Position numbers and translations under genes: made by a program. From NCBI RefSeq assembly GCF_000682775.1, contig NZ_AWFI01000015.1:310001-374000 (forward strand): a DNA stretch of 64,000 nt. Direction: 5' to 3'. Shown piece after piece: positions 1-64,000 of the stretch (positions within the stretch are counted from its first letter, which is position 1; every line of letters begins with the position of its first letter). The notes beneath the pieces are model-generated. The model searched no databases and was not told the origin of the DNA. It worked only from the letters and a program-made list of their open reading frames with translations. The stretch is from Hyphomonas sp. L-53-1-40 (GTDB taxonomy: Bacteria; Pseudomonadota; Alphaproteobacteria; Caulobacterales; Hyphomonadaceae).

Positions 1-272
1 CAATGAGTGCGGCTCCGGCGGCTGCGACGGCCTCGTCCAATGGCGGCGTTACGGCTGACACGGTCCGGGCCCTGATCGCGGAGAAGACCGGCTATCCGGA
101 AGACATGCTCGAAGATGACATGGACCTCGAAGGAGAACTTGGGGTCGACTCGATCAAGCAGGTTGAAATCCTGTCGGCCCTGCGTGACCAGCATCCGGAA
201 TTGCCGGAAGTCGATCCCGAAGTGCTGGCGGACCTTCGCACCATCCGGGCCATCGCAGATTTTTTTGCGTAA
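1..272 (+). CDS. pfaA: PfaA-like synthase, ACP segment (5' end off window)
   Basis: This is the tail of a longer polyketide/fatty-acid synthase that enters from the left edge; the first full codon is at base 3. An Ala/Pro/Ser-rich linker of about 15 residues is followed by one acyl carrier protein domain with the phosphopantetheine motif GVDSIKQVE, the form typical of the tandem ACPs of PfaA polyunsaturated fatty acid synthases. The Ser of the DSI triplet carries the prosthetic arm. The frame ends at a TAA at 270-272 just after the last ACP helix. The following sequence stays open in the same frame and encodes a ketoreductase, so this stop probably interrupts one ACP-KR polypeptide. The family call rests on the ACP motif and the downstream KR and PfaC-like genes; the upstream KS and MAT are not visible. 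Confidence 0.8.
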   Translation, partial: MSAAPAAATASSNGGVTADTVRALIAEKTGYPEDMLEDDMDLEGELGVDSIKQVEILSALRDQHPELPEVDPEVLADLRTIRAIADFFA

Positions 273-350
273 GGGGCGGCGGGGCGCCCGCTGCGCTCTC
301 CCGTTGAGAATTTCGTTCGGGTAGTCTCGCCCGGGTCTGCGCAGCCCTGG

Positions 351-1691
351 GTGGCCGCTCAGGACCTTTCGGCATGGGGGCCGTTTGCCGTATCGGCCGG
401 GGCATTGGAGATCGCAACCGAACTGGTTCAGGCGCTCACCGGACGAGGTGCTCAGGCGGGCCTTCTGGGCGATAGCGTTCAGGGTGTTCAAACGGTAATC
501 GTAACCGAAGGCCTTTCGCATTTGCCGGTAACGGAACGACACTGGCAGGTTCTGGACATTTGCAAGCGGCTGTATGCGAGCGGTGCCCGGATTGTGATTC
601 TGGAGCATGCGGGCGCTGGCGGTTTTGCGCAACTTTGCGGTCTGAAAGGCCTCTCGCGTACACTCCGTCAGGAATGGCCTGATCGGTCCATAGTAACGTG
701 GTCACTTCCTGCAGGCGTGTCGCTGAACGCACAGACTGAACTGGTACTTGGCGCCGTCGCCTCCAATGCTCCCGAGGCAGATCTTGATGCGGCGGGTACT
801 TCGGTGATGGAGATCGGCGCTGCACCTGGGCTGGTGCAGGCCGCTCCAACAGATGCAAACGTCTGGTTTGTGCCGGGAGGTGCGCGCGGTGTGACCGCAG
901 CCTGCGTATCCGAACTGGCGCGTCGACAAGCGGGATCGACCTTTATTCTGGCAGGCCGGTCCGGCATCACGCCCTGGCCAGAAGGATTGCAGCCAACAAG
1001 CGACGTGAAACTTGTCCGGGGTGCGCTGATCTCCGCAGCCAAGGCGCGCGGCGAAAAGCCTGCCTTGCCTTCCATTGATCGTCAGGCGCGCGCGCTGCTG
1101 GCAGGACAGGAAATTCGTCACACGCTGGACGTCATCGCGGCGGCAGGGGCGGGGGCTGTCTATTTGCAGGCAGACATGTCGAATCGCGACAGCGTTCTCG
1201 CCGCCGTTCAGAAGATTACGGCTGAGTGCGGGCCGATTACTGGCCTCGTGCATGGGGCAGGGGTGCTGGCAGATGGGCTTGCCCTGAAGAAGACGCGAGA
1301 AGATGTGGAATATGTCTTCGGGCCGAAGGTCGAAGGCTTCGCAAACCTGATCGCCGCTATCGACCTTTCGCAGCTGCGCCATGTCGGCCTGTTTTCGTCC
1401 GCCTCCGCCGTATTCGGCAATACAGGGCAGAGCGACTATGCGATGGCCAATGCCTGGCTTGGCGCCGTCGCGCGGAAGCTCGCAACGCAACTGCCCGCCG
1501 CGATCGTCAAGAGTTTCTGTTGGGGCCCTTGGGATGGCGGCATGGTCGACGCAACACTGGCGGGACATTTCGCAACACGCGGCATTTCGTTGATTGGCCT
1601 TCAGGATGGCGCGCGCATCTTTGCTGACCAGATTCTTCAGGGAGACAGGCAAGAAATCGAACTATTGATCGGGGATGAGTGGGCAGGATGA
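351..1691 (+). CDS. pfaA: PfaA-like synthase, ketoreductase segment
   Basis: This is a ketoreductase (KR) domain of an iterative type I fatty acid/polyketide synthase; it reduces the beta-keto intermediate with NADPH. A nucleotide-binding GGARGVT motif lies near residue 180. The catalytic set is present as the SSAS serine, the SDYAMAN tyrosine and the asparagine. The first 150 residues resemble the structural half of KR. The start given is a GTG with no obvious Shine-Dalgarno; the frame is actually open from 273, directly after the TAA that ends the ACP, and residues such as VENFVRVV before the GTG look coding. The protein ends right after KR, with no PS-DH extension as seen in many PfaA. It overlaps the next gene by ATGA at 1688-1691, indicating translational coupling. 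Confidence 0.75.
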   Translation: MAAQDLSAWGPFAVSAGALEIATELVQALTGRGAQAGLLGDSVQGVQTVIVTEGLSHLPVTERHWQVLDICKRLYASGARIVILEHAGAGGFAQLCGLKGLSRTLRQEWPDRSIVTWSLPAGVSLNAQTELVLGAVASNAPEADLDAAGTSVMEIGAAPGLVQAAPTDANVWFVPGGARGVTAACVSELARRQAGSTFILAGRSGITPWPEGLQPTSDVKLVRGALISAAKARGEKPALPSIDRQARALLAGQEIRHTLDVIAAAGAGAVYLQADMSNRDSVLAAVQKITAECGPITGLVHGAGVLADGLALKKTREDVEYVFGPKVEGFANLIAAIDLSQLRHVGLFSSASAVFGNTGQSDYAMANAWLGAVARKLATQLPAAIVKSFCWGPWDGGMVDATLAGHFATRGISLIGLQDGARIFADQILQGDRQEIELLIGDEWAG

Positions 1692-4600
1692 CGGGTGATT
1701 GCCGATTCGAGCCGATTGCTATTGTCGGCCAGGGCTGCGTGCTGCCGGGGGCCATGAGCCCGGCGGAGCTTGGCGATCTCGTCTTTGACAAGCGCGTGGT
1801 CTACGGCCCGGTGCCTTCTGAGCGGCTTGGGCTTTCGGAAGCAAATGCAGCTTCCCGAAACTATGTATCCGGAACGGTGCAAGGATTCGAGGATATCTTC
1901 GATGAGGATCGTATTCCGGAAGCGTGGCGCGCAGCTGCCAGGATCGACCCGGTTTGCGCCTGGTCCGTTCATGCCGCGTTGGATGCGTGGAGCAACGCAC
2001 GTCGTCCGAAGGTCCGAAAGGGCCGCGCAGGTGTCTTTGTGGCCAATCTTTCCTACCCAAGCGCGGCGCATGCAGACTATGCCGCACGCCATTGGGCGGG
2101 GCAGGCGCTTTCGGAACCGCTTGCGACGTTCAATGCTTCTCTTCCGCCCCAACTGATCGCTCAGACGCTCGGCCTGTCCGGTCCAGCATTCTCGCTTGAT
2201 GCGGCGTGCGCCTCATCGCTCTATGCGCTGGAGATCGCCTGCCGACGGCTTCAATCGCAGGCGATTGATTGCGCCGTCGTTGTCGGCGTCAACGCGGCCG
2301 ACAATCTGATCCTCCATATCGGGTTCGAGGCGTTGAAGGCACTCAGCCCGACCGGCCAGTCACGACCCTTCGTGAAGGGCGCAGACGGATTAGTGCCATC
2401 TGAAGGAGCGGTCTCGGTTGTCCTGAAACGCCTGTCTGATGTGAAGAAGAAGGATGTCGTTCACGGCGTTATCCGGGGCATCGGCCTCTCGAATGATGGT
2501 CGGCGCAAGGGTTTGCTTGCCCCGTCCGGGGAGGGCCAGACTGAAGCCATGACGCGCGCATACACAATGGCGGGCTTGGATCCGAAGAGCGTGTCCTATC
2601 TGGAATGCCATGCGACCGGCACGCCGACTGGTGACGGTGTCGAGGTGCAGGCATCGGCGGACATGTTCGCGGGCAACAAAAATCTCGCCATCGGATCCCT
2701 GAAGGCCAATACAGGGCATCTCATCACGGCGGCGGGCCTGGCCAGCCTGCTCAAGCTGACCGAAGCGTTCAAGCGCGAAGCCCTGCCGCCTACACCGATT
2801 AGAGGTAACCTGATCGAAGTTGCCAGCCGGAACGCTATGAAAGTCCTGGGGGAGGCCGCATCGTGGGAGCCGCGTGACAGAATTCGCCGCGCAGCTATCA
2901 GCAATTTCGGTTTTGGCGGCAACAATGCGCATCTGATCCTCGACCAGCATGATCCGGAATCGGATTTGGTTGAGGCGCGGGAGGCCAAGCTGTCCGAGCA
3001 GGACATCGTGATCTGCGGGACAGGCCTGCTGGCGGGTTCTGACCGCGGGGCGGACGCCGTCACGCGCCGCATCATGAACCAGCCGATAAAGCCTGCCACA
3101 GCCTGCCGAAAGATGGGCGCAGATCCGAAGACTGCGCGAACTCCGCCAACGGATTTGCTTGAGGCGGAACCTCAGCAGCTCGCCATTGTCGATGTGGTGG
3201 AAGAAGCGCTGCAATCGGTAAAGCCTGTCGCATCCGATCGGGTGGGCATTTTTACCGGCATGGGCTGTGCGTCAGATTCGGCGCGTTGGCTGTTAAGAGA
3301 ACGCTTGGCAAATCTGGCAGGATTACCCCGGAACTCCGAGGAGCTTGCCACTGCGCAGGCCCTCATTGCGCCACCGCTTCATGCAGCCACCGTTCTGGGT
3401 GCCATGGCGAACATGACCGCCAATCGCGTGACCTATGCGCATGATTTCCAGGGCATGGGGTTTTCGGTGTCTGCCGAGGCGGCTTCCGGCCTTGCCGCGC
3501 TGGACCTCGCCGTCGAAGCGTTGCGCTTGGGTCAGCTGGATATGGCCATCGTGGCCGCAGCAGACTTTGCGACCGAACCGGTTCGTGCCGCTGCGCTCGC
3601 AGATATCGGCATTACAGTGCGACCTGGTGACCAAGCTGCGGCCATCGTCCTGAAGCGAAAAGACGACGCTGAAGCCGCATCGGATCGGAATTTCGGGTCT
3701 CTCCATGACGTCAACTGGTCTAAGGGCGGAGCGTCCGAAACGGGCGTCATAAATCGCGTATTCGGCACAGCTCCCTGCGCTTCGGTCGTATTCGAACTGG
3801 CCCTGCAAGCGCAGCTCTGCGCACGGGGACACGTGCTTACGGCGGAAGGCGCGGTGCCGGACATCCGGGAAAGGTCTCTTCCGGTCGACATCTCGGTTGC
3901 AGCAACGCAGCTCAACACCGTTGGCTCCGTCACATTCGATCCTGCAGATGCGGTGCCCATACCAGATGCGCTGCGGCCGACACCCTTCCTGTTCTGGGCC
4001 TCGGCAAAAGACAAAGTGACGCTCGCCGCGCGCATGGCATCCGGCAAGACCGGGGGCAGGGGCAAATGCCGTATTGCGATAGTGGCGCCCACTGAGGAAG
4101 CGCTCGCGGAACAGTTGGATTCTGCGCAGCAGATGCTGGAGCAGGGCAAAGCCCCTGTCGGCGACGGCGTCCACTTTGGCGAAGGCAAGCCTGAGGGCGA
4201 ACTCGCCTTCATGTTCACTGGATCTGCGGCCGTTTATCCCCGCATGGGACGTGGTCTGCTCTCGGCCTTCCCGGAATTGCGCCTGCGTCTCGCCAAACTC
4301 GACAAGGCGGACGAGATCGCCCCACTGCTCGCCAAGGCAAGCCTAACGGAATTTGAACAATTGTGCGCTGGCACTCTGATGAGCCAGGCACACGCAATCC
4401 TGTTGTTGGACCTTCTCGGTCTCAAACCGGATGCGGCGCTCGGCCTGTCGCTTGGCGAGAGCAATGCGCTGTTCGCTTTTGGCTTCTGGCGTGATCCCGG
4501 CGCGCTGCTGGACGAGATTTCCGATGCCGCCATGTATGAGCGCCATATCGGCGGCGAGTTCGAAACGGCAAAAGAGGCGTGGGGCCCGAACGTCCCGGCG

Positions 4601-7075
4601 GACTGGACCAATTGGCGTGTCCAGGCGCCGGTTGATGCCGTGAAGAGTGAAGTCGCCAAACATACCGGCGTCGAGATCACGATCATCTATTCGCGAACAG
4701 ACTGCATGATCGGCGGTCCGGCTGAGGCCTGTCGCAAGATCTGCGAATCTCTTGGGCCCGGCAGTGGCGCAAAGATGCACCAGCACCTGATTGTGCATGC
4801 CAAGGCCATGCAACCCTTCGCGGAGACGTGGCGCAAGCTGCATACACGCAAGATGCATGATGGGGGCGGGGTGCGTCTCTACGCCAATGCCGTCAATGCC
4901 GCCTATGAGCCGACCTGCGAAACCTCGGCAGATATGCTAACCCGGCAGGCCATCGATACAGTTGATTTTCCGTCTACGGTCGAACAGGCATGGAAAGATG
5001 GCGTGCGCACCTTCGTGGAGCTTGGCCCGCGCGACACGTTGACCGCCGCACTTGGAAGTATCCTTGAAGGCAAGGACTACAAGGCGGTCGCCACCGATCG
5101 CATTGAAACAGCGGACCTGGGACAGGTCGCCGACCTCGCCGCCTTCCTGTTCGCGGACGGACGCGCACCCAAGACGAAGCCCGTCGCAGACGCGCTCGAC
5201 GCCGCGCGACGCAACAGGACCGTGCGCCCTGCGCCTTGGGCGCTGACACGTGATGTCCCTTACGCCAGGCCTATTGTTCCGGCCCTGACCCCAACAAGCC
5301 GTATGTCGGTTGCGCCGATTTTGGCCGCCGTGAACTATCCTGCGCCGTGCCATTCAAAAACCAGCACCACGCCGGTGCCATTCCCCGCGCCGCCGGCAGA
5401 CCGTCCGCTGCCCGCGCCGCGCAAGGTGACTGCTGGAACAGAGCCACTTCCGCCGCGATCACCCGCAGGACCGCACTGGAACTATCCCGAGATCGAGAAA
5501 TCCGCGCGTGAGAAGATGTCTGCATTCTTCGGCGCCGCATTCAAACCGCAGGACCAATATGCTCGTCAGGTGCGCCTGCCAGCGCCCCCTTTGCTGCTCG
5601 TCGACCGGATCACCGGAATCGATGCAGAGGCCGGAGTCGAGAGTACCGGCATCATCTGGACCGAAACCGATTTGAAGCCGGATCAATGGTTCATCCATGA
5701 TGGCCGGATCCGACCCGGTCCGCTGATCGAAAGCGGGCAAGCTGACCTGACCTTGATCGGCTGGATGGGGGCGGACTTCAAGAATCAGGATGACCGGGTC
5801 TATCGCCTTCTGGGGTGCGAAATCACATTCCATCAGGGCGGCCTGCCAGAGCCCGGTGAGACGCTACACTTCCAGATCGAGATCACCGGGCACGCGACAC
5901 TCGCCGGTGTCCGCATGTTTTTCTTCCAGTATGATTGTATGGCGGGCGACCGTCAGGCCGGCTTCTTCAGCGATGACGAACTTGCCTCCGGCAAGGGCGT
6001 CATGTGGGACCCCGCCAAGGATGCACCGCCAACCGCAGACCCCACGCCATTTGCCGCCGAGGGCGCAAGCCGGAAGCGAGCTTTCAGTGCCAGAGATCTG
6101 GACGCTTACCGGGACGGCAATGCCTGGGCGTGCTTTGGCGACGGGTTCGAACTGGTGGCCGCGCAGTCACGTCCGATCCGTCTGCCGGACGACAGGCTGG
6201 CTCTCTTCGATGATGTCGAAGCCTTTGACCCCCATGGCGGGCCGTGGGGCAGGGGATATTTGAAAGCCCGCGCGCATGTGCCGGTCGATGCCTGGTTCTA
6301 TGAGGGTCATTTCCACAATGACCCCTGCATGCCGGGGACGCTGATGGCTGAGGCCGCCGTACAGACACTGGAGTTCTATGCAGCGGCCGCGGGCCTGCTG
6401 ACCGAACGTGACGGGTATGTCTTCGAACCGATGCCGGGCCATATGGCGCAATTCGTCTGCCGGGGGCAGGTCATTCCGGATACGGACCACGACGTGACCT
6501 ATGAGGTCTTCATCGATGAGATCATCGATGGAGAAACCCCGGAAATTTACGCGTCCCTTCTGGCAAGCAGTGACGGCAAGAAGGTGTTCTATTGCCCGCG
6601 CTTCGGCCTGCGCCTGCGCCGTGATTGGCCAGCACCACGCGTCGCCGAAGCACCGATCCGAACCGGACCGACGGGGGAAAGTCGGGGCGACCATGCCGCG
6701 CTGCTAGATTGCGCCAACGGTGCGCCATCGGCGGCCTTTGGCCAAATGTATGATCGGTTCGATTCCGAAGGCATCGTACCCAGACTGCCGCAAGAGCCAT
6801 ATCACATGATGACGCGGGTCATCGACGTGTCCACACGGCCGGGCGTGCAGGAAGTTGGCGCAAAAGTTCTCGCCGAATACGACATTCCTACGAATGCCTG
6901 GTATTTCGAGGACAACAGGAATGGGGCCATGCCATTCGCAGTCCTCTCAGAGATTGCGCTGCAGCCGTGCGGCTGGCTCGCGGCAATCTCAAATTCCGCA
7001 ATCTCGAAGGTGATGGCTTCCTGCATCGGGAGTTGCAGCCCGAGGATGGGACGCTGGTTGTTGAAAGCGAACTGA
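1688..7075 (+). CDS. pfaC: PfaC-like synthase: KS-CLF-AT-DH-(broken DH)
   Basis: This is a large iterative synthase subunit for polyunsaturated or related lipids. Domains in order: ketosynthase (about 8-420) with active-site Cys174 in DAACASS, the HATGTPTGDG histidine and the KANTGH histidine; chain-length factor (about 440-800), where the KS cysteine motif is replaced by SAEAASG; a PfaB-like acyltransferase (about 830-1150) with Ser921 in GLSLGE; a Pro-rich linker; and a FabA-like double-hotdog dehydratase with His1541 in GHFHNDPCMPG. A second dehydratase begins near residue 1690 and loses its frame at about 6975-6995. The remainder continues in another frame (next entry). ATG 1688 is chosen because it overlaps the KR stop. 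The AT between CLF and DH recalls myxobacterial Pfa3 rather than gammaproteobacterial PfaC, but no C-terminal AGPAT domain is seen. Confidence 0.85.
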   Translation: MTGDCRFEPIAIVGQGCVLPGAMSPAELGDLVFDKRVVYGPVPSERLGLSEANAASRNYVSGTVQGFEDIFDEDRIPEAWRAAARIDPVCAWSVHAALDAWSNARRPKVRKGRAGVFVANLSYPSAAHADYAARHWAGQALSEPLATFNASLPPQLIAQTLGLSGPAFSLDAACASSLYALEIACRRLQSQAIDCAVVVGVNAADNLILHIGFEALKALSPTGQSRPFVKGADGLVPSEGAVSVVLKRLSDVKKKDVVHGVIRGIGLSNDGRRKGLLAPSGEGQTEAMTRAYTMAGLDPKSVSYLECHATGTPTGDGVEVQASADMFAGNKNLAIGSLKANTGHLITAAGLASLLKLTEAFKREALPPTPIRGNLIEVASRNAMKVLGEAASWEPRDRIRRAAISNFGFGGNNAHLILDQHDPESDLVEAREAKLSEQDIVICGTGLLAGSDRGADAVTRRIMNQPIKPATACRKMGADPKTARTPPTDLLEAEPQQLAIVDVVEEALQSVKPVASDRVGIFTGMGCASDSARWLLRERLANLAGLPRNSEELATAQALIAPPLHAATVLGAMANMTANRVTYAHDFQGMGFSVSAEAASGLAALDLAVEALRLGQLDMAIVAAADFATEPVRAAALADIGITVRPGDQAAAIVLKRKDDAEAASDRNFGSLHDVNWSKGGASETGVINRVFGTAPCASVVFELALQAQLCARGHVLTAEGAVPDIRERSLPVDISVAATQLNTVGSVTFDPADAVPIPDALRPTPFLFWASAKDKVTLAARMASGKTGGRGKCRIAIVAPTEEALAEQLDSAQQMLEQGKAPVGDGVHFGEGKPEGELAFMFTGSAAVYPRMGRGLLSAFPELRLRLAKLDKADEIAPLLAKASLTEFEQLCAGTLMSQAHAILLLDLLGLKPDAALGLSLGESNALFAFGFWRDPGALLDEISDAAMYERHIGGEFETAKEAWGPNVPADWTNWRVQAPVDAVKSEVAKHTGVEITIIYSRTDCMIGGPAEACRKICESLGPGSGAKMHQHLIVHAKAMQPFAETWRKLHTRKMHDGGGVRLYANAVNAAYEPTCETSADMLTRQAIDTVDFPSTVEQAWKDGVRTFVELGPRDTLTAALGSILEGKDYKAVATDRIETADLGQVADLAAFLFADGRAPKTKPVADALDAARRNRTVRPAPWALTRDVPYARPIVPALTPTSRMSVAPILAAVNYPAPCHSKTSTTPVPFPAPPADRPLPAPRKVTAGTEPLPPRSPAGPHWNYPEIEKSAREKMSAFFGAAFKPQDQYARQVRLPAPPLLLVDRITGIDAEAGVESTGIIWTETDLKPDQWFIHDGRIRPGPLIESGQADLTLIGWMGADFKNQDDRVYRLLGCEITFHQGGLPEPGETLHFQIEITGHATLAGVRMFFFQYDCMAGDRQAGFFSDDELASGKGVMWDPAKDAPPTADPTPFAAEGASRKRAFSARDLDAYRDGNAWACFGDGFELVAAQSRPIRLPDDRLALFDDVEAFDPHGGPWGRGYLKARAHVPVDAWFYEGHFHNDPCMPGTLMAEAAVQTLEFYAAAAGLLTERDGYVFEPMPGHMAQFVCRGQVIPDTDHDVTYEVFIDEIIDGETPEIYASLLASSDGKKVFYCPRFGLRLRRDWPAPRVAEAPIRTGPTGESRGDHAALLDCANGAPSAAFGQMYDRFDSEGIVPRLPQEPYHMMTRVIDVSTRPGVQEVGAKVLAEYDIPTNAWYFEDNRNGAMPFAVLSEIALQPCGWLAAISNSAISKVMASCIGSCSPRMGRWLLKAN

Positions 7076-7743
7076 CTGCCTTCTCTCGCGTCGGTCCGAT
7101 GACCATCGTAACCTTCGCAGTCGTCATGACTTTGGCATCAGGTGAACCGGTACTTGAATTGACAACCCAGTTTGGATTCTTCCCTGCCGCTGCGTTGGTC
7201 CGCCAGGCGGGCCTTCCGGCGAAGCCGCATTTCTCCGCGGCATTCGACCTGCCGGGCGAAACCGTGAAGACTGGCAAGATCGAGAAGCGGTTGGCAGGTG
7301 GCAAGATGCGCATGCTGGATGAGGTCGACTATTTTGACCCAACTGGCGGCGAGGCGGGGCTGGGCCTGATCCGGGGCCGCCAAGCAGTTGATCCGAATGC
7401 GTGGTACTTCAAGGCGCACTTCTATCAGGATCCGGTCCAGCCGGGGTCACTCGGCCTTGATGCGCTCGCACAATTGCTCGCGCGGGCGATCCTCCTCAAA
7501 GGGCTGGACAAAGGCATGAGCAATCCGCATTTTGAAACCATTGCCACTGCCGCGCCCTTCAAATGGAGCTATCGTGGTCAGGTGACGCCCGACAAGAAAG
7601 AGGTTGTTACCGTCATGGAGATTGTCTCCCTTGAGCCCCGCGAAACAGGGTGGCTTGTCACCGCACGAGGAAGCCTGTGGCGGGATGGCCTGCGTGTTTA
7701 CGAAGTCGGTCCCTACAGCCTTGCGCTTGTGGACAAAGGCTAG
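6967..7743 (+). CDS. PfaC-like synthase, C-terminal dehydratase remnant in a shifted frame
   Basis: This carries the rest of the second FabA-like dehydratase of the preceding synthase. It begins within KFRNLEGDGFL, which in PfaC homologues follows the ALQPCGWLA segment found at the end of the other frame. It contains the second hotdog with the motif AHFYQDPVQPGSLG, which supplies the catalytic histidine. Joining the two frames leaves about ten residues fewer between GW and FRNL than I expect for PfaC, so a short deletion of about 29-31 bases rather than a plain one-base slip seems likely. There is no convincing independent start or ribosome site, so this is most likely not a separate gene. 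Its stop overlaps the stop of the convergent phosphopantetheinyl transferase. Confidence 0.7.
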   Translation: MRLARGNLKFRNLEGDGFLHRELQPEDGTLVVESELTAFSRVGPMTIVTFAVVMTLASGEPVLELTTQFGFFPAAALVRQAGLPAKPHFSAAFDLPGETVKTGKIEKRLAGGKMRMLDEVDYFDPTGGEAGLGLIRGRQAVDPNAWYFKAHFYQDPVQPGSLGLDALAQLLARAILLKGLDKGMSNPHFETIATAAPFKWSYRGQVTPDKKEVVTVMEIVSLEPRETGWLVTARGSLWRDGLRVYEVGPYSLALVDKG

Positions 7744-8411
7744 GTGCACTCGCTCGCGACGCAAGTGACAATATCTCCGTGCAGGAAGCACGAAATGTCG
7801 AATATTCGATCCGTATGCGATATTTGTCCCTGGGAAGTCTCACCAAGGATGAGGCTTGCGGATAGGTTGATCGTCGGTGCCCCCATGCGGAATCCCTGAC
7901 CGGCGGCTTTCATGATGGCCTCCTTGATCGTCCACAGCCTGTAGAATGGGAGGAGATTGTCGTCAGCGATACCGCTGAATATCTTTCGCTCCGAAGCCGA
8001 ACACATCATCGGCAGCATCTGTCGCCAATCGATGTGGCGAACCTTTTCGATATCAATTCCGACCGCTTTGTCATGAGAGGTGGCGAAGGCAGACCAGCCC
8101 CCGGTGCGAGAAATCGACAGATACAGTTCCCGCATATTTCGCAGGGAAGGCGCCCCGAGCGTATCATGTTCGAGAACTATATCCGCCTTCGCTTGGCCGA
8201 GATGATTTGAAAGGCCGGTTCGCACAGCTGCGAATGAGCGTTCCAGATCAAGACGTATGTCTGGATCGAACAACTTTCCAAGGCGCGCGTACTCGGTATT
8301 TGTGAGGACCGATGACTGCGTCTGTACCTCCGAATGATCCAGAATATACGCCGAGATGCTCGGCTGCTCCGGCGTGCGGGTCTGAGATGAGGGAATGTCG
8401 AGTTGGATCAT
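7740..8411 (-). CDS. Sfp-type 4'-phosphopantetheinyl transferase (PfaE-like)
   Basis: This enzyme transfers the phosphopantetheine arm of coenzyme A to the serine of carrier proteins. The family signature is visible as GIDIEKV (Mg-binding acidic residues) followed about 45 residues later by WTIKEAIMKA. The length of about 223 residues fits the Sfp/EntD group. It lies tail to tail with the Pfa synthase, overlapping by 4 bases. Because Pfa synthases need a dedicated transferase, the neighbouring ACPs are its likely substrates. The start at 8411 (MIQLDIP) is preferred to the longer option at 8483, whose extra N-terminus is hydrophobic and approaches the divergent dusA leader; neither has a strong ribosome site. 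Confidence 0.85.
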   Translation of the reverse strand: MIQLDIPSSQTRTPEQPSISAYILDHSEVQTQSSVLTNTEYARLGKLFDPDIRLDLERSFAAVRTGLSNHLGQAKADIVLEHDTLGAPSLRNMRELYLSISRTGGWSAFATSHDKAVGIDIEKVRHIDWRQMLPMMCSASERKIFSGIADDNLLPFYRLWTIKEAIMKAAGQGFRMGAPTINLSASLILGETSQGQISHTDRIFDISCFLHGDIVTCVASECT

Positions 8412-8547
8412 ATCAGTCAGGCTGCAAGTGATATACCGGATCAGCGCGGGAAATGATCCAATTACAGCCAAGAATATACACACACCGCTTGTTTCCGCTA
8501 GAAGTCGGAATGAGCCCGTATATGCACTTCCGGACCTGACATTGACT

Positions 8548-9525
8548 ATGCCAACCAGCCTTTCCTACAAGTTTTCCGTTGCACCCATGATGGACTGGAC
8601 GGACCGGCACTGCCGCATGTTCCATCGGAGCCTGTCGAAACATGCGCTGCTCTGGTCGGAAATGGTGACGGCTGATGCCGTCATCCATGGAGACCGCGGC
8701 CGCTTGATTGGCTTCTCCGAAACCGAACATCCCGTCGTCCTGCAACTGGGGGGCAACGAACCTGCAAAATTGGCGGAGGCTGCAGCCATCGCAGAGCAAT
8801 TCGGCTATGACGAAGTCAACATCAATTGTGGTTGTCCGTCCGACCGAGTTCAATCAGGCGCGTTCGGAGCTTGTCTGATGGCACGGCCGGAAGAAGTGGC
8901 CGCGTGCGTTGGTGCCATGAAAGCCTGCGTGTCCATCCCAGTCACGGTAAAGTGCCGCATCGCCATTGATGATCTGCCAGCGGAAGAAACCCTGTTCGAT
9001 TTTGTCGAGAAAGTCAGCGCAGCAGGTTGTAAGGTTTTCACCGTCCACGCGCGCAAGGCTTGGCTGAACGGCCTGAGCCCGAAGGAGAACCGCGATATTC
9101 CGCCGCTTGATTATGACCTTGTGGCCCGCCTGAAGGCCGCGCGGCCGGACCTGACCATCGTCCTGAATGGCGGCATCACCACAATCGAGGCGTGCCGCGA
9201 ACACCTCGACACATTTGATGGCGTCATGCTGGGTCGTGCCGCATATCAATCCCCCGCCTTGCTGGGCAAGGTAGATTCCGCATTGTTCGGGGTCGGCGAG
9301 CCTGTCTCACCTGCGGCGGCCCTCGACGCGTACCGGCCCTATATGGCGGCGCGTTTGGAAGAGGGCGTTGGGTTGCATGCGATGACCCGCCATATGCTCG
9401 GCCTCTTCAATGGACAGCCCGGCGCGCGCCGCTGGCGGCGAACACTCTCGGAGAAAGCCGTGCGCAAGGGAGCTGGCCTGGAAGTGTTGGATGAGGCGCT
9501 TAGCGCGGTCCTGCTCGACGCCTGA
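8548..9525 (+). CDS. dusA: tRNA-dihydrouridine(20/20a) synthase
   Basis: This FMN enzyme reduces uridine in the D-loop of tRNA using NADPH. The N-terminus reads FSVAPMMDWTDRHCR, the DusA hallmark. The active-site region NINCGCPSDRVQ and GACLM follows near residues 90-110, then the FMN-binding NGGI and GRAAYQ motifs. The length of 325 residues is normal. The ATG at 8548 matches the usual DusA start; an upstream in-frame extension from 8395 is not conserved in character and overlaps the divergent transferase leader. It is probably monocistronic. Confidence 0.95.
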   Translation: MPTSLSYKFSVAPMMDWTDRHCRMFHRSLSKHALLWSEMVTADAVIHGDRGRLIGFSETEHPVVLQLGGNEPAKLAEAAAIAEQFGYDEVNINCGCPSDRVQSGAFGACLMARPEEVAACVGAMKACVSIPVTVKCRIAIDDLPAEETLFDFVEKVSAAGCKVFTVHARKAWLNGLSPKENRDIPPLDYDLVARLKAARPDLTIVLNGGITTIEACREHLDTFDGVMLGRAAYQSPALLGKVDSALFGVGEPVSPAAALDAYRPYMAARLEEGVGLHAMTRHMLGLFNGQPGARRWRRTLSEKAVRKGAGLEVLDEALSAVLLDA

Positions 9526-9555
9526 TATAAAGCGGGTTCAACTTTTTGGAATTCC

Positions 9556-9570
9556 GTTCTTTATTTGTTC
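9556..9570 (+). promoter_or_regulatory. LexA (SOS) box upstream of comM
   Basis: GTTC-TTTATTT-GTTC matches the alphaproteobacterial LexA operator, a GTTC-N7-GTTC direct repeat. It lies 45 bases before the comM start. comM is a known member of alphaproteobacterial SOS regulons, and the same motif occurs before recN in this window, so the site is probably functional. Confidence 0.75.
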
Positions 9571-9615
9571 GCAATATTCTGTTAACCATTTGCCCCATGC
9601 TGACAGGGGTTGGAG

Positions 9616-11172
9616 ATGGTTTGCAGGGTTACAACGTTTGCATTTGAGGGCGTAGACGCCCAGCCCGTGGATGTGCAGGTCCAGATGACCGGCGGTCAGC
9701 CAGCGTTTCATATTGTCGGCTTGCCGGACAAGGCGGTTGGCGAGAGCCGTGAACGCGTTCGGGCCGCTTTTGCCTCCCTTGGACTCGCACTCCCCCCGAA
9801 ACGGGTTATCGTGAACCTCGCCCCCGCTGACCTTCCCAAGGAAGGCAGCCATTACGATCTCGCGATCGCGCTTGCCCTGCTCGCGATGATGGGCGTGATC
9901 CCACCAGACCAGTTGGAGGCCTACGCGGCTATTGGAGAACTTTCGCTCGATGGCGCGTTGGGCGAAACGCTCGGGGTCCTGCCAGCCGCCATGGCCGCTG
10001 AAGGTATGGATTTGCAACTCATCTGCCCACAGATTTGCGGCGCTGAGGCAGCCTGGGCGGGCGGCAGTGTTATTGGCGCGACAGGCCTGATTGCCCTGAT
10101 CAATCACTTTACTGGCCGCGCTGTTATCAGCCCTCCCCAGCCGGGCGAACTGGCAACCCCGCCCGCTGGGCCGGATCTGCGCGATGTGAAAGGTCAGGAA
10201 GGTGCCAAGCGCGCACTCGAAATTGCGGCCGCTGGGGGGCACAATCTCCTTTTTTGCGGGCCGCCTGGGTCGGGGAAGTCCATGCTGGCCCAGCGACTGG
10301 CCGGCATATTGCCGCCATTATCCGCGCGGGAATTGCTGGAAGTGTCGCAAATCCAGTCGATTGCGGGCCTGTTGGAGCGCGGACGTCTCTCGCGGAGACG
10401 ACCTTTTCGCGCGCCTCACCATTCGGCGTCCATGGCTGCTTTGGTCGGGGGCGGAATCAAGGCCAAGCCCGGTGAAGTCTCGCTCGCGCATCATGGCGTG
10501 CTTTTTCTTGATGAATTGCCGGAATTCCCCGCAACGGTGCTCGACAGTTTGCGACAGCCGCTTGAGGCGGGCGAAGCCGTGGTGGCGCGGGCCAACCGCC
10601 ATGTGCGGTATCCGGCGCGGTTTCAGCTGATCGCCGCCATGAATCCATGCCGGTGTGGGGGTGGGCCCGGCGCGGCCGCCTCCCGCTGTGCACAGCAATA
10701 TCAAGCCCGATTGTCCGGCCCGTTTCTGGACCGGATCGATCTCTACTATGACACGCCACCAGTTACCGCCGTTGATCTTGCGCTGCCGCCGCCCTCGGAA
10801 GGCTCTGAAGAAGTTCGCATGCGCGTCGCCCGGGCGCGTGACATCCAGACAGAGCGGCTGGGGCATATGGCAAGTGACACGATCCGATCGGTTAACGCCG
10901 ACACGCCTCTTTCCGAACTGGAAAAGTCGGCGGCGCCTGATGAGGCTGGTGCCGCTCTGCTGGCGGATGCCGCTTCGCGGCTGCAACTGACCGCACGAGG
11001 CTACAGCCGGGTGCTCAAAGTGGCACGCACCATTGCGGATCTTGAGGGTTGTGATGGCGTACGGCGGCTCCATATCGCTGAGGCGCTATCCTATCGGCAC
11101 CGTCCGCCGGGCATGCCCGAGCCAGCCGTATCTGCGGTACACGGCGCTGCAGCTGGGAGCATGGTCAGTTAA
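9616..11172 (+). CDS. comM: YifB/ComM family Mg-chelatase-like AAA+ ATPase
   Basis: ComM is a hexameric helicase that extends branch migration during integration of incoming DNA. The N-terminal Lon-protease-like ChlI domain (about 20-145) is followed by the AAA+ core with Walker A GPPGSGKSMLA near residue 215 and Walker B GVLFLDELPEF near 295. The C-terminal Mg-chelatase lid has RYSRVLKVARTIADL-type sequence. The length of 518 residues is typical. ATG 9616 is preferred over the TTG two codons upstream; AGGGG lies just before it. A LexA box precedes it. The competence gene comF also occurs in the window, but it is damaged. Confidence 0.95.
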   Translation: MVCRVTTFAFEGVDAQPVDVQVQMTGGQPAFHIVGLPDKAVGESRERVRAAFASLGLALPPKRVIVNLAPADLPKEGSHYDLAIALALLAMMGVIPPDQLEAYAAIGELSLDGALGETLGVLPAAMAAEGMDLQLICPQICGAEAAWAGGSVIGATGLIALINHFTGRAVISPPQPGELATPPAGPDLRDVKGQEGAKRALEIAAAGGHNLLFCGPPGSGKSMLAQRLAGILPPLSARELLEVSQIQSIAGLLERGRLSRRRPFRAPHHSASMAALVGGGIKAKPGEVSLAHHGVLFLDELPEFPATVLDSLRQPLEAGEAVVARANRHVRYPARFQLIAAMNPCRCGGGPGAAASRCAQQYQARLSGPFLDRIDLYYDTPPVTAVDLALPPPSEGSEEVRMRVARARDIQTERLGHMASDTIRSVNADTPLSELEKSAAPDEAGAALLADAASRLQLTARGYSRVLKVARTIADLEGCDGVRRLHIAEALSYRHRPPGMPEPAVSAVHGAAAGSMVS

Positions 11173-11209
11173 ATGAATGCTAAAGGCTTTGCGATAGGGC
11201 TGGGGTCCT

Positions 11210-12700
11210 ATGACGGACTCACAAAAGCCTCCCGCAAATGCCGCCAAGCCGGAAGACACCTTCTTGGCAACGGCGAGCCATGAAATTCGCACGCCCTTGA
11301 ACGGTATTCTCGGCACAGTTTCCCTCTTGCTTGAGACTGAACTGGCCCCAGCGCAGCGCGAATATGCCGAGGCGATCAAGATGAGCGGCGGCCGCCTGCT
11401 CGATTTGCTCAACAATGTGCTGGATTATGCCCGGCTCGATGCTTCAGCGGTGGAACTGGAAGTCGAAAATTTTTGCCCGGTGCGTCTGGGCCGTGAAGTG
11501 ATCGAACTGCTCAGCCCGCGTGCGCATGCGGCAGGGCTCGACCTCGCTGTTCGCGCGCAGCCTTTGCCGATGCCGACCTATTCCGGCGATGCGGGTCGTA
11601 TCCGACAGATCTTGTTCAACTTGGTGGGCAATGCCCTCAAGTTCACGCGCCAGGGTTCGGTCCTGCTGGATATCGCGGCTCAAACGGATGGGCTCAAATT
11701 CCGTGTCATCGACACCGGCCCCGGCATAGCTGAAGCGGATCGCGTCCAATTGTTCAGCGCGTTCAAACAATCGGCCACGCGGGATGCTTTCAACGATGGT
11801 GGAGTCGGGCTTGGCCTTGCCATCGTCAAGCGCCTGACGGAGCTGCTGGGTGGACAGGTGGACATTGATGGTGCTCCGGGCCTGGGCACCGCCTTCAAGA
11901 TATTCCTGCCCTTGGCACGTGCAGACATGACGTCTACGCATGACCTGCCGCAACTCGACATGACCGTCGGCCTCGTCGGTCTCCCGGCCGCCACCACGCT
12001 TGCAGCCGCGTCTGCGCTTTCCGGGTCCGAGGCCCGGCCTTATCTGATTGACCCAGTCGCGGGGCGTGTGCCCGGTCACGTCGATGTATTGCTGATTGGC
12101 GCTGATTTACGCGAAAAGCTCGTCAGAGAGTTTGCCTGCCAGCGTCCGACTCTCGTGGTCCTGCGTCCCGAAGACCGTGGCGCGATCGAGCGGTTTCGGA
12201 GTCTGGGCTGCGCAGGCTGGCTGGTACGACCGCTGCGCGCATCCTCGATTGCAGAACGTGTCTATGTCGTCCAATCAGGTGAGCAGGCGATAGACGAGCC
12301 GGAGCAGAAGACAGGGGCAGGGCACGTGCTGATTGCCGATGACAATCCGGTAAATGCACTGATCGCACGACGCGCCTTGGAATCGGCCGGTTTTACCGTC
12401 ACTGTGGCCTCCACCGGAAGCGAAGCTGTGGAGACTGCAACGCAAATGAACATCGCCCTTATCCTGATGGATTTGCGCATGCCAGTCATGGATGGCTTTG
12501 AAGCTATGCGCCGCATTCGCGACAACGGGTCGGACGTTCCGATGCTGGCTGTCTCTGCGGAAATGAATCCGAACATTGAGCGCCAGGCCCGCGCCGCTGG
12601 TGCAAACGGCGTGGCTGCCAAGCCGCTGGATGCCGAGGCGCTCCGTCGCCTTGCGCTGCACTGGACGAGTGCGCCGGTCCGGCACGAAGGCGCTGCATGA
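11210..12700 (+). CDS. soluble hybrid histidine kinase (HisKA-HATPase-REC)
   Basis: This is a hybrid two-component kinase of 496 residues. HisKA begins almost at the N-terminus with phospho-acceptor His24 in SHEIRTPLNG. The ATPase domain shows the N box (NLVGNALKFT), DTGPGI and GVGLGLAIVKRL. A degenerate receiver-like segment (about 245-355) is followed by a canonical receiver with the DD pair in IADDNPVN, phospho-acceptor Asp421 in LMDLRMPVMDG, a Ser in AVSAE and Lys in AAKPLD. There is no sensor domain or membrane segment, so it must receive its signal from a partner or detect a cytoplasmic cue. Its stop overlaps the permease start (ATGA), suggesting a shared transcript. No cognate HPt or regulator lies nearby. 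Confidence 0.9.
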   Translation: MTDSQKPPANAAKPEDTFLATASHEIRTPLNGILGTVSLLLETELAPAQREYAEAIKMSGGRLLDLLNNVLDYARLDASAVELEVENFCPVRLGREVIELLSPRAHAAGLDLAVRAQPLPMPTYSGDAGRIRQILFNLVGNALKFTRQGSVLLDIAAQTDGLKFRVIDTGPGIAEADRVQLFSAFKQSATRDAFNDGGVGLGLAIVKRLTELLGGQVDIDGAPGLGTAFKIFLPLARADMTSTHDLPQLDMTVGLVGLPAATTLAAASALSGSEARPYLIDPVAGRVPGHVDVLLIGADLREKLVREFACQRPTLVVLRPEDRGAIERFRSLGCAGWLVRPLRASSIAERVYVVQSGEQAIDEPEQKTGAGHVLIADDNPVNALIARRALESAGFTVTVASTGSEAVETATQMNIALILMDLRMPVMDGFEAMRRIRDNGSDVPMLAVSAEMNPNIERQARAAGANGVAAKPLDAEALRRLALHWTSAPVRHEGAA

Positions 12701-14421
12701 GCGACACCTCAGCGCCAACGCCCCCCGAGCTTCGCGAGCCATCGCGCGCTGTCCGCGCGCTGAAGGCCCTGAAGGATCGCCGCATGGCGGCTATGCTGAT
12801 CCTGTCATTTGCTGCCAGCATACCATATGGCGCAGTTGTGGGTGTATTGTCGGCCTGGCTCACTCAGGAAGGCGTCGACACAAACACGATCGGTGTGCTC
12901 GCGCTGGTCTCTCTGGGCTACTCGTTCAAGTACCTCTGGGCGCCCATGTTCGGCCGCGCCCGAAATGTACCATTTCTGCGCATTGGGGGGCGCCGATCCT
13001 GGCTGATCGTTTGCCAATCCGTGATCGCTTTGCTGCTGATCATTCTGGCCTTCAGCAATCCACCGGAAAATATCGGCCTCGTTGCGCTGATCTGTTTCGT
13101 GATTACTTTGATTGGGCCGACCCATGATCTGATTCTCGATGCCTGGCGGATCGAGGTGGCGCGCTCTGAAGAGGACAAGGACCTGATGTCCGCCCTCTAC
13201 CAGTTCGGCTACAAGTCCGGCGGCTTTATCTCTGGCTTTCTCGCCTTGCTGGTGGCCGCACGTGTCGGATGGACCGTGTCCTATGTGATGATGTCGGTGT
13301 TCATTGCGCTGACGGTGCTGGGCAGTTTGCTCGCGCCGGAACCGGAATCCTCTTCCCGCCCTGATACGAGCCGTATGAGTTTCCTGCCCTCACTGCGCAG
13401 AAAAGTTACTCTTCCGGCCGTGATTGTTGTCGCGCTCAGCTGGCTCGTTGGTTTCACGATGATCGGCACTTTTGTCGTGCGCAAATTGGCCTTGGGCGCA
13501 GACATATCCTCGCGGGTGTTCGTTTCCGAACAGGGGCCCGTCATTGTCTTGCTGACCGTGGTCCTGCCAGCCGTCGTTGCTGCCTTGCTGGTATTCACTC
13601 AAAAGGCCGTTGCGACTGAGGCACCCTTGCTGGTGGCGGGACAGAGCCGCGGCGACAAGCTGTTGGCCACCCTGTTTCGGGCGATCTTCGACCCCTTGAT
13701 GGAACTCATTTCCCGGCTCGGCTGGTGGACCATTCTCGTGCTCGCACTGGCACTGACCTACCGGTTCACCGATGCGGTGTGGGGCTCGTTTGCCTATCCT
13801 TTCTATTTGCGCGCAGACCTTGATGCTTTGGGACACACGCTCGACGATGTCGCCATCGCCTCGAAATTCTTTGGTGTTGTGGCGACCATTCTCGGCTCTC
13901 TCATCGGTGCGACGCTGATCGCGGTGCTCGGCCGAATGCCAGTCTTTTTTGTTGGCGGGATCGTCGCGGCGGCGACGAATTTGCTTTATGCGGACCTTGC
14001 GGCTGGCGCGGCGACCGTGGATGCTTTCTTGGCATTCACCCACCTCGATGCGCCGTTGATCACCTTTGCGGACTGGGCGGCAAAGCTCCAGCCTGAGGAA
14101 GTGGCAATTGCCTCTGATCAGGGCCAGCGCATGGCGCGCCTGATGGTGACGATCTTTGCCGAGAACATTGCAGGCGGGTTCGCGCTTGTCGCAATGACGG
14201 CCTACCTCACCTCGGTGGTCAATCCACGCTTTGCCGCCGTGCAATACGCGCTGCTGGCCTCGCTCACAATGCTGATCGGCACGCTGGGCCGGCCTTGGCT
14301 GGGCGAAATGATTGAGCAGAACGGCTTCTATGACGTGTTCATCATTACCTTCTGGCTTGGGGGTGTTGCGGTCGTGCTCAGTGCCATAGAGTGGGGCCGT
14401 CAGGCCTATCTCAAACGATAG
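12697..14421 (+). CDS. ampG: AmpG-like MFS transporter (muropeptide permease family)
   Basis: This is a polytopic inner-membrane major facilitator of about 12-14 helices. The N-terminal half matches the AmpG pattern: FAASIPYG, an AWLTQEGV loop, GYSFKYLWAP and DLILDAWRIEV. AmpG imports anhydromuropeptides for cell-wall recycling. At 574 residues it is longer than classical AmpG, with an insertion of about 60 residues in the middle and an extended segment near residue 440. It is translationally coupled to the hybrid kinase. The exact substrate cannot be read from sequence. Recycled muropeptides could be relevant to the BlaI/M56-M23 module 3.5 kb downstream, but that is inference. Confidence 0.8.
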   Translation: MSDTSAPTPPELREPSRAVRALKALKDRRMAAMLILSFAASIPYGAVVGVLSAWLTQEGVDTNTIGVLALVSLGYSFKYLWAPMFGRARNVPFLRIGGRRSWLIVCQSVIALLLIILAFSNPPENIGLVALICFVITLIGPTHDLILDAWRIEVARSEEDKDLMSALYQFGYKSGGFISGFLALLVAARVGWTVSYVMMSVFIALTVLGSLLAPEPESSSRPDTSRMSFLPSLRRKVTLPAVIVVALSWLVGFTMIGTFVVRKLALGADISSRVFVSEQGPVIVLLTVVLPAVVAALLVFTQKAVATEAPLLVAGQSRGDKLLATLFRAIFDPLMELISRLGWWTILVLALALTYRFTDAVWGSFAYPFYLRADLDALGHTLDDVAIASKFFGVVATILGSLIGATLIAVLGRMPVFFVGGIVAAATNLLYADLAAGAATVDAFLAFTHLDAPLITFADWAAKLQPEEVAIASDQGQRMARLMVTIFAENIAGGFALVAMTAYLTSVVNPRFAAVQYALLASLTMLIGTLGRPWLGEMIEQNGFYDVFIITFWLGGVAVVLSAIEWGRQAYLKR

Positions 14422-14464
14422 GTATCGGCCGGGCAGGCCACATTTGCATATTGGAGGAAGTCTC

Positions 14465-14935
14465 ATGCGTTCAGCCCTGATTGCGCTTGTCGTGTCCCTT
14501 GCCATCTCGGCCTGCGTGACTGTTCCGGCCCAACCGGCTGGGGTAAGCGTCGCGTTGGAAGTTAAGGAGGAGGCAGCCATCACGGCGATGCTTGAGGCTC
14601 AGGACGCAGCCTGGAATCGCGGTGATATACCCGCCTTTATGGATGGCTATTGGAAGTCTCCAGACTTGCGCTTTGCGTCTGGCGACAACATTGCGCGCGG
14701 GTGGGACGCGACGCTGCAACGTTATGAAACACGCTACGATACGCCTGAAAAAATGGGCACGCTGGTGACGTCCGACTATGAAATTGAAATTCTGTCGCCC
14801 GATGCCGCCATTGCACATGGCCATTGGATGCTGGAGGTCGAAGGCGACAATCCGTCCGGACTGTACACGCTGGTCCTGCGCAAGATCGATGGCGGTTGGG
14901 TGATCATTTCCGACACAACCACGTCGGCGGACTAA
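14465..14935 (+). CDS. lipoprotein with SnoaL/DUF4440-like domain
   Basis: This is a 156-residue secreted lipoprotein. The signal peptide ends in the lipobox ISAC. The mature part has the NTF2-like pattern of DUF4440 proteins (EEAAITAMLEAQDAAWNRGDIPAFMDGYW...VSDTTTSAD). Such proteins bind small ligands or act as simple enzymes, and no specific function can be given. The ATG at 14465 is chosen because GGAGG lies 7 bases upstream; a longer in-frame start at 14444 has no such site. Confidence 0.8.
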   Translation: MRSALIALVVSLAISACVTVPAQPAGVSVALEVKEEAAITAMLEAQDAAWNRGDIPAFMDGYWKSPDLRFASGDNIARGWDATLQRYETRYDTPEKMGTLVTSDYEIEILSPDAAIAHGHWMLEVEGDNPSGLYTLVLRKIDGGWVIISDTTTSAD

Positions 14936-15041
14936 CGGGTTGCGCTGACGCCGACATTCGCCATCCCAAGCCTTGGCAGTCGGCCCAGTTACGGGCAAAA
15001 CGCCGTGTGGCCTCACGACCGAAGGGGAACCGGCACAGACC

Positions 15042-15893
15042 ATGAAACGCGCAACACTCGATTTTGAAACCCATAATTCCGCGCTGGAGCGCGTAATCGA
15101 GCGGCCATGGTTCCGGCATCTGGTGATCACCTTGATCATCGTGAATGCCGTAATTCTTGGTGTTCTGACCTATCGCGAGACGCTACCTGCAGGTCTTGTC
15201 GTATCACTCGACGCGGTTGATCAGACGATCACATATGTCTTTGCGGTCGAGATCCTGTTGAAATTGATAGTCTATCGATTGCAGTTCTTCCGGCGGGGTT
15301 GGAACTGGTTTGATTTCATCGTCATTGGCGTTTCCCTGATTCCGGGAAGTCAGGCATTCGGCGTATTGCGCGCGCTACGGGTTCTGCGGATTCTCCGATT
15401 GCTGCATATCGTTCCGATGATGCGCCGGATTACCGAGGCGCTGATGAAGGCCCTGCCGGGCATGGGCGCCATTTTCGCAGTGCTGGCACTGATCACATAT
15501 GTGGCGGCCGTGATGGCGACCAACATGTACGGCAATACCGACAATGAAGAGGTCACCGAACTGTTCGGGGATCTGCCGCGTTCGGCCTATTCACTTTTTC
15601 AGGTCATGACGATGGATGGCTGGCGATTCGAAGTTGTCCAGAAAGTGATTGATGACGGCAACCCCTATGCCTGGATGTTTTTCCTGATCTTCATCTTCAT
15701 CGCCAGCTTCGCCATTCTAAACTTGTTCATCGCCCTGATTGTGGACTCGCTCGCGGCTGAACAACAGGCGATTATCGAGGAAGGACTCGACGAAATCGAA
15801 GGGGAATTGGAAGGCGAACTCATGACCGGCCGCCGTACTTTCGGCAATACAGGAAATGCGATCGGAGATCGCCGCCTTGAGAGCCTCGGTTGA
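15042..15893 (+). CDS. voltage-gated cation channel, NaChBac (BacNav/BacCav) family
   Basis: This is a single-domain voltage-gated channel of 283 residues, expected to form a homotetramer in the inner membrane. The S1-S3 helices are clear. S4 carries repeated arginines at three-residue spacing (RALRVLRILRLL). S5, a pore helix and S6 (FLIFIFIASFAILNLFIALIV) follow, then an acidic C-terminal helix likely to form a coiled coil. The filter reads T190-M-D192-G-W194, where NaChBac has TLESW. An aspartate and glycine in these positions resemble calcium-type filters. ATG 15042 is preferred to 14973 because GGGGAA precedes it and MKRATLDFE begins the conserved region. Confidence 0.9.
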   Translation: MKRATLDFETHNSALERVIERPWFRHLVITLIIVNAVILGVLTYRETLPAGLVVSLDAVDQTITYVFAVEILLKLIVYRLQFFRRGWNWFDFIVIGVSLIPGSQAFGVLRALRVLRILRLLHIVPMMRRITEALMKALPGMGAIFAVLALITYVAAVMATNMYGNTDNEEVTELFGDLPRSAYSLFQVMTMDGWRFEVVQKVIDDGNPYAWMFFLIFIFIASFAILNLFIALIVDSLAAEQQAIIEEGLDEIEGELEGELMTGRRTFGNTGNAIGDRRLESLG

Positions 15894-15910
15894 GGCGCGG
15901 TCAAAGTAGA

Positions 15911-15942
15911 GAAGGCCCACCCCTATATGTGGGCAGGCCTTC
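15911..15942. terminator. candidate bidirectional terminator between convergent genes
   Basis: The inverted repeat GAAGGCCCAC / GTGGGC-agg-CCTTC, with an 8-base loop and a 3-base bulge, lies between the stop codons of the channel (+) and the fasciclin gene (-). No long T run follows on either strand, so the strength is uncertain. Confidence 0.5.
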
Positions 15943-15968
15943 AGCATCGCATCATTTTGCAGACCAGC

Positions 15969-16514
15969 TTAGCCCTTGGGCAGAAGGACCTTGTCGATCA
16001 CATGGATGACGCCGTTGGAGGCCATGACATCGGCTTTCACGACGGTGGCGCCATTCACGGTTACGCCGTCGGTGCCATCAATCGCTACATCGCCATTCAA
16101 CGTGCTTGCGGTAAGTATCTTCCCTGCAAGCTGGTCAGAGGTCACCTTACTGCCAGCGACTACATGCAGTTTGAGAATGTCGGCAAGTTGCTGCTTGTTC
16201 TCCGGCATCAGCAGGGTTTCGACCGTACCCTCGGGAAGGGCGGCGAAGGCAGCATCGGTTGGCGCAAGCACGGTGAGCGGGCCTTCGCCCTTCAGGGCAT
16301 CGACCAGACCAGCTGAGGTCGTGGCAGCCAGCAGCGTGTCGAACTGGCCAGCTTCGGCGGCCGTGTCGACGATATCCATATTGGACCAATCGCCTTTGAC
16401 GAGTTCGGCCTCGACATGGCTAGCCATGCGATCCTTGGAATACTGACAGGTTTCTGCGAGGGCCGGGGCGGCCAGGAAGGCGAAAGCAGCGGTGAGTGTG
16501 AGAAGACGTTTCAT
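15969..16514 (-). CDS. secreted fasciclin (FAS1) domain protein
   Basis: This is a 181-residue exported protein. A cleavable signal peptide ending APALAE is followed by one FAS1 domain with the first conserved block (GPLTVLAPTDAAFAALPEGT) and the terminal block (NGVIHVIDKVLLP) at the very C-terminus. FAS1 proteins mediate adhesion or ligand binding outside the membrane. The gene stands alone and faces away from the DnaJ-like gene. The upstream region to 16706 (about 190 bases) must hold both promoters, but I see no distinct motif there. Confidence 0.9.
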   Translation of the reverse strand: MKRLLTLTAAFAFLAAPALAETCQYSKDRMASHVEAELVKGDWSNMDIVDTAAEAGQFDTLLAATTSAGLVDALKGEGPLTVLAPTDAAFAALPEGTVETLLMPENKQQLADILKLHVVAGSKVTSDQLAGKILTASTLNGDVAIDGTDGVTVNGATVVKADVMASNGVIHVIDKVLLPKG

Positions 16515-16706
16515 GATTAGGGGTGTCCCAATTCAGAAATTTTCCGATGGAACCATATCCATCGATGTCACCCTCTACGGGGCGCCCGTCCACGAGGATC
16601 AGAATCTAAAAAAGAATTCATCTTTGGAAGTGTGAGCAGGACTTCACGCAACTGTCAGCATGCCGCGCTCCCAAAATTGCCAAAATAGGGTATAGAATTT
16701 CCCGAG

Positions 16707-17417
16707 ATGTCTTTGTGGACCCGAGTGCTTGAGGGCGGACGGCGCCTGTTCGATCCTGATAACTCTGACGGCATGCTTGCCGACGGGGCTGATTTTGCGT
16801 GCGCGCCAGATCCGAATGATGTCGGGTTTACTGCGGCGGTCGTGGGGCTCGGTGCAAAGCTCGCCGTGGCTGACGGCACCGTATCTGATCAGGAAATCAT
16901 GGTGTTTTCGCGCGTCTTCCGCGCCGCGCCTGAAGATGCCGACAGTGTTCGCCGTGTCTTCAATATCGCCCGCCAGACTGTGCGCGGCTATGAAGGCTAC
17001 GCTCGCAAGATCGGCCGGAAATACCGAGATCGCCCATGCTTGCTGGAAGGCGTGCTGGACGGCCTGTTCCAGATTGCTGGTGCCGATGGCGTGGTCACAG
17101 CGGATGAGATGGACTATCTGCGCACCGTATCTGATGCCTTCGGTTTTGATGAGCTGACATTCCGCCGGATCAAGGCCAGCCATTTGGGCCCTGATAGTGA
17201 CGACCCGTACCATATTCTCGGCGTCTCCCATGATGCGGAGTTTTCCGATATTCGTGCAGCCTATCGTCAGTTGATGTCCGATCATCACCCGGATCGTGTG
17301 GTGCAAATGGGCGCACCACGCGAATTCGAGGATGCCGCGCATGCCAAGGCGGCATCGATTACAGCGGCCTATGCGCAAATTCGGACCGAACGGGGTCTGC
17401 TGATCCGGTCGGATTGA
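16707..17417 (+). CDS. DjlA-like TerB-J-domain protein
   Basis: This is a 236-residue cytoplasmic protein. An N-terminal TerB-like helical domain (about 45-160) contains two acidic repeats of the form AVADGTVSDQE and GADGVVTADE. It is followed by a C-terminal J domain with the HPD tripeptide (SDHHPDRV) and YHILGVS at its start. It would stimulate a DnaK-type ATPase. Unlike enterobacterial DjlA it has no N-terminal membrane anchor. The architecture is common in alphaproteobacteria. Confidence 0.88.
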   Translation: MSLWTRVLEGGRRLFDPDNSDGMLADGADFACAPDPNDVGFTAAVVGLGAKLAVADGTVSDQEIMVFSRVFRAAPEDADSVRRVFNIARQTVRGYEGYARKIGRKYRDRPCLLEGVLDGLFQIAGADGVVTADEMDYLRTVSDAFGFDELTFRRIKASHLGPDSDDPYHILGVSHDAEFSDIRAAYRQLMSDHHPDRVVQMGAPREFEDAAHAKAASITAAYAQIRTERGLLIRSD

Positions 17418-17508
17418 GGCATTTCCGCGAATTCACAAAGTATCGGCATGGCATTCCATTGACGGGACGCGGCACTGACGCCATGTTTGCACTGTAACCG
17501 AGAGATTT

Positions 17509-17787
17509 ATGACCCAAGCAGCTTCCAGTTCCGGCCGTTTCAATATTGCAGACGCATTTTCGAGTGCGGTCAGCCTTGTAGCACAACTATGTATTGGGCT
17601 CTTGCTTGTGCTGTTTGCCGGATTGCTGGCCGTGATGACCGCTATCGCCGGGGTTTTGCTGGCATCGGCGGCCTTGTTCATGCGGTATGCTGGTCGCAAG
17701 GGCATTCGCCCGCAAGCGCGCGACACGGCTGAAGAGGCCCTCATCCTCGACGCCCGCCGCACGCCGCGCGGCTGGACTGTCGAATAA
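17509..17787 (+). CDS. small membrane protein of unknown function
   Basis: This 92-residue protein has a short polar N-terminus, a hydrophobic stretch of about 45 residues that can form two helices (LCIGLLLVLFAGLLAVMTAIAGVLLASAALF, given here in part as a motif class: Leu/Ala-rich) and a basic then acidic cytoplasmic tail ending RTPRGWTVE. I do not recognise the family. Composition matches the neighbouring genes. It lies upstream of the blaI promoter on the same strand and has its own leader. Confidence 0.6.
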   Translation: MTQAASSSGRFNIADAFSSAVSLVAQLCIGLLLVLFAGLLAVMTAIAGVLLASAALFMRYAGRKGIRPQARDTAEEALILDARRTPRGWTVE

Positions 17788-17850
17788 CAACTCCGAATTA
17801 TTTGGAAATTTGAAACGCATTGGGAGCCTGAAGCCCCCAAAAGCACTTGC

Positions 17851-17880
17851 TTGACACTGACGCGCTACATTTGTAGCGTA
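17851..17880 (+). promoter_or_regulatory. blaI promoter with BlaI/MecI-type operator
   Basis: A perfect -35 element TTGACA at 17851-17856 is followed after 17 bases by a weak -10 (TAGCGT). Between and over the -10 lies the palindrome CGCTACA-TT-TGTAGCG at 17863-17878. Its core TACATTTGTA fits the BlaI/MecI operator consensus TACAnnTGTA. A repressor bound here would block RNA polymerase directly, giving autorepression of the blaI-M56 operon. The predicted transcript would start near 17886, which rules out the ATG at 17880 and supports 17907 as the start codon. Confidence 0.85.
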
Positions 17881-17906
17881 TGCGTGACTTAGATAGCGAG
17901 ATTTGC

Positions 17907-18290
17907 ATGTCCCAACCCAATCCCTCCGACCTCAGCGTGTTGAAACATCTCTGGTCACATGGCCGGCAAAGCGCACGTGAGGTGCATGATGCCATCGGTC
18001 CGGGGCAGGGGTGGAAGCCGTCAACGACCCGAACCGTCATTGCCAGGATGGAAGAGAAAGGCTGGGTCAGCCGTCAGGACATGCATGGCATTGCGGTATA
18101 TGCTGCCGTTATAGACCGGACCGCCACATTGGGCGGATTGGTCCGCTATCTCGCCCGCCAGGTTCTGGATATGGACGGGCCATTGCCTGCGGCCCTGTTT
18201 GCGGAAAGTCCACACCTCTCCGATGCCGAACTTGATGAACTCGATACCATCATCAACGCGGCGGCGGCCGATACGGAGGGCAAGGCATGA
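17907..18290 (+). CDS. BlaI/MecI family transcriptional repressor
   Basis: This is a 127-residue winged-helix repressor. The DNA-binding half has the family pattern LSVLKHLWSHGRQSAREVHD...TTRTVIARMEEKGW. The C-terminal helices, which dimerise and contain the protease-cleaved linker in BlaI, follow. The start at 17907 is chosen because the longer ATG at 17880 would overlap the operator and precede the predicted transcription start. The stop overlaps the M56 sensor start by ATGA. In the known bla and mec systems, the M56 metalloprotease partner triggers cleavage of the repressor; the same circuit is expected here with a different sensor. Confidence 0.92.
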   Translation: MSQPNPSDLSVLKHLWSHGRQSAREVHDAIGPGQGWKPSTTRTVIARMEEKGWVSRQDMHGIAVYAAVIDRTATLGGLVRYLARQVLDMDGPLPAALFAESPHLSDAELDELDTIINAAAADTEGKA

Positions 18291-20197
18291 GCCTGTTCGG
18301 ACTGATCGCACTCGCCTTTGGTTGGAGCGCGGCGCTCTGGCTGCTCGCCACCGCGCTTTGCGCGCTCAGGCCCTCCCCCAAGATGGCTCAGGCCATATGG
18401 CGCGGCGCTGCAGCTTTGATGTTCGCGCCATTCCTAGCGTCTGCTTTCATGCCGGGCCTGACGCAAGTCGCTGCACAGGCCTTGCCGGATTTACCGGTCA
18501 TGGATGCGCTGACGGTCCAGTCTGATACCGTCTTTGTTGAAGAATCTACCACAGAATTCCGTATGCCACCGGTTGCGACGTTGGTGCTGTGGGCGCTTGT
18601 TGCCGGATGGTTCGTGCGCACGGTCTGTTGGGCTGTGGGGCAAGCGAGACTTCAGCGCCTGAAGCAGACATCCCGTCCGGTCATTCGCCAAGTTCGCCAC
18701 TGGGCCGACGCGATTGGACTGCGGCGCGTGCCGGATGTGCGGGTTATCCCGCGGGGTGCGCCCTTCCTTGCCGGTATCGTGCGCCCGGTCGTCTTCATAC
18801 CGGCGGCGCTCATCTCGAAACAACACACGCCACAAATCATCGTGCACGAACTGGTTCACCTGAAGCGGGGCGACCTGCTGACCCGCCCATTTGACCGTAT
18901 GGTCGCAGATATATTCTGGTTCTCTCCCTTTGCCTGGGCCATGCGCGAGCGCCTCGATTATTGGCGTGAGGTGATCGTCGATGAAGAGACCGCCGAGCTG
19001 ACGGGGGACCGGATCGCCTATGCTCGCGCCCTGACCCAGGTGGCGCGTCATGCCCGACCTGCGCTCATCCTGCCGGTTGCCGCATTCACGCTCAAGAAAG
19101 AAGGAACCCTGAAAATGCGCTTGACCCAACTCCTGAGTGAGACGCCCCACCGACCGAAACGTCTCGGCCTGGCAGTCGCGGCAGCGCTGGCGCTGGCGAC
19201 CCCGCTCGCCTTGGCGCAGGGATCATTGATCCGGGGCGCAGGCGCGCTGCCAACCGAGGCGGTTCCATACAGTCATGCCGTGCTGGACAAGGCGAAGCTG
19301 ACCAGTGCCTTTGGCATGCGTAAGCATCCGGTTTCAGGCGAATTGAAACAGCATCAGGGCGTTGATCTGGCGGAGGAAGAAGGCAAGCCGATCTATGCAC
19401 CGACTTCAGCAATCGTGACCCGCGCAGAGATGACGCGCGGATACGGAAATCTCGTCGAAATCGCTGCGGGTGAGACTGTGCTCCGCTTCGGGCAGCTGAA
19501 AGATATTGAAGTGTCACTGGGGGAATCCGTCTCCGCAGGTACGGTAATCGGATCGCTGGGCCAGTCCGGTCAAGCCACCGGGCCACACCTGCATCTGGAA
19601 GTCTGGCACGCAGGCCAGGCGGTGGATCCGATGGCAGAGCCCGGGCTCGTCCTGGCGGACTCCCTGTTCATCGCGGCAAATTCTGGCGCAAAGGTGCCAC
19701 AGCCCCCCGCGGCTCCTGCGCCGAAAGCTGCGCCCGAGCCTGCCTCAATCCCGGCTGCGCCGCTGGCACCTATCAAGCGTGATGTGGCCTTTGAGGAGAT
19801 CCGCGGGGAAGTCGGCGGTTGCGAGGTCATCGCAAACTGGGCTGACACGCGCGAAAAGTCTGCCGTCTGGGTAGCAAGGCTGGAAGCCTCTCAGGCCCAG
19901 AACAGGCTTGCCGGCTTATGGCTGAAAGCAGATTGGACGCCAGAGTCGGTAACCTATCCAAGACCAACCTATCCTGCCGACGCGGCCAAGAAACGACTCA
20001 GCGGTGGCTGCATGGTCCTGTTCGATCTTGGCGTTGATGGCGTTCCGCAGAACATGCTCGCAGAATGCACCGATCCGGTCTTCGAATCTTCGGCGGCAGA
20101 GCTCAAGGGCGCGACGTTCAAACCGCTTACCAACCAGGCAGGCAAGCCAGTCGACGTCGAAGGCATCACATATCCGATGGAATTCTGTATCGCTTAG
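18287..20197 (+). CDS. M56 (BlaR1-type) protease fused to M23 and TonB C-terminal domains
   Basis: This is a 636-residue membrane sensor. Two N-terminal helices (3-26, 35-58) and a third (about 97-118) precede a cytoplasmic M56 zinc metalloprotease domain with H187-E-L-V-H191 and an acidic D232-E-E motif. A fourth helix near 290-312 leads to the periplasm. There, in place of the penicillin-binding domain of BlaR1, is an M23/LytM-like domain (about 335-450) with H356-x3-D360 and H434-L-H436. A Pro/Ala linker and a TonB C-terminal-like domain (about 550-636) follow. The usual YxHL histidine of M23 is Gln403 (FGQLKD), so hydrolysis may be lost and the domain may only bind peptidoglycan. It is coupled to blaI. 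Confidence 0.88.
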   Translation: MSLFGLIALAFGWSAALWLLATALCALRPSPKMAQAIWRGAAALMFAPFLASAFMPGLTQVAAQALPDLPVMDALTVQSDTVFVEESTTEFRMPPVATLVLWALVAGWFVRTVCWAVGQARLQRLKQTSRPVIRQVRHWADAIGLRRVPDVRVIPRGAPFLAGIVRPVVFIPAALISKQHTPQIIVHELVHLKRGDLLTRPFDRMVADIFWFSPFAWAMRERLDYWREVIVDEETAELTGDRIAYARALTQVARHARPALILPVAAFTLKKEGTLKMRLTQLLSETPHRPKRLGLAVAAALALATPLALAQGSLIRGAGALPTEAVPYSHAVLDKAKLTSAFGMRKHPVSGELKQHQGVDLAEEEGKPIYAPTSAIVTRAEMTRGYGNLVEIAAGETVLRFGQLKDIEVSLGESVSAGTVIGSLGQSGQATGPHLHLEVWHAGQAVDPMAEPGLVLADSLFIAANSGAKVPQPPAAPAPKAAPEPASIPAAPLAPIKRDVAFEEIRGEVGGCEVIANWADTREKSAVWVARLEASQAQNRLAGLWLKADWTPESVTYPRPTYPADAAKKRLSGGCMVLFDLGVDGVPQNMLAECTDPVFESSAAELKGATFKPLTNQAGKPVDVEGITYPMEFCIA

Positions 20198-20234
20198 CGC
20201 GGACTGAATGACGATGCTGGGAACTTTCTGATCC

Positions 20235-20264
20235 GCCGACGCGTCTAATAGCAGGCGCGTCGGC
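20235..20264 (+). terminator. hairpin at the end of the blaI-M56 operon
   Basis: A perfect 9-bp inverted repeat GCCGACGCG / CGCGTCGGC with a 12-base loop lies 38 bases after the sensor stop and directly before the AGGAGG of the next gene. It lacks a T run, so it may be a weak terminator or may shape the leader of the downstream gene. Confidence 0.5.
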
Positions 20265-20284
20265 TGTCAGGAGGATTCTCGATC

Positions 20285-20788
20285 ATGGCAAGTCCCAAAC
20301 CGGTCGGGAAGTCCACTCCAATCATTGGGGGTGTGCTGACATTCGCCCTGTTTGGTATCCACCGTCTATTCGTCGGACAGATATACTCCCGCTCCGAAGC
20401 GGTGAGCCTTGTAGAGGCGCTGTCGGATTCGTCCCTCTATTTCGGGTCGGCTATCGCCAGCGCATCGGCCACGATCCTTGCCCTTATGCTCACAATGCTC
20501 GGGATGATGCACAACAGTAGTGCCGACATCGGCATCTGGTTGTTCAAGCGCGTGCGCATGATTGCCTGGTTCGCCACGATCAGCCTGTGCAGCGCTGTGG
20601 CGCTTTTGACTTTCTCATCCATTCCAATCGGGGAATTCGAAGATATCCCGACGAACTGGTTCATCATGTCATATTACGCCATTGCCACGCTCATGGCGAT
20701 CCTGGCAGGCCTGCTGGTTACCAGCATACTTCTGATTCTCGGCGCCGTGCGCTACCTGGTCAGTCGGCTTGCGCCTGAGGTGGAGTAG
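20285..20788 (+). CDS. four-helix membrane protein of unknown function
   Basis: This 167-residue protein has about four predicted transmembrane helices (residues about 13-30, 55-80, 93-112, 125-155) and little soluble sequence. AGGAGG stands 8-9 bases before the ATG. I do not recognise the family. It follows the blaI-M56 operon in the same direction after a hairpin, so co-regulation is possible but not shown. It ends 11 bases before the convergent prs stop. Confidence 0.7.
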   Translation: MASPKPVGKSTPIIGGVLTFALFGIHRLFVGQIYSRSEAVSLVEALSDSSLYFGSAIASASATILALMLTMLGMMHNSSADIGIWLFKRVRMIAWFATISLCSAVALLTFSSIPIGEFEDIPTNWFIMSYYAIATLMAILAGLLVTSILLILGAVRYLVSRLAPEVE

Positions 20789-20798
20789 GCACAAGGCT

Positions 20799-21734
20799 TC
20801 AGCGATCGAACAGTTTCGAAACGCTTTCCTCGTTCGCAATACGGCGAATGGCTTCGCCCAATAGCGGGGAAATGGGCAGTATACGGATAGATTTCGACTT
20901 GATCGCATCTTCTGACGGTTGAATTGAGTCGGTCATGACCAACTCATCCAGTACCGATTTCTCGATCCGCTGAACGGCATTGTTCGAAAGCACGCCATGC
21001 GTGACATAGGCAGAGACCGATTTGGCGCCATGCTCTTTCAGGGCGGCGGCGGCGTTTGCCAGTGTGCCCCCGGAATCACACATATCGTCCAGCATGATGC
21101 AGCGCTTGCCGGACACATCGCCGATAATATTCATGACTTCTGACTTGCCAGCTTCGGGGCGGCGTTTGTCGACGATGGCGAGGTCGGCTTCCAGTCGCTT
21201 GGCCAGCGAGCGGGCGCGCACCACGCCGCCAACATCCGGGGAGACCACCATGAGATCCTTGTTCCCGTAGCGCTCCTTGATGTCATCGACCATGACGGGG
21301 CTGCCGAACAGGTTGTCTGTTGGAATATCGAAAAAGCCCTGGATCTGGCCAGCATGCAGATCGACGGTCAATACGCGGTCGGCGCCCGCGCTGCAGATCA
21401 GGTTTGCGACCAGCTTGGCGGAGATGGGCGTCCGACCATCCGTTTTACGATCCTGCCGAGCATAGCCGAAATAGGGGATGACGGCAGTGATGCGACGGGC
21501 CGAGGCGCGCTTCAGCGCGTCCATGCAGATCAGCAGTTGCATCAGATTGTCATTGGCGGGGTAGGACGTGGACTGGATCACGAAGACATCTTCGCCGCGG
21601 ACATTCTCGTCGATGCGGACAAATATTTCCTGATCCGAGAAGGTCTTCACCTCAGACCGCGTCAGGCGCGTGTCAAGATAATCGGCGATGGCTTCCGCCA
21701 ATGGCCGGTTTGCGTTGCAGGAAAGCAGTTTCAT
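20799..21734 (-). CDS. prs: ribose-phosphate pyrophosphokinase
   Basis: This enzyme makes phosphoribosyl pyrophosphate from ribose 5-phosphate and ATP for nucleotide, histidine and tryptophan synthesis. It is 311 residues, with the N-terminal [10 protein letters not shown] and SDQEIFVRI segments, the flexible-loop GYARQDRK motif, and the PRPP-binding [16 protein letters not shown] signature ([13 protein letters not shown]). This is a class I bacterial enzyme of normal length. It is probably monocistronic, with 88 bases to the next minus-strand gene upstream. Confidence 0.97.
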
Positions 21735-21822
21735 GATGGAGCGCCCGTGCTGCCCAATTGGTGTCGCTTCTGTAACATAGGGCGGCGAGTCGCAACCGGA
21801 CTCTTACGACTTTTTCAGAAAA

Positions 21823-23907
21823 TTACAGCGCAAGCATGATGACTGAGGCATTTCGGCCATAGTCTGGTTCGTTCCGATGATTGCGTCGTCGGTTGGAAAA
21901 ATAGGAGTCTTTCAGCGCGCATGTGTCCAGCCCGGTGTCGTGAACGCTGTGGACGCCGAGCCCATCCAGTCTTTGTCGGCAATAGCCCGGCAGGTCGAAC
22001 TGAAACCGGTCGCCTTTGCCGGGCAAGAACAGGGCTGCGCTATTGGGGGATGCGTCCAGGAACGTGTTTCGGAATTCGGGGCCGACTTCATAACTTGCCT
22101 GCTGGATAGTAGGCCCGATGGCCGCGCGAATCCGGCCTGCTTCGGCGCCAAGTTCAATCATCGCTGCAACGGTTGTGTCGAGCACACCTCCAATAGCGCC
22201 TTTCCAGCCCGCATGCGCCGCACCCACCACGCCCGCTTCGGCATCGGCAAATAGGACAGGCGTGCAGTCGGCCGTCAGGATGCACAGGGCAATTCCCGGA
22301 ATTTTCGTCACCATTGCATCGGCCTCCGGCCGCACGCTCCACGGTTCGGTGACATGTGCCACATCGGCTGAATGAATCTGGTAGCAGGAGAGCAGCGCGC
22401 GGGCGGACATGGCGGTGCGGACTCGCTCGCGATTGGTCGCGACGGCGCCCGGCACATCCCCTGAGCCTTCCCCGGCATTCAGACTGGTATAGAGACCGCC
22501 TGAAACACCGCCCTTTCGGCCAAAGAATCCATGGCGGATCTCCGGCAGGCCTGAAAGATTATCACTCGTTTCAAAGGGGGGCGTATCGGTCATTCGCCTA
22601 GCCGTGGTTTGCTGCGGCGCGCCGAAATGATAGGCGGACTCACCATGAGTGGCTGAGTCGAGGCCGTTCTCCTCATCCTCGGTAGAAACGCGCAAAGGAA
22701 TGAACAGCTTGATGACGAACAGGATCGCTGCGGTCACGATGGCCGAATAAACCGCGACGACTGCTACACCGAGCAGTTGCACACCAAACTGCGCACCGGT
22801 GGATATCTCCAGTCCCGGCGCCAGCGGACCCGCGGCTGCGAGGAATGGGATCAGTAAGCTGCCGAGGATGCCGCCAACGCCATGCACGGCGAACACGTCG
22901 AGGCTGTCATCGATCTTCAGACGTTGCCGGATCAAGCCAACGGCTGCGTAGCAGACGCCTGCAGCCAGGATGCCGGTAATGATGGCACCGACCGGGCCGA
23001 CGGATCCTGCCGCCGGGGTGATCGTCGCGAGGCCTGCGACCATGCCGGTTGCGATGCCGACGAGCGTGGGTTTGCGAAAGCTGAACCATTCGATCAGCAT
23101 CCAGACAAGTGATGCTGTGGCGGCCGAGATGTGTGTGACCAACATGGCCTGCGCGGCGCCATCATTGGCACCGAGGGCCGAGCCCGCATTGAAGCCGAAC
23201 CAGCCGACCCAGAGCATGGCCGCGCCAAGCATCACGAATCCCGGACTGTGGGGCGGACGCATATCCTTCGGAAAGTGGCTACGACGTCCCAGCATCAGTG
23301 CGAAGACGAGTGCGGAGATGCCGGCTGTCGTGTGCACCACGATACCCCCTGCGAAATCGATCACGCCTTGCTGGGCCAGCCAGCCTCCACCCCAGACCCA
23401 ATGGGCAACAGGCGCGTAGCAGAGCACGAGCCAGAGCGCGGAAAAGATCAGCACAACCGCAAAATTCACGCGCTCCACGAACGCGCCGACAATCAGCGCC
23501 GGGGTGATGATGGCAAAGGTCATCTGGAACATGAAGAACAAGGGTTCGGGAATGGTCTGCCCGTCGAGTGGCGCGCCGGTGACGTTTGCAAGCATGCTCT
23601 TCGCGAACCCGCCGAGATAGCCCGTCGCGCCCGGACCGAAAGCGATGGAATATCCACACACCAGCCAGACCAGACTGACCAGGCAGGCAATGGCAAAGCA
23701 CTGCATGAAGATGGAAAGCAAATTCTTCGCTTGAACGAGGCCGCCATAGAACAGGGCAAGTCCCGGCAGGGTCATGAACAGGACCAGCGCCGTGGCGGTC
23801 AGGATCCAGGCTGTGTCTCCGGTATCGGCATGGGCGGGCAGGGCGAGTGCCCCGATGGCGGCCACAACTAAGCCTGCGCGTGCAGCGCCTTTTATTGATT
23901 TCAGCAT
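21823..23907 (-). CDS. amtB: ammonium transporter AmtB fused in frame to PgeF (YfiH) laccase-domain protein
   Basis: One open frame of 694 residues joins two proteins. Residues 1-430 are a full Amt channel: signal peptide, eleven helices, and the conserved FFMFQMTFAIITPALI, GGIVVHTTAG and HGVGGILG (pore histidines) motifs. It ends with GLDSATHGESAYHF, where AmtB proteins normally stop. After a linker of about 12 residues, Met439 (base 22593) begins a complete PgeF/YfiH domain with metal ligands in QIHSADV, LTADCTPVLF and AHAGWKG. PgeF edits misincorporated L-Ser-containing peptidoglycan precursors or oxidises purine nucleosides. A weak AGGCGA precedes the internal ATG, so PgeF might also be made separately. 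ATG 23907 is chosen over 23958 because GGGAG lies upstream. Confidence 0.85.
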   Translation of the reverse strand: MLKSIKGAARAGLVVAAIGALALPAHADTGDTAWILTATALVLFMTLPGLALFYGGLVQAKNLLSIFMQCFAIACLVSLVWLVCGYSIAFGPGATGYLGGFAKSMLANVTGAPLDGQTIPEPLFFMFQMTFAIITPALIVGAFVERVNFAVVLIFSALWLVLCYAPVAHWVWGGGWLAQQGVIDFAGGIVVHTTAGISALVFALMLGRRSHFPKDMRPPHSPGFVMLGAAMLWVGWFGFNAGSALGANDGAAQAMLVTHISAATASLVWMLIEWFSFRKPTLVGIATGMVAGLATITPAAGSVGPVGAIITGILAAGVCYAAVGLIRQRLKIDDSLDVFAVHGVGGILGSLLIPFLAAAGPLAPGLEISTGAQFGVQLLGVAVVAVYSAIVTAAILFVIKLFIPLRVSTEDEENGLDSATHGESAYHFGAPQQTTARRMTDTPPFETSDNLSGLPEIRHGFFGRKGGVSGGLYTSLNAGEGSGDVPGAVATNRERVRTAMSARALLSCYQIHSADVAHVTEPWSVRPEADAMVTKIPGIALCILTADCTPVLFADAEAGVVGAAHAGWKGAIGGVLDTTVAAMIELGAEAGRIRAAIGPTIQQASYEVGPEFRNTFLDASPNSAALFLPGKGDRFQFDLPGYCRQRLDGLGVHSVHDTGLDTCALKDSYFSNRRRNHRNEPDYGRNASVIMLAL

Positions 23908-23954
23908 TTCACTCCCCGTTTTTTCGTCATTTCTGACGAAGCTCGAACGGTTCG

Positions 23955-24896
23955 TCAATCAACGAGCACCTGTCTCGCAGGGACAGGGAGTGTGCAGATA
24001 TCCACGCGCTTTGGAGGTGTAACCACAAAGGCATCATAGATGCTGTAATCGCGTTTGGAGGTCTTCAGGTCTTCCCATTCTGCGCCGGGCGTTGCCATGA
24101 CTTCCCAGCGTGGGCGCAAACTTTCGGGCATGTCAGCCGCGAGCCCGACAGACAGGATCTCATTGGCGGAGAGGGCCTGCGCGCGCGCCGCAAATGCTTT
24201 TTCGGATGTGTCCGGATTTTGGAAGGATACTATCTTGTCCTCGGGCGTAGGCTCCACGCGTTCCAGTCGGTTGATATGGGCCATACCGGATATGACCCGG
24301 CCAAATATCGTATAGTTCCGATCAAGATACCGGCGCTGACCGATGGGAACAAAGAATTCGGTCGAGCCGGTCTCCGGCGGGGAATTGCGCGCCATGCCAA
24401 GGGCGCCGGGACAATGCAGCAACCATTCCTGTCCGCTCTCTCGGCCAACTGCGAAGCCATTCCGGTGGCCCACCTGACCGGCGAACAGGTCCTCATTGCC
24501 CAGGGGCACGAAGCCGTCTGAGTCTACGGCCCGCTCGGCTTCCAGCGGCAGCTCGGCCCAATCTTCCAGAAGGTGTTCGAATTCGAGTCCTGCCTGCGCC
24601 ACATGGCCATCGATCACGCGATAGAAATATTCGCCATTATAGAGATTGCTCCGTATCGCCTCGCGAAATTGCGCGACATGCTGCGGCGCGACTTCAGGGG
24701 CGAGTTCGATAATGACATCCCCTGCCACCGTTTTCAGGACCACAAGATTTTCAGGGGCCACCTCACGCCATGGTGCCGCAGGGGCCGGAGCGTCTACCAT
24801 CTCGGAGGCTGGGGCAGGGCTCGGATCGGGCGCTGTTTCGCAAGCGCCCAATAAGGAGATGCCGATGGCAACTGCCATGAGAGATATCCGCACCAT
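23955..24896 (-). CDS. cyclophilin-type peptidyl-prolyl isomerase lipoprotein
   Basis: This is a 313-residue exported lipoprotein. The lipobox LLGAC is followed by an Ala/Pro-rich tether and a cyclophilin domain (about 55-235) with EYFYRVIDGHVAQAG, ALGMARN, GSTEFFVPIG and YTIFGRVISGM. The domain is divergent from cytosolic PpiB: the catalytic FHR is FYR and an insertion surrounds the LEDWAELPLEAE segment. A 75-residue C-terminal extension is not recognised. It probably folds outer-membrane or periplasmic clients. It is divergent from prmA with 45 bases between the starts. Confidence 0.85.
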   Translation of the reverse strand: MVRISLMAVAIGISLLGACETAPDPSPAPASEMVDAPAPAAPWREVAPENLVVLKTVAGDVIIELAPEVAPQHVAQFREAIRSNLYNGEYFYRVIDGHVAQAGLEFEHLLEDWAELPLEAERAVDSDGFVPLGNEDLFAGQVGHRNGFAVGRESGQEWLLHCPGALGMARNSPPETGSTEFFVPIGQRRYLDRNYTIFGRVISGMAHINRLERVEPTPEDKIVSFQNPDTSEKAFAARAQALSANEILSVGLAADMPESLRPRWEVMATPGAEWEDLKTSKRDYSIYDAFVVTPPKRVDICTLPVPARQVLVD

Positions 24897-24941
24897 CTTT
24901 GTGTCCTTCCCAAGAAATCATCCGCCTGCTAAGCGCCGCTC

Positions 24942-25799
24942 ATGTATCAGATAAGTGCAAAAGGCGCGCGGGCGCCAGTTGAAACGGCGTGGGACGCGCT
25001 GGCCTGGGCCGATCCGTCGCCAGCGGGCGCGGTTGATGCCAAGGAGGACAGCCGGACCAGTTGGCGGCTCGATGCGTTCGCGGAAACGCTCGAAGACGCC
25101 GAAGCCTGCGTTGTCATTATCGAAGAAGCCGCGCCGGATCTTGTCGCGCGGATCGAACAGGTGATCGAGCAGGACTGGGTGACGCTGTCACTCGAAGGCT
25201 TGCCACCGGTCAAGGCCGGACCGTTCGTTGTAGCGGGCAGCCACGCCCTTGCGCGCCAGTCACCGGGAAAGATTTCCGTGCTGATCGAGGCCGGCCCTGC
25301 GTTTGGAACGGGCCATCATGGCACGACGCTCGGATGCTTGCTGGCGCTGGATGATGTGCGCCGCCGCCGGTCCACCGGCAAGGTGCTTGACCTTGGCACG
25401 GGCTCCGGCGTTCTGGCGATTGCTGCCCTGAAGGCGGGGGCATCCTCGGCGATCGGTACGGATATCGATCTCGATAGCGTGCGTGTGGCGAATGAGAATG
25501 CTCGCAAGAATCATGTCAACGGCTTCACCGCCTTGCATGTCACCGGTGCGAACACGCCGCGCATTCGTCAGGGCGGGCCGTATGACACCGTGTTTGCGAA
25601 CATCCTGATGCGGCCCCTGATCGGGCTCGCACCGGATATTGCGTCTCTCACGGCGCCGGGCGGCACAATTATCCTGTCAGGACTGTTGCACCACCAAGCG
25701 CCGCCAGTCCGGAACGCCTTTGCGTCCCGCGGGCTCGACTTCCAGACTCGTATTCGCGAAGACGGGTGGTCGACGCTGGTGTTCCGGAAGCCAAGCTGA
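24942..25799 (+). CDS. prmA: ribosomal protein L11 methyltransferase
   Basis: This enzyme methylates ribosomal protein L11 with S-adenosylmethionine. The 285-residue protein has an N-terminal substrate-binding domain, the PrmA signature [13 protein letters not shown], motif [12 protein letters not shown] and the catalytic-region FANILMRPL. The architecture and length are standard. The small DUF2256 gene follows on the same strand. Confidence 0.93.
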
Positions 25800-25893
25800 A
25801 ACAGCACACCAGACCAACGCGCCGCCGCATGACGGGCATCTGCCCTTGTCGGCAGGTCGCCGCCCCCTAGCTGAAGCGGGCGGAGGTCCACGC

Positions 25894-26067
25894 ATGCCGA
25901 AGTCTGGGAGCCGGTCCAGAAGACCGGATAAGTCCGATCTGCCGGAGAAGGCCTGCGTGTCTTGCGGACGCCCGTTCACATGGCGGAAAAAATGGGAACG
26001 GGTCTGGCACGAGGTAAAGTACTGTTCCGAACGATGTCGACGCGTATCCCGCAGCCGGGATCAGTAA
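25894..26067 (+). CDS. DUF2256 small zinc-finger-like protein
   Basis: This 57-residue basic protein has the family core [14 protein letters not shown]...VKYCSERCR, a C-x2-C / C-x3-C arrangement that probably binds one zinc ion. Its function is unknown; the family is often found beside cryptochrome/photolyase genes, which are absent here. GGAGG at 25882-25886 fixes the start. The gene is too short for usual cutoffs. Its stop overlaps the end of the convergent small gene by 7 bases. Confidence 0.85.
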
Positions 26068-26243
26068 GCGGCGCGGCGAGCCCAGCGCGCAGAACGGCGT
26101 GCCAGGATTTGCGGACGCTGGCTTTCGGCGCTCTGCAGCGCGTTCACGAAGGCTGGCTCGGCCATCTCGTTGACCATCAGCGAACGGCCCTGGCCGTTGA
26201 CGAGTGCCATTTCTGGCGCAGTAATTGTGTTTTGACGTCTCAT
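26061..26243 (-). CDS. small hypothetical protein
   Basis: This 60-residue, basic C-terminus protein ([14 protein letters not shown]...ARRAAY) is of unknown family. Support comes from a good ribosome site (GAGGGA, 6 bases before the ATG) and a composition that looks protein-like. A start at 26276 is also possible but would sit inside a hairpin. It converges on DUF2256 and overlaps it by 7 bases. The hairpin upstream of its start looks like a plus-strand terminator, which leaves some doubt that this gene is real. Confidence 0.5.
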
Positions 26244-26262
26244 GGTGCGTCCCTCTTTTTGT

Positions 26263-26285
26263 ATTGTGCGGCGCACAATTTTTTG
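26263..26285 (+). terminator. intrinsic terminator, plus strand
   Basis: A 7-bp stem ATTGTGC / GCACAAT with the loop GGC is followed on the plus strand by six T residues. It would end transcripts from prmA-DUF2256 before pepP. Because it is palindromic and 20 bases ahead of the small minus-strand gene, it could also act as an operator for that gene. A second small palindrome CGCTA-TG-TAGCG lies at 26292-26303. Confidence 0.6.
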
Positions 26286-26413
26286 TGTGGGCGCTATGTA
26301 GCGTAAAAATCTAAACTAAAAAGCATGGAAAATCGGAAATTAGCATGATTAAATGCATAGCTACGATGCGGCTTTCTATGGTCAAATCCACGCTTTCGCC
26401 CTAAGTAAGGGGC

Positions 26414-28225
26414 ATGAGACAGACATTTGATATCAAGGGCGGTCCGCAGGACGGCCGGGCGCATCTGCCCCTCGTTCGCGAACAGCTTTCCGCGCAGGGC
26501 CTCGACGGCCTTTATGTTCCGCATGATGATGAATACCAGAACGAATACCTGCCTGACGCCAATGAGCGCCTGGCTTGGGTGAGCGGGTTTACCGGTTCGT
26601 TCGGTTCGGCATTCGTCTTCACAGACCGCGCGGTGATTTTCGCCGATGGCCGCTACACGCTACAGGTCGCTGACCAGACCGATCCGGATCTCTGGGAGGT
26701 TCAGGCTGTGCCGGAGCCCGGCCCGTTCGGCTGGCTCAAATCGCAGGACATGACCGGCAAGCGCATCGGCTATGACCCCAAACTGATGAGTCCGAACGAT
26801 GTCGCGGCCATGGGTGCAGCGGCCAAGGCGGCTGGCGCTGAACTGGTTGCCGTTGCGAACAACCCTATCGACCTTGCCTGGGCAGATCGGCCGGACCAGC
26901 CCGCCGCGCTCGTCGTGCCGCATGAGGTAAAATTTGCAGGGGTCGCGCATGATGAAAAACGTGTGCAGATCGGTCGCGACCTGAAAGCCGAAAAGCTCGA
27001 CGCTGCGGTGATCACGTCTCCCGCATCCATCGCCTGGGCTTTCAACATTCGCGGCGGTGATGTCAGCTGCACGCCGCTGCCGCTCGGCCGCGCCATTCTG
27101 TTCGCAGACGGGTCAGCTGACCTCTTCCTTGATGAGGTGAAAGTGTCCGACGCGCTCCGCCAGCATCTTGGCAACAGTGTCACTCTGCGCCCGCTGGCCG
27201 ATCTCGAAAAGGGCCTTGCAGACCTGAAGGGCAAGACGGTCAGCGTTGATCCGGACGTGGCCTCAGCCTGGTTCTTTGATCAGCTCGAACAGGCTGGCGC
27301 AACGCCCGTGCGCCAACGCGACCCGGTCGCTCTGCCCAAGGCTTGCAAGAATGAGGCGGAACTCGCAGGCTCGGCCGCCGCCCATCTTCGTGATGGCGTG
27401 GCCCTGACCCGCTTCCTGCATTGGCTAGACACCGAGGCTCAGAGTGGCGAGATCACCGAGATTGATGCGGCGATCAAGCTGGAAGAATTCCGCGAAGACC
27501 TTGGCGGCCTGAACGATTTGTCCTTCCCGACAATTTCCGGTGCTGGGCCGAATGGCGCGCTGCCGCATTACCGTGTTTCGACAGCCTCGAACCGCAAGCT
27601 GGAACGTGGCAGCCTCTATCTTGTCGACAGTGGCGGCCAGTATCTGGACGGCACGACAGACGTGACGCGTACCGTGCCCATCGGTGATCCGAGCTCGGAC
27701 ATGCGGCGTCACTACACGCTGGTCCTGAAGGGGCATATCTCGCTGGCCATGGTCCGCTTTCCGAAAGGCACGACCGGAACCCATCTCGACATTCTCGCGC
27801 GCCATGCGCTCTGGCAGGCCGGGCTCGACTACCAGCACGGCACCGGCCATGGGGTCGGCGTCTATCTCGGCGTCCATGAAGGCCCGCAGCGCATTGCCAA
27901 GGCGTGGAATTCCGTGCCGCTGGAAACCGGCATGATCGTCTCAAACGAACCGGGCTATTACCGCGCCGGACAGTACGGCATCCGGATCGAGAACCTTCAA
28001 TATGTCACGCCACCGGCGGCCATTGAAGGTGGCGAACTCGACATGTATGGCTTTGAATGCCTGACCTTCGCGCCCCTGGCGCGGGACCTGATCGATCTGG
28101 CTCATCTGACCAAGGACGAGCGGGACTGGGTCGATGCCTATCACGCGCAAGTCTACGAATTGTTGGCCGACCGTCTGGACGGGCCGGTAAAGGACTGGTT
28201 GCGCGCAACCTGCATGCCACTTTAG
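26414..28225 (+). CDS. pepP: Xaa-Pro aminopeptidase (M24B family)
   Basis: This is a cytosolic dinuclear-metal aminopeptidase that removes N-terminal residues before proline. The 603-residue protein has the long three-domain form (two creatinase-like N domains, about 10-130 and 165-290, then the pita-bread catalytic domain about 305-545). Metal ligands are visible in LVDSGGQYLDGTTDVTR (two Asp), GTGHGVG (His), NEPGYY (Glu) and IRIENL (Glu). A C-terminal tail resembling AMP_N-linked extensions follows. It is similar to the eukaryotic-like XPNPEP1 type. It is probably a single-gene transcript. Confidence 0.93.
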   Translation: MRQTFDIKGGPQDGRAHLPLVREQLSAQGLDGLYVPHDDEYQNEYLPDANERLAWVSGFTGSFGSAFVFTDRAVIFADGRYTLQVADQTDPDLWEVQAVPEPGPFGWLKSQDMTGKRIGYDPKLMSPNDVAAMGAAAKAAGAELVAVANNPIDLAWADRPDQPAALVVPHEVKFAGVAHDEKRVQIGRDLKAEKLDAAVITSPASIAWAFNIRGGDVSCTPLPLGRAILFADGSADLFLDEVKVSDALRQHLGNSVTLRPLADLEKGLADLKGKTVSVDPDVASAWFFDQLEQAGATPVRQRDPVALPKACKNEAELAGSAAAHLRDGVALTRFLHWLDTEAQSGEITEIDAAIKLEEFREDLGGLNDLSFPTISGAGPNGALPHYRVSTASNRKLERGSLYLVDSGGQYLDGTTDVTRTVPIGDPSSDMRRHYTLVLKGHISLAMVRFPKGTTGTHLDILARHALWQAGLDYQHGTGHGVGVYLGVHEGPQRIAKAWNSVPLETGMIVSNEPGYYRAGQYGIRIENLQYVTPPAAIEGGELDMYGFECLTFAPLARDLIDLAHLTKDERDWVDAYHAQVYELLADRLDGPVKDWLRATCMPL

Positions 28226-28247
28226 GCAGTCTGTGAAAATCGGGCTT

Positions 28248-28262
28248 GTTCCGGTTTTGTTC
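28248..28262 (+). promoter_or_regulatory. LexA (SOS) box upstream of recN
   Basis: GTTC-CGGTTTT-GTTC is an exact GTTC-N7-GTTC alphaproteobacterial LexA operator. It lies 42 bases before recN, a standard SOS gene. It confirms that this organism uses this operator type. Confidence 0.85.
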
Positions 28263-28303
28263 TAATGATAAATCATGGCCAGTAGACTCTTTGGAGACTG
28301 GCC

Positions 28304-32094
<3,791 letters not shown>

Positions 32095-32106
32095 TCCGCC
32101 GGGTAA

Positions 32107-32946
32107 CTATTTGCCGCCGGGAATAATCCGCTGCAACAGCGTGCGGCGGGTCTCGGCGTCCAGCGCTTCGGGGTCCAGCCCTTCATTGGTCAGCAAGCGA
32201 TAGCTCATCTTGTACCAATCGCTATTGGGATAATTGTAGCCAAGCGTCGATCCGACCGCGAGCGCCTGATCCCGCAGGCCAAGCGTCAGATAGGCTTCGA
32301 CCAGACGGTGCAATGCCTCGGGGGCGTGAGAGGTCGTGTCATAGGTCTTCACGACCGTGCGGAAGCGATTGACCGCAGACAGGGTCTGATTGTTACGCAA
32401 ATACCAGCGGCCAACCGTCATTTCCTTGCCAGCCAGCTGGTCGCGAACCATGTCGAGCTTCACGCTGGCATCACGGGCATACTGGCTGTCTGGGAATCGG
32501 CGGACCACGTCCACCAAGGCATCACGCGCGCGTTCCGTTGTTGCCTGATCTCGACCGACATCCGTGATCTGGTCGAAGTAGCTCGCCGCAATCAGGTAAT
32601 ACGCATACTCGGCCTCGGAGCCGCCAGGATGAAGCGCAAGATAGCGCTGGGCACCACTGATCGCTTCGTCATAATTGCGGGATTGATAATGGGCGAAAGC
32701 CGTCATGACCATCGAGCGGCGGGCCCATTCAGAATAAGGGTGCTGGCGCTCGACTTCGTTGAACAGCAGGACCGCCTGATCAAAGTCGCGTTTGTCGAGT
32801 TCGCTAGCCGCCTGATTGTAGAGCGCCTCCACGGGGCGTTCGACATAGGCCAGTTCTTGACGGCGCTTGTCGCGCGACTGGCACGCCGTCAGCGTGAGGG
32901 CTGCAGTGGCAATGAGGAGGATCGGGAACTTGGAGGACAGTCGCAT
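32107..32946 (-). CDS. bamD: outer-membrane assembly lipoprotein BamD
   Basis: BamD is an essential component of the beta-barrel assembly complex on the periplasmic face of the outer membrane. The 279-residue protein has a lipobox LTAC, then five TPR-like repeats (YNQAASELDKRDFDQAVLLFNEVERQHPYSEWA is the family's opening region, present near residues 43-75). It ends normally. It converges on ligA with 12 bases between stops and follows lpxC in the same direction. Confidence 0.95.
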   Translation of the reverse strand: MRLSSKFPILLIATAALTLTACQSRDKRRQELAYVERPVEALYNQAASELDKRDFDQAVLLFNEVERQHPYSEWARRSMVMTAFAHYQSRNYDEAISGAQRYLALHPGGSEAEYAYYLIAASYFDQITDVGRDQATTERARDALVDVVRRFPDSQYARDASVKLDMVRDQLAGKEMTVGRWYLRNNQTLSAVNRFRTVVKTYDTTSHAPEALHRLVEAYLTLGLRDQALAVGSTLGYNYPNSDWYKMSYRLLTNEGLDPEALDAETRRTLLQRIIPGGK

Positions 32947-33047
32947 GGCAGGGCAGGCGCTTTCTGCTGTGATGATCTGGCTACCTGCTTAGCGCGAACC
33001 AGCGGGGTTTTCCAAGCAGGTTTCTCAGGGATCGGCGGGGCAACGCC

Positions 33048-33974
33048 TCAGACGGCGGCCGACCGGCGCGTGTCTATGCGGGTTGCGTCTGCTGTATCGG
33101 TTTCCCAGCACCAGGCTGAAGGCGTATCGAGCAGCTTGCGGACCAACAGATTGTTGATCGAGTGACCGGGTTGAACCGCTTCATAAATCCCGGCAATCGG
33201 TGCGCCCGCCAGCATCATGTCGCCAACGGCATCAAGCATCTTGTGACGCACGAATTCGTCCTCTGAGCGCAAGCCCTCAGGATTCATGACTTCACCATTG
33301 TCCACAACGACCGCATTTTCCAGCGACCCGCCCCGGGCAAGGCCCATCGAGCGCAGCATATCCACATCGCGCGCAAACCCGTAGGTGCGGGCAAAGGCCA
33401 GGTCGCGGGCAAACATGCCTGGCGCGAGTTTAAGCGCCATCTCCTGCACGCCGATCAACGAGTCGTCATATTCAATGCGCGCATTGAGCGTCAGAAACTT
33501 GTCGTCGGAAGGCGACAGGCGTGCCCGCTTCGGGCCGTCTTCAATCTCGATCGCTTCCAGGATGCGAATGCGGCGTCGCGGCGCGGACTGGCGTTGCAGG
33601 CCAGCCTGCATCAACAGTTCGCAATAAACTGCCGAGGAGCCGTCCATGATCGGCACTTCCGGCCCGTCGATTTCGATGAGGAGATTGTCGATGCCCATGC
33701 CCGCGAGTGCGGCCATCAAATGCTCGACCACTGCCACAGAGACACCATCATCATTGGTCAGCGTGGTGCCGAGTTGGGTGTCGGAGACATATTCGGCATC
33801 GGCCTGAATGGCCGTATTGCCGCTTTTCACGTCGGTCCGGCGGAAAACGACACCCGTGCCAGCAGGGGCAGGCTTCAGGACGAGCTTTGCCTTCTTGCCG
33901 CTATGCACACCGACCCCTGCACATACTGCAGGGCGCGCGATCGTTTGCTGAAATTCTACACTACCGGACAACAC
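33048..33974 (-). CDS. lpxC: UDP-3-O-acyl-N-acetylglucosamine deacetylase
   Basis: LpxC is the zinc enzyme for the committed step of lipid A synthesis. The 308-residue protein has GVGVHSG, the first zinc ligand in VVEHLMAAL, HKMLDAVGD (His and Asp ligands) and PGHSINN near the C-terminus. It starts with GTG at 33974, with GGAG 6 bases upstream. It follows ftsZ after a 168-base gap containing a hairpin, so it may be both a read-through product of the division operon and separately transcribed. Confidence 0.96.
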   Translation of the reverse strand: MLSGSVEFQQTIARPAVCAGVGVHSGKKAKLVLKPAPAGTGVVFRRTDVKSGNTAIQADAEYVSDTQLGTTLTNDDGVSVAVVEHLMAALAGMGIDNLLIEIDGPEVPIMDGSSAVYCELLMQAGLQRQSAPRRRIRILEAIEIEDGPKRARLSPSDDKFLTLNARIEYDDSLIGVQEMALKLAPGMFARDLAFARTYGFARDVDMLRSMGLARGGSLENAVVVDNGEVMNPEGLRSEDEFVRHKMLDAVGDMMLAGAPIAGIYEAVQPGHSINNLLVRKLLDTPSAWCWETDTADATRIDTRRSAAV

Positions 33975-34046
33975 ACCAACCTCCAGTTTCGAGGTTTAGT
34001 TTGGGGTGTATGTCTCCAGGATACAAAACACGGGTTGTTTCGGCGT

Positions 34047-34086
34047 ATTACAAAGTGGGCGAAGACATCCGCCTTCGCCCTGTAAT
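34047..34086 (-). terminator. hairpin between ftsZ and lpxC
   Basis: An 8-bp perfect stem GGGCGAAG / CTTCGCCC (34057-34064 and 34073-34080) with an 8-base loop is flanked by ATTACA / TGTAAT. It lies about 60 bases beyond the ftsZ stop. The T run is short, so partial termination, allowing some lpxC read-through, is plausible. Confidence 0.5.
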
Positions 34087-34142
34087 CATTGGTGATTTAT
34101 TGTGACAATTCGCATTGGATACGACTGCAATCGAATGCGAAA

Positions 34143-35597
34143 TCAGTGATTGGCCGACCGGCGCAGGAAGGCCGGAATTTCGAGGTCTGCATCATCGAAC
34201 GGGGCAGGTTCGGGATGATCATCCGGCGAGGACACGATTTGTGAGCCGGATTCAGGAGTTGGAGCGTGATCATTCTCGCCCTGAGCGCCGCGGCGCCAGC
34301 CGAAAAGGTTCGAAAAGCCGGATGGGCTCGGTCGACCTTCTTCTTCGACCGGAGCTTCGGTCTGCTTGCTGAACACGGCGTCGGCCTGGATCTGGTCTTC
34401 GCCTTCGCTGCCTTCAAAATGTTCTGCGGGCAGGGACTGTCCCGTGAAGTCGTCACGCGGATCGACATCGCCTGAACGGAGCGGGGAGGCATGATGCAGG
34501 ATCACTTTCGGGCGATCGTCTTCCTCTGCAGCCATTTCCACTTCGGTCTCCGATTCAACTTCGGTGACGGGCTCCACATGCTCTTCCTCGATCGGCTCTG
34601 CGATGGGCTGACGCACCGTCTCTGCGACGGGCGCATCCTGTTTCAGTGATGGCATCACGGCATCGACGCCTGCGGCGACGACGGAGACGCGGATCTTGCC
34701 TTCAAGTTCGGTATCGAAGGCAGACCCGAGAATGATATTCGCATCAGGGTCGACTTCGCGGCGCACCTCATTGGCGGCCTCGTCGAGCTCGAACAGCGTC
34801 ATGTCATAGCCGCCGGTGATGTTGATCAGCACGCCCTTGGCGCCGCGCATTGAAATATCGTCGAGCAGCGGGTTGTCGATGGCCAGCTTGGCAGCTTCGA
34901 GAGCGCGGTTCTCGCCTTCGGCTTCGCCCATGCCCATCATGGCTGCGCCCATGCCGCGCATGATCGAGCTGACATCGGCGAAGTCGAGATTGATCAGGCC
35001 GGGCATGACCATCAGATCGGTAATGCCACGGACACCGGAATACAGCACATCATCTGCCATGCGGAAGGCTTCGGCGAAGGTCGTACGGTCATTCGCGATG
35101 CGGAAAAGGTTCTGGTTCGGCACGACGATCATCGTGTCGACGTATTTCTGGATGCCAGCGAGGCCTTCTTCCGCAAAGGTCATGCGGCGCGTGCCTTCGA
35201 AACTGAACGGCTTGGTGACCACGGCGACGGTCAGAATGTTCATTTCCTGCGCGGCGCGTGCGATGACCGGGGCTGCGCCGGTTCCGGTGCCGCCGCCCAT
35301 GCCCGCAGCGATGAAAACCATATGAGCGCCCTCGAGGCGCTCGCGGATCTCATCCATGGATTCTTCGGCGGCTTTCGCGCCAATGTCGGGGCGAGCACCT
35401 GCGCCAAGGCCAGATGTTGTTTCCGGGCCGAGCTGGATGCGGTTTTCCGTCTTGGAACGGGAAAGGGCCTGAGCGTCAGTGTTGGCAACGATAAACTCGA
35501 CACCTTGCAGGTTTGCCTCGATCATGTTGTCGACGGCATTGCCTCCGGCACCGCCAACACCAAAGACCAGGATCCTGGGCTTGAGTTCATGTGTCAT
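34143..35597 (-). CDS. ftsZ: cell division protein FtsZ
   Basis: FtsZ is the tubulin-like GTPase that forms the division ring. The 484-residue protein has [10 protein letters not shown], the tubulin signature [13 protein letters not shown] and [18 protein letters not shown] long variable acidic linker (about 320-470) is typical of alphaproteobacteria, and the C-terminal anchoring peptide is [11 protein letters not shown]. It is the last division gene of the ddl-ftsQ-ftsA-ftsZ order. The 91-base gap upstream suggests its own promoter, and a near-consensus CtrA site is located there. Confidence 0.97.
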
Positions 35598-35656
35598 TCG
35601 TCGTCCTCACCTTACCGCCATAAGCCATGCTGAAGCGCTAAAATGACGCGTTGCAG

Positions 35657-35671
35657 CTAAGAAGCGGTTAA
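35657..35671 (-). promoter_or_regulatory. near-consensus CtrA site upstream of ftsZ
   Basis: On the minus strand the sequence is TTAA-CCGCTTC-TTAG, one base away from the CtrA full site TTAA-N7-TTAA. It is 60-74 bases ahead of the ftsZ start. In Caulobacter CtrA binds and represses the ftsZ promoter, so the position makes sense, but a one-mismatch site is weak evidence alone. Confidence 0.4.
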
Positions 35672-35688
35672 GTGATTCGCGATTGGCA

Positions 35689-36963
35689 TCAGAAATTTTC
35701 TTTCAACCAATGGAACGCCTTGTTCACGGCTCCGCTTCGGGCTTCTGCTCCGTATTCCTTTGACGCAATGCCAGCCCGTACTGCGTCTGCGAACCCCAAC
35801 TCCGGATACAGTAGCAGACCTGAAGCTGTAGAAAAAGCTGGTGTTCCCAGTGTTTCGCCAAGGAATTCAGCATTTGTCGGACGGCCGAGCCGCACCTGCG
35901 CTTCAAGGATACGCATGGCGACATCGCGAACGCCTGGTAACTGGCTCGCGCCGCGCAGTACTTTGCGTACACCACTGGCTTGCAGAGTTTGCTGAACATA
36001 TTCGAAGATTTCCTCGACGCGCGGAGCGATGATTTCAGCGAGCTTGCCGCGTTCCATGCGGGTGGCTTGCAGGCGGCCATCATCTCCCAGGCGGGGGGCC
36101 TCGATGCGTTCTGCCAGGCCCGGGCCTTCGAGATTGGCGGTGCCATAGACACTTTTGAGGCGCTCGGCGGCGGCGAATGTCGTGCCGATGCCCTGCGCGA
36201 TATCGGAGGTCACATGTGTGCCACCAGCCGGGATAAGGCCAAGCCATGCAGGCGAGCCATTCAGATAGACCGAGACTGCCGTGACGCCGGCGCCCATATC
36301 GATGCAGATGGCACCATTTTCGATCTCGTCGTCGATCAGCGTACCTGCGCCGCTGGCAATGGAGGAGGGGATCAGGGCATCGACGCTGAGATGCGCACGG
36401 CCGACGCATTCAACCAGATTGCGGACGATGGCCTTGGGCGCGGTGACCACAGACAGCATCAGGCCGAGTGTGTCCGCATACATCCCGGCGGGCTCACGCA
36501 CGCCTTCCTGCGCATCCACGCGGTAGGCTACCGGCCAGGCGGCGAGCACGTCGGAGCCCTTGGTCGAAATCTGCGCCATGGCCTGAGCCTGAACCCGGCG
36601 AATATCCTTGGGGGTCACCTCGCGGGCGCCGATCTCGGTGGTCGCGGTGACCAGTTGGCAATTCAGTTTCGGCCCTGTGATACCCAGCATGACCTGATTA
36701 ATCTGTTCGCCCGCTTCGCGCTCGGCATCTTCGACGGCCAGACGGATCGAGCGTTCGAGACCCTGCATGTCGGTGATCGTGCCGCCACTGAAGCCGCGTG
36801 ATTGTTGGCGCCCCGCGCCAAGGATCTGGAAATTGCGGGGGCCGGTGCCGTCATTTCGGCCTATCAGGCACGTGATTTTCGAACAACCGATGTCCAGCGC
36901 CGCAACGGGACTGGACGTGCGCGACCCCACAAGGGGCTTACGCCGGGCCTGAACGTTTGCCAT
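35689..36963 (-). CDS. ftsA: cell division protein FtsA
   Basis: FtsA is an actin-like ATPase that tethers FtsZ to the membrane. The 424-residue protein has the phosphate-binding ALDIGCSKITCLIG, the 1C-domain region, CIDMGAGVTAVSVY phosphate-2 and GGTHVTSDIAQGI motifs, and a C-terminal amphipathic membrane-targeting helix (NKAFHWLKENF). Its start overlaps the ftsQ stop (TGATG at 36963), so the two are co-translated. Confidence 0.96.
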   Translation of the reverse strand: MANVQARRKPLVGSRTSSPVAALDIGCSKITCLIGRNDGTGPRNFQILGAGRQQSRGFSGGTITDMQGLERSIRLAVEDAEREAGEQINQVMLGITGPKLNCQLVTATTEIGAREVTPKDIRRVQAQAMAQISTKGSDVLAAWPVAYRVDAQEGVREPAGMYADTLGLMLSVVTAPKAIVRNLVECVGRAHLSVDALIPSSIASGAGTLIDDEIENGAICIDMGAGVTAVSVYLNGSPAWLGLIPAGGTHVTSDIAQGIGTTFAAAERLKSVYGTANLEGPGLAERIEAPRLGDDGRLQATRMERGKLAEIIAPRVEEIFEYVQQTLQASGVRKVLRGASQLPGVRDVAMRILEAQVRLGRPTNAEFLGETLGTPAFSTASGLLLYPELGFADAVRAGIASKEYGAEARSGAVNKAFHWLKENF

Positions 36964-37841
36964 CAGCTCCGGGCCGCCTCTTTTCGTGCTGTGAAGTCGG
37001 GGTCGTTCACCGGGTCCAGATAGACCCGGCCTTTATTGCGCAGGTCGATGGTCTCTAGCGGACGCTGCATCAGCGCTGTGCGCACCTGCAGGGTCGACAG
37101 GCTGTCCAGCGCAGCCACCATCTGGTGATCTTCCGGCATGCGGACCGTAGCGCCGGAAACAAGACGCATATCCCAGCGGCGGTCATTGATGCGGGTAGCG
37201 ATCGCGATGCGGGGCGCGACGTCCGGCTCAGCTTTGAGGGCAGTTACGAGGGCCGGGGCGGCCTTGGCGGCGCCGCGACCCGCCAGACGGATGAGTTCCT
37301 TGTGGTCATCGGCGCGGGCGTCCGGAATGACGCGACCCAGACCGTCCACGACGGTCCATGCCTTGCCGTCATGCCACAGCGCAACCGGCTCGGCGGCGTC
37401 CGCGATGATTACGACTTGGTCCGGCCAGAGGCGGTGCACGCGCACATTCAGCACCTTGTGAGTGCCTTCGACGCGACGGCGGATGACATGCGGGTCTGCG
37501 CGGAACATGTTCTCGCCGGGCTCGATCATGGCGGCGGCGCGAATATCCTGCGCGAGGGCCGGATCCTGTTCCAGTCCGATGATGGACACATCATTGACCG
37601 AAATGCCGACCGTGCGCGCCGTATCATCCATGAAACTGGCAAAGCGGTTCTCAACCTGGGATATGGAGCCGCCCATCCAGGCAGCGGTTGCCACGACAAT
37701 CGCCACAAGCATGACAAAGCCAAAGACGACGGAGGAAACGCGAACCTCTTCGCCCGTCACTTCATCAACGATGACAGCAGGGCGGCGGCTAGCCTTCTTC
37801 TTGGACTTTGGCACAGTCTGATTGCGGGTTACCTTTGGCAT
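36963..37841 (-). CDS. ftsQ: cell division protein FtsQ
   Basis: FtsQ is a bitopic divisome protein. The 292-residue protein has a basic cytoplasmic N-terminus, one transmembrane helix (about 38-60), a POTRA domain ([19 protein letters not shown] start) and the FtsQ/DivIB beta domain ending near [11 protein letters not shown]. It overlaps the ddl stop by 13 bases and the ftsA start, forming a tight operon. Confidence 0.94.
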
Positions 37842-38737
37842 GAAGCATCCTCGATCATCCAGGCGACCAGCTGTTCGAAGGACATGCCAACGAAAGCGGC
37901 CTGTTCGGGGACAAGCGAGGTGGGCGTCATGCCGGGTTGTGTATTTGTTTCCAGGATCACGAGCCGGTCTCTCTTGTCGTCATAGCGAAAGTCGGACCGC
38001 GTCGCGCCCCGGCAACCGAGCGCCTGGTGTGCCTTCAGCGCAAATTCCATTGCGGCTTGGGTCACAGGGGCAGGCAGGTCTGCCGGGATCACATGCTGCG
38101 ATCCACCAGCTTCATATTTTGCATCAAAATCGTAATAGTCTCTTAAGGTCGTGATCTCCGTGACAGCCAGTGCCCGGTCGCCCAGGACGGCCACGGTCAA
38201 CTCACGGCCGGGAATGAATTCCTCGGCCATCAGATGGTCGCCATAATGCCAATTCGGACCGGTCAGCTCCTTGGCGGGCCCATTGGCACCTTCGCGTACG
38301 ATCAGCACGCCAAAACTCGATCCTTCCGCAACCGGCTTGATTACATAAGGGGGCTTGAGGGGATGCTCGGCAGCCGCTTCTGCGCGGGTGACCTGCTTGT
38401 CTTCCGCAATCGGAATGCCAGCCTGACGGAAAACCGCTTTCGATTTCAGTTTATCCATGGCGAGCGCCGAGGACAACACGCCCGAATGGGAATAGGGCAG
38501 GCCCAGTACTTCCAGTACGCCCTGCACACACCCATCCTCGCCCCAAGGTCCGTGCAGGCCATTCAGCACCGCGTCCGGCTTCGCATCGGTCAGTTGCGCT
38601 GCGAGGTCACGTCCAGCATCAATTTCAACAACATCATATCCGGCCGCGCATGCCGCGCCTGCCATCTGCTTGCCCGAGGTGAGCGACACGTCCCGCTCGG
38701 ACGACCAGCCTCCATAGATCACGGCAACACGTTTCAT
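37829..38737 (-). CDS. ddl: D-alanine--D-alanine ligase
   Basis: This ATP-grasp ligase makes D-Ala-D-Ala for peptidoglycan. The 302-residue protein has [26 protein letters not shown], the ATP-grasp [13 protein letters not shown] and ETNTQPGMT motifs. ATG 38737 ([10 protein letters not shown]) with AGGAA upstream is chosen over 38773, whose extra 12 residues are not family-like. It is the first gene of the division operon. Confidence 0.96.
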
Positions 38738-38787
38738 GAGATTTTCCTGCAAGCTGGCGTTCTGACTATACATCGCGTCTGCAGGGT

Positions 38788-38802
38788 TAAAGCGGCCTTA
38801 GC
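38788..38802 (-). promoter_or_regulatory. near-consensus CtrA site upstream of ddl
   Basis: TTAA-AGCGGCC-TTAG (read on plus) lies 51 bases before the ddl start. It differs from TTAA-N7-TTAA in one base. A similar one-mismatch site precedes ftsZ. CtrA control of the ddl-fts region is plausible but not demonstrated by this. Confidence 0.35.
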
Positions 38803-38871
38803 GTGGCAGCTACAGAACCTTTTCTCGGCATGATGACAAAAAATATAGGTTAGGGCCTGTTGCCATATTTA

Positions 38872-38887
38872 GACTACGTCTGTAGTC
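38872..38887 (+). promoter_or_regulatory. palindrome GACTAC-N4-GTAGTC upstream of the TonB receptor
   Basis: A perfect 6-bp inverted repeat with a 4-base centre lies 75 bases before the receptor start. Its core CTAC-N4-GTAG equals that of the blaI operator (CTAC-attt-GTAG) at 17865-17876. It could be a BlaI-family operator or a site for an unrelated regulator. Confidence 0.45.
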
Positions 38888-38961
38888 AATATCGATAATC
38901 GAGATTACATACGGTGGTGAGACGCCGGATTTTCCAGACATCTGCGGGGAGGATACGCAGC

Positions 38962-41025
38962 GTGATCCCTTTCACACGGCTTGCCGCCAGTGCATGCTTC
39001 AGCTTGGCCACATCATTCATGGCCCTGTCGGCTGTGGCGGACATGGCACCGGAAACAACACCCGGTGCGACCATCTACACGATGGATGATTTCAGTCAGT
39101 ATGCCCCTCGAACGGCGCTCGAAATGGTTTCGCGCATTCCCGGGTTTTCGATCCAGGGCGATGATGATGGCTCTCGCGGGTTTGGTCAGGCCAGTGGGAA
39201 TGTGCTGATCAATGGTCAACGCGTGTCCGGGAAGTCCAATGGGGCGACCGAGTCGCTGGACCGGATATCCGCCTCCAGCGTTGTGCGGCTCGAACTGGTC
39301 GATGCGTCAGCCTTTGAAATTGCTGGCCTGTCCGGACATGTCGTGAATGTCATCACCAATGGGGACGGGGCGGTCTCCGGTACTTGGCGGTGGCGTGCGC
39401 GGTTCCGTGACAACCTCCCGCCCTTCTACAACGGCCTCAATCTCACACTCTCGGGCGGGCAGGGGGATATCAGCTGGTCGTTCGAGGCTGAAAGCGACCC
39501 TGAGCGCGGCGCGTCCAACGGTCCTGAATTCGTCACCGACGGCGGTGGTAACCCGGTACAGCGCCGCGAGGAAGACTTCACCTATGCTGCCGAATATGTC
39601 TCCGTATCCGGATCGGTCGGCTGGACGCCAGCCTCGGGGGCCATCGGAAACCTCAATGCAAAAACCACGCTGTTCCAACCGGACAGGAAGGAAACCTCGA
39701 AACTCTTCCCGGTGGACGGGCCAGAGGGGCGGCGACTGTATGAGGGTGCCGAAGACGAGGTGTTTGTGGAGATTGGCGGTGACTATGAATTTGGCCTGGG
39801 ACCGGGCCGGTTAAAGGCTATCGGCCTGGTTCGCCGAGAGGACAGTCCCATCATTGACCGCGTATTCCGCGGCAATGTTGACGGCACAGACATATCCGAA
39901 AGCCTGTTCACGCGCGATATTGAAGAGGGCGAGTATATTCTTCGAACAGAGTATGGTCTTGCATTCGAGAATGGAAGCGATTGGCAATTCGCGCTGGAAG
40001 GAGCCTTCAACTATCTCGACCAGCAGTCGGCGCTCGCGACGTCTCAGGGTGGCAATGCACTTCAGCCCCAGGACCTGCCCAATGCGAACTCTCGCGTTGA
40101 GGAACAGCGTGGAGAACTCTCCTTAACGCACGGACGGCGGCTCGCGCAAAACCTGACGGCGCAGATATCTCTGGGTGCCGAAATGTCGGAGTTGTCTCAA
40201 TCTGGTGATTCCGAAAATGTGAGAACGTTTACCCGGCCCAAAGGCTTCGCCAGTCTGTCCTGGCAAGCCAAACCTTCCCTGAAGCTGGTCACGCGACTTG
40301 AGCGGGAAGTTGGCCAACTCGACTTCTTCGACTTCGTATCTTCAGTGAACCTGAGCGCGGGCAATGGGCAGAACGGCAATCCGGACATTGTGCCGGAGCA
40401 GAGCTGGAAACTCAGTGCGCAGGCAGAGAAGAATTTTGGTGGCTGGGGCGCGGCCACTGTGGAAGTTTTCTACTCGGATATTGAAGACATAGTTGACCGT
40501 GTACCGATTGGGACCGGCGATGGCCCGGGAAACCTCGAGTCGGCCTGGCGTGCAGGCGTCGAATGGGACGCTACGGTGAAGTTCGACAAGATCGGCTTTG
40601 CCGGGGGCGAACTTTCACTGGAAGGCAATTATTATGAGTCCGAAGTCGACGACCCGTTGACCGGACTGACGCGGGAAATCAATGACAGCGAATACTACTG
40701 GTCATTTGCCGAGTTGCGTCAGGATGTTCCAAAGACGGACTGGGCGTGGGGAATCGGATTTGAGCGTTACAAGCGAAATCCGTATTTCCGCCTGGATGAG
40801 ACTGGCATCGAAGGCGCAACGCCGGGGTTCGGGTTTGCCTATGTTGAACATAAGGATATCTGGGGCATGACCGGACAGGCGACATTCGGGAATTTCGCAA
40901 ATCAGAACGACACATTCCGACGTCGGATCTACGACACGAATCGACTTGGCAATGTCGCGCGCGTTGAAGACCGCGCGCGCGATTTCGGCCCGATCTTCAC
41001 AGTCCAGCTGGAAGGCAAGTTCTAG
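38962..41025 (+). CDS. TonB-dependent outer-membrane receptor
   Basis: This is a 687-residue outer-membrane protein with a signal peptide, a plug domain (about 35-150: TALEMVSRIPGFSIQ, NVLINGQRVSGK, VVRLELVDAS) and a beta-barrel ending in an aromatic residue (VQLEGKF, terminal Phe). It imports an unknown ligand using the TonB-ExbBD system. I see no clear TonB box. GTG 38962 is chosen because GGGGAGGA lies 8 bases upstream; a longer start at 38914 is less supported. There is no neighbouring catabolic or siderophore gene to suggest the ligand. Confidence 0.88.
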   Translation: MIPFTRLAASACFSLATSFMALSAVADMAPETTPGATIYTMDDFSQYAPRTALEMVSRIPGFSIQGDDDGSRGFGQASGNVLINGQRVSGKSNGATESLDRISASSVVRLELVDASAFEIAGLSGHVVNVITNGDGAVSGTWRWRARFRDNLPPFYNGLNLTLSGGQGDISWSFEAESDPERGASNGPEFVTDGGGNPVQRREEDFTYAAEYVSVSGSVGWTPASGAIGNLNAKTTLFQPDRKETSKLFPVDGPEGRRLYEGAEDEVFVEIGGDYEFGLGPGRLKAIGLVRREDSPIIDRVFRGNVDGTDISESLFTRDIEEGEYILRTEYGLAFENGSDWQFALEGAFNYLDQQSALATSQGGNALQPQDLPNANSRVEEQRGELSLTHGRRLAQNLTAQISLGAEMSELSQSGDSENVRTFTRPKGFASLSWQAKPSLKLVTRLEREVGQLDFFDFVSSVNLSAGNGQNGNPDIVPEQSWKLSAQAEKNFGGWGAATVEVFYSDIEDIVDRVPIGTGDGPGNLESAWRAGVEWDATVKFDKIGFAGGELSLEGNYYESEVDDPLTGLTREINDSEYYWSFAELRQDVPKTDWAWGIGFERYKRNPYFRLDETGIEGATPGFGFAYVEHKDIWGMTGQATFGNFANQNDTFRRRIYDTNRLGNVARVEDRARDFGPIFTVQLEGKF

Positions 41026-41040
41026 GTTCGCGGTGCCTGA

Positions 41041-41970
41041 TCAGGGGAAGGGAGGCTTGATGCGTCCCATGCGGCGCACTTCCCAGCGAAGCTTTACGCC
41101 CTGAGAGTCCCATACTAGCGCGCGAACAAGCTCGCCCAGCGCTTCGAGGTCTGCGGCTGTGGCATCGCCGGTATTGATCAGGAAGTTGCAGTGCTTTGGC
41201 GAAACCTGTGCGCCGCCGACCTTCAGGCCGCGGCAGCCCGCAGCGTCAATCAGTTTCCATGCGGACCGCTGGTTTGGCGTGCCGGGCGGGTCGGGGTTCG
41301 CAAACGTGGATCCGGATGTCTTGTCCTTGATCGGCTGCGTCTCCTCGATTTCTGCAAGGATCGCGTCCGGCGCGCCTGTGCCGCTGCCCTCCAGGGTCAG
41401 CTTGGTGACGATCAGGTCGTTGGGCAGGTCGCTGTGTCGATAGGAAAACTGCGCTTCCGGCAGGTTGCCGGCCCGGCCCGGCCCGCGATAGGCGATATGG
41501 GTGCCATCGCGCAGGTAGCCTTCAAGGCCGACCAGCACGTCCCGCAATTCCTGACCATAGCATCCGGCATTGGTGCGGGTCGCCCCGCCGAGTGATCCCG
41601 GAATGCCGGATAGAAATTCCAGCCCCTTGATACTGTTCCGGGCGGCGGTTTTGGCGACGGACAAGTCCAGTGCACCTGGCCGCGCCGTCAGGGTCAAATC
41701 GTCCCCGGCTTCCACACTCCCCCAGTATTTTCCCATCAGGCGGATGACGACGCCCTCGATGCCGCCATCGCGCACGATCACATTCGAGCCAACGCCGAGT
41801 ACGGTCACCGGAATGGCCGGGTCGAGTGTTTTCAGGAAACCGGCAAGGTCGGCTTCGTCTTCGGGAAGGAACAGCCAGTCGGCCGGCCCGCCCACCCGGA
41901 ACCAGGTATAGGGCGCGAGGTTCGCGTCCTTCAGCAGCTTGCCGCGAACAGGGGGAAGTGTCGTCATCAT
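41041..41970 (-). CDS. murB: UDP-N-acetylenolpyruvoylglucosamine reductase
   Basis: MurB is the FAD enzyme for the second step of muramic acid formation. The 309-residue protein has an FAD-binding region with [13 protein letters not shown] and [14 protein letters not shown], then YRHSDLP and SGSTFANP near the catalytic residues. This is the shorter type lacking the extra loop. ATG 41970 is chosen over the N-terminally extended option at 42045, which overlaps creD. Together with ddl it belongs to the cell-wall block, separated by the inserted TonB receptor. Confidence 0.95.
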
Positions 41971-42004
41971 AGGGCCTAGGCGTTCGGGCACTTCCCCCTC
42001 CATG

Positions 42005-43374
42005 TCAAGCAGCGGGGGCGGAGGTCCGCTCACCATACCAGTCAATGTTGCGGGTCATGTACATGGTCAGTGCGATGGCCGCGAAACTTGCCAGAGCGCC
42101 CGCCAACAAGGCATGGCTCTCGGCCCGCATCAGCACATAGATCAGCGTGTAGATGCCGGACAGGATGGCCAGCGCGCGCAGGCCATAGAGCCGTGAGCGG
42201 AATACGCTGGCCGCATAGGCGGCGGTCAGCAGCACGGTCATGCTTGCGGCGATCAGGAAGGCTCCGTCAAAGCCGATACGCTCCGACATGGCGAGCAGCA
42301 GGATGTAGAAGATCGTCTGTGCCAGTCCGACCAAGACATATTGCGCGGGGTGGGCGCGTGCGGCGCTGGTCACTTCGAACAGGAAGTAGGCGAGGAAAAC
42401 GAAGCCGACAAACATGACGGCATATTTCAACGCGCGCTCGACGCTCTGATAGGGATTGCCTTCCTTCATGAACCGGACAGCCATGTCGCGACGGTTCCAT
42501 TCGGTCAGTTCGCCAAGGTCGAGATTGGCCCCTGCGCCGGCAATGCCGCGGGCCAGATAGGGCACGCGCCAATGCGCCTCGAAGCCTTCCGACTGGCCGT
42601 CGCCTCGCCGCCCTGGAAGCTGGGATCATTCCAATTGCTCACAAGGTCGACCCGCGTATCCTTTGCAAACGGCGCAATGGATAGGCGTTCGGCCCCGGAC
42701 AGGCGCATATTGGAGGTCAGGGTGATCGGTGAAGTGGCAGTTTCGAGACCAGCAATATGGCCGCCCGCAAGGGTCACACCGGAGGGCGGCACAGGTTGAT
42801 ACTTGCCGGCATTGGACACGTAATAGGGCGTTGGTTCGATGGCCAAGTCCGTGCCATTCGCGGTGACGGTGATCGCATCCCGGATGCCGCGCGTGTCCGA
42901 GACCCCGAGATAGACCCTGGCATCCGACCAGATCGGGGTGGCGTCGTCGGGCAAGGCGGCGCGCAAGGCCGCCGGATCGAATACAGCGTCCATGCTGATC
43001 GTGGCATCGAAGACAGGGATGGCGTGAATGCCGCGGGTACGCATCTGAACATCCACATCGGCCGAGGCGGTGCCGGTATCGGCATAAGCGACCACATAGC
43101 CGTAAACCAGTTCATTGTGTCTTGGGCCGAGGGTGCGTGAATAGGGTACGGACAAGACCGGTCCCAGCACGGATTGTTGGCCTCCGACCATTTCACTGAC
43201 GTCGGCAAGCGCGCGATCCGCGCCCATGCGGCGATCCTGGACCACGGAATGTATGAAGAGGGCGGGAATGGCCATCAGGAGGGCAAGTCCGCAGACGAGC
43301 AGCAATTTCAGGCCGACGGACCGTTGCGGCACAAGGCTCGCGAACGGCGATGGAGGTTGAGACGTATCGGTCAT
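42005..43374 (-). pseudogene. creD: creD family inner-membrane protein, frameshifted
   Basis: CreD is an inner-membrane protein of the CreBC stress regulon. The N-terminal part (from 43374) has one helix and the large periplasmic domain up to VDLVSNWNDPSFQGG. The remainder, VPYLARGIAG followed by five to six helices (YAVMFVGFVFLAYFLFEV and on), is in a different frame. The break is between about 42588 and 42610, and the joined region appears several residues shorter than in CreD relatives. There is no creBC pair adjacent. It may be a real inactivated gene or an assembly error; the rest of both halves is well preserved. Confidence 0.8.
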
Positions 43375-43489
43375 GTTTGGGGTCCCCAAAAAAAGATTGG
43401 AGACACGGTTTATGACCCGCTGGTCGCGGCGGAGGTGGGGCGCAGCCGGGGCCAGTCCAAGGTTACATTGCGGTCATCTTGTGACGTGG

Positions 43490-43714
43490 TTACCGGTTGG
43501 GCGATCCATCCTGATCCAGCTCGTCGGAAATCTCGTCAGCCGCATCAGACACTTCATTCGCAAATTCGGATGTTTCCTCGGGCAGATCTTCCAGCGTCGC
43601 GTCCATGCGCGCGCCAGCGCCTTCGAATGAGCCTTCCTGCAGATAGAACCAGCCGAGTGCGATCACGAATGCGACGCAGAGGAAAGCGATAATGGCGGTG
43701 AGCGTGCGGCCCAT
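43490..43714 (-). CDS. small single-helix membrane protein
   Basis: This 74-residue protein has one transmembrane helix near the N-terminus (about 5-25) and a very acidic tail rich in Glu and Asp (EETSEFANEVSDAADEISD). No family is recognised. AAGGAGACTC before the start gives a good ribosome site. It stands alone between the creD and AAA-kinase genes. Confidence 0.65.
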   Translation of the reverse strand: MGRTLTAIIAFLCVAFVIALGWFYLQEGSFEGAGARMDATLEDLPEETSEFANEVSDAADEISDELDQDGSPNR

Positions 43715-43791
43715 GATGAGTCTCCTTGAGAGTATTCTTCAGAGTGAACGCGGCGTTTACTACGAGGTTCCGATTTAGCGCTTTACCCGAT

Positions 43792-44295
43792 CTATTTTAC
43801 GAGGTGGAAAAGATCATCCACACAGTCTGCAATCGGTTGGCCAGCCGTATCGACTGTTCCTGAAATCTGGGGGTTCGGCTCCCAGATACGCTCGCGGCGT
43901 TCTTGAAGACTGGTAGGCAGCAAGCCGTCGATGCCCGTCTCACGAGTGCGCAGCCTCATGGCGGCTTCGTCTTCATTCGTACACACAATTTCGATCTCGA
44001 TGACGCGCGTGCCTGTTTCCCGAGCGATGGCTCTCCAGCCCTCGCGTGCCGGTTCCACCGCATTAACGGCGTCGGCGATTACGTCTTTGCCTTCCAGAAG
44101 ATGGCGCCGGGCATGGTCGTAGCCAATTTGGTATCCTTGCGCGCCGACATCAAAATCGCTGCTATTGACGTTGCGCAAATCCTGCTCGAATACGTCGACC
44201 CTGAGAAGGATAGCGCCTGAGAGGTCACTCAGGCCTTTCGCAAGCGTAGATTTTCCGGAGCCCGGCAAACCCGACAGCACGATGAGCCGGGCCAA
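43792..44295 (-). CDS. P-loop AAA-type kinase-like protein
   Basis: This is a 167-residue P-loop protein with Walker A GLPGSGKSTLAKGL at the N-terminus, RVDVFEQDL after the first strand and R-rich lid-like helices (MRLRTRETGIDGL). It resembles the AAA_33 group of small kinases that phosphorylate small molecules, antibiotics or RNA ends. The substrate is not predictable. It follows secA immediately (4 bases from stop to start region) and may be cotranscribed. Confidence 0.8.
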   Translation of the reverse strand: MARLIVLSGLPGSGKSTLAKGLSDLSGAILLRVDVFEQDLRNVNSSDFDVGAQGYQIGYDHARRHLLEGKDVIADAVNAVEPAREGWRAIARETGTRVIEIEIVCTNEDEAAMRLRTRETGIDGLLPTSLQERRERIWEPNPQISGTVDTAGQPIADCVDDLFHLVK

Positions 44296-44299
44296 AGGA

Positions 44300-47047
44300 C
44301 TAGGCCTTCTGCGTGGTCAGGGCGCCGTGGCAATGCTTGTACTTCTTGCCGGAGCCGCACGGGCAGGGGGAGTTGCGGGGCGTGCTGGCCCAGCTTTCCT
44401 CTGCCTGGTGCAGGGCTGGTCCGGGCGGCGGCGTGTCGTCGCTCGACATCTCATTATGGCCCGTATCCGGATCAAGATGCGTTTCGCGCATTGGCGGAAC
44501 AGGCGCCGGCGCTTGCGGCACAGGGCGGCGCTGTTGCGCTTGCTGTTTTTCTTCCGGTGTCTGAACCCGGATATGCATCAGTGAGCGGGTCACGGTCGCG
44601 CGCAACTCGTTCAGCAAATTGTAGAACAAGTTGAAGGCTTCTTCCTTGAACTCGTTCAGCGGGTCGCGCTGGCCGTAGGAGCGCAGATGGATCACTGACC
44701 GCAATTGGTCGATCATCTGGAGATGCTCGCGCCAACGCATGTCGAGGACCTGAAGCAGGATTTGTTTTTCAATCCGCTGCATCTGTTCAAGACCGACTTG
44801 CTCTGTGATCGCCTCATAGACTTTGGCGATTCCATTGTGGACGCGCTCGGCCACTTCCTGATTGGCAACGCCTTCTTCGGCGGCCCAATCCTTCACAGGC
44901 ATGTCCACGGCAAAATCATTGCGCAGGGCTTCGGCCAGCCCATCCATGTCCCACTGCTCGGCATAGGCCTTTTCAGGCATCGTCCGTGAGATCAGGCCGT
45001 TGATTACGTCTTCGCGCATATCAATGATCGTGTCGGAGACATTCTCGGCGCGCATGAATTCCATGCGCTGCTCAAAGATGGCCTTACGCTGATCATTGAT
45101 CACGTCATCATATTTGAGGACGTTCTTCCGGATCTCGAAATTGCGCTGTTCAATCTTCTTCTGCGACGTTTCCATCGCCTTGTTCATCCAGGGATGAGTG
45201 ATGCCCTCATCTTCCTTGATGCCAAGGCGACGCATAACATTGTCCATCCGCTCTGCCGCAAAGATGCGCATGAGGTCGTCTTCGATGGAAATGTAGAATT
45301 TGGACTTGCCCGGATCACCCTGACGGCCTGTTCGGCCGCGCAACTGGTTGTCGATCCGGCGGCTCTCGTGACGCTCGGTACCCAGAACGTAAAGGCCACC
45401 GGCGTCGAGCGCACGCTTTTTCTTGACCTCAATATCGGCCTTGATCTGGCTGGTCAGCAGGGACAATTCGCCTTCGGTCAGTTCGCGGCCAAGCTTGGCT
45501 TCCTGTTCGGCCTTTTCCTGTTCGACGCGCATCTCGAAATTGCCGCCGAGTTGAATGTCGGTACCGCGTCCGGCCATATTGGTGGCAACGGTAATGGCGC
45601 CCGGCACACCGGCATTGGCCACGATCTGGGCTTCCTGCTCGTGGTGGCGCGCGTTCAGCACTTTGTGTGGAATCTTGGCGGTCGTCAGCAGGTTCGACAG
45701 GACTTCGGATTTTTCGATCGACGCCGTGCCGAGCAGGACCGGCTGACCCTTGGCATGACACTCGCGGACGTCCTTGACGATCTCGGCATATTTCGCACTT
45801 GCGGTGCGGTAGACGACATCATCCTCATCAATTCGCTGGATCGGCTTGTTCGTTGGCAGGTCGATGACACCGAGATTGTAGATATCGGCAAATTCGTCGG
45901 CCTCGGTCAGCGCGGTGCCCGTCATGCCGGCCAGTTTGTTGTAGAGACGGAAATAGTTCTGGAACGTAATCGACGCCAGGGTCTGGTTTTCCGGCTTGAT
46001 GTCGACCTTTTCCTTGGCCTCGATGGCTTGGTGCAGGCCTTCTGACAGGCGGCGGCCTTCCATCATGCGACCCGTGAATTCGTCAATCAGCATAACCTGA
46101 CTGTCTTTGACGATATAATCCTTGTCGCGCGCATACAGTTTGTGAGCGCGTAATGCCTGATTGGCATGGTGGACGATGGAAATGTTCGCCGGCTCCCACA
46201 TGGAGCCTTCCAGCGTGCCGGACTCGGTCAACCAGCCTTCGATCTTTTCCGTGCCGGTTTCAGTATACGTGACCGAGCGTTGTTTTTCGTCGAGTTCGTA
46301 ATCCTCATCCGTCAGGCGCGGCATCAGGGCATCCAGCGCCATATAGAGTTCCGACCGATCATCGGTCGGGCCGGAGATGATCAGCGGCGTACGCGCTTCA
46401 TCGATCAGGATGGAGTCGACTTCGTCAACGATGGCAAAATGGTGCTCGCGCTGGGCCATCTGGTCCAGCGAGTATTTCATATTGTCGCGCAGATAGTCGA
46501 ATCCGAACTCGTTGTTCGTGCCGTAGGTAATGTCAGACGCGTATGCCTTGCGGCGCTCCTCGTCGGAAATGCCATGAACAATGATGCCGGTCGACATGCC
46601 AAGGAAGCCATAGACCTGGCTCATCCATTCGGCGTCGCGCTTGGCGAGATAGTCGTTCACTGTGATCACGTGAACGCCCTTGCCCTCAAGTGCGTTCAGG
46701 TAAACCGCCAGCGTCGCGACCAGCGTTTTACCCTCACCCGTGCGCATCTCGGCGATATTGCCGGAGTGCAGCACCATGCCGCCCATCAACTGAACGTCGA
46801 AATGGCGCATGCCGAGCGAGCGTCGTGCGCCTTCGCGGACAACCGCAAAGGCTTCTTCAAGCAGGCTGTCGAGTGTGGCGCCATCGGCGAGGCGTTTGCG
46901 GAATTCGTCCGTCTTGCCGCGTAGGGCTTCGTCGGAGAGCGCCTCCATCATCGGCTCGAGCGCGTTGATCCGGTTGACGCGCGCGTGCAGCGGCTTCAGC
47001 TTGCGATCATTAACTGAACCGAAAATCTTGCGGGCAACAGAAAGCAT
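44300..47047 (-). CDS. secA: preprotein translocase ATPase SecA
   Basis: SecA is the motor that drives unfolded preproteins through SecYEG. The 915-residue protein has Walker [12 protein letters not shown], the [23 protein letters not shown] region, the preprotein cross-linking domain, the [13 protein letters not shown] motif, the helical scaffold and a C-terminal zinc site ([14 protein letters not shown]) used for SecB binding. ATG 47047 ([10 protein letters not shown]) is preferred to the TTG start 15 bases upstream. It is a full-length housekeeping gene. Confidence 0.98.
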
Positions 47048-47233
47048 ATCAGGTAGCACCAATTGATCTGGGGCGACAAAACTCTAATCCTGACAGCGGA
47101 ACCGGCAGAATATTTGTGGGTTCTCCCACAGCACACTCGCTGGCTGAAACCCCTCGACCAGCGTTCGGGTCAGACTTAAGAACGCCGCATTGGGGTGTCA
47201 ATGCAGCGCCCTCAGCCTAAAGGAGACTTTACC

Positions 47234-48184
47234 GTGCTGCTTATGAAGCCCTTTCCCCGCGCTTTGCCTGCACTGCTTGCCGCTTCCGCGCTTTTATTGG
47301 TCCCCGCCTGCAACCGGCCAGTCGAAGAAGAACCCGTCATTCAGGTCGAGGCCGCAGCTGCCGTCACGGTGAATGGCGATCCGATTTATGTCAGCGAAGT
47401 TGAGCTGGAGGCCGTTGCGCGCGGCCTGATTTCACCGGGCGACGCGTTCGGCCCCGGCGACGAAAACTATGATCTGGTCCTGGACCAGCTGATCGACCAG
47501 AAATTGATGGCACAAGAGGCGCTGAACCGCCGGCTCGACAAGGGCGCCGCAGCAGAGCGCCGGCTTGAAGTTGCCCGCGAGCGTATTCTCGGAAATCTGC
47601 TCGTGGAGAGCCTGGTTGCGTCTGAAGTGAACGAGGACAGCATCGAGGCCATGTACAAGGAGCAGGTCGCCCTGCAGCAGGAGGACGACGAAGTCTCGAT
47701 CGCGCATATCTTGGTTGAAACCGAGGAAGAGGCCCGGGCACTTCATCAGCAAATTCAGGACGGCGCCACATTTGAAAGCCTCGTCGTCTCCAACTCGCTC
47801 GATACCACCACGCGCATGGAGAATGGGGGCCTGGGCTATGTCGCGCCAAATAATATGGCAGATCCGTTCCCGGTCGTGATCGCCAACACAAAGGTCGGCG
47901 AAGTCTCTGAACCCTTCCTGTCTGCCGATGGCTGGCACCTGTTGAAGGTGAAGGATCGCCGGACCAGCCCACCCAAGACCCGCGCCGAGATGCGGCCGGA
48001 GATCGTGACCTTCCTGACGCTCAACCAGGTCAGCAAGATCCTGCGGCGCCTGCGCACCGAAGCGCAGATCGAAAAGGGCGAGAAATCGACAAACATTGTC
48101 CCGGATGCCGCACTTTCGCTTGAAAGCGACGGCGATCTCCTCAAAGAGCAGCCCGCATCTGATGAACAAGGACGTGAACTTTGA
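47234..48184 (+). CDS. PpiC-type peptidyl-prolyl isomerase lipoprotein
   Basis: This is a periplasmic parvulin-like chaperone. A signal peptide with lipobox VPAC is followed by a SurA-N-like helical domain (about 45-145) and a parvulin domain (VSIAHILVETEEEARALHQQI ... GGLGYVAPNNM ... GWHLLKVKDRR). GTG 47234 is preferred because AGGAG lies 8 bases upstream; an ATG at 47243 is an alternative. The stop overlaps the argJ TTG start. It is divergent from secA, with a 186-base shared upstream region, which suits joint export physiology. Confidence 0.88.
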   Translation: MLLMKPFPRALPALLAASALLLVPACNRPVEEEPVIQVEAAAAVTVNGDPIYVSEVELEAVARGLISPGDAFGPGDENYDLVLDQLIDQKLMAQEALNRRLDKGAAAERRLEVARERILGNLLVESLVASEVNEDSIEAMYKEQVALQQEDDEVSIAHILVETEEEARALHQQIQDGATFESLVVSNSLDTTTRMENGGLGYVAPNNMADPFPVVIANTKVGEVSEPFLSADGWHLLKVKDRRTSPPKTRAEMRPEIVTFLTLNQVSKILRRLRTEAQIEKGEKSTNIVPDAALSLESDGDLLKEQPASDEQGREL

Positions 48185-49431
48185 AACTGACCCCATCTCC
48201 CTTCGCCCCGGCTCGCTTTCCAGACCTGCCGGTCGTCAAGGGTGTGCGCGCGGCCACCGGTTCGCGCGGCTTCTATGCGGCACGTGGCATGACGCGCGAT
48301 GATGTGTTCCTCTTCAGCTTTGAGGAAGGTACCCACTGCGCCGGCGTGTACACGCTGTCTCATACCGCGTCGGCGGATGTCATCTGGTGTCGGGAGGCCT
48401 TGAAGTCAGGTGCCGGCAAGGCCCGGGCCTTGATCGCCAATTCGGGCAACTCGAATGCCTTCACCGGTGCCAAGGGTGTGCTCAAGAACGAGGCCACCCT
48501 CAAGGCGCTGACCGATACGCTGGGCGTGGAAAAACAGGAATGTTTCCTCGCGGCGACCGGCGTGATTGGCGAACCCTTGCCAGACCCGAACTACGTCGGC
48601 GCGTTCGTGCCCGATCTTGCGGGCAAGCTTTCGGCTCCTGACTGGGAAGCCGCGGCCCGCGCCTTCATGACGACTGATACATTTCCCAAGGGTGCAGGGC
48701 TTGCGACCAAGATCGACGGCGTGGACGTCAATCTGGCCGGTATCGCCAAGGGCTCGGGCATGATCGCGCCCAACATGGCGACCATGCTGGCCTATGTTTT
48801 CACCGACGCCGCCATCGCGCCAGACCTGCTGCAAGGTCTGCTGCAAGAGGTAACGAACCAGACCTTCAACAACATCACGGTGGATGGCGACACGTCGACA
48901 TCCGACACACTGATGGTATTCGCCACTGGCGCCAACGGCATGGCCGAGATCGCCACACGGGACGATCCCCGTTTCGCCGAATTCGCCACCGCCTTGAAGC
49001 AGGTCTGCCTCGACCTCTCCCACCTCATCGTCAAGGACGGGGAAGGGGCCAGCAAGTTCGTGACAATCACGGTCGAAGGCGCAGTGTCGGAAACCTCCGC
49101 AAAGGTGGTCGCCTGTTCGATTGCCAACTCGCCCCTCATAAAAACGGCCATGGCTGCCGGAGACGCCAATTGGGGACGGATCGTGATGGCCGTTGGCAAA
49201 TCGCTTGAGCCGATAGACATGGATCAGCTCGCCATATGGTTTGATGATGTCCAGGTTGCCTCTGCGGGCGGGCGCATGCCGGACTATAGCGAAGCAGCCG
49301 CCGGCGGGGTATTTGCCCAGCCGGAATTCACCATCCGTGTCCACCTCGGCGCGGGCGAGGCGTCTGCCACGGTCTGGACCTGCGACCTGACGCATGGCTA
49401 TGTGGACATCAACGGAGCCTATCGTACATGA
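48181..49431 (+). CDS. argJ: bifunctional ornithine acetyltransferase / N-acetylglutamate synthase
   Basis: ArgJ recycles the acetyl group in arginine synthesis. The 416-residue precursor self-cleaves; the conserved cleavage site MATML has nucleophile Thr201, preceded by KGSGMIAPN. The region IANSGNSNAFTG and the C-terminal DLTHGYVDINGAYRT are family hallmarks. It starts with TTG overlapping the ppiC stop (TTGA). The mutT gene follows with a 4-base overlap, giving a ppiC-argJ-mutT operon. Confidence 0.97.
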   Translation: MKLTPSPFAPARFPDLPVVKGVRAATGSRGFYAARGMTRDDVFLFSFEEGTHCAGVYTLSHTASADVIWCREALKSGAGKARALIANSGNSNAFTGAKGVLKNEATLKALTDTLGVEKQECFLAATGVIGEPLPDPNYVGAFVPDLAGKLSAPDWEAAARAFMTTDTFPKGAGLATKIDGVDVNLAGIAKGSGMIAPNMATMLAYVFTDAAIAPDLLQGLLQEVTNQTFNNITVDGDTSTSDTLMVFATGANGMAEIATRDDPRFAEFATALKQVCLDLSHLIVKDGEGASKFVTITVEGAVSETSAKVVACSIANSPLIKTAMAAGDANWGRIVMAVGKSLEPIDMDQLAIWFDDVQVASAGGRMPDYSEAAAGGVFAQPEFTIRVHLGAGEASATVWTCDLTHGYVDINGAYRT

Positions 49432-49829
49432 CGCGTAGAATGGTGCTTGTGGTCGCCGCTGCGCTCTATGATGCCGAAGGCCGTATCCTGCTGGCTCAAC
49501 GCCCCGCTGGCAAACCGATGGCGGGCCTCTGGGAGTTCCCGGGCGGAAAGGTCGAGACAGGTGAGACGCCAGAGCGGGCGCTGGTGCGGGAATTACAGGA
49601 AGAACTCTCCATCATGGTGGACGAGACCTCTCTGAAACCGATCACTTTTGCCAGTCATGCTTATCCAGATTTTCACCTTTTAATGCCATTGTTCTCAACG
49701 GAGAGTTGGGAAGGCGAGCTTTCGCCCAGGGAAGGACAGGCCTTGGCCTGGGTCAGATCATCGGACCTTCATCTCTATCCGGCGCCTGCGGCAGACATTC
49801 CCCTGTTTGACGTGCTCTCGGGTAACTAG
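49428..49829 (+). CDS. mutT: 8-oxo-dGTP diphosphatase (MutT, Nudix)
   Basis: This Nudix hydrolase removes oxidised dGTP. The 133-residue protein has a complete Nudix box, GGKVETGETPERALVRELQEELSI. The LVVAAALYDAEGRILLAQRP first strand and ASHAYPDFHLLMPLF region match MutT. It is translationally coupled to argJ (ATGA) and followed 17 bases later by a small pilin gene. Confidence 0.92.
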   Translation: MTRRMVLVVAAALYDAEGRILLAQRPAGKPMAGLWEFPGGKVETGETPERALVRELQEELSIMVDETSLKPITFASHAYPDFHLLMPLFSTESWEGELSPREGQALAWVRSSDLHLYPAPAADIPLFDVLSGN

Positions 49830-49846
49830 ACAGACTCGGAGCGAAC

Positions 49847-50020
49847 ATGATGGCCTCGAATACAATGATAAGCCGCTTCCTGCGTGACGATACGGGCGCA
49901 ACAGCCGTGGAATACGGACTTCTGGTAGGACTGATCGCCGTTGCGATCATGGGCGGCCTCGTGGCCGTGGCCACATCCATCAACCAGACATTCACAACCG
50001 TTGAAACGGAAATGTCCTGA
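49847..50020 (+). CDS. Flp/Fap type IVb prepilin
   Basis: This 57-residue prepilin has a leader MMASNTMISRFLRDDTG, cleavage expected after Gly, and the Flp motif ATAVEYGLLVGLIAVA with the conserved Glu5-Tyr6. It would form thin tight-adherence pili. GGAG lies just upstream of the first ATG. The Tad/Cpa assembly genes are not in the window, so it may be an orphan pilin or work with a distant tad locus. Confidence 0.9.
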   Translation: MMASNTMISRFLRDDTGATAVEYGLLVGLIAVAIMGGLVAVATSINQTFTTVETEMS

Positions 50021-50051
50021 CCGATCACTTGTCTGGTCTTGCGACCAGACG

Positions 50052-50966
50052 TCAGGAAGATTTGTGATTTCGTATAGCGTCGGCGAGGCTGACCCTGGCG
50101 CTTCCGGGTTTTAGCGGTTTGGGTTGGGAATCTGCCGGGCTCCAGCCAGACATATGCACCACTTCAAATGTTGCGCGCACACGCCCGTCTGGATCGCTAT
50201 GGTCATTTGCGTAGATTTCCATGGCACGCATCAGCACACGGCGCGGCAGGGGCCGCATTGTCCCGGCTGCGAATGCCGCCCGCTCGCCCATACCTTTCAA
50301 ATCGGCTAGCAAGCCCATCGGTGATCCGTACCGGACCACAACCTGATCGCGATCAACGACTGGCAGGGCAAAGCCTGCCCGCTGCATCAGGCTTGCCATA
50401 TCGCGCAGGCCGGGCAGGGGGGAGACACGTGCCGCGACGCCGCCGGTCAGTTCCGTCTCCGCCTCCATCAGGCTGGCTCGCAACTCACTCAGCGTGCCCG
50501 CACCGAACAGCGCGCCGAGAAACAGGCCATCCGGTTTCAGCGCCTGACGAATTTGCACCAGCGCACCGGGCAAATCATTCACCCAATGAAGGGACAGGGC
50601 CGACACGATCAGGTCCAGGCTGGCCTGTGGAAATGGCAGGCCCTCTTCATCCACCTGCTCTGCGTTCAGACCGCCGGCCCGGCTGAGCGCCACCATGCCG
50701 CTGGATATATCCCCGGCTTCGACAGACCCGACCTGGTCGCTGGCCTGAAGCAGTTTGGCGAGTTGGCCATCATGTGCGCCGAGATCAAAGGCGCGATCAA
50801 AGGAATGAGACGTATCCGCCAACCGGTCCGCGATATCGCTCGACACGCGCGCTTTCAGGAAGTCATATTCTTTGAAACTGGCTGCGGCCCGGCTGCGATT
50901 ACGGGCCACCCGTTCGCGGTCGAACAGGCGGGGCGGCGCAGAATTCGGGGGGACCGGGGAAGGCAT
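50052..50966 (-). CDS. BioC/NDUFAF5-like SAM-dependent methyltransferase
   Basis: This is a 304-residue class I methyltransferase. The N-terminal PPRLFDRERVARNRSRAA is the opening of the NDUFAF5/BioC-like group found across alphaproteobacteria, with FDLGAHDGQLAKLL (motif I), then SALSLHWVNDLPGALVQIRQALKPDG. The mitochondrial homologue hydroxylates a complex I subunit; the bacterial role is unresolved. ATG 50966 sits in a CATG shared with the start of the opposite-strand comF. Biotin genes are not adjacent, so bioC is not assigned. Confidence 0.88.
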   Translation of the reverse strand: MPSPVPPNSAPPRLFDRERVARNRSRAAASFKEYDFLKARVSSDIADRLADTSHSFDRAFDLGAHDGQLAKLLQASDQVGSVEAGDISSGMVALSRAGGLNAEQVDEEGLPFPQASLDLIVSALSLHWVNDLPGALVQIRQALKPDGLFLGALFGAGTLSELRASLMEAETELTGGVAARVSPLPGLRDMASLMQRAGFALPVVDRDQVVVRYGSPMGLLADLKGMGERAAFAAGTMRPLPRRVLMRAMEIYANDHSDPDGRVRATFEVVHMSGWSPADSQPKPLKPGSARVSLADAIRNHKSS

Positions 50967-51721
50967 GAGCAGCGATATGGACCACCCGGCCCGCATGGCA
51001 AAGGGGCTAATGCGCGGCGCGGCTGAATTTCTCTGGCCCCAACGCTCCCTCGTCAGTGGCCAGCGCGGCGCAGGCAAGGGGCCGCTCTCGCCGTCCGAAT
51101 TCGCCGCCATCGGGTTCCTTTCCGATCCTGTCTGCGAAAGCTGTGGCCGGCCAATGGAGCTGGACCTTGGGCCAGGGGCGCAATGTGCGCCCTGTATCGC
51201 CCGCCCGCCGCGTTGGGACCGGGCTCGCGCGGCGCTCGTCTATGAGGCCGCCACTTGACCTCAAACGATCCGGCCGCCGGGACGGGCTGCATGTCATGAC
51301 CGGCTGGATGCACCGGGCGGGGGGGCAACTGGTCGCCGAAGCCGATCTGATCGTGCCCGTGCCGCTGCACTATACGCGCCTTGTCAGCCGGGGCTTCAAC
51401 CAGTCAGCCTGGCTGGCACAGGGTATTGCCCGCCGTGCCGGCCTGTCCTGCCGCGTCGATGTCCTGAAACGCCGCCGCCGCACGCCCACTCAGGGTGGGC
51501 TCAGCGCGAAGGCTCGCCGTCGCAATGTGGCGGGGGCATTCAAAGTCTCTGACCGCGCTGCAACCCATGTGCACGACAAGCGTATCCTGCTGGTGGATGA
51601 TGTCCTGACGACGGGTGCGACCCTGTCTGCCTGCACGCGTGCCCTGAAACAGGCAGGCGCGCGACAAGTCGACGTGCTGGTGCTTGCGCGCGTTGTGCGG
51701 GAAACGGATGTCACCATATAA
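50965..51721 (+). pseudogene. comF: ComF family phosphoribosyltransferase-like protein, frameshifted
   Basis: ComF proteins assist uptake and processing of transforming DNA. The N-terminal zinc-finger part (CESCGRPMELDLGPGAQCAPCIARP) runs from 50965 and ends at ALVYEAAT-stop (51256-51258). The phosphoribosyltransferase part continues in another frame with LKRSGRRDGLHVMTGWM, VPVPLHYTRLVSRGFNQ and the PRPP signature LLVDDVLTTGATL. The join falls at about 51244-51262 and seems to lack five to six residues between YEAA and LKR. The start is uncertain: 50965, 50977, 50995 and 51010 are all possible. Confidence 0.85.
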
Positions 51722-51751
51722 AACCGGAAGAAACTATTCAGGAGCCCCTCA

Positions 51752-52009
51752 ATGGCTGATGTCACAATCTATACGCGCCAGTTCTGTCCTTACTGCACGC
51801 GCGCTGTCTCCCTGCTGAAATCCAAGAACGTCAATTTCAATGAAATCGACGCCGGAATGGATGCGCAGAAAAAAGCCGAAATGGTCGAACGGTCTGGGGG
51901 CGGTCGCACCTTCCCGCAGATTTTTATCGGCGACAAACATGTTGGCGGCTGTGATGACATGATGGCACTGGAAAAGGCCGGGAAGCTGGATTCCCTGCTC
52001 GGCGCATAA
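51752..52009 (+). CDS. grxC: glutaredoxin 3
   Basis: This is an 85-residue dithiol glutaredoxin with active site C12-P-Y-C15, the cis-proline motif TFPQIFIG and GGCDD for glutathione binding. It reduces disulfides with glutathione in the cytosol. AGGAG precedes the ATG. The comF-grxC-DUF1178 order is common in alphaproteobacteria, which supports the comF identification next to it. Confidence 0.95.
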   Translation: MADVTIYTRQFCPYCTRAVSLLKSKNVNFNEIDAGMDAQKKAEMVERSGGGRTFPQIFIGDKHVGGCDDMMALEKAGKLDSLLGA

Positions 52010-52021
52010 TCCGGGGCAGCC

Positions 52022-52462
52022 ATGATCCGTTACGCGCTCATCTGTTCTGATTGCGACCATGACTTCGAGGCATGGTTTGCGTCGTCTTCGGCGTTTGACG
52101 ACCAGTCCAGCCGGGGCCTTGTCAGCTGTGCGATGTGCGGCGGCGAGAATGTGGTCAAACAGATCATGGCGCCGTCTGTGCGCACATCCGACGGTCGCAA
52201 GGCCGCGCCGGATGAGGCGGCGATGGCGCGGGAATTCCTTGCGAAGGCACGCGACCATGTCTCGCGTAACTTCGACTATGTCGGCGACAGCTTCGCAGAC
52301 GAGGCGCGTTCGATGTTCTATGGCGAGACCGACAACCGGCCGATCTGGGGCGAAACCTCTGCCGAAGAATCCGAAGCCCTGCGTGAGGAGGGCATCCCCG
52401 CAGCGCCCTTGCCACGGGCAATGACGCCCAAGCGGCCCAAATCGAACAAGCAACTAAACTGA
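52022..52462 (+). CDS. DUF1178 family protein
   Basis: This is a 146-residue protein conserved in alphaproteobacteria, with the opening MIRYALICSDCDHDFEAWF and a second CAMCGG pair, suggesting a zinc ribbon, then VKQIMAPSV and the C-terminal FYGETDNRPIWGETS block. Its function is not known. It begins 12 bases after grxC, likely in the same transcript. Confidence 0.9.
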   Translation: MIRYALICSDCDHDFEAWFASSSAFDDQSSRGLVSCAMCGGENVVKQIMAPSVRTSDGRKAAPDEAAMAREFLAKARDHVSRNFDYVGDSFADEARSMFYGETDNRPIWGETSAEESEALREEGIPAAPLPRAMTPKRPKSNKQLN

Positions 52463-52545
52463 ACTGGAGCGCTTTGACGCGCTTGACCCTGCTTCGCCCT
52501 GATATATTACGCAGGTCACAAGGTTTTTGACGGGGAGTGCCCTAA

Positions 52546-52848
52546 ATGGCTGCCAGTGAATATCATCGTGGAGACATGGACATCAGCGCCCAGAAGGCGA
52601 CTTGGGATGGTTTCATGGTGGGAAGCATCTGGGGCAGCCTGCTCATCATCCTGACCGTCGGCTATGCAACGCTCGCCGTTGCCATTGGCATGAACTGGAT
52701 GATTGCCCTCGGCCTGATGACCGTATTCGGCATTGTCTCCGGTCTGGTCATGAATTTGGGTGGCCGCTGGATGGCCACTGTCGTGCTGATGGTGGTGCTG
52801 GCCTTGGTCGTCCAGCTGTTCATCGCACTGTTCGGACTCGTCCTTTAG
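52546..52848 (+). CDS. aa3-type cytochrome c oxidase subunit IV
   Basis: This is a 100-residue membrane protein with the family N-terminal sequence EYHRGDMDISAQKATWDGFM followed by hydrophobic helices (about 35-100, up to three). In Rhodobacter-type aa3 oxidases this small subunit associates with subunit I. It is longer than the 50-residue prototype. GGGGAG lies before the start. The other oxidase genes are elsewhere. Confidence 0.88.
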   Translation: MAASEYHRGDMDISAQKATWDGFMVGSIWGSLLIILTVGYATLAVAIGMNWMIALGLMTVFGIVSGLVMNLGGRWMATVVLMVVLALVVQLFIALFGLVL

Positions 52849-52853
52849 AACAC

Positions 52854-53192
52854 TCAGACCGACAGGTTTTCCGGTTCCTTGCAATCGGCGCATGTCGCGA
52901 TGGCCGGATCAGCCTTGAGCCGTGTCAGCGGGATTCTGGCGTCACATCCTGTGCATAGGCCATAGCGCCCCGCTTCCATGCGGGCGAGGGCGGATTCGAT
53001 CCGGGCCAACTGTTCTGCGTATTTCTCAAGGGAACCGGGCGGGCGCCGGATTCCGTCAGCGCCTGCGTCTACTGTCAGGCGATCCAGTCCTGAAAGGGGA
53101 GGCATCGTCTTCATCTGGGATGATGCTGCGACTCCTTTAAGGGCTTGGCAAGGCGTTTCGGGCGATTGAGGGTAATCCATATCGACAAACAC
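52854..53192 (-). CDS. DksA/TraR-type zinc-finger protein
   Basis: This is a 112-residue protein with a helical N-terminal half (EKYAEQLARIESALARMEAGRY) and a C4 zinc finger, CTGCDARI...ATCADC, with PLTRLKADP between. It matches short DksA/TraR family proteins that bind the RNA polymerase secondary channel. The exact start is uncertain (53192 or 53180, MDYPQSPE). It converges on the oxidase subunit gene with 5 bases between stops. Confidence 0.85.
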   Translation of the reverse strand: MFVDMDYPQSPETPCQALKGVAASSQMKTMPPLSGLDRLTVDAGADGIRRPPGSLEKYAEQLARIESALARMEAGRYGLCTGCDARIPLTRLKADPAIATCADCKEPENLSV

Positions 53193-53226
53193 TAACGACC
53201 TGACGTCGATTGCCTACAAGGACGCC

Positions 53227-54198
53227 ATGCCGATGCCCTCATCGCCCCTGATCATGACCTCTGTCACCAAGCGGTTTGGGACATTTACCGCCGTGGACAA
53301 CCTGTCCCTTGAAGTGCCGGACGGCCAGATCATCGGCTTTCTCGGCCCGAACGGCGCTGGCAAATCGACCAGCTTGCGCATGGGCCTCGGGATCATGGAG
53401 CCGGATTCAGGCGAAGTGGAACTGTTCGGCGCGCGGCCGAATGTCCGCGCGCTTCAGCAGGTTGGTTTCCTCCCGGAAGAACGCGGCCTCTACAAGAAGA
53501 TGACCGCGCGCGACACGATCAGCCATTTTGCGCGCCTGAAGGGCCTGTCAGCGCATGATGCACGGGCGCGCGCTGACGAACTGCTCAGCGCGGCGGGCCT
53601 TGAGGAATTCAGCCGCGCGCGCATCTCGAAATTGTCCAAAGGCATGGCCCAGAAGGTCCAGATCCTGTCCACGCTGGCGCACCGGCCCAAATTCCTGATC
53701 CTGGATGAGCCCTTTTCAGGCCTTGATCCGGTCAACCAGCAAGCCCTTGAAGATCTTGTCCGTGCCGAGCATGCACGCGGCGCGACCATCCTGTTCTCCA
53801 CCCATGTCATGGAACATGCCGAACGTCTCTGCGACCGCATCGTGATGATGGCGCGGGGGCGCAAGGTTCTGGACGGAACGCTGAAGGAGGCCTTTGCCAC
53901 GCTGGGGCAGGGGGCACGGATTTCCGTCGAGAACGGGTTTGATCTGTCGAGCGCACTCGGCCCGAAAGGGTTCGAGGCGGTCCGCACGACTGATGCCGGA
54001 CAGGGCGAAACCTGGCGGATCGATCTGCCGCCGGGCCGGGAGGCGCAGGACGCCTTGCGCGCCGCAATTGAGGCAGGCGCACCGATTACCGGCTTTGCGC
54101 CCGAAGAGGCCCGCCTGCGCGACGTGTTCGTGTCGCTGGTGGGCGAGGCAGATGCAGCCGCTCTGGCCGCGTCGCTTGCAGAAGATGAGGCCGCCTGA
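53227..54198 (+). CDS. ABC transporter ATPase (NatA-like)
   Basis: This is the nucleotide-binding subunit of an ABC exporter, 323 residues. It has Walker A GPNGAGKST, signature LSKGMAQKVQ, Walker B FLILDEPFSGLDPVN and the H-loop FSTHVMEH. A C-terminal DUF4162-like domain (about 215-310) is typical of the NatA/EcsA group. Its stop overlaps the permease start (TGATG). The exported substrate may be sodium ions or small molecules; sequence does not decide. Confidence 0.93.
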   Translation: MPMPSSPLIMTSVTKRFGTFTAVDNLSLEVPDGQIIGFLGPNGAGKSTSLRMGLGIMEPDSGEVELFGARPNVRALQQVGFLPEERGLYKKMTARDTISHFARLKGLSAHDARARADELLSAAGLEEFSRARISKLSKGMAQKVQILSTLAHRPKFLILDEPFSGLDPVNQQALEDLVRAEHARGATILFSTHVMEHAERLCDRIVMMARGRKVLDGTLKEAFATLGQGARISVENGFDLSSALGPKGFEAVRTTDAGQGETWRIDLPPGREAQDALRAAIEAGAPITGFAPEEARLRDVFVSLVGEADAAALAASLAEDEAA

Positions 54199-55604
54199 TG
54201 CGCAACATATTGCTGATCTTTCGCCGGGACTATCTTGGCTATGTAAAGGCCTGGGGCTTCTGGCTGAGCCTGGCGGCTGTGCCGCTCTTCATGATCATCG
54301 GTGCGGCGCTGGCCAGTTTTGCGGCGCAATCCTCGCCGGTGCGTTACTATGCCGTCATCGAGCCGGGCGGCATCTATGCAGAGGCGATTGAAGCCGAGTT
54401 CCAGCGCCGGGAAATGGCCAATGCGGAACGTACGAGCGAACTTGCCGAACAGCTGGACCTGCCCGTCATGAGCGAGGGTGAAGCCCGCGCCGCCGCCGAA
54501 GGAGCCAGCATTGCCAGCCGGAAATTTATCCCGGTGCCCGCGCCCGCCGATTCCATTGACGGATTGCGACCCTATCTGCTCGGCGAAAAAACTGTCTCCG
54601 GCCCGCTGGGCGACAAGCCGCTCTTTGCGGCCTTCGTGCTGGCCGAGGATGGCAGCGAACTCGAATATTGGAGCGATGACGTCAATGTCGACCAGCTGCG
54701 CTATCTCGCTCAGGATGCCATGCTGCGCCTTGCCCGCCGCGATGCGCTCAACGAAGCCGGGCTTGGCGAAGACTTCCTGCAGAACGTGGATGATGCGGCC
54801 TTTGACGTGCCCGCACGTCGCATTCGCACGGTTGAGGAACAGGATGCCGCCGGCGCCGAAGTGACGATGGCCGACCGCGCGCCTATGTTCGTTGCGGGCG
54901 GGCTCGCCTATTTCCTTTGGCTTATGGTGTTCTCGATCATCCAGTATTTGTTGATGGGCACGATCGAGGAGCGCTCGAACAAGATTTTCGACACGTTGCT
55001 GACCTCGGTAAAGCTGCCGGAATTGCTGGCAGGCAAGATGCTCGCCGTGTTCGCGGTCACCTCCACCATGATGCTGTCCTGGGGCCTGTTTGCCTTTGCG
55101 GGCGGCACATTGGTCGCGACACAGATTCCGGGTGTTGGCAGCATTATCGAGCCATTCCTGGCGACGCTTGCCAATCCGGCCATCATCGTGCCGGGCCTGA
55201 TCAGCTTCATTCTCGGCTATATCATGTACGGCATGATCTTCATGGCGCTCGGCTCGCTCTGCGACACGATTCAGGAAGCGCAAACGCTCCTTAGCCCGAT
55301 GATGATCCTGCTCATGCTGCCCATGTTCGCGATCTTCATCGCTTTTCAGGATCCGGGCTCTCCATTGGTCGACATTGCCTCATGGATCCCGTTCTTCACG
55401 CCCTTCCTGTTGATCCTGCGCATGCCGCATGATCCGCCCCTCTGGGAAGTGCTGGCCCAGATGGGTCTGATGGCGGCCTTTGCGCTGCTGATCCTCTGGC
55501 TGTCGACCAAGGTCTACCGCGCCGGAGCGGTCCACGGCGCCGGCATCGGCGACATGGGCGGCATGCTCAAGCGGATGGTCGGCCTGAAAGGGAAGGCGGC
55601 TTGA
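54198..55604 (+). CDS. ABC transporter permease (NatB-like, ABC-2 type)
   Basis: This is the membrane subunit of the same exporter, 468 residues. The first helix (about 15-45) is followed by a large extracytoplasmic domain of about 180 residues, then five helices from about residue 235 (YFLWLMVFSIIQYLLMG; SFILGYIMYGMIFMALGSLC; FAIFIAFQDPGSPL). The topology and motif IEERSNKIFDTLLTSV match the ABC-2 family NatB/YhaP type. It is co-translated with the ATPase. Confidence 0.92.
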   Translation: MRNILLIFRRDYLGYVKAWGFWLSLAAVPLFMIIGAALASFAAQSSPVRYYAVIEPGGIYAEAIEAEFQRREMANAERTSELAEQLDLPVMSEGEARAAAEGASIASRKFIPVPAPADSIDGLRPYLLGEKTVSGPLGDKPLFAAFVLAEDGSELEYWSDDVNVDQLRYLAQDAMLRLARRDALNEAGLGEDFLQNVDDAAFDVPARRIRTVEEQDAAGAEVTMADRAPMFVAGGLAYFLWLMVFSIIQYLLMGTIEERSNKIFDTLLTSVKLPELLAGKMLAVFAVTSTMMLSWGLFAFAGGTLVATQIPGVGSIIEPFLATLANPAIIVPGLISFILGYIMYGMIFMALGSLCDTIQEAQTLLSPMMILLMLPMFAIFIAFQDPGSPLVDIASWIPFFTPFLLILRMPHDPPLWEVLAQMGLMAAFALLILWLSTKVYRAGAVHGAGIGDMGGMLKRMVGLKGKAA

Positions 55605-55651
55605 AGGCGAACTTGATCGGTCGTAACTAGGTCGCTCTGGATTTTTTTGAA

Positions 55652-56392
55652 GTGGTCAGCGTGAAGTCTGTATTCTCAAAGCTGATTTACTCGCTCGGCG
55701 TAGTTGCGCTGTGCCTGATTTTCTATGTCGTATCGTTTTATGCTTTGCGGAATGGACTGGTCAGGCCGCATGAAGCGGAGAGTGCATCCAATGTTCATTG
55801 GGTAAGGCCGATATACAATCGTGTGTACTATCCCCTGCGGTGGTTCGTCGCGAATGGGTCGTCCATAGGACCTAGTCCGGAGAGGGTCTATTATGGGACA
55901 TTGGATAAACTCGAGACCCCAGCAGACCGGCGCAGAGAAAGCTACTCAGTCGGGATCAAACGGCCCGGCTCCTACATGATCATAGGATACACAGGACCAC
56001 GAAGGATATTGGAGAAGGTCGAGAAAATAGAACTGGGCAGTTATGTGAAGATGCGTTTCGGCGCAACGCTGGCTCGGGACCGCGACCGCTTCATCAGTCG
56101 GCTTACTCAAGTTGATGTCATCGAATTGATGGATGATCCGAGAATTCCGAATGAAGATTACTCAGTTGAAGAATCCAAACAGATTTCGCTGGCGTTTGGA
56201 CATTTGGGCAGGACCGCACGGCTATGTGCGGACCAATTTCTGGATAAGTATCGGGACGATGTGTTCGAGCACTGCACACAGGCTGGGTATGCTCAGAACA
56301 CTGCAGGTGGCTGCCACCATATTGTCGGCCGGGCAATCACGACTTCAGTTCAGAGGCGAGCGATAGACGTGTGTACAAAGTTTGAAGAATAG
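55652..56392 (+). CDS. unrecognised membrane-anchored protein
   Basis: This 246-residue protein has an N-terminal transmembrane helix (about 10-32) and an extracytoplasmic remainder with six cysteines clustered in the last 60 residues (LCADQ, EHCTQ, GGCHH, VCTKF and others). It starts with GTG at 55652 without a strong ribosome site. Codon usage (AGA, ATA, CGA) and base composition are AT-richer than the neighbours, suggesting foreign origin. No family was recognised, and no mobility gene is adjacent. Confidence 0.7.
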   Translation: MVSVKSVFSKLIYSLGVVALCLIFYVVSFYALRNGLVRPHEAESASNVHWVRPIYNRVYYPLRWFVANGSSIGPSPERVYYGTLDKLETPADRRRESYSVGIKRPGSYMIIGYTGPRRILEKVEKIELGSYVKMRFGATLARDRDRFISRLTQVDVIELMDDPRIPNEDYSVEESKQISLAFGHLGRTARLCADQFLDKYRDDVFEHCTQAGYAQNTAGGCHHIVGRAITTSVQRRAIDVCTKFEE

Positions 56393-56399
56393 GCCTGCC

Positions 56400-56440
56400 A
56401 AAAAAAAGCCCCGACTGCTTGAATCTCTGTGGCTGTCGGC
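56400..56440 (-). terminator. intrinsic terminator of the methyltransferase gene
   Basis: On the minus strand a stem CCGAC(a)GC / GC(a)GTCGG with one mismatch and a 13-base loop is followed by GGC and eight T residues. It lies about 10 bases past the methyltransferase stop at 56451. It also overlaps the region just after the unknown plus-strand gene. Confidence 0.7.
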
Positions 56441-56450
56441 GCAGCGCGCT

Positions 56451-57281
56451 TTAGCCTTTTACAGCAATCATCTCGACAGGTGCGATGAGGCCTGCGGCGA
56501 TATTTGCCTCCATGTTTCCTACCTTCTCGGCTGTGCTGTGCTGCATCAATGTGTGAAGCCCGAGCGGTGGCGGACCGCCACGGGTCGCGTTGGCTTCCCG
56601 GATCTTGCGGAAGAAATCCAGTGCGAAAGCACCCCGGTTGTTCTCAGTCAGACACTCAAACCCGGCAGCCTCAAGCGCTTTCCTGTAGCCTTCCGGCCCG
56701 GTGAGCCAGCTCGTGTCGCGACCGCCGGCCCATGGCACTGGATAGGCCAGGTCGCCTTCGCCCGTTCGCATGATATCGTAAATGCCGAACCGCGCACCTG
56801 AGTCCAAGACACGGTGAACCTCGGCAAACAGGGCCTCCTTGGCGTCGATATTCATGCCGACATGCATCATGTAGGCACGCTGGAATTCGCGATCAGGAAA
56901 GGGCATGGACAATGCGCTGCCTTGCCTCAGAGACACCCGATCAGACAGTCCCACCCAATCGCAGAGCACCTGACCCGTCTCCACATATTCCGGTGTGAGG
57001 TCAATGCCTGTGACCTGAGCCTCATAAGTGGCCGCCGCAAACCGCGCCCCACCGCCAAGGCCGCACCCGACATCCAGCACTGTCATGCCTGCATTGATAT
57101 CAAGCTGGTCGAGAAAGTGCTTGCTGGCGATGCGGCCACCAATATGAAATTCGTCAACCGGTCCCAAATCGTCGACCGTGACCCTGTTCGGACCCAGTCC
57201 AAGATTCGACAGGCCGTCTTCGATTGCCTGCAGCAAATCGCCGTGGCGATAGTGCGCAGCAATCTGTTCATTGAGGGTCAT
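56451..57281 (-). CDS. SAM-dependent methyltransferase (Methyltransf_11 type)
   Basis: This is a 276-residue class I methyltransferase with motif I VLDVGCGLGGGARFAA, the acidic GIDLTPEYVE post-I and the YMMHVGMNIDAKEALFAEVHRVLDSG segment. It resembles small-molecule enzymes of the glycine/sarcosine or tocopherol methyltransferase type. The substrate is not predictable. It is monocistronic, with its own terminator. It lies upstream of a rpsU terminator on the same strand. Confidence 0.85.
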   Translation of the reverse strand: MTLNEQIAAHYRHGDLLQAIEDGLSNLGLGPNRVTVDDLGPVDEFHIGGRIASKHFLDQLDINAGMTVLDVGCGLGGGARFAAATYEAQVTGIDLTPEYVETGQVLCDWVGLSDRVSLRQGSALSMPFPDREFQRAYMMHVGMNIDAKEALFAEVHRVLDSGARFGIYDIMRTGEGDLAYPVPWAGGRDTSWLTGPEGYRKALEAAGFECLTENNRGAFALDFFRKIREANATRGGPPPLGLHTLMQHSTAEKVGNMEANIAAGLIAPVEMIAVKG

Positions 57282-57355
57282 GTGCGTGCCTGACTGTCAG
57301 CTTGCCGATGGTGATGATCTTGATCGCGACCACGCTCCAAATCAACTCCGAAAGC

Positions 57356-57391
57356 AAAAAGCCCCGCCAGCGCGAACTGGCAGGGCTTTTA
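57356..57391 (-). terminator. rpsU intrinsic terminator
   Basis: The inverted repeat AAAAAGCCC(c)GCCAG / CTGGC(a)GGGCTTTT with a 6-base loop is GC-rich and ends in five T residues on the minus strand. It stands 27 bases beyond the rpsU stop. It is a strong terminator, with T-rich flanks on both strands. Confidence 0.85.
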
Positions 57392-57417
57392 TGGAAACCG
57401 GTAATCCGGAGAGGCGT

Positions 57418-57627
57418 CTATACGATGCCTTCGCGCTGGGCGCGCTTGCGAGCCAGCTTGCGGGCGCGGCGAACCGCTTCAGCGCGCTGACGAGCTTTCT
57501 TCTCGGATGGCTTTTCGAAGTACTGACGGGCCTTCATTTCCCGGAACAGGCCTTCGCGCTGCATTTTCTTCTTCAGCGCGCGCAGAGCTTGCTCGACATT
57601 GTTATCGCGGACGACGATCTGTACGAT
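57418..57627 (-). CDS. rpsU: 30S ribosomal protein S21 (apparent AUC start)
   Basis: This is a 69-residue basic ribosomal protein. [21 protein letters not shown] and [20 protein letters not shown] are unmistakable S21. Homologues begin MVQ, and here the residues VQIVV are preceded by ATC at 57625-57627. A Shine-Dalgarno GGAG sits 7 bases ahead of that ATC. No ATG or GTG exists in frame near it; the nearest in-frame conventional option is a TTG 39 bases upstream that would add an odd 13-residue extension ([12 protein letters not shown]). An AUC initiation codon is therefore inferred. Confidence 0.85.
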
Positions 57628-57754
57628 TGTTCTTCTCCATTCGTTAGGGGCGTCGCCCCGATTCAATTCGGTTGAGGCCTACAGACCTCGGAAGCGGGGC
57701 CTATATCACGGCTCTGGCCAATTGGCCAAGCCCTTAAAGCCATCAGGTTCAGTT

Positions 57755-58390
57755 ATGACACAAACACCGTCCGAAGTCCTCAGGTTCCGCTGGCTGGACG
57801 CAATGCTGCCGGACGTGCCGTTCGATGGCTGGACAGAGGCCACAGCGGCCAGGGCCGCCAAACAGGCAGGCCTCAGCGAGGGCGAACAGGCGCTGGCGGC
57901 GCCAAATGGCGTACCCGACCTGATTGACGCCTTCTTTGACCGGGCGGGGCAGGCGGCTCGCGAGGCGCTTGCGGATCAGGATATCTCGGCCCTCAAGACG
58001 CCCGCGCGCGTAAAGGCGGGTGTTCTGGCATGGCTCGCTGCGCTGGAGCCGAACCGGGAAGCGGTCCGCCGCGCCGCCGTTCGGGGCCTGCTGCCCTGGG
58101 GCGCGGCCTCTGCGGTCCAGCGGACCTGGCGCATCGCAGACATGGTCTGGGACGAGGCGGGCGATACATCAGAGGATTACAATCGCTATTCCAAGCGCGG
58201 CCTGCTGGCGGCGGTGATCCCACCGATCATCATGTATTGGCTCGACCAGCCGTCGGATGAACAGCTCGATACCTATATCGACCGGCGTCTCAGCCTTGCC
58301 TCGGGCATCGGCCGGAATCTCGGGCGAATTGCCAAGCCATTGCTTGACGTATTGCCGGTCTCGCGGCCCAATGGGTCCACGAAGGCGTAG
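57755..58390 (+). CDS. COQ9 family ubiquinone biosynthesis protein
   Basis: This is a 211-residue protein of the COQ9 lipid-binding family, related to the TetR fold. The conserved C-terminal region reads RTWRIADMVWDEAGDTSEDYNRYSKRGLLAAV, with the membrane-binding helix following. COQ9 presents ubiquinone intermediates to COQ7. It is divergent from rpsU, an arrangement typical of alphaproteobacteria. ATG 57755 (MTQTPSEV) is chosen; the longer in-frame start overlaps rpsU. Confidence 0.92.
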   Translation: MTQTPSEVLRFRWLDAMLPDVPFDGWTEATAARAAKQAGLSEGEQALAAPNGVPDLIDAFFDRAGQAAREALADQDISALKTPARVKAGVLAWLAALEPNREAVRRAAVRGLLPWGAASAVQRTWRIADMVWDEAGDTSEDYNRYSKRGLLAAVIPPIIMYWLDQPSDEQLDTYIDRRLSLASGIGRNLGRIAKPLLDVLPVSRPNGSTKA

Positions 58391-58391
58391 G

Positions 58392-58503
58392 CTAATTGTC
58401 AGGGAAGGATAAGGTGTCGGACAGAAGCTGAACAAACGCCCCAGGGGGCTGGGGGGGCTGATGGGTCCGGGGTGTCTGCTGAACACCTCCGTCCGACAAT
58501 TAG
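58392..58503. repeat. inverted repeats with mutually exclusive pairing and a G-rich core
   Basis: The gap after COQ9 holds CTAATTGTC (58392-58400) pairing with GACAATTAG (58495-58503), and TGTCGGAC (58415-58422) pairing with GTCCGACA (58491-58498). The two right arms overlap, so only one stem can form at a time. Inside lie the G-run series GGGGG, GGGGGGG, GGG, GGGG (58444-58472), a possible G-quadruplex, and a hairpin GGTGT/ACACC (58471-58487). No coding frame is convincing here. Confidence 0.5.
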
Positions 58504-58642
58504 AAGATGATTGTCGTCGGGGGCGGACGCAAGGCGTAAACATGGCAAAACTGCCCCAATTACCCCCGTTTTGCATTAAATCGCGGTTAGGCGAGCTTAC
58601 CAGCCACCTTTTCGCGTCTCAGGAGAAACCAGAAAGGGAAAA

Positions 58643-58978
58643 ATGGCTGAAAACACGCACCGGATAACGCCCCCGGAACCGCGAATCGCTTTTCACAAGA
58701 CCGAACTCCAACCGATTCTCGACGTCTATGGCCGATTGGTCATGGCCGGCAAGGCAAGGGACTATGCCATTGGCATGCACAAGGACGTCGCGATCTTTGC
58801 CATTTTCCGACGACACGCCGAAAACCCGACATGGCGGATCGAGAAACAGCCCCATCTCGCAAACATGCAGGGCCAGTATGTGGTTTATGGCCAGGCCGGT
58901 CAGGTGCTGCGCCGCGGCCGCGAACTGGCGCAAGTCCTGCGCGTTTTCGACCGCAGCCGTTTCCGTGTCATTGAGTGA
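58643..58978 (+). CDS. DUF2794 family protein
   Basis: This is a 111-residue protein of a family restricted mostly to alphaproteobacteria. The core VYGRLVMAGKARDYAIGMHKD and VLRRGRELAQVLRVFD is well kept. No enzymatic motif is apparent and the function is unknown. AGAAAGGG precedes the ATG. Confidence 0.88.
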   Translation: MAENTHRITPPEPRIAFHKTELQPILDVYGRLVMAGKARDYAIGMHKDVAIFAIFRRHAENPTWRIEKQPHLANMQGQYVVYGQAGQVLRRGRELAQVLRVFDRSRFRVIE

Positions 58979-58994
58979 AATTCGATCGAGTGCG

Positions 58995-59010
58995 TTAACA
59001 CGCTGTTAAC
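58995..59010 (+). promoter_or_regulatory. CtrA box upstream of the gene at 59076
   Basis: TTAA-CACGCTG-TTAAC is a full match to the CtrA full site TTAA-N7-TTAAC used in Caulobacterales and related alphaproteobacteria. It lies 66-81 bases before the start of the next gene and 17 bases after the DUF2794 stop. It is also a perfect inverted repeat GTTAAC-N5-GTTAAC. Confidence 0.7.
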
Positions 59011-59035
59011 TAAAAAATTCTTGCGGAACGTTCTG

Positions 59036-59050
59036 GAACATTATAGGAAC
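59036..59050 (+). promoter_or_regulatory. LexA (SOS) box upstream of the gene at 59076
   Basis: GAAC-ATTATAG-GAAC is the reverse complement of GTTC-N7-GTTC, the same operator seen before recN and comM. It lies 26-40 bases before the start codon, next to a TTGCGG / TATAGG pair that could be the promoter. A third GAAC 10 bases upstream extends the repeat. Confidence 0.75.
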
Positions 59051-59075
59051 ATGCTTATCAGAACGGAGCATGAAC

Positions 59076-59423
59076 ATGGGTATCGACGTAAGATTTCGGG
59101 GACGGTCAGGCAAAGCCTGGGATTTCAAACGCGTTCCATTGGATGCGCCTTGGGCGCGCACGGCAGGCGTGGCATTGTTTGCCGCTCCAGACACATATGG
59201 ATGGCGCATCATCCGCACGATTGAATTGTCGGGCAAGCCAAATGACATCCAGCCGATCTGGGCACTCGCCGACGCCGAACGCTACGGCGCGCGGGCAGTC
59301 TTCCTCGCCACGGAATTCGATGCGCGCACGCGCCGTCTGATCGTGGACGATATCGAGGCCGGCTTCAGCCCGGTCTGCGTAACGGATCGCAGCCGGGCCG
59401 ACGCCGCACCGATTGCGGCCTGA
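59076..59423 (+). CDS. unknown protein with LexA- and CtrA-boxed promoter
   Basis: This is a 115-residue soluble protein with no signal peptide or transmembrane helix. The sequence is hydrophilic with a mixed alpha/beta look (GVALFAAPDTYGWRIIRTIEL, ADAERYGARAVFLATEF). No family was recognised. ATG 59076 is preferred to 59070, since GGAG at 59065 is spaced 7 bases from it. The promoter contains a CtrA full site and a LexA box, so expression is probably tied to both the cell cycle and DNA damage. The neighbours give no further hint. Confidence 0.75.
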   Translation: MGIDVRFRGRSGKAWDFKRVPLDAPWARTAGVALFAAPDTYGWRIIRTIELSGKPNDIQPIWALADAERYGARAVFLATEFDARTRRLIVDDIEAGFSPVCVTDRSRADAAPIAA

Positions 59424-59424
59424 T

Positions 59425-61106
59425 CTATTCTATTTCCTGACCCGGCCTGTTCAGGGCGGCCTGTGCTTCGGCCGTTTCTGCCAGTCGGGTCAGTTGTACG
59501 AATTCCGCGCGATAGCCGAATTCATCCGGGCCCTTGGCGCCATTCGCCAGATTTCGGATTTCCTCCCAGCCGAAACCGGTGCCGAGGGCCTCGCCCCCTT
59601 TCAGCATTTCGCCATAGCCCGCCACCGCCGTGGCAAAGCGCGCCCATTGCGGCGCGGCGGAAGGGTGACAGGACGTTCCAGCAGGATAGATTCCTCCGCG
59701 CCGGGGGCCTTGTAGCGCAGTTTCACAAACGCATATTCCCCGGACGGATCGCTGGCCGACGTATCCGTGTCACCATAGCGCAGCGGATCGATCTGCGCGG
59801 CGTCTGAGCCAACCGGCGTGATCTCATAGATCGCGGTGACACTCGTGCCCGCGCCAATATCGCCGGCATCGACCTTGTCATTGTTGAAGTCTTCCCGGTC
59901 CAACATACGGGTCTCGTAGCCGATCAGGCGATACTCGGCGACGCGCGCCGGATTGAACTCCACCTGGATCTTCACATCATCCGCAATCGGAAAGATATTG
60001 CCCGACAGGTCATCGGCCAGAATCTTGCGCGCTTCGCTCAGCGTATCGACATAGGCCGCCGTGCCGTTTCCGGTCTGGGCGATCTTCTGCATCATCGCAT
60101 CATTGTAATTGCCGCGTCCGAAGCCGAGCACGGACAGGTAAATGCCGGTCTCGCGCTTGCGGGAGACGAAATCCTCCAACTGTTCCGGGTCGGAAATGCC
60201 GACATTGAAGTCGCCATCGGTCAGCAGCATGACGCGATTGACGGCATCTTCCTTCAGGCCCTGTTCGGCCAGCGAATAGGCAAGGCGCAGGCCTTCACCG
60301 CCCGCGGTAGAGCCACCGGCTTTCAATTCTTCCAGCGCCGCAACAATCTTGCGCTTGTCGCTGACCGGTGTCGGCTCCAGGATTTCCCCGGCGGCGCCCG
60401 CATAGACGACGATGGCGATCGTATCGGTTGGCTCCATCTCCTCCAGCATCAGCTTGATGGCCTGCTTGGCCAGCGGCAGCTTGTCGTCAGAGAACATGGA
60501 TCCCGATACGTCCATCAACAGGGTGAGATTGATGGGCGGGCGGGCATCGCGGTCAATGTCCCGGCCCTGAATGCCGATCTGCATCAGCTCGCGTCCCTCT
60601 GCAAAGGGTGAGGGCATCACATTCACCTGGGTCGAGAAGGGGGCCTCGCCTTTGGCGGGCTGGGGATAGGTATAGTCGAAATAATTGATCAGCTCCTCGA
60701 TGCGCACGGCATCCTTGGGCGGCAGGACGCCGTCTTCGAGAAAGCGCCGCACATTGGCATAGGAGGCCGTGTCGACATCAATCGAGAAGGTCGAGACCGG
60801 TTCTTCGCTGACCAGCTTGACCGGGTTCTGCTCGACATCCTCATACTGGTCCCGGAATTCGGGTGCGGGCGCCAGGATCACTGGTGCGGCCATTGCTTTG
60901 CCGAGCATGGCCCGGGATTCCATCACCATTTGCGGCGGTGGCGGAGCAGGGGGCGGTGGGGGCGGCGCGGATGAGTCCTGCTGGCTGCCCGTGACAGTTA
61001 CCGTTTGCAACTCCGCGTCGCCTGCCTGACCGGTCTCACTCGTTTCACAAGCTGTCAGTATTGCGGCGGCGGCCACTCCGGCCAGAACCATTCCTCGCAT
61101 GCGCAT
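59425..61106 (-). pseudogene. von Willebrand factor A domain lipoprotein (YfbK-like), frameshifted near the C-terminus
   Basis: This is a secreted lipoprotein with lipobox LTAC after 61106 and a Pro/Ala-rich linker (APPPPPPAPPPPQ). The vWF_A N-terminal block (FSIDVDTASYANVRRFLEDG, residues about 100-180) precedes a vWA domain with an intact MIDAS (LLMDVSGSMFSDDKLPL). The DUF3520-like C-terminal domain runs to SILLERPVT. The last part, ATAVAGYGEMLKGG...FGYRAEFVQLTRLAE, continues in another frame from about 59665 to the stop at 59425. One base appears missing near the CCC run. GAGGAGGGA 8 bases ahead fixes the start. Confidence 0.85.
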
Positions 61107-61199
61107 GATGTCCCTCCTCATTGCGTCCTTGAGGTGACAGAATGGTAAGCCGCGCATGGCGTCAATAAGGCGAAGCCCGGATAGTTTGTGGCAAAAAGC

Positions 61200-63086
61200 C
61201 TAGTTCGACAGGTCGACTTTCGAAATGTACCAGCGCTCCACATCTCGTTCGAGCAGGGAGAGGGGGCGTGGTCCGCCGCCAAGGACAATGGCGTGGAACT
61301 CCGCCAGATCGAAATCGGGGCCGAGCACACGTTGGGACCGTTCGCGCAGATCCAGTATGCGTTGCGCGCCCACCCAATAGGCCGCTGCCTGTCCGGGCCA
61401 GACGGCATAGCGGTCCACTTCCTGGGCCATGGCCTCGGGTGATTGCCCGGTCGTTTCAGCGAGGTAATCGATTGCCTGCTGGCGGGTCCAGTGATCGCGA
61501 TGCATGCCGGTGTCGGCCACCAGGCGTGCGGCGCGGAACAACATGGACTGCAGGAACCCGATCCGGCCCAGCGGATCATCCGTATACAGGCCGCGATCAT
61601 GCGCGAGGATTTCGCCATACACGGCCCAGCCTTCACCATAGGCCACATTCCAGATCATCTGACGGATCAAAGGCAGGTTGGCGGTCTCTGCGGTGAGAGC
61701 GCTTTCCAGATGGTGCCCCGGAATGGTCTCGTGAAAGACGAGCGTCGCCAGCATGAAGTCCGGCCAGTCCGTCATATCACTGAGATTGATTTCGAACTGG
61801 GCCGGGGCCGAGCCGTTGGCCGGGGCCGCGCTGTAGAAAGCCGATGGGGCAGATGCTTGCAGAAAATCCGGCACGGCACGGATCGTCACGCCCGTCCGCG
61901 GCATGCCGGGCATGATTTCGGCCATGTTTGTCTCTGCGCGAACCATATGCGTCTGCATGCGTGTCAACAGGGCCTCGCGCCCTTCCGGCGTGTCCTCGTA
62001 CAATTGGCCGTCGAGTAGTGACAGGGCCGCCAGCCGTTCGGTCAGCGTGCCTTCGACCAATTCCTGTGCCTCCAGCGCGGCCATCAATTCTTCGGTCAGC
62101 TGGGCCACTTCGGCCAAGCCCTGCGCGTGCAGGGCTTCGGCGGTGATCCCGTCATCGGTATAGGCTGTCAGGGCGGCGTCATAATAGACATCCCCGCCCG
62201 GCAGTTGCCATACGCCGGGCTCTTCCGGCGCGTCGTCCTTCAGCGCCTCCAGCGCGGCTGCGAACTCGGCATAGGCAGGCAGCACGTCATTGCGCACAAG
62301 CGCGTCCACCCGGGCGGCGAGTTCTGTCTGCTCCTGCAGGCCGAGGCCATCCGCGCCCGATGCGAGATTGTCGAATGTCGTGACCAGCAAATGTGTCTCG
62401 GCGGGCCCTGCGCCGATTTTTTCCGCCAGTGTCTGCATGCGCTCCAGCACGAATACGGGCGGCACGATCCCGGCGCGGGCATCGGCCTGAAGGCGGCGGC
62501 GCTCGTCCTGCAACACACCGGGAAGCTGCGCCAGTCGGCTGACATAGTCGCGCGCATCCTGAGCGGTCCCAAACGGATGCGCGCCGGTCAGCAGGTCCGG
62601 CACATCAATATAGGCCCCGCGCATATGGTCGGCGACATAGGGATAGGCGTGGCCAAGACCGGTCTGGCCATGACCAGCGACAAACAGGGATTCCGCAGTC
62701 TCATATGCCTGGATAACCGTGTCGAGGTGCCGGGCCTGTTGCCCGCCTTCGACCGGGCGCGGCGCGGCCAGCAAGGCTTCGAGAATTTCGAGCCGTTTGA
62801 CGCGTGTCCGCTCAAACGCAGCTTGGGAGCGGTCAGTGAGATAGGCGTTGAAGTCATACCCGGTGGCGTCCTGGGACAGGCCCAGCCGGGTTGCCATTTC
62901 CGGATTGTCAGCAAGTTCATTCGCTGCAATCGAGGCCATCAGATCATCAACCTGGCGCGCAATCCGGCGGGGTGTGCCCGCATCGTCCACGGCCGGCGTG
63001 CAGGCCGCCGCCAGCGTCAGGACCGCCAGTCCACTGAAAGCGCCTTGGAAAACAGATCGCATTGAGGCTGGGAAGCGCGGTTTCAT
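61200..63086 (-). CDS. DUF885 family lipoprotein (metallopeptidase-like)
   Basis: This is a 628-residue secreted lipoprotein. A signal peptide with lipobox AAAC is followed by the DUF885 domain over the rest of the sequence. The motif FHETIPGHHLES has the HExxPGHH pattern of the family, and GEGWAVYGE follows. These resemble zinc peptidases of the M2/M3 clan. The ATG at 63086 is preferred over a 140-residue longer frame that runs back into sapC on the other strand; 63062 is an alternative. It is a common periplasmic gene of Caulobacterales and Sphingomonadales. Confidence 0.88.
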   Translation of the reverse strand: MKPRFPASMRSVFQGAFSGLAVLTLAAACTPAVDDAGTPRRIARQVDDLMASIAANELADNPEMATRLGLSQDATGYDFNAYLTDRSQAAFERTRVKRLEILEALLAAPRPVEGGQQARHLDTVIQAYETAESLFVAGHGQTGLGHAYPYVADHMRGAYIDVPDLLTGAHPFGTAQDARDYVSRLAQLPGVLQDERRRLQADARAGIVPPVFVLERMQTLAEKIGAGPAETHLLVTTFDNLASGADGLGLQEQTELAARVDALVRNDVLPAYAEFAAALEALKDDAPEEPGVWQLPGGDVYYDAALTAYTDDGITAEALHAQGLAEVAQLTEELMAALEAQELVEGTLTERLAALSLLDGQLYEDTPEGREALLTRMQTHMVRAETNMAEIMPGMPRTGVTIRAVPDFLQASAPSAFYSAAPANGSAPAQFEINLSDMTDWPDFMLATLVFHETIPGHHLESALTAETANLPLIRQMIWNVAYGEGWAVYGEILAHDRGLYTDDPLGRIGFLQSMLFRAARLVADTGMHRDHWTRQQAIDYLAETTGQSPEAMAQEVDRYAVWPGQAAAYWVGAQRILDLRERSQRVLGPDFDLAEFHAIVLGGGPRPLSLLERDVERWYISKVDLSN

Positions 63087-63191
63087 TGGAGAAATATGAC
63101 CTTTTCCTGACTGTAGTTCCCACCCTTTGGGGTGTTGTGGGCTGTGGCTATTTCCGGTAACGATCCGGCAACAATTTCGGGAGTCTCCAAC

Positions 63192-64000
63192 GTGAACACA
63201 ACACCTGCAACCCCGCCAGCGGGCGGACAGCCGAACCTTTCCGGCACCGTGATGTTCTACAAGCAGCCTCAGCCGCTGTCTGCAGAAGCTCATGCTGGCC
63301 TTGGCGTCAAACAGATCGAACAACCTTTCGCGTTCCTGCGGGAGTCCCACGCTGTACCGGTAACGGTTTCCGAATTCGGAAGAGCGGCGAGTTTTTACCC
63401 GCTGATCTTCGTCGGCGAAGAACGCACACCAGTTGCCGTGATGGGCATCCGTCAGGGCCAGAACCTGTTCGTCGACAATAACGGATTCGTTGCTGACGAC
63501 CATTACGTGCCAGCCTTTGTGCGCCGTTATCCATTCGTCTTTGCATCTGATGAAGGCTCAGACCGTCTGGTCCTGTGCGTCGACCGCGCCGCGCCGATGG
63601 TCAGCAACCAGCCGGAAGTGCCTTTCTTCGAAAACGGCCAGCCGAGCAAATTCACCAATGACGCCATTGAATTCTGTAAGGAATTCGAGCGCCAGCGCCA
63701 AGCCACGGTCGAATTCGGTCGCATCTTGAAGGACATGGATCTGCTGGAGCAGAAGACGGTTTCCTTCCAGCCGCGCGACAATGAGGGCAATCCGGTTGGC
63801 CAACAGCAGAAGATCGCTGACTATTGGGCTGTCTCCGAAGACAAGCTGAACGCGCTGCCAACCGAGAAATTCCTCGAACTGCGCAGCAATGGTGCCCTCG
63901 GCGCAATCTATGCACACCTGATTTCGCTGATGAACTGGCAGGTCGTGATCCAGCGTGCGGTCCGCATTCAGGCGACCGAGGCGGTCACAGCGCCCGTCAA
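63192..64000 (+). CDS. SapC family protein (3' end off window)
   Basis: This frame is open to the window edge and encodes at least 269 residues. It shows the SapC pattern: VPVTVSEFGRAASFYPLIFVG, the NGFVADDHYVPAFVRRYPFVF segment and EFGRILKDMDLLEQK. SapC proteins are associated with S-layer or TonB-linked genes in alphaproteobacteria; the function is uncertain. GTG 63192 is chosen because GGGAG lies 9 bases upstream. It is divergent from the DUF885 gene with 105 bases between starts. Confidence 0.88.
   Translation, partial: MNTTPATPPAGGQPNLSGTVMFYKQPQPLSAEAHAGLGVKQIEQPFAFLRESHAVPVTVSEFGRAASFYPLIFVGEERTPVAVMGIRQGQNLFVDNNGFVADDHYVPAFVRRYPFVFASDEGSDRLVLCVDRAAPMVSNQPEVPFFENGQPSKFTNDAIEFCKEFERQRQATVEFGRILKDMDLLEQKTVSFQPRDNEGNPVGQQQKIADYWAVSEDKLNALPTEKFLELRSNGALGAIYAHLISLMNWQVVIQRAVRIQATEAVTAPV

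Follow-up and report, generated by a model that had tools for sequence, protein, structure and literature searches.

A conserved BlaI-M56 gene pair of Hyphomonas encodes a BlaR1-type receptor in which a probably disarmed wall-enzyme domain is the proposed sensor

What does a BlaR1-type receptor sense when other domains stand in place of its penicillin-binding domain? The question is raised by a gene pair of Hyphomonas sp. L-53-1-40 that lies within the window (the whole stretch of DNA that was analyzed, 64,000 nucleotides). A preliminary description of this DNA had reported a BlaI repressor paired with an M56-M23-TonB_C protein, and every part of that arrangement is present, with Pfam models above their cut-offs and a 4-base overlap (ATGA) between the end of blaI and the start of the 636-aa gene in the ORF list. 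The features of this pair (pair A) are as follows, with a slash marking the cleavage position in motifs:

17907..18290, + strand: blaI-A, BlaI/MecI-type repressor, 127 aa (ORF open from 17880)
18198..18200, + strand: BlaI Phe98, predicted P1' residue (PLPAAL/FAES)
18287..20197, + strand: M56-M23-TonB_C protein, 636 aa (ORF list and Pfam scan)
18293..19114, + strand: membrane and M56 gluzincin part, residues 3-276
18845..18859, + strand: HELVH zinc motif, residues 187-191
19085..19087, + strand: Phe267, counterpart of the BlaR1 autocleavage P1' residue Phe284 (LPVAA/F)
19262..19660, + strand: M23/LytM domain, residues 326-458
19493..19495, + strand: CAG codon of Gln403, at the place of the catalytic His in alignments
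19940..20194, + strand: TonB C-terminal domain, residues 552-636

The Pfam scan assigns the repressor to PF03965 (Penicillinase_R; 71.3 bits, cut-off 22.6) and divides the 636-aa protein into M56 (PF05569, residues 28-281; 73.5 bits, cut-off 31), M23 (PF01551, residues 355-448; 86.3 bits, cut-off 28.7), and TonB_C (PF03544, residues 558-633; 28.2 bits, cut-off 24.6). It gives no match to a penicillin-binding sensor domain in this protein, where M23 and TonB_C are found instead; the NCBIfam models tonB_Cterm (TIGR01352; 12.6, cut-off 27.1) and blaR1_generic (35.2, cut-off 400) score below their cut-offs. For the repressor, the ATG at 17907 is more likely to be the true start than 17880, because the match to the 127-aa form begins at ORF residue 1 in 24/50 pair-A loci.

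Structure prediction, which the preliminary description had proposed together with a domain search, agrees with this division. The predicted model of residues 3-276 matches the BlaR1 membrane/protease fold, residues 326-458 match M23 enzymes, with EnvC and DipM among the best matches, and a separate model of the C-terminal piece (552-636) confidently adopts the fold of the TonB C-terminal domain (CTD), matching 2gsk and 1u07 and lying close to receptor-bound TonB. The full-length model has a pTM of 0.52, and a missing match in the structure search was never used to exclude a fold. The pair thus resembles BlaR1/MecR1-BlaI/MecI in its M56 gluzincin, its BlaR1 membrane fold, its adjacent BlaI, its TACANNTGTA operator, and a P1' Phe in both loop and repressor; it differs in carrying M23 and a TonB CTD for the penicillin-binding domain and in having no resistance gene seen in the operon.

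In the signalling half, HExxH is found in 51/51 M56 proteins of an alignment that includes one from pair B. BlaR1 is described as cleaving itself before Phe284 and BlaI before Phe102 (PMC9834060), and similar P1'-Phe motifs occur here in BlaI (LPAAL/F) and in the M56 loop (LPVAA/F). The BlaI Phe, which aligns with that of MecI, is kept in 50/50 pair-A loci; in the M56 loop, Phe267 is F in 42/50 and Met or Leu in 8/50, while Arg278 is present in all 50. We infer that BlaI is the substrate of the M56 protein and take the shared Phe motif as the best evidence for this. The Phe is not a general rule, since the second BlaI-M56 pair of the genome has Leu at both places and the loop Phe is replaced in those 8/50 loci.

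Upstream of the repressor gene lie the following promoter features:

17851..17856, + strand: -35-like TTGACA (TTGA spacing conserved)
17863..17878, + strand: BlaI-A operator CGCTACATTTGTAGCG (sequence match and conservation)
17874..17879, + strand: possible -10 TAGCGT, 3/6, 17 nt after the -35 and overlapping the operator (read from the sequence)

A consensus scan reports no promoter at blaI, and the promoter call rests on TTGA standing exactly 15 nt before TACANNTGTA in 21/21 Hyphomonas loci with an exact operator. We take TACANNTGTA to be the BlaI/MecI/CopY operator consensus. In a scan of the 3.31-Mb genome, CGCTACATTTGTAGCG contains the sole GCTACANNTGTAGC at up to one mismatch; in the window, at up to two mismatches, one operator match was found against 1.06 expected. 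Since a single window match is no more than chance, the operator is accepted because of its conservation across pair-A loci: exact TACANNTGTA lies upstream of blaI in 44/50 of them, the exceptions being L010, L046-L049, and L056. The operator over the -10 box, as previously described, is a perfect BlaI-type site; the possible -10 that it overlaps is weak. Its conservation supports the proposed autoregulation. By its sequence and position, the operator at 17863-17878 is predicted to make the circuit tight and autoregulatory.

The reach of this circuit beyond its own operon was sought in 16 Hyphomonas genomes. Exact CTACANNTGTAG occurs at 23 sites, against 163 for the reversed pattern; 14 of the 23 lie at the blaI-A promoter, 8 belong to a second operator type, and 1 (in G074) is unexplained. 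Exact CTACANNTGTAG is thus present at the blaI-A promoter in 14/16 genomes, and the other two (G041 and G067) carry variants there. No second BlaI-A-type site common to most of the 16 genomes was seen. When one mismatch was allowed, CGCTACNNNNGTAGCG turned up at further scattered places, which were compared by eye only; they include an exact site in G044 and a few one-mismatch sites, each common to two close relatives (G000/G070, G037/G070, or G054/G055). A wider BlaI-A regulon was consequently dropped: since the only operator clearly tied to the pair is its own, an output beyond the blaI-A operon is not visible in these genomes.

One candidate target within the window, a TonB-receptor-like gene, led to a different circuit, to which the following features belong:

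38872-38887: site GACTACGTCTGTAGTC, 26 bp before the TonB-receptor-like gene
38914-41025: gene resembling a TonB receptor (Pfam Plug, 26.3 bits), flanked by ddl and murB within a division/cell-wall gene region
Contig C17, about 93.6-95.0 kb: L001, the other BlaI-M56 pair of the genome (BlaI of 120 aa, M56 protein of 660 aa)

The receptor was dropped as a BlaI-A target, its site being a better fit to the other operator type (1 mismatch versus 5). That type belongs to the second pair, whose M56 protein has a long C-terminal part with a weak Pfam match to Apolipoprotein and no M23, and whose promoter carries a pair of GACTACNNNNGTAGTC sites spaced 25 bp from each other. The genome of the window contains exactly three GACTACNNNNGTAGTC sites when one mismatch is allowed, two at the second pair and one at the TonB receptor. 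Across the genus, a site of this type (up to one mismatch) precedes the receptor orthologue in 16/16 Hyphomonas genomes, and all 16 also have two such sites 24-25 bp apart elsewhere; for five genomes these were checked to lie at the second pair, and for the remaining eleven this is inferred. From these operator matches, the genome's second BlaI system appears to control the TonB receptor, and the outer operator bases appear to keep the two BlaI circuits separate. Among individual genomes, G067 has a second receptor copy (L167) without a GACTACNNNNGTAGTC-type site, G041 has an extra exact GACTACNNNNGTAGTC site (L142, C1:795049) at neither the second pair nor the receptor, and in G043 (L135) the receptor-like gene between ddl and murB is split into overlapping ORFs of 536 and 193 aa.

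The gene pair itself is conserved. The protein was found in 65/105 genomes of the family and 23/42 of the genus (E < 1e-25), and it is dispensable, because it is absent from 40/105 family genomes at that threshold. Loci were fetched from 50 of the 65 genomes, the window included, as the 30 best matches and 20 picked for spread and neighboring M23 matches. BlaI adjoins the M56 gene in 50/50 of these loci and M23 was detected in 47/50, one of them cut by a contig end, so that the pair with its swapped sensor holds in most family members examined; in L028, L051, and L055 no M23 domain was detected in the M56 protein. A convergent neighbor family (311 aa in the window, 20799-21734, taken for a PRPP synthetase from its sequence) accompanies the pair in 30/41 clustered loci, under a clustering that used crude gene calling and gave no anchor for two loci. 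A mobile resistance cassette was rejected as an explanation, since the chromosomal position of the pair, next to this family, is conserved.

The TonB_C domain is less constant. It was detected in 13/50 loci, all within the genus of the window, by a survey that used the window's own domain as query and could miss distant TonB_C domains; L028 keeps TonB_C without M23. Therefore, TonB_C as part of the sensor stands for the window protein, by Pfam model and fold, but not as a constant element. The M56-M23 fusion is widespread. Named carriers of the same two-domain order occur in Massilia, Marinifilum, Ponticaulis, Parvularcula, and Oscillospiraceae, and the NCBI protein name "M23/M56 family metallopeptidase" is already in use. 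According to PMC9662197, M23 proteins with a further catalytic domain, M56 included, make up <1% of matches, and a role of M56 in peptidoglycan cleavage is given as not shown. The M23-M56 combination is thus already mentioned in print; among the open-access papers searched, no title or abstract opening described the Gln pattern discussed below, or such a system, which is weak evidence of absence.

We then consider the active site of the M23 domain, for which the residues are as the preliminary description had stated. The domain holds H356, D360, H434, and H436, all invariant in a 72-row alignment, and has Gln403 where LytM has its catalytic H260; in the three solved M23 chains compared, Q403 lines up with the His of the H-L motif. 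With M23 endopeptidases (LytM, ShyA, MepM, and Pgp3) the window protein therefore shares the fold, the three zinc ligands, and the HxH, and it differs from them in the Gln at the second catalytic His and in its fusion to a membrane signalling protease.

How regularly this His is replaced depends on the relatives considered. In the close family (the window and the best 120 of 363 homologues), the 117 complete or nearly complete fused domains comprise 109 with Gln, 5 with Ser, and 1 each with Lys, Val, and Ile, and none with His. Conversely, M23 domains without M56 from the same searches, which are matches to our own queries and not a random sample, have His in 60/61 and Gln in 0/61; two short Hyphomonas fragments without M56, P0093 (Lys) and P0095 (Gln), were set apart from this control. 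Among the 46 complete fused domains of the fetched loci, 41 have Gln, 3 Ser, 1 Arg, and 1 His, the last being L052. The genome of the window encodes 7 other M23 domains (5 complete, 1 degenerate, and one with His present and the first two ligands missing in the alignment), none with Gln. Further away, a search with L049 (best 120 of 958 matches) gave 80 M56-fused domains, 50 with His and 30 with Gln, and a search with the Oscillospiraceae protein L118 (114 matches) gave 104, 95 with His and none with Gln. In these counts, M56 presence was assigned by hand from the search listings, rows with at least three gaps among the five positions were dropped, and the homologue clusters are not independent of each other. 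Named Massilia matches and most domains of the Oscillospiraceae search thus differ from the window protein in keeping His, and among the listed M56-M23 matches of the L049 and L118 searches PF03544 is present only on P0036. Altogether, Gln is frequent but not universal in these fusions. L052 and the His carriers of the two wider searches (50/80 and 95/104) keep the residue, so an M56-M23 protein does not require disarming.

The significance of the replacement follows from the literature. LytM H260 is described as essential (PMC5519744), while section 8 of an M23 review is more cautious, stating that this His "might participate" (PMC9662197); in Pgp3, H216 and H247 are called strictly conserved, and an H247A variant was used to trap peptides (PMC6978369). 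From these accounts of LytM and Pgp3, the M23 domain of the 636-aa protein is probably disarmed yet zinc-binding. The swapped sensor and the loss of the catalytic His with zinc ligands kept are supported and hold in most family members examined; the fusion itself is neither new nor always disarmed. We read the pair as a genuine conserved system: a receptor of BlaR1 type whose sensor has been exchanged for a wall-enzyme domain that is probably disarmed.

We propose, as an evenly balanced judgment, that this receptor senses peptidoglycan through its disarmed, zinc-binding M23 domain and that BlaI cleavage derepresses its own operon. At rest, BlaI would occupy the operator, a site identified by its sequence, which covers the spacer and the -10 of the blaI promoter. 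The periplasmic M23 domain would use its intact zinc site to bind a stem peptide or a cross-link of peptidoglycan and, with the proposed general-base His being Gln, would cut this ligand slowly or not at all. By analogy with BlaR1, binding would be relayed by the membrane helices to the M56 protease, which, as motif conservation suggests, would cut its own loop and BlaI before Phe. The operon would then be derepressed and more receptor made. Several observations given above count against this reading: the His carriers, the three loci with no detected M23 domain, the exceptions to the Phe motif, the lack of a visible output beyond the operon, the cautious wording of the M23 review, the pTM of the full-length model, and the absence of the protein from 40/105 family genomes. 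In four of the 50 loci (L037-L040), the output is probably wall cutting: there, a stand-alone M23 protein of 169-183 aa with all five residues is encoded directly downstream on the same strand, and its start resembles a signal peptide by eye, so that the operon ends in a putatively exported M23 protein with a complete site.

A different reading, which we consider unlikely but the foremost of the alternatives, is that the protein is structural or an activator, like EnvC, NlpD, or DipM, with M23 docking on peptidoglycan or an amidase, the TonB domain docking on an outer-membrane receptor, and BlaI and M56 holding its amount constant. Such a role would fit the finding that no operator other than the one at its own promoter is clearly linked to the pair, and also the presence of EnvC and DipM among the best structural matches; with these proteins it shares a non-canonical M23 fold in the periplasm. 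However, degenerate M23 folds, with EnvC and NlpD as examples, are described as being without catalytic motifs and/or zinc (PMC9662197), whereas the zinc ligands here are invariant in 72 rows and the domain is linked to a repressor, and the TonB domain went undetected in 37/50 loci.

The same invariance of zinc ligands and HxH, together with the many M56-fused relatives that have a complete site, would also suit an M23 domain that is still an enzyme, slow or of altered specificity, in which Gln partly replaces His and the signal is turnover, comparable to slow BlaR1 deacylation. We regard this as somewhat less probable still, given the description of LytM H260 as essential (PMC5519744) and the occurrence of Ser, Lys, Arg, Val, and Ile at the site, which fits loss better than replacement.

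It is doubtful, to a greater degree, that the TonB domain is the real input, sensing TonB-dependent receptors, with M23 merely a wall anchor. Its confident fold near receptor-bound TonB, the retention of TonB_C without M23 in L028, and the apparent control of a TonB receptor by the second BlaI system all point this way, but M23 is detected in 47/50 loci and TonB_C in 13 genus-restricted ones, with the caveat on distant domains given above. Compared with TonB C-terminal domains, the piece shares fold and Pfam model, but here the CTD sits on an M56 protein that supplies the membrane part, and it has four invariant Cys (10-row alignment). Finally, a trigger that binds BlaI directly in the cytoplasm, as a dipeptide from peptidoglycan turnover is reported to bind BlaI/MecI and destabilize the DNA complex (PMC3305447), leaving the M56 protein secondary, is very improbable: every pair-A locus examined keeps both the active site of M56 and the Phe of BlaI, which points to cleavage.

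Returning to the M23 domain as a peptidoglycan sensor, a broader and more tentative possibility, which we would rate below the mechanism itself, is that a wall-endopeptidase fold has repeatedly been made into a substrate-trap sensor on M56 proteases. One catalytic His would have been lost (mostly to Gln) while zinc binding stayed, apparently on more than one occasion and in bacteria as far apart as the Alphaproteobacteria and Marinifilum (Bacteroidota); in some lineages the operon would pair the disarmed copy with an armed, probably exported one in order to control it. If this is true, a dead enzyme meters a wall bond to control a live one, and the logic of BlaR1 and beta-lactamase has moved to wall hydrolysis. 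The system of the pair would itself also mark BlaR1-type signalling as a general chassis whose sensors can be exchanged, beyond antibiotic resistance. To our knowledge, the way in which Gram-negative bacteria measure periplasmic cross-links or muropeptides is poorly understood; the pair offers a compact, testable candidate with one repressor, one receptor, and one operator, along with natural series of relatives in which the catalytic His, the TonB domain, or the armed partner enzyme is present or absent.

Trees address the kinship of the homologues in part. They were built from hand-picked rows (108, then 62 of these), with the trait residue masked in P rows and the window and unmasked in L rows. 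On the careful 62-row tree, 10 changes are required to account for the 34 Gln rows; well-supported branches force 8 of them, and none of 200 bootstrap trees gives a single origin of the Gln label. The quick 108-row tree is in agreement, with 12 changes (9 forced) for 46 Gln rows, the direction of change not being readable from the counts of either tree. P0266 was left out, being an M56-type protein of 530 aa with two consecutive M23 domains, the first with the catalytic His and the second with Gln.

Two further variations on the M56-M23 architecture were observed. The M56-M23 proteins of L041-L043, from one genus, are 816-857 aa long and have about 350-390 extra residues after M23, for which the two of the three that were scanned gave no Pfam match at E 0.01. 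The Oscillospiraceae M56 protein of L118 (3605-5776) ends in an M23 domain with an intact His and is preceded by an ORF that, by eye, is BlaI-like.
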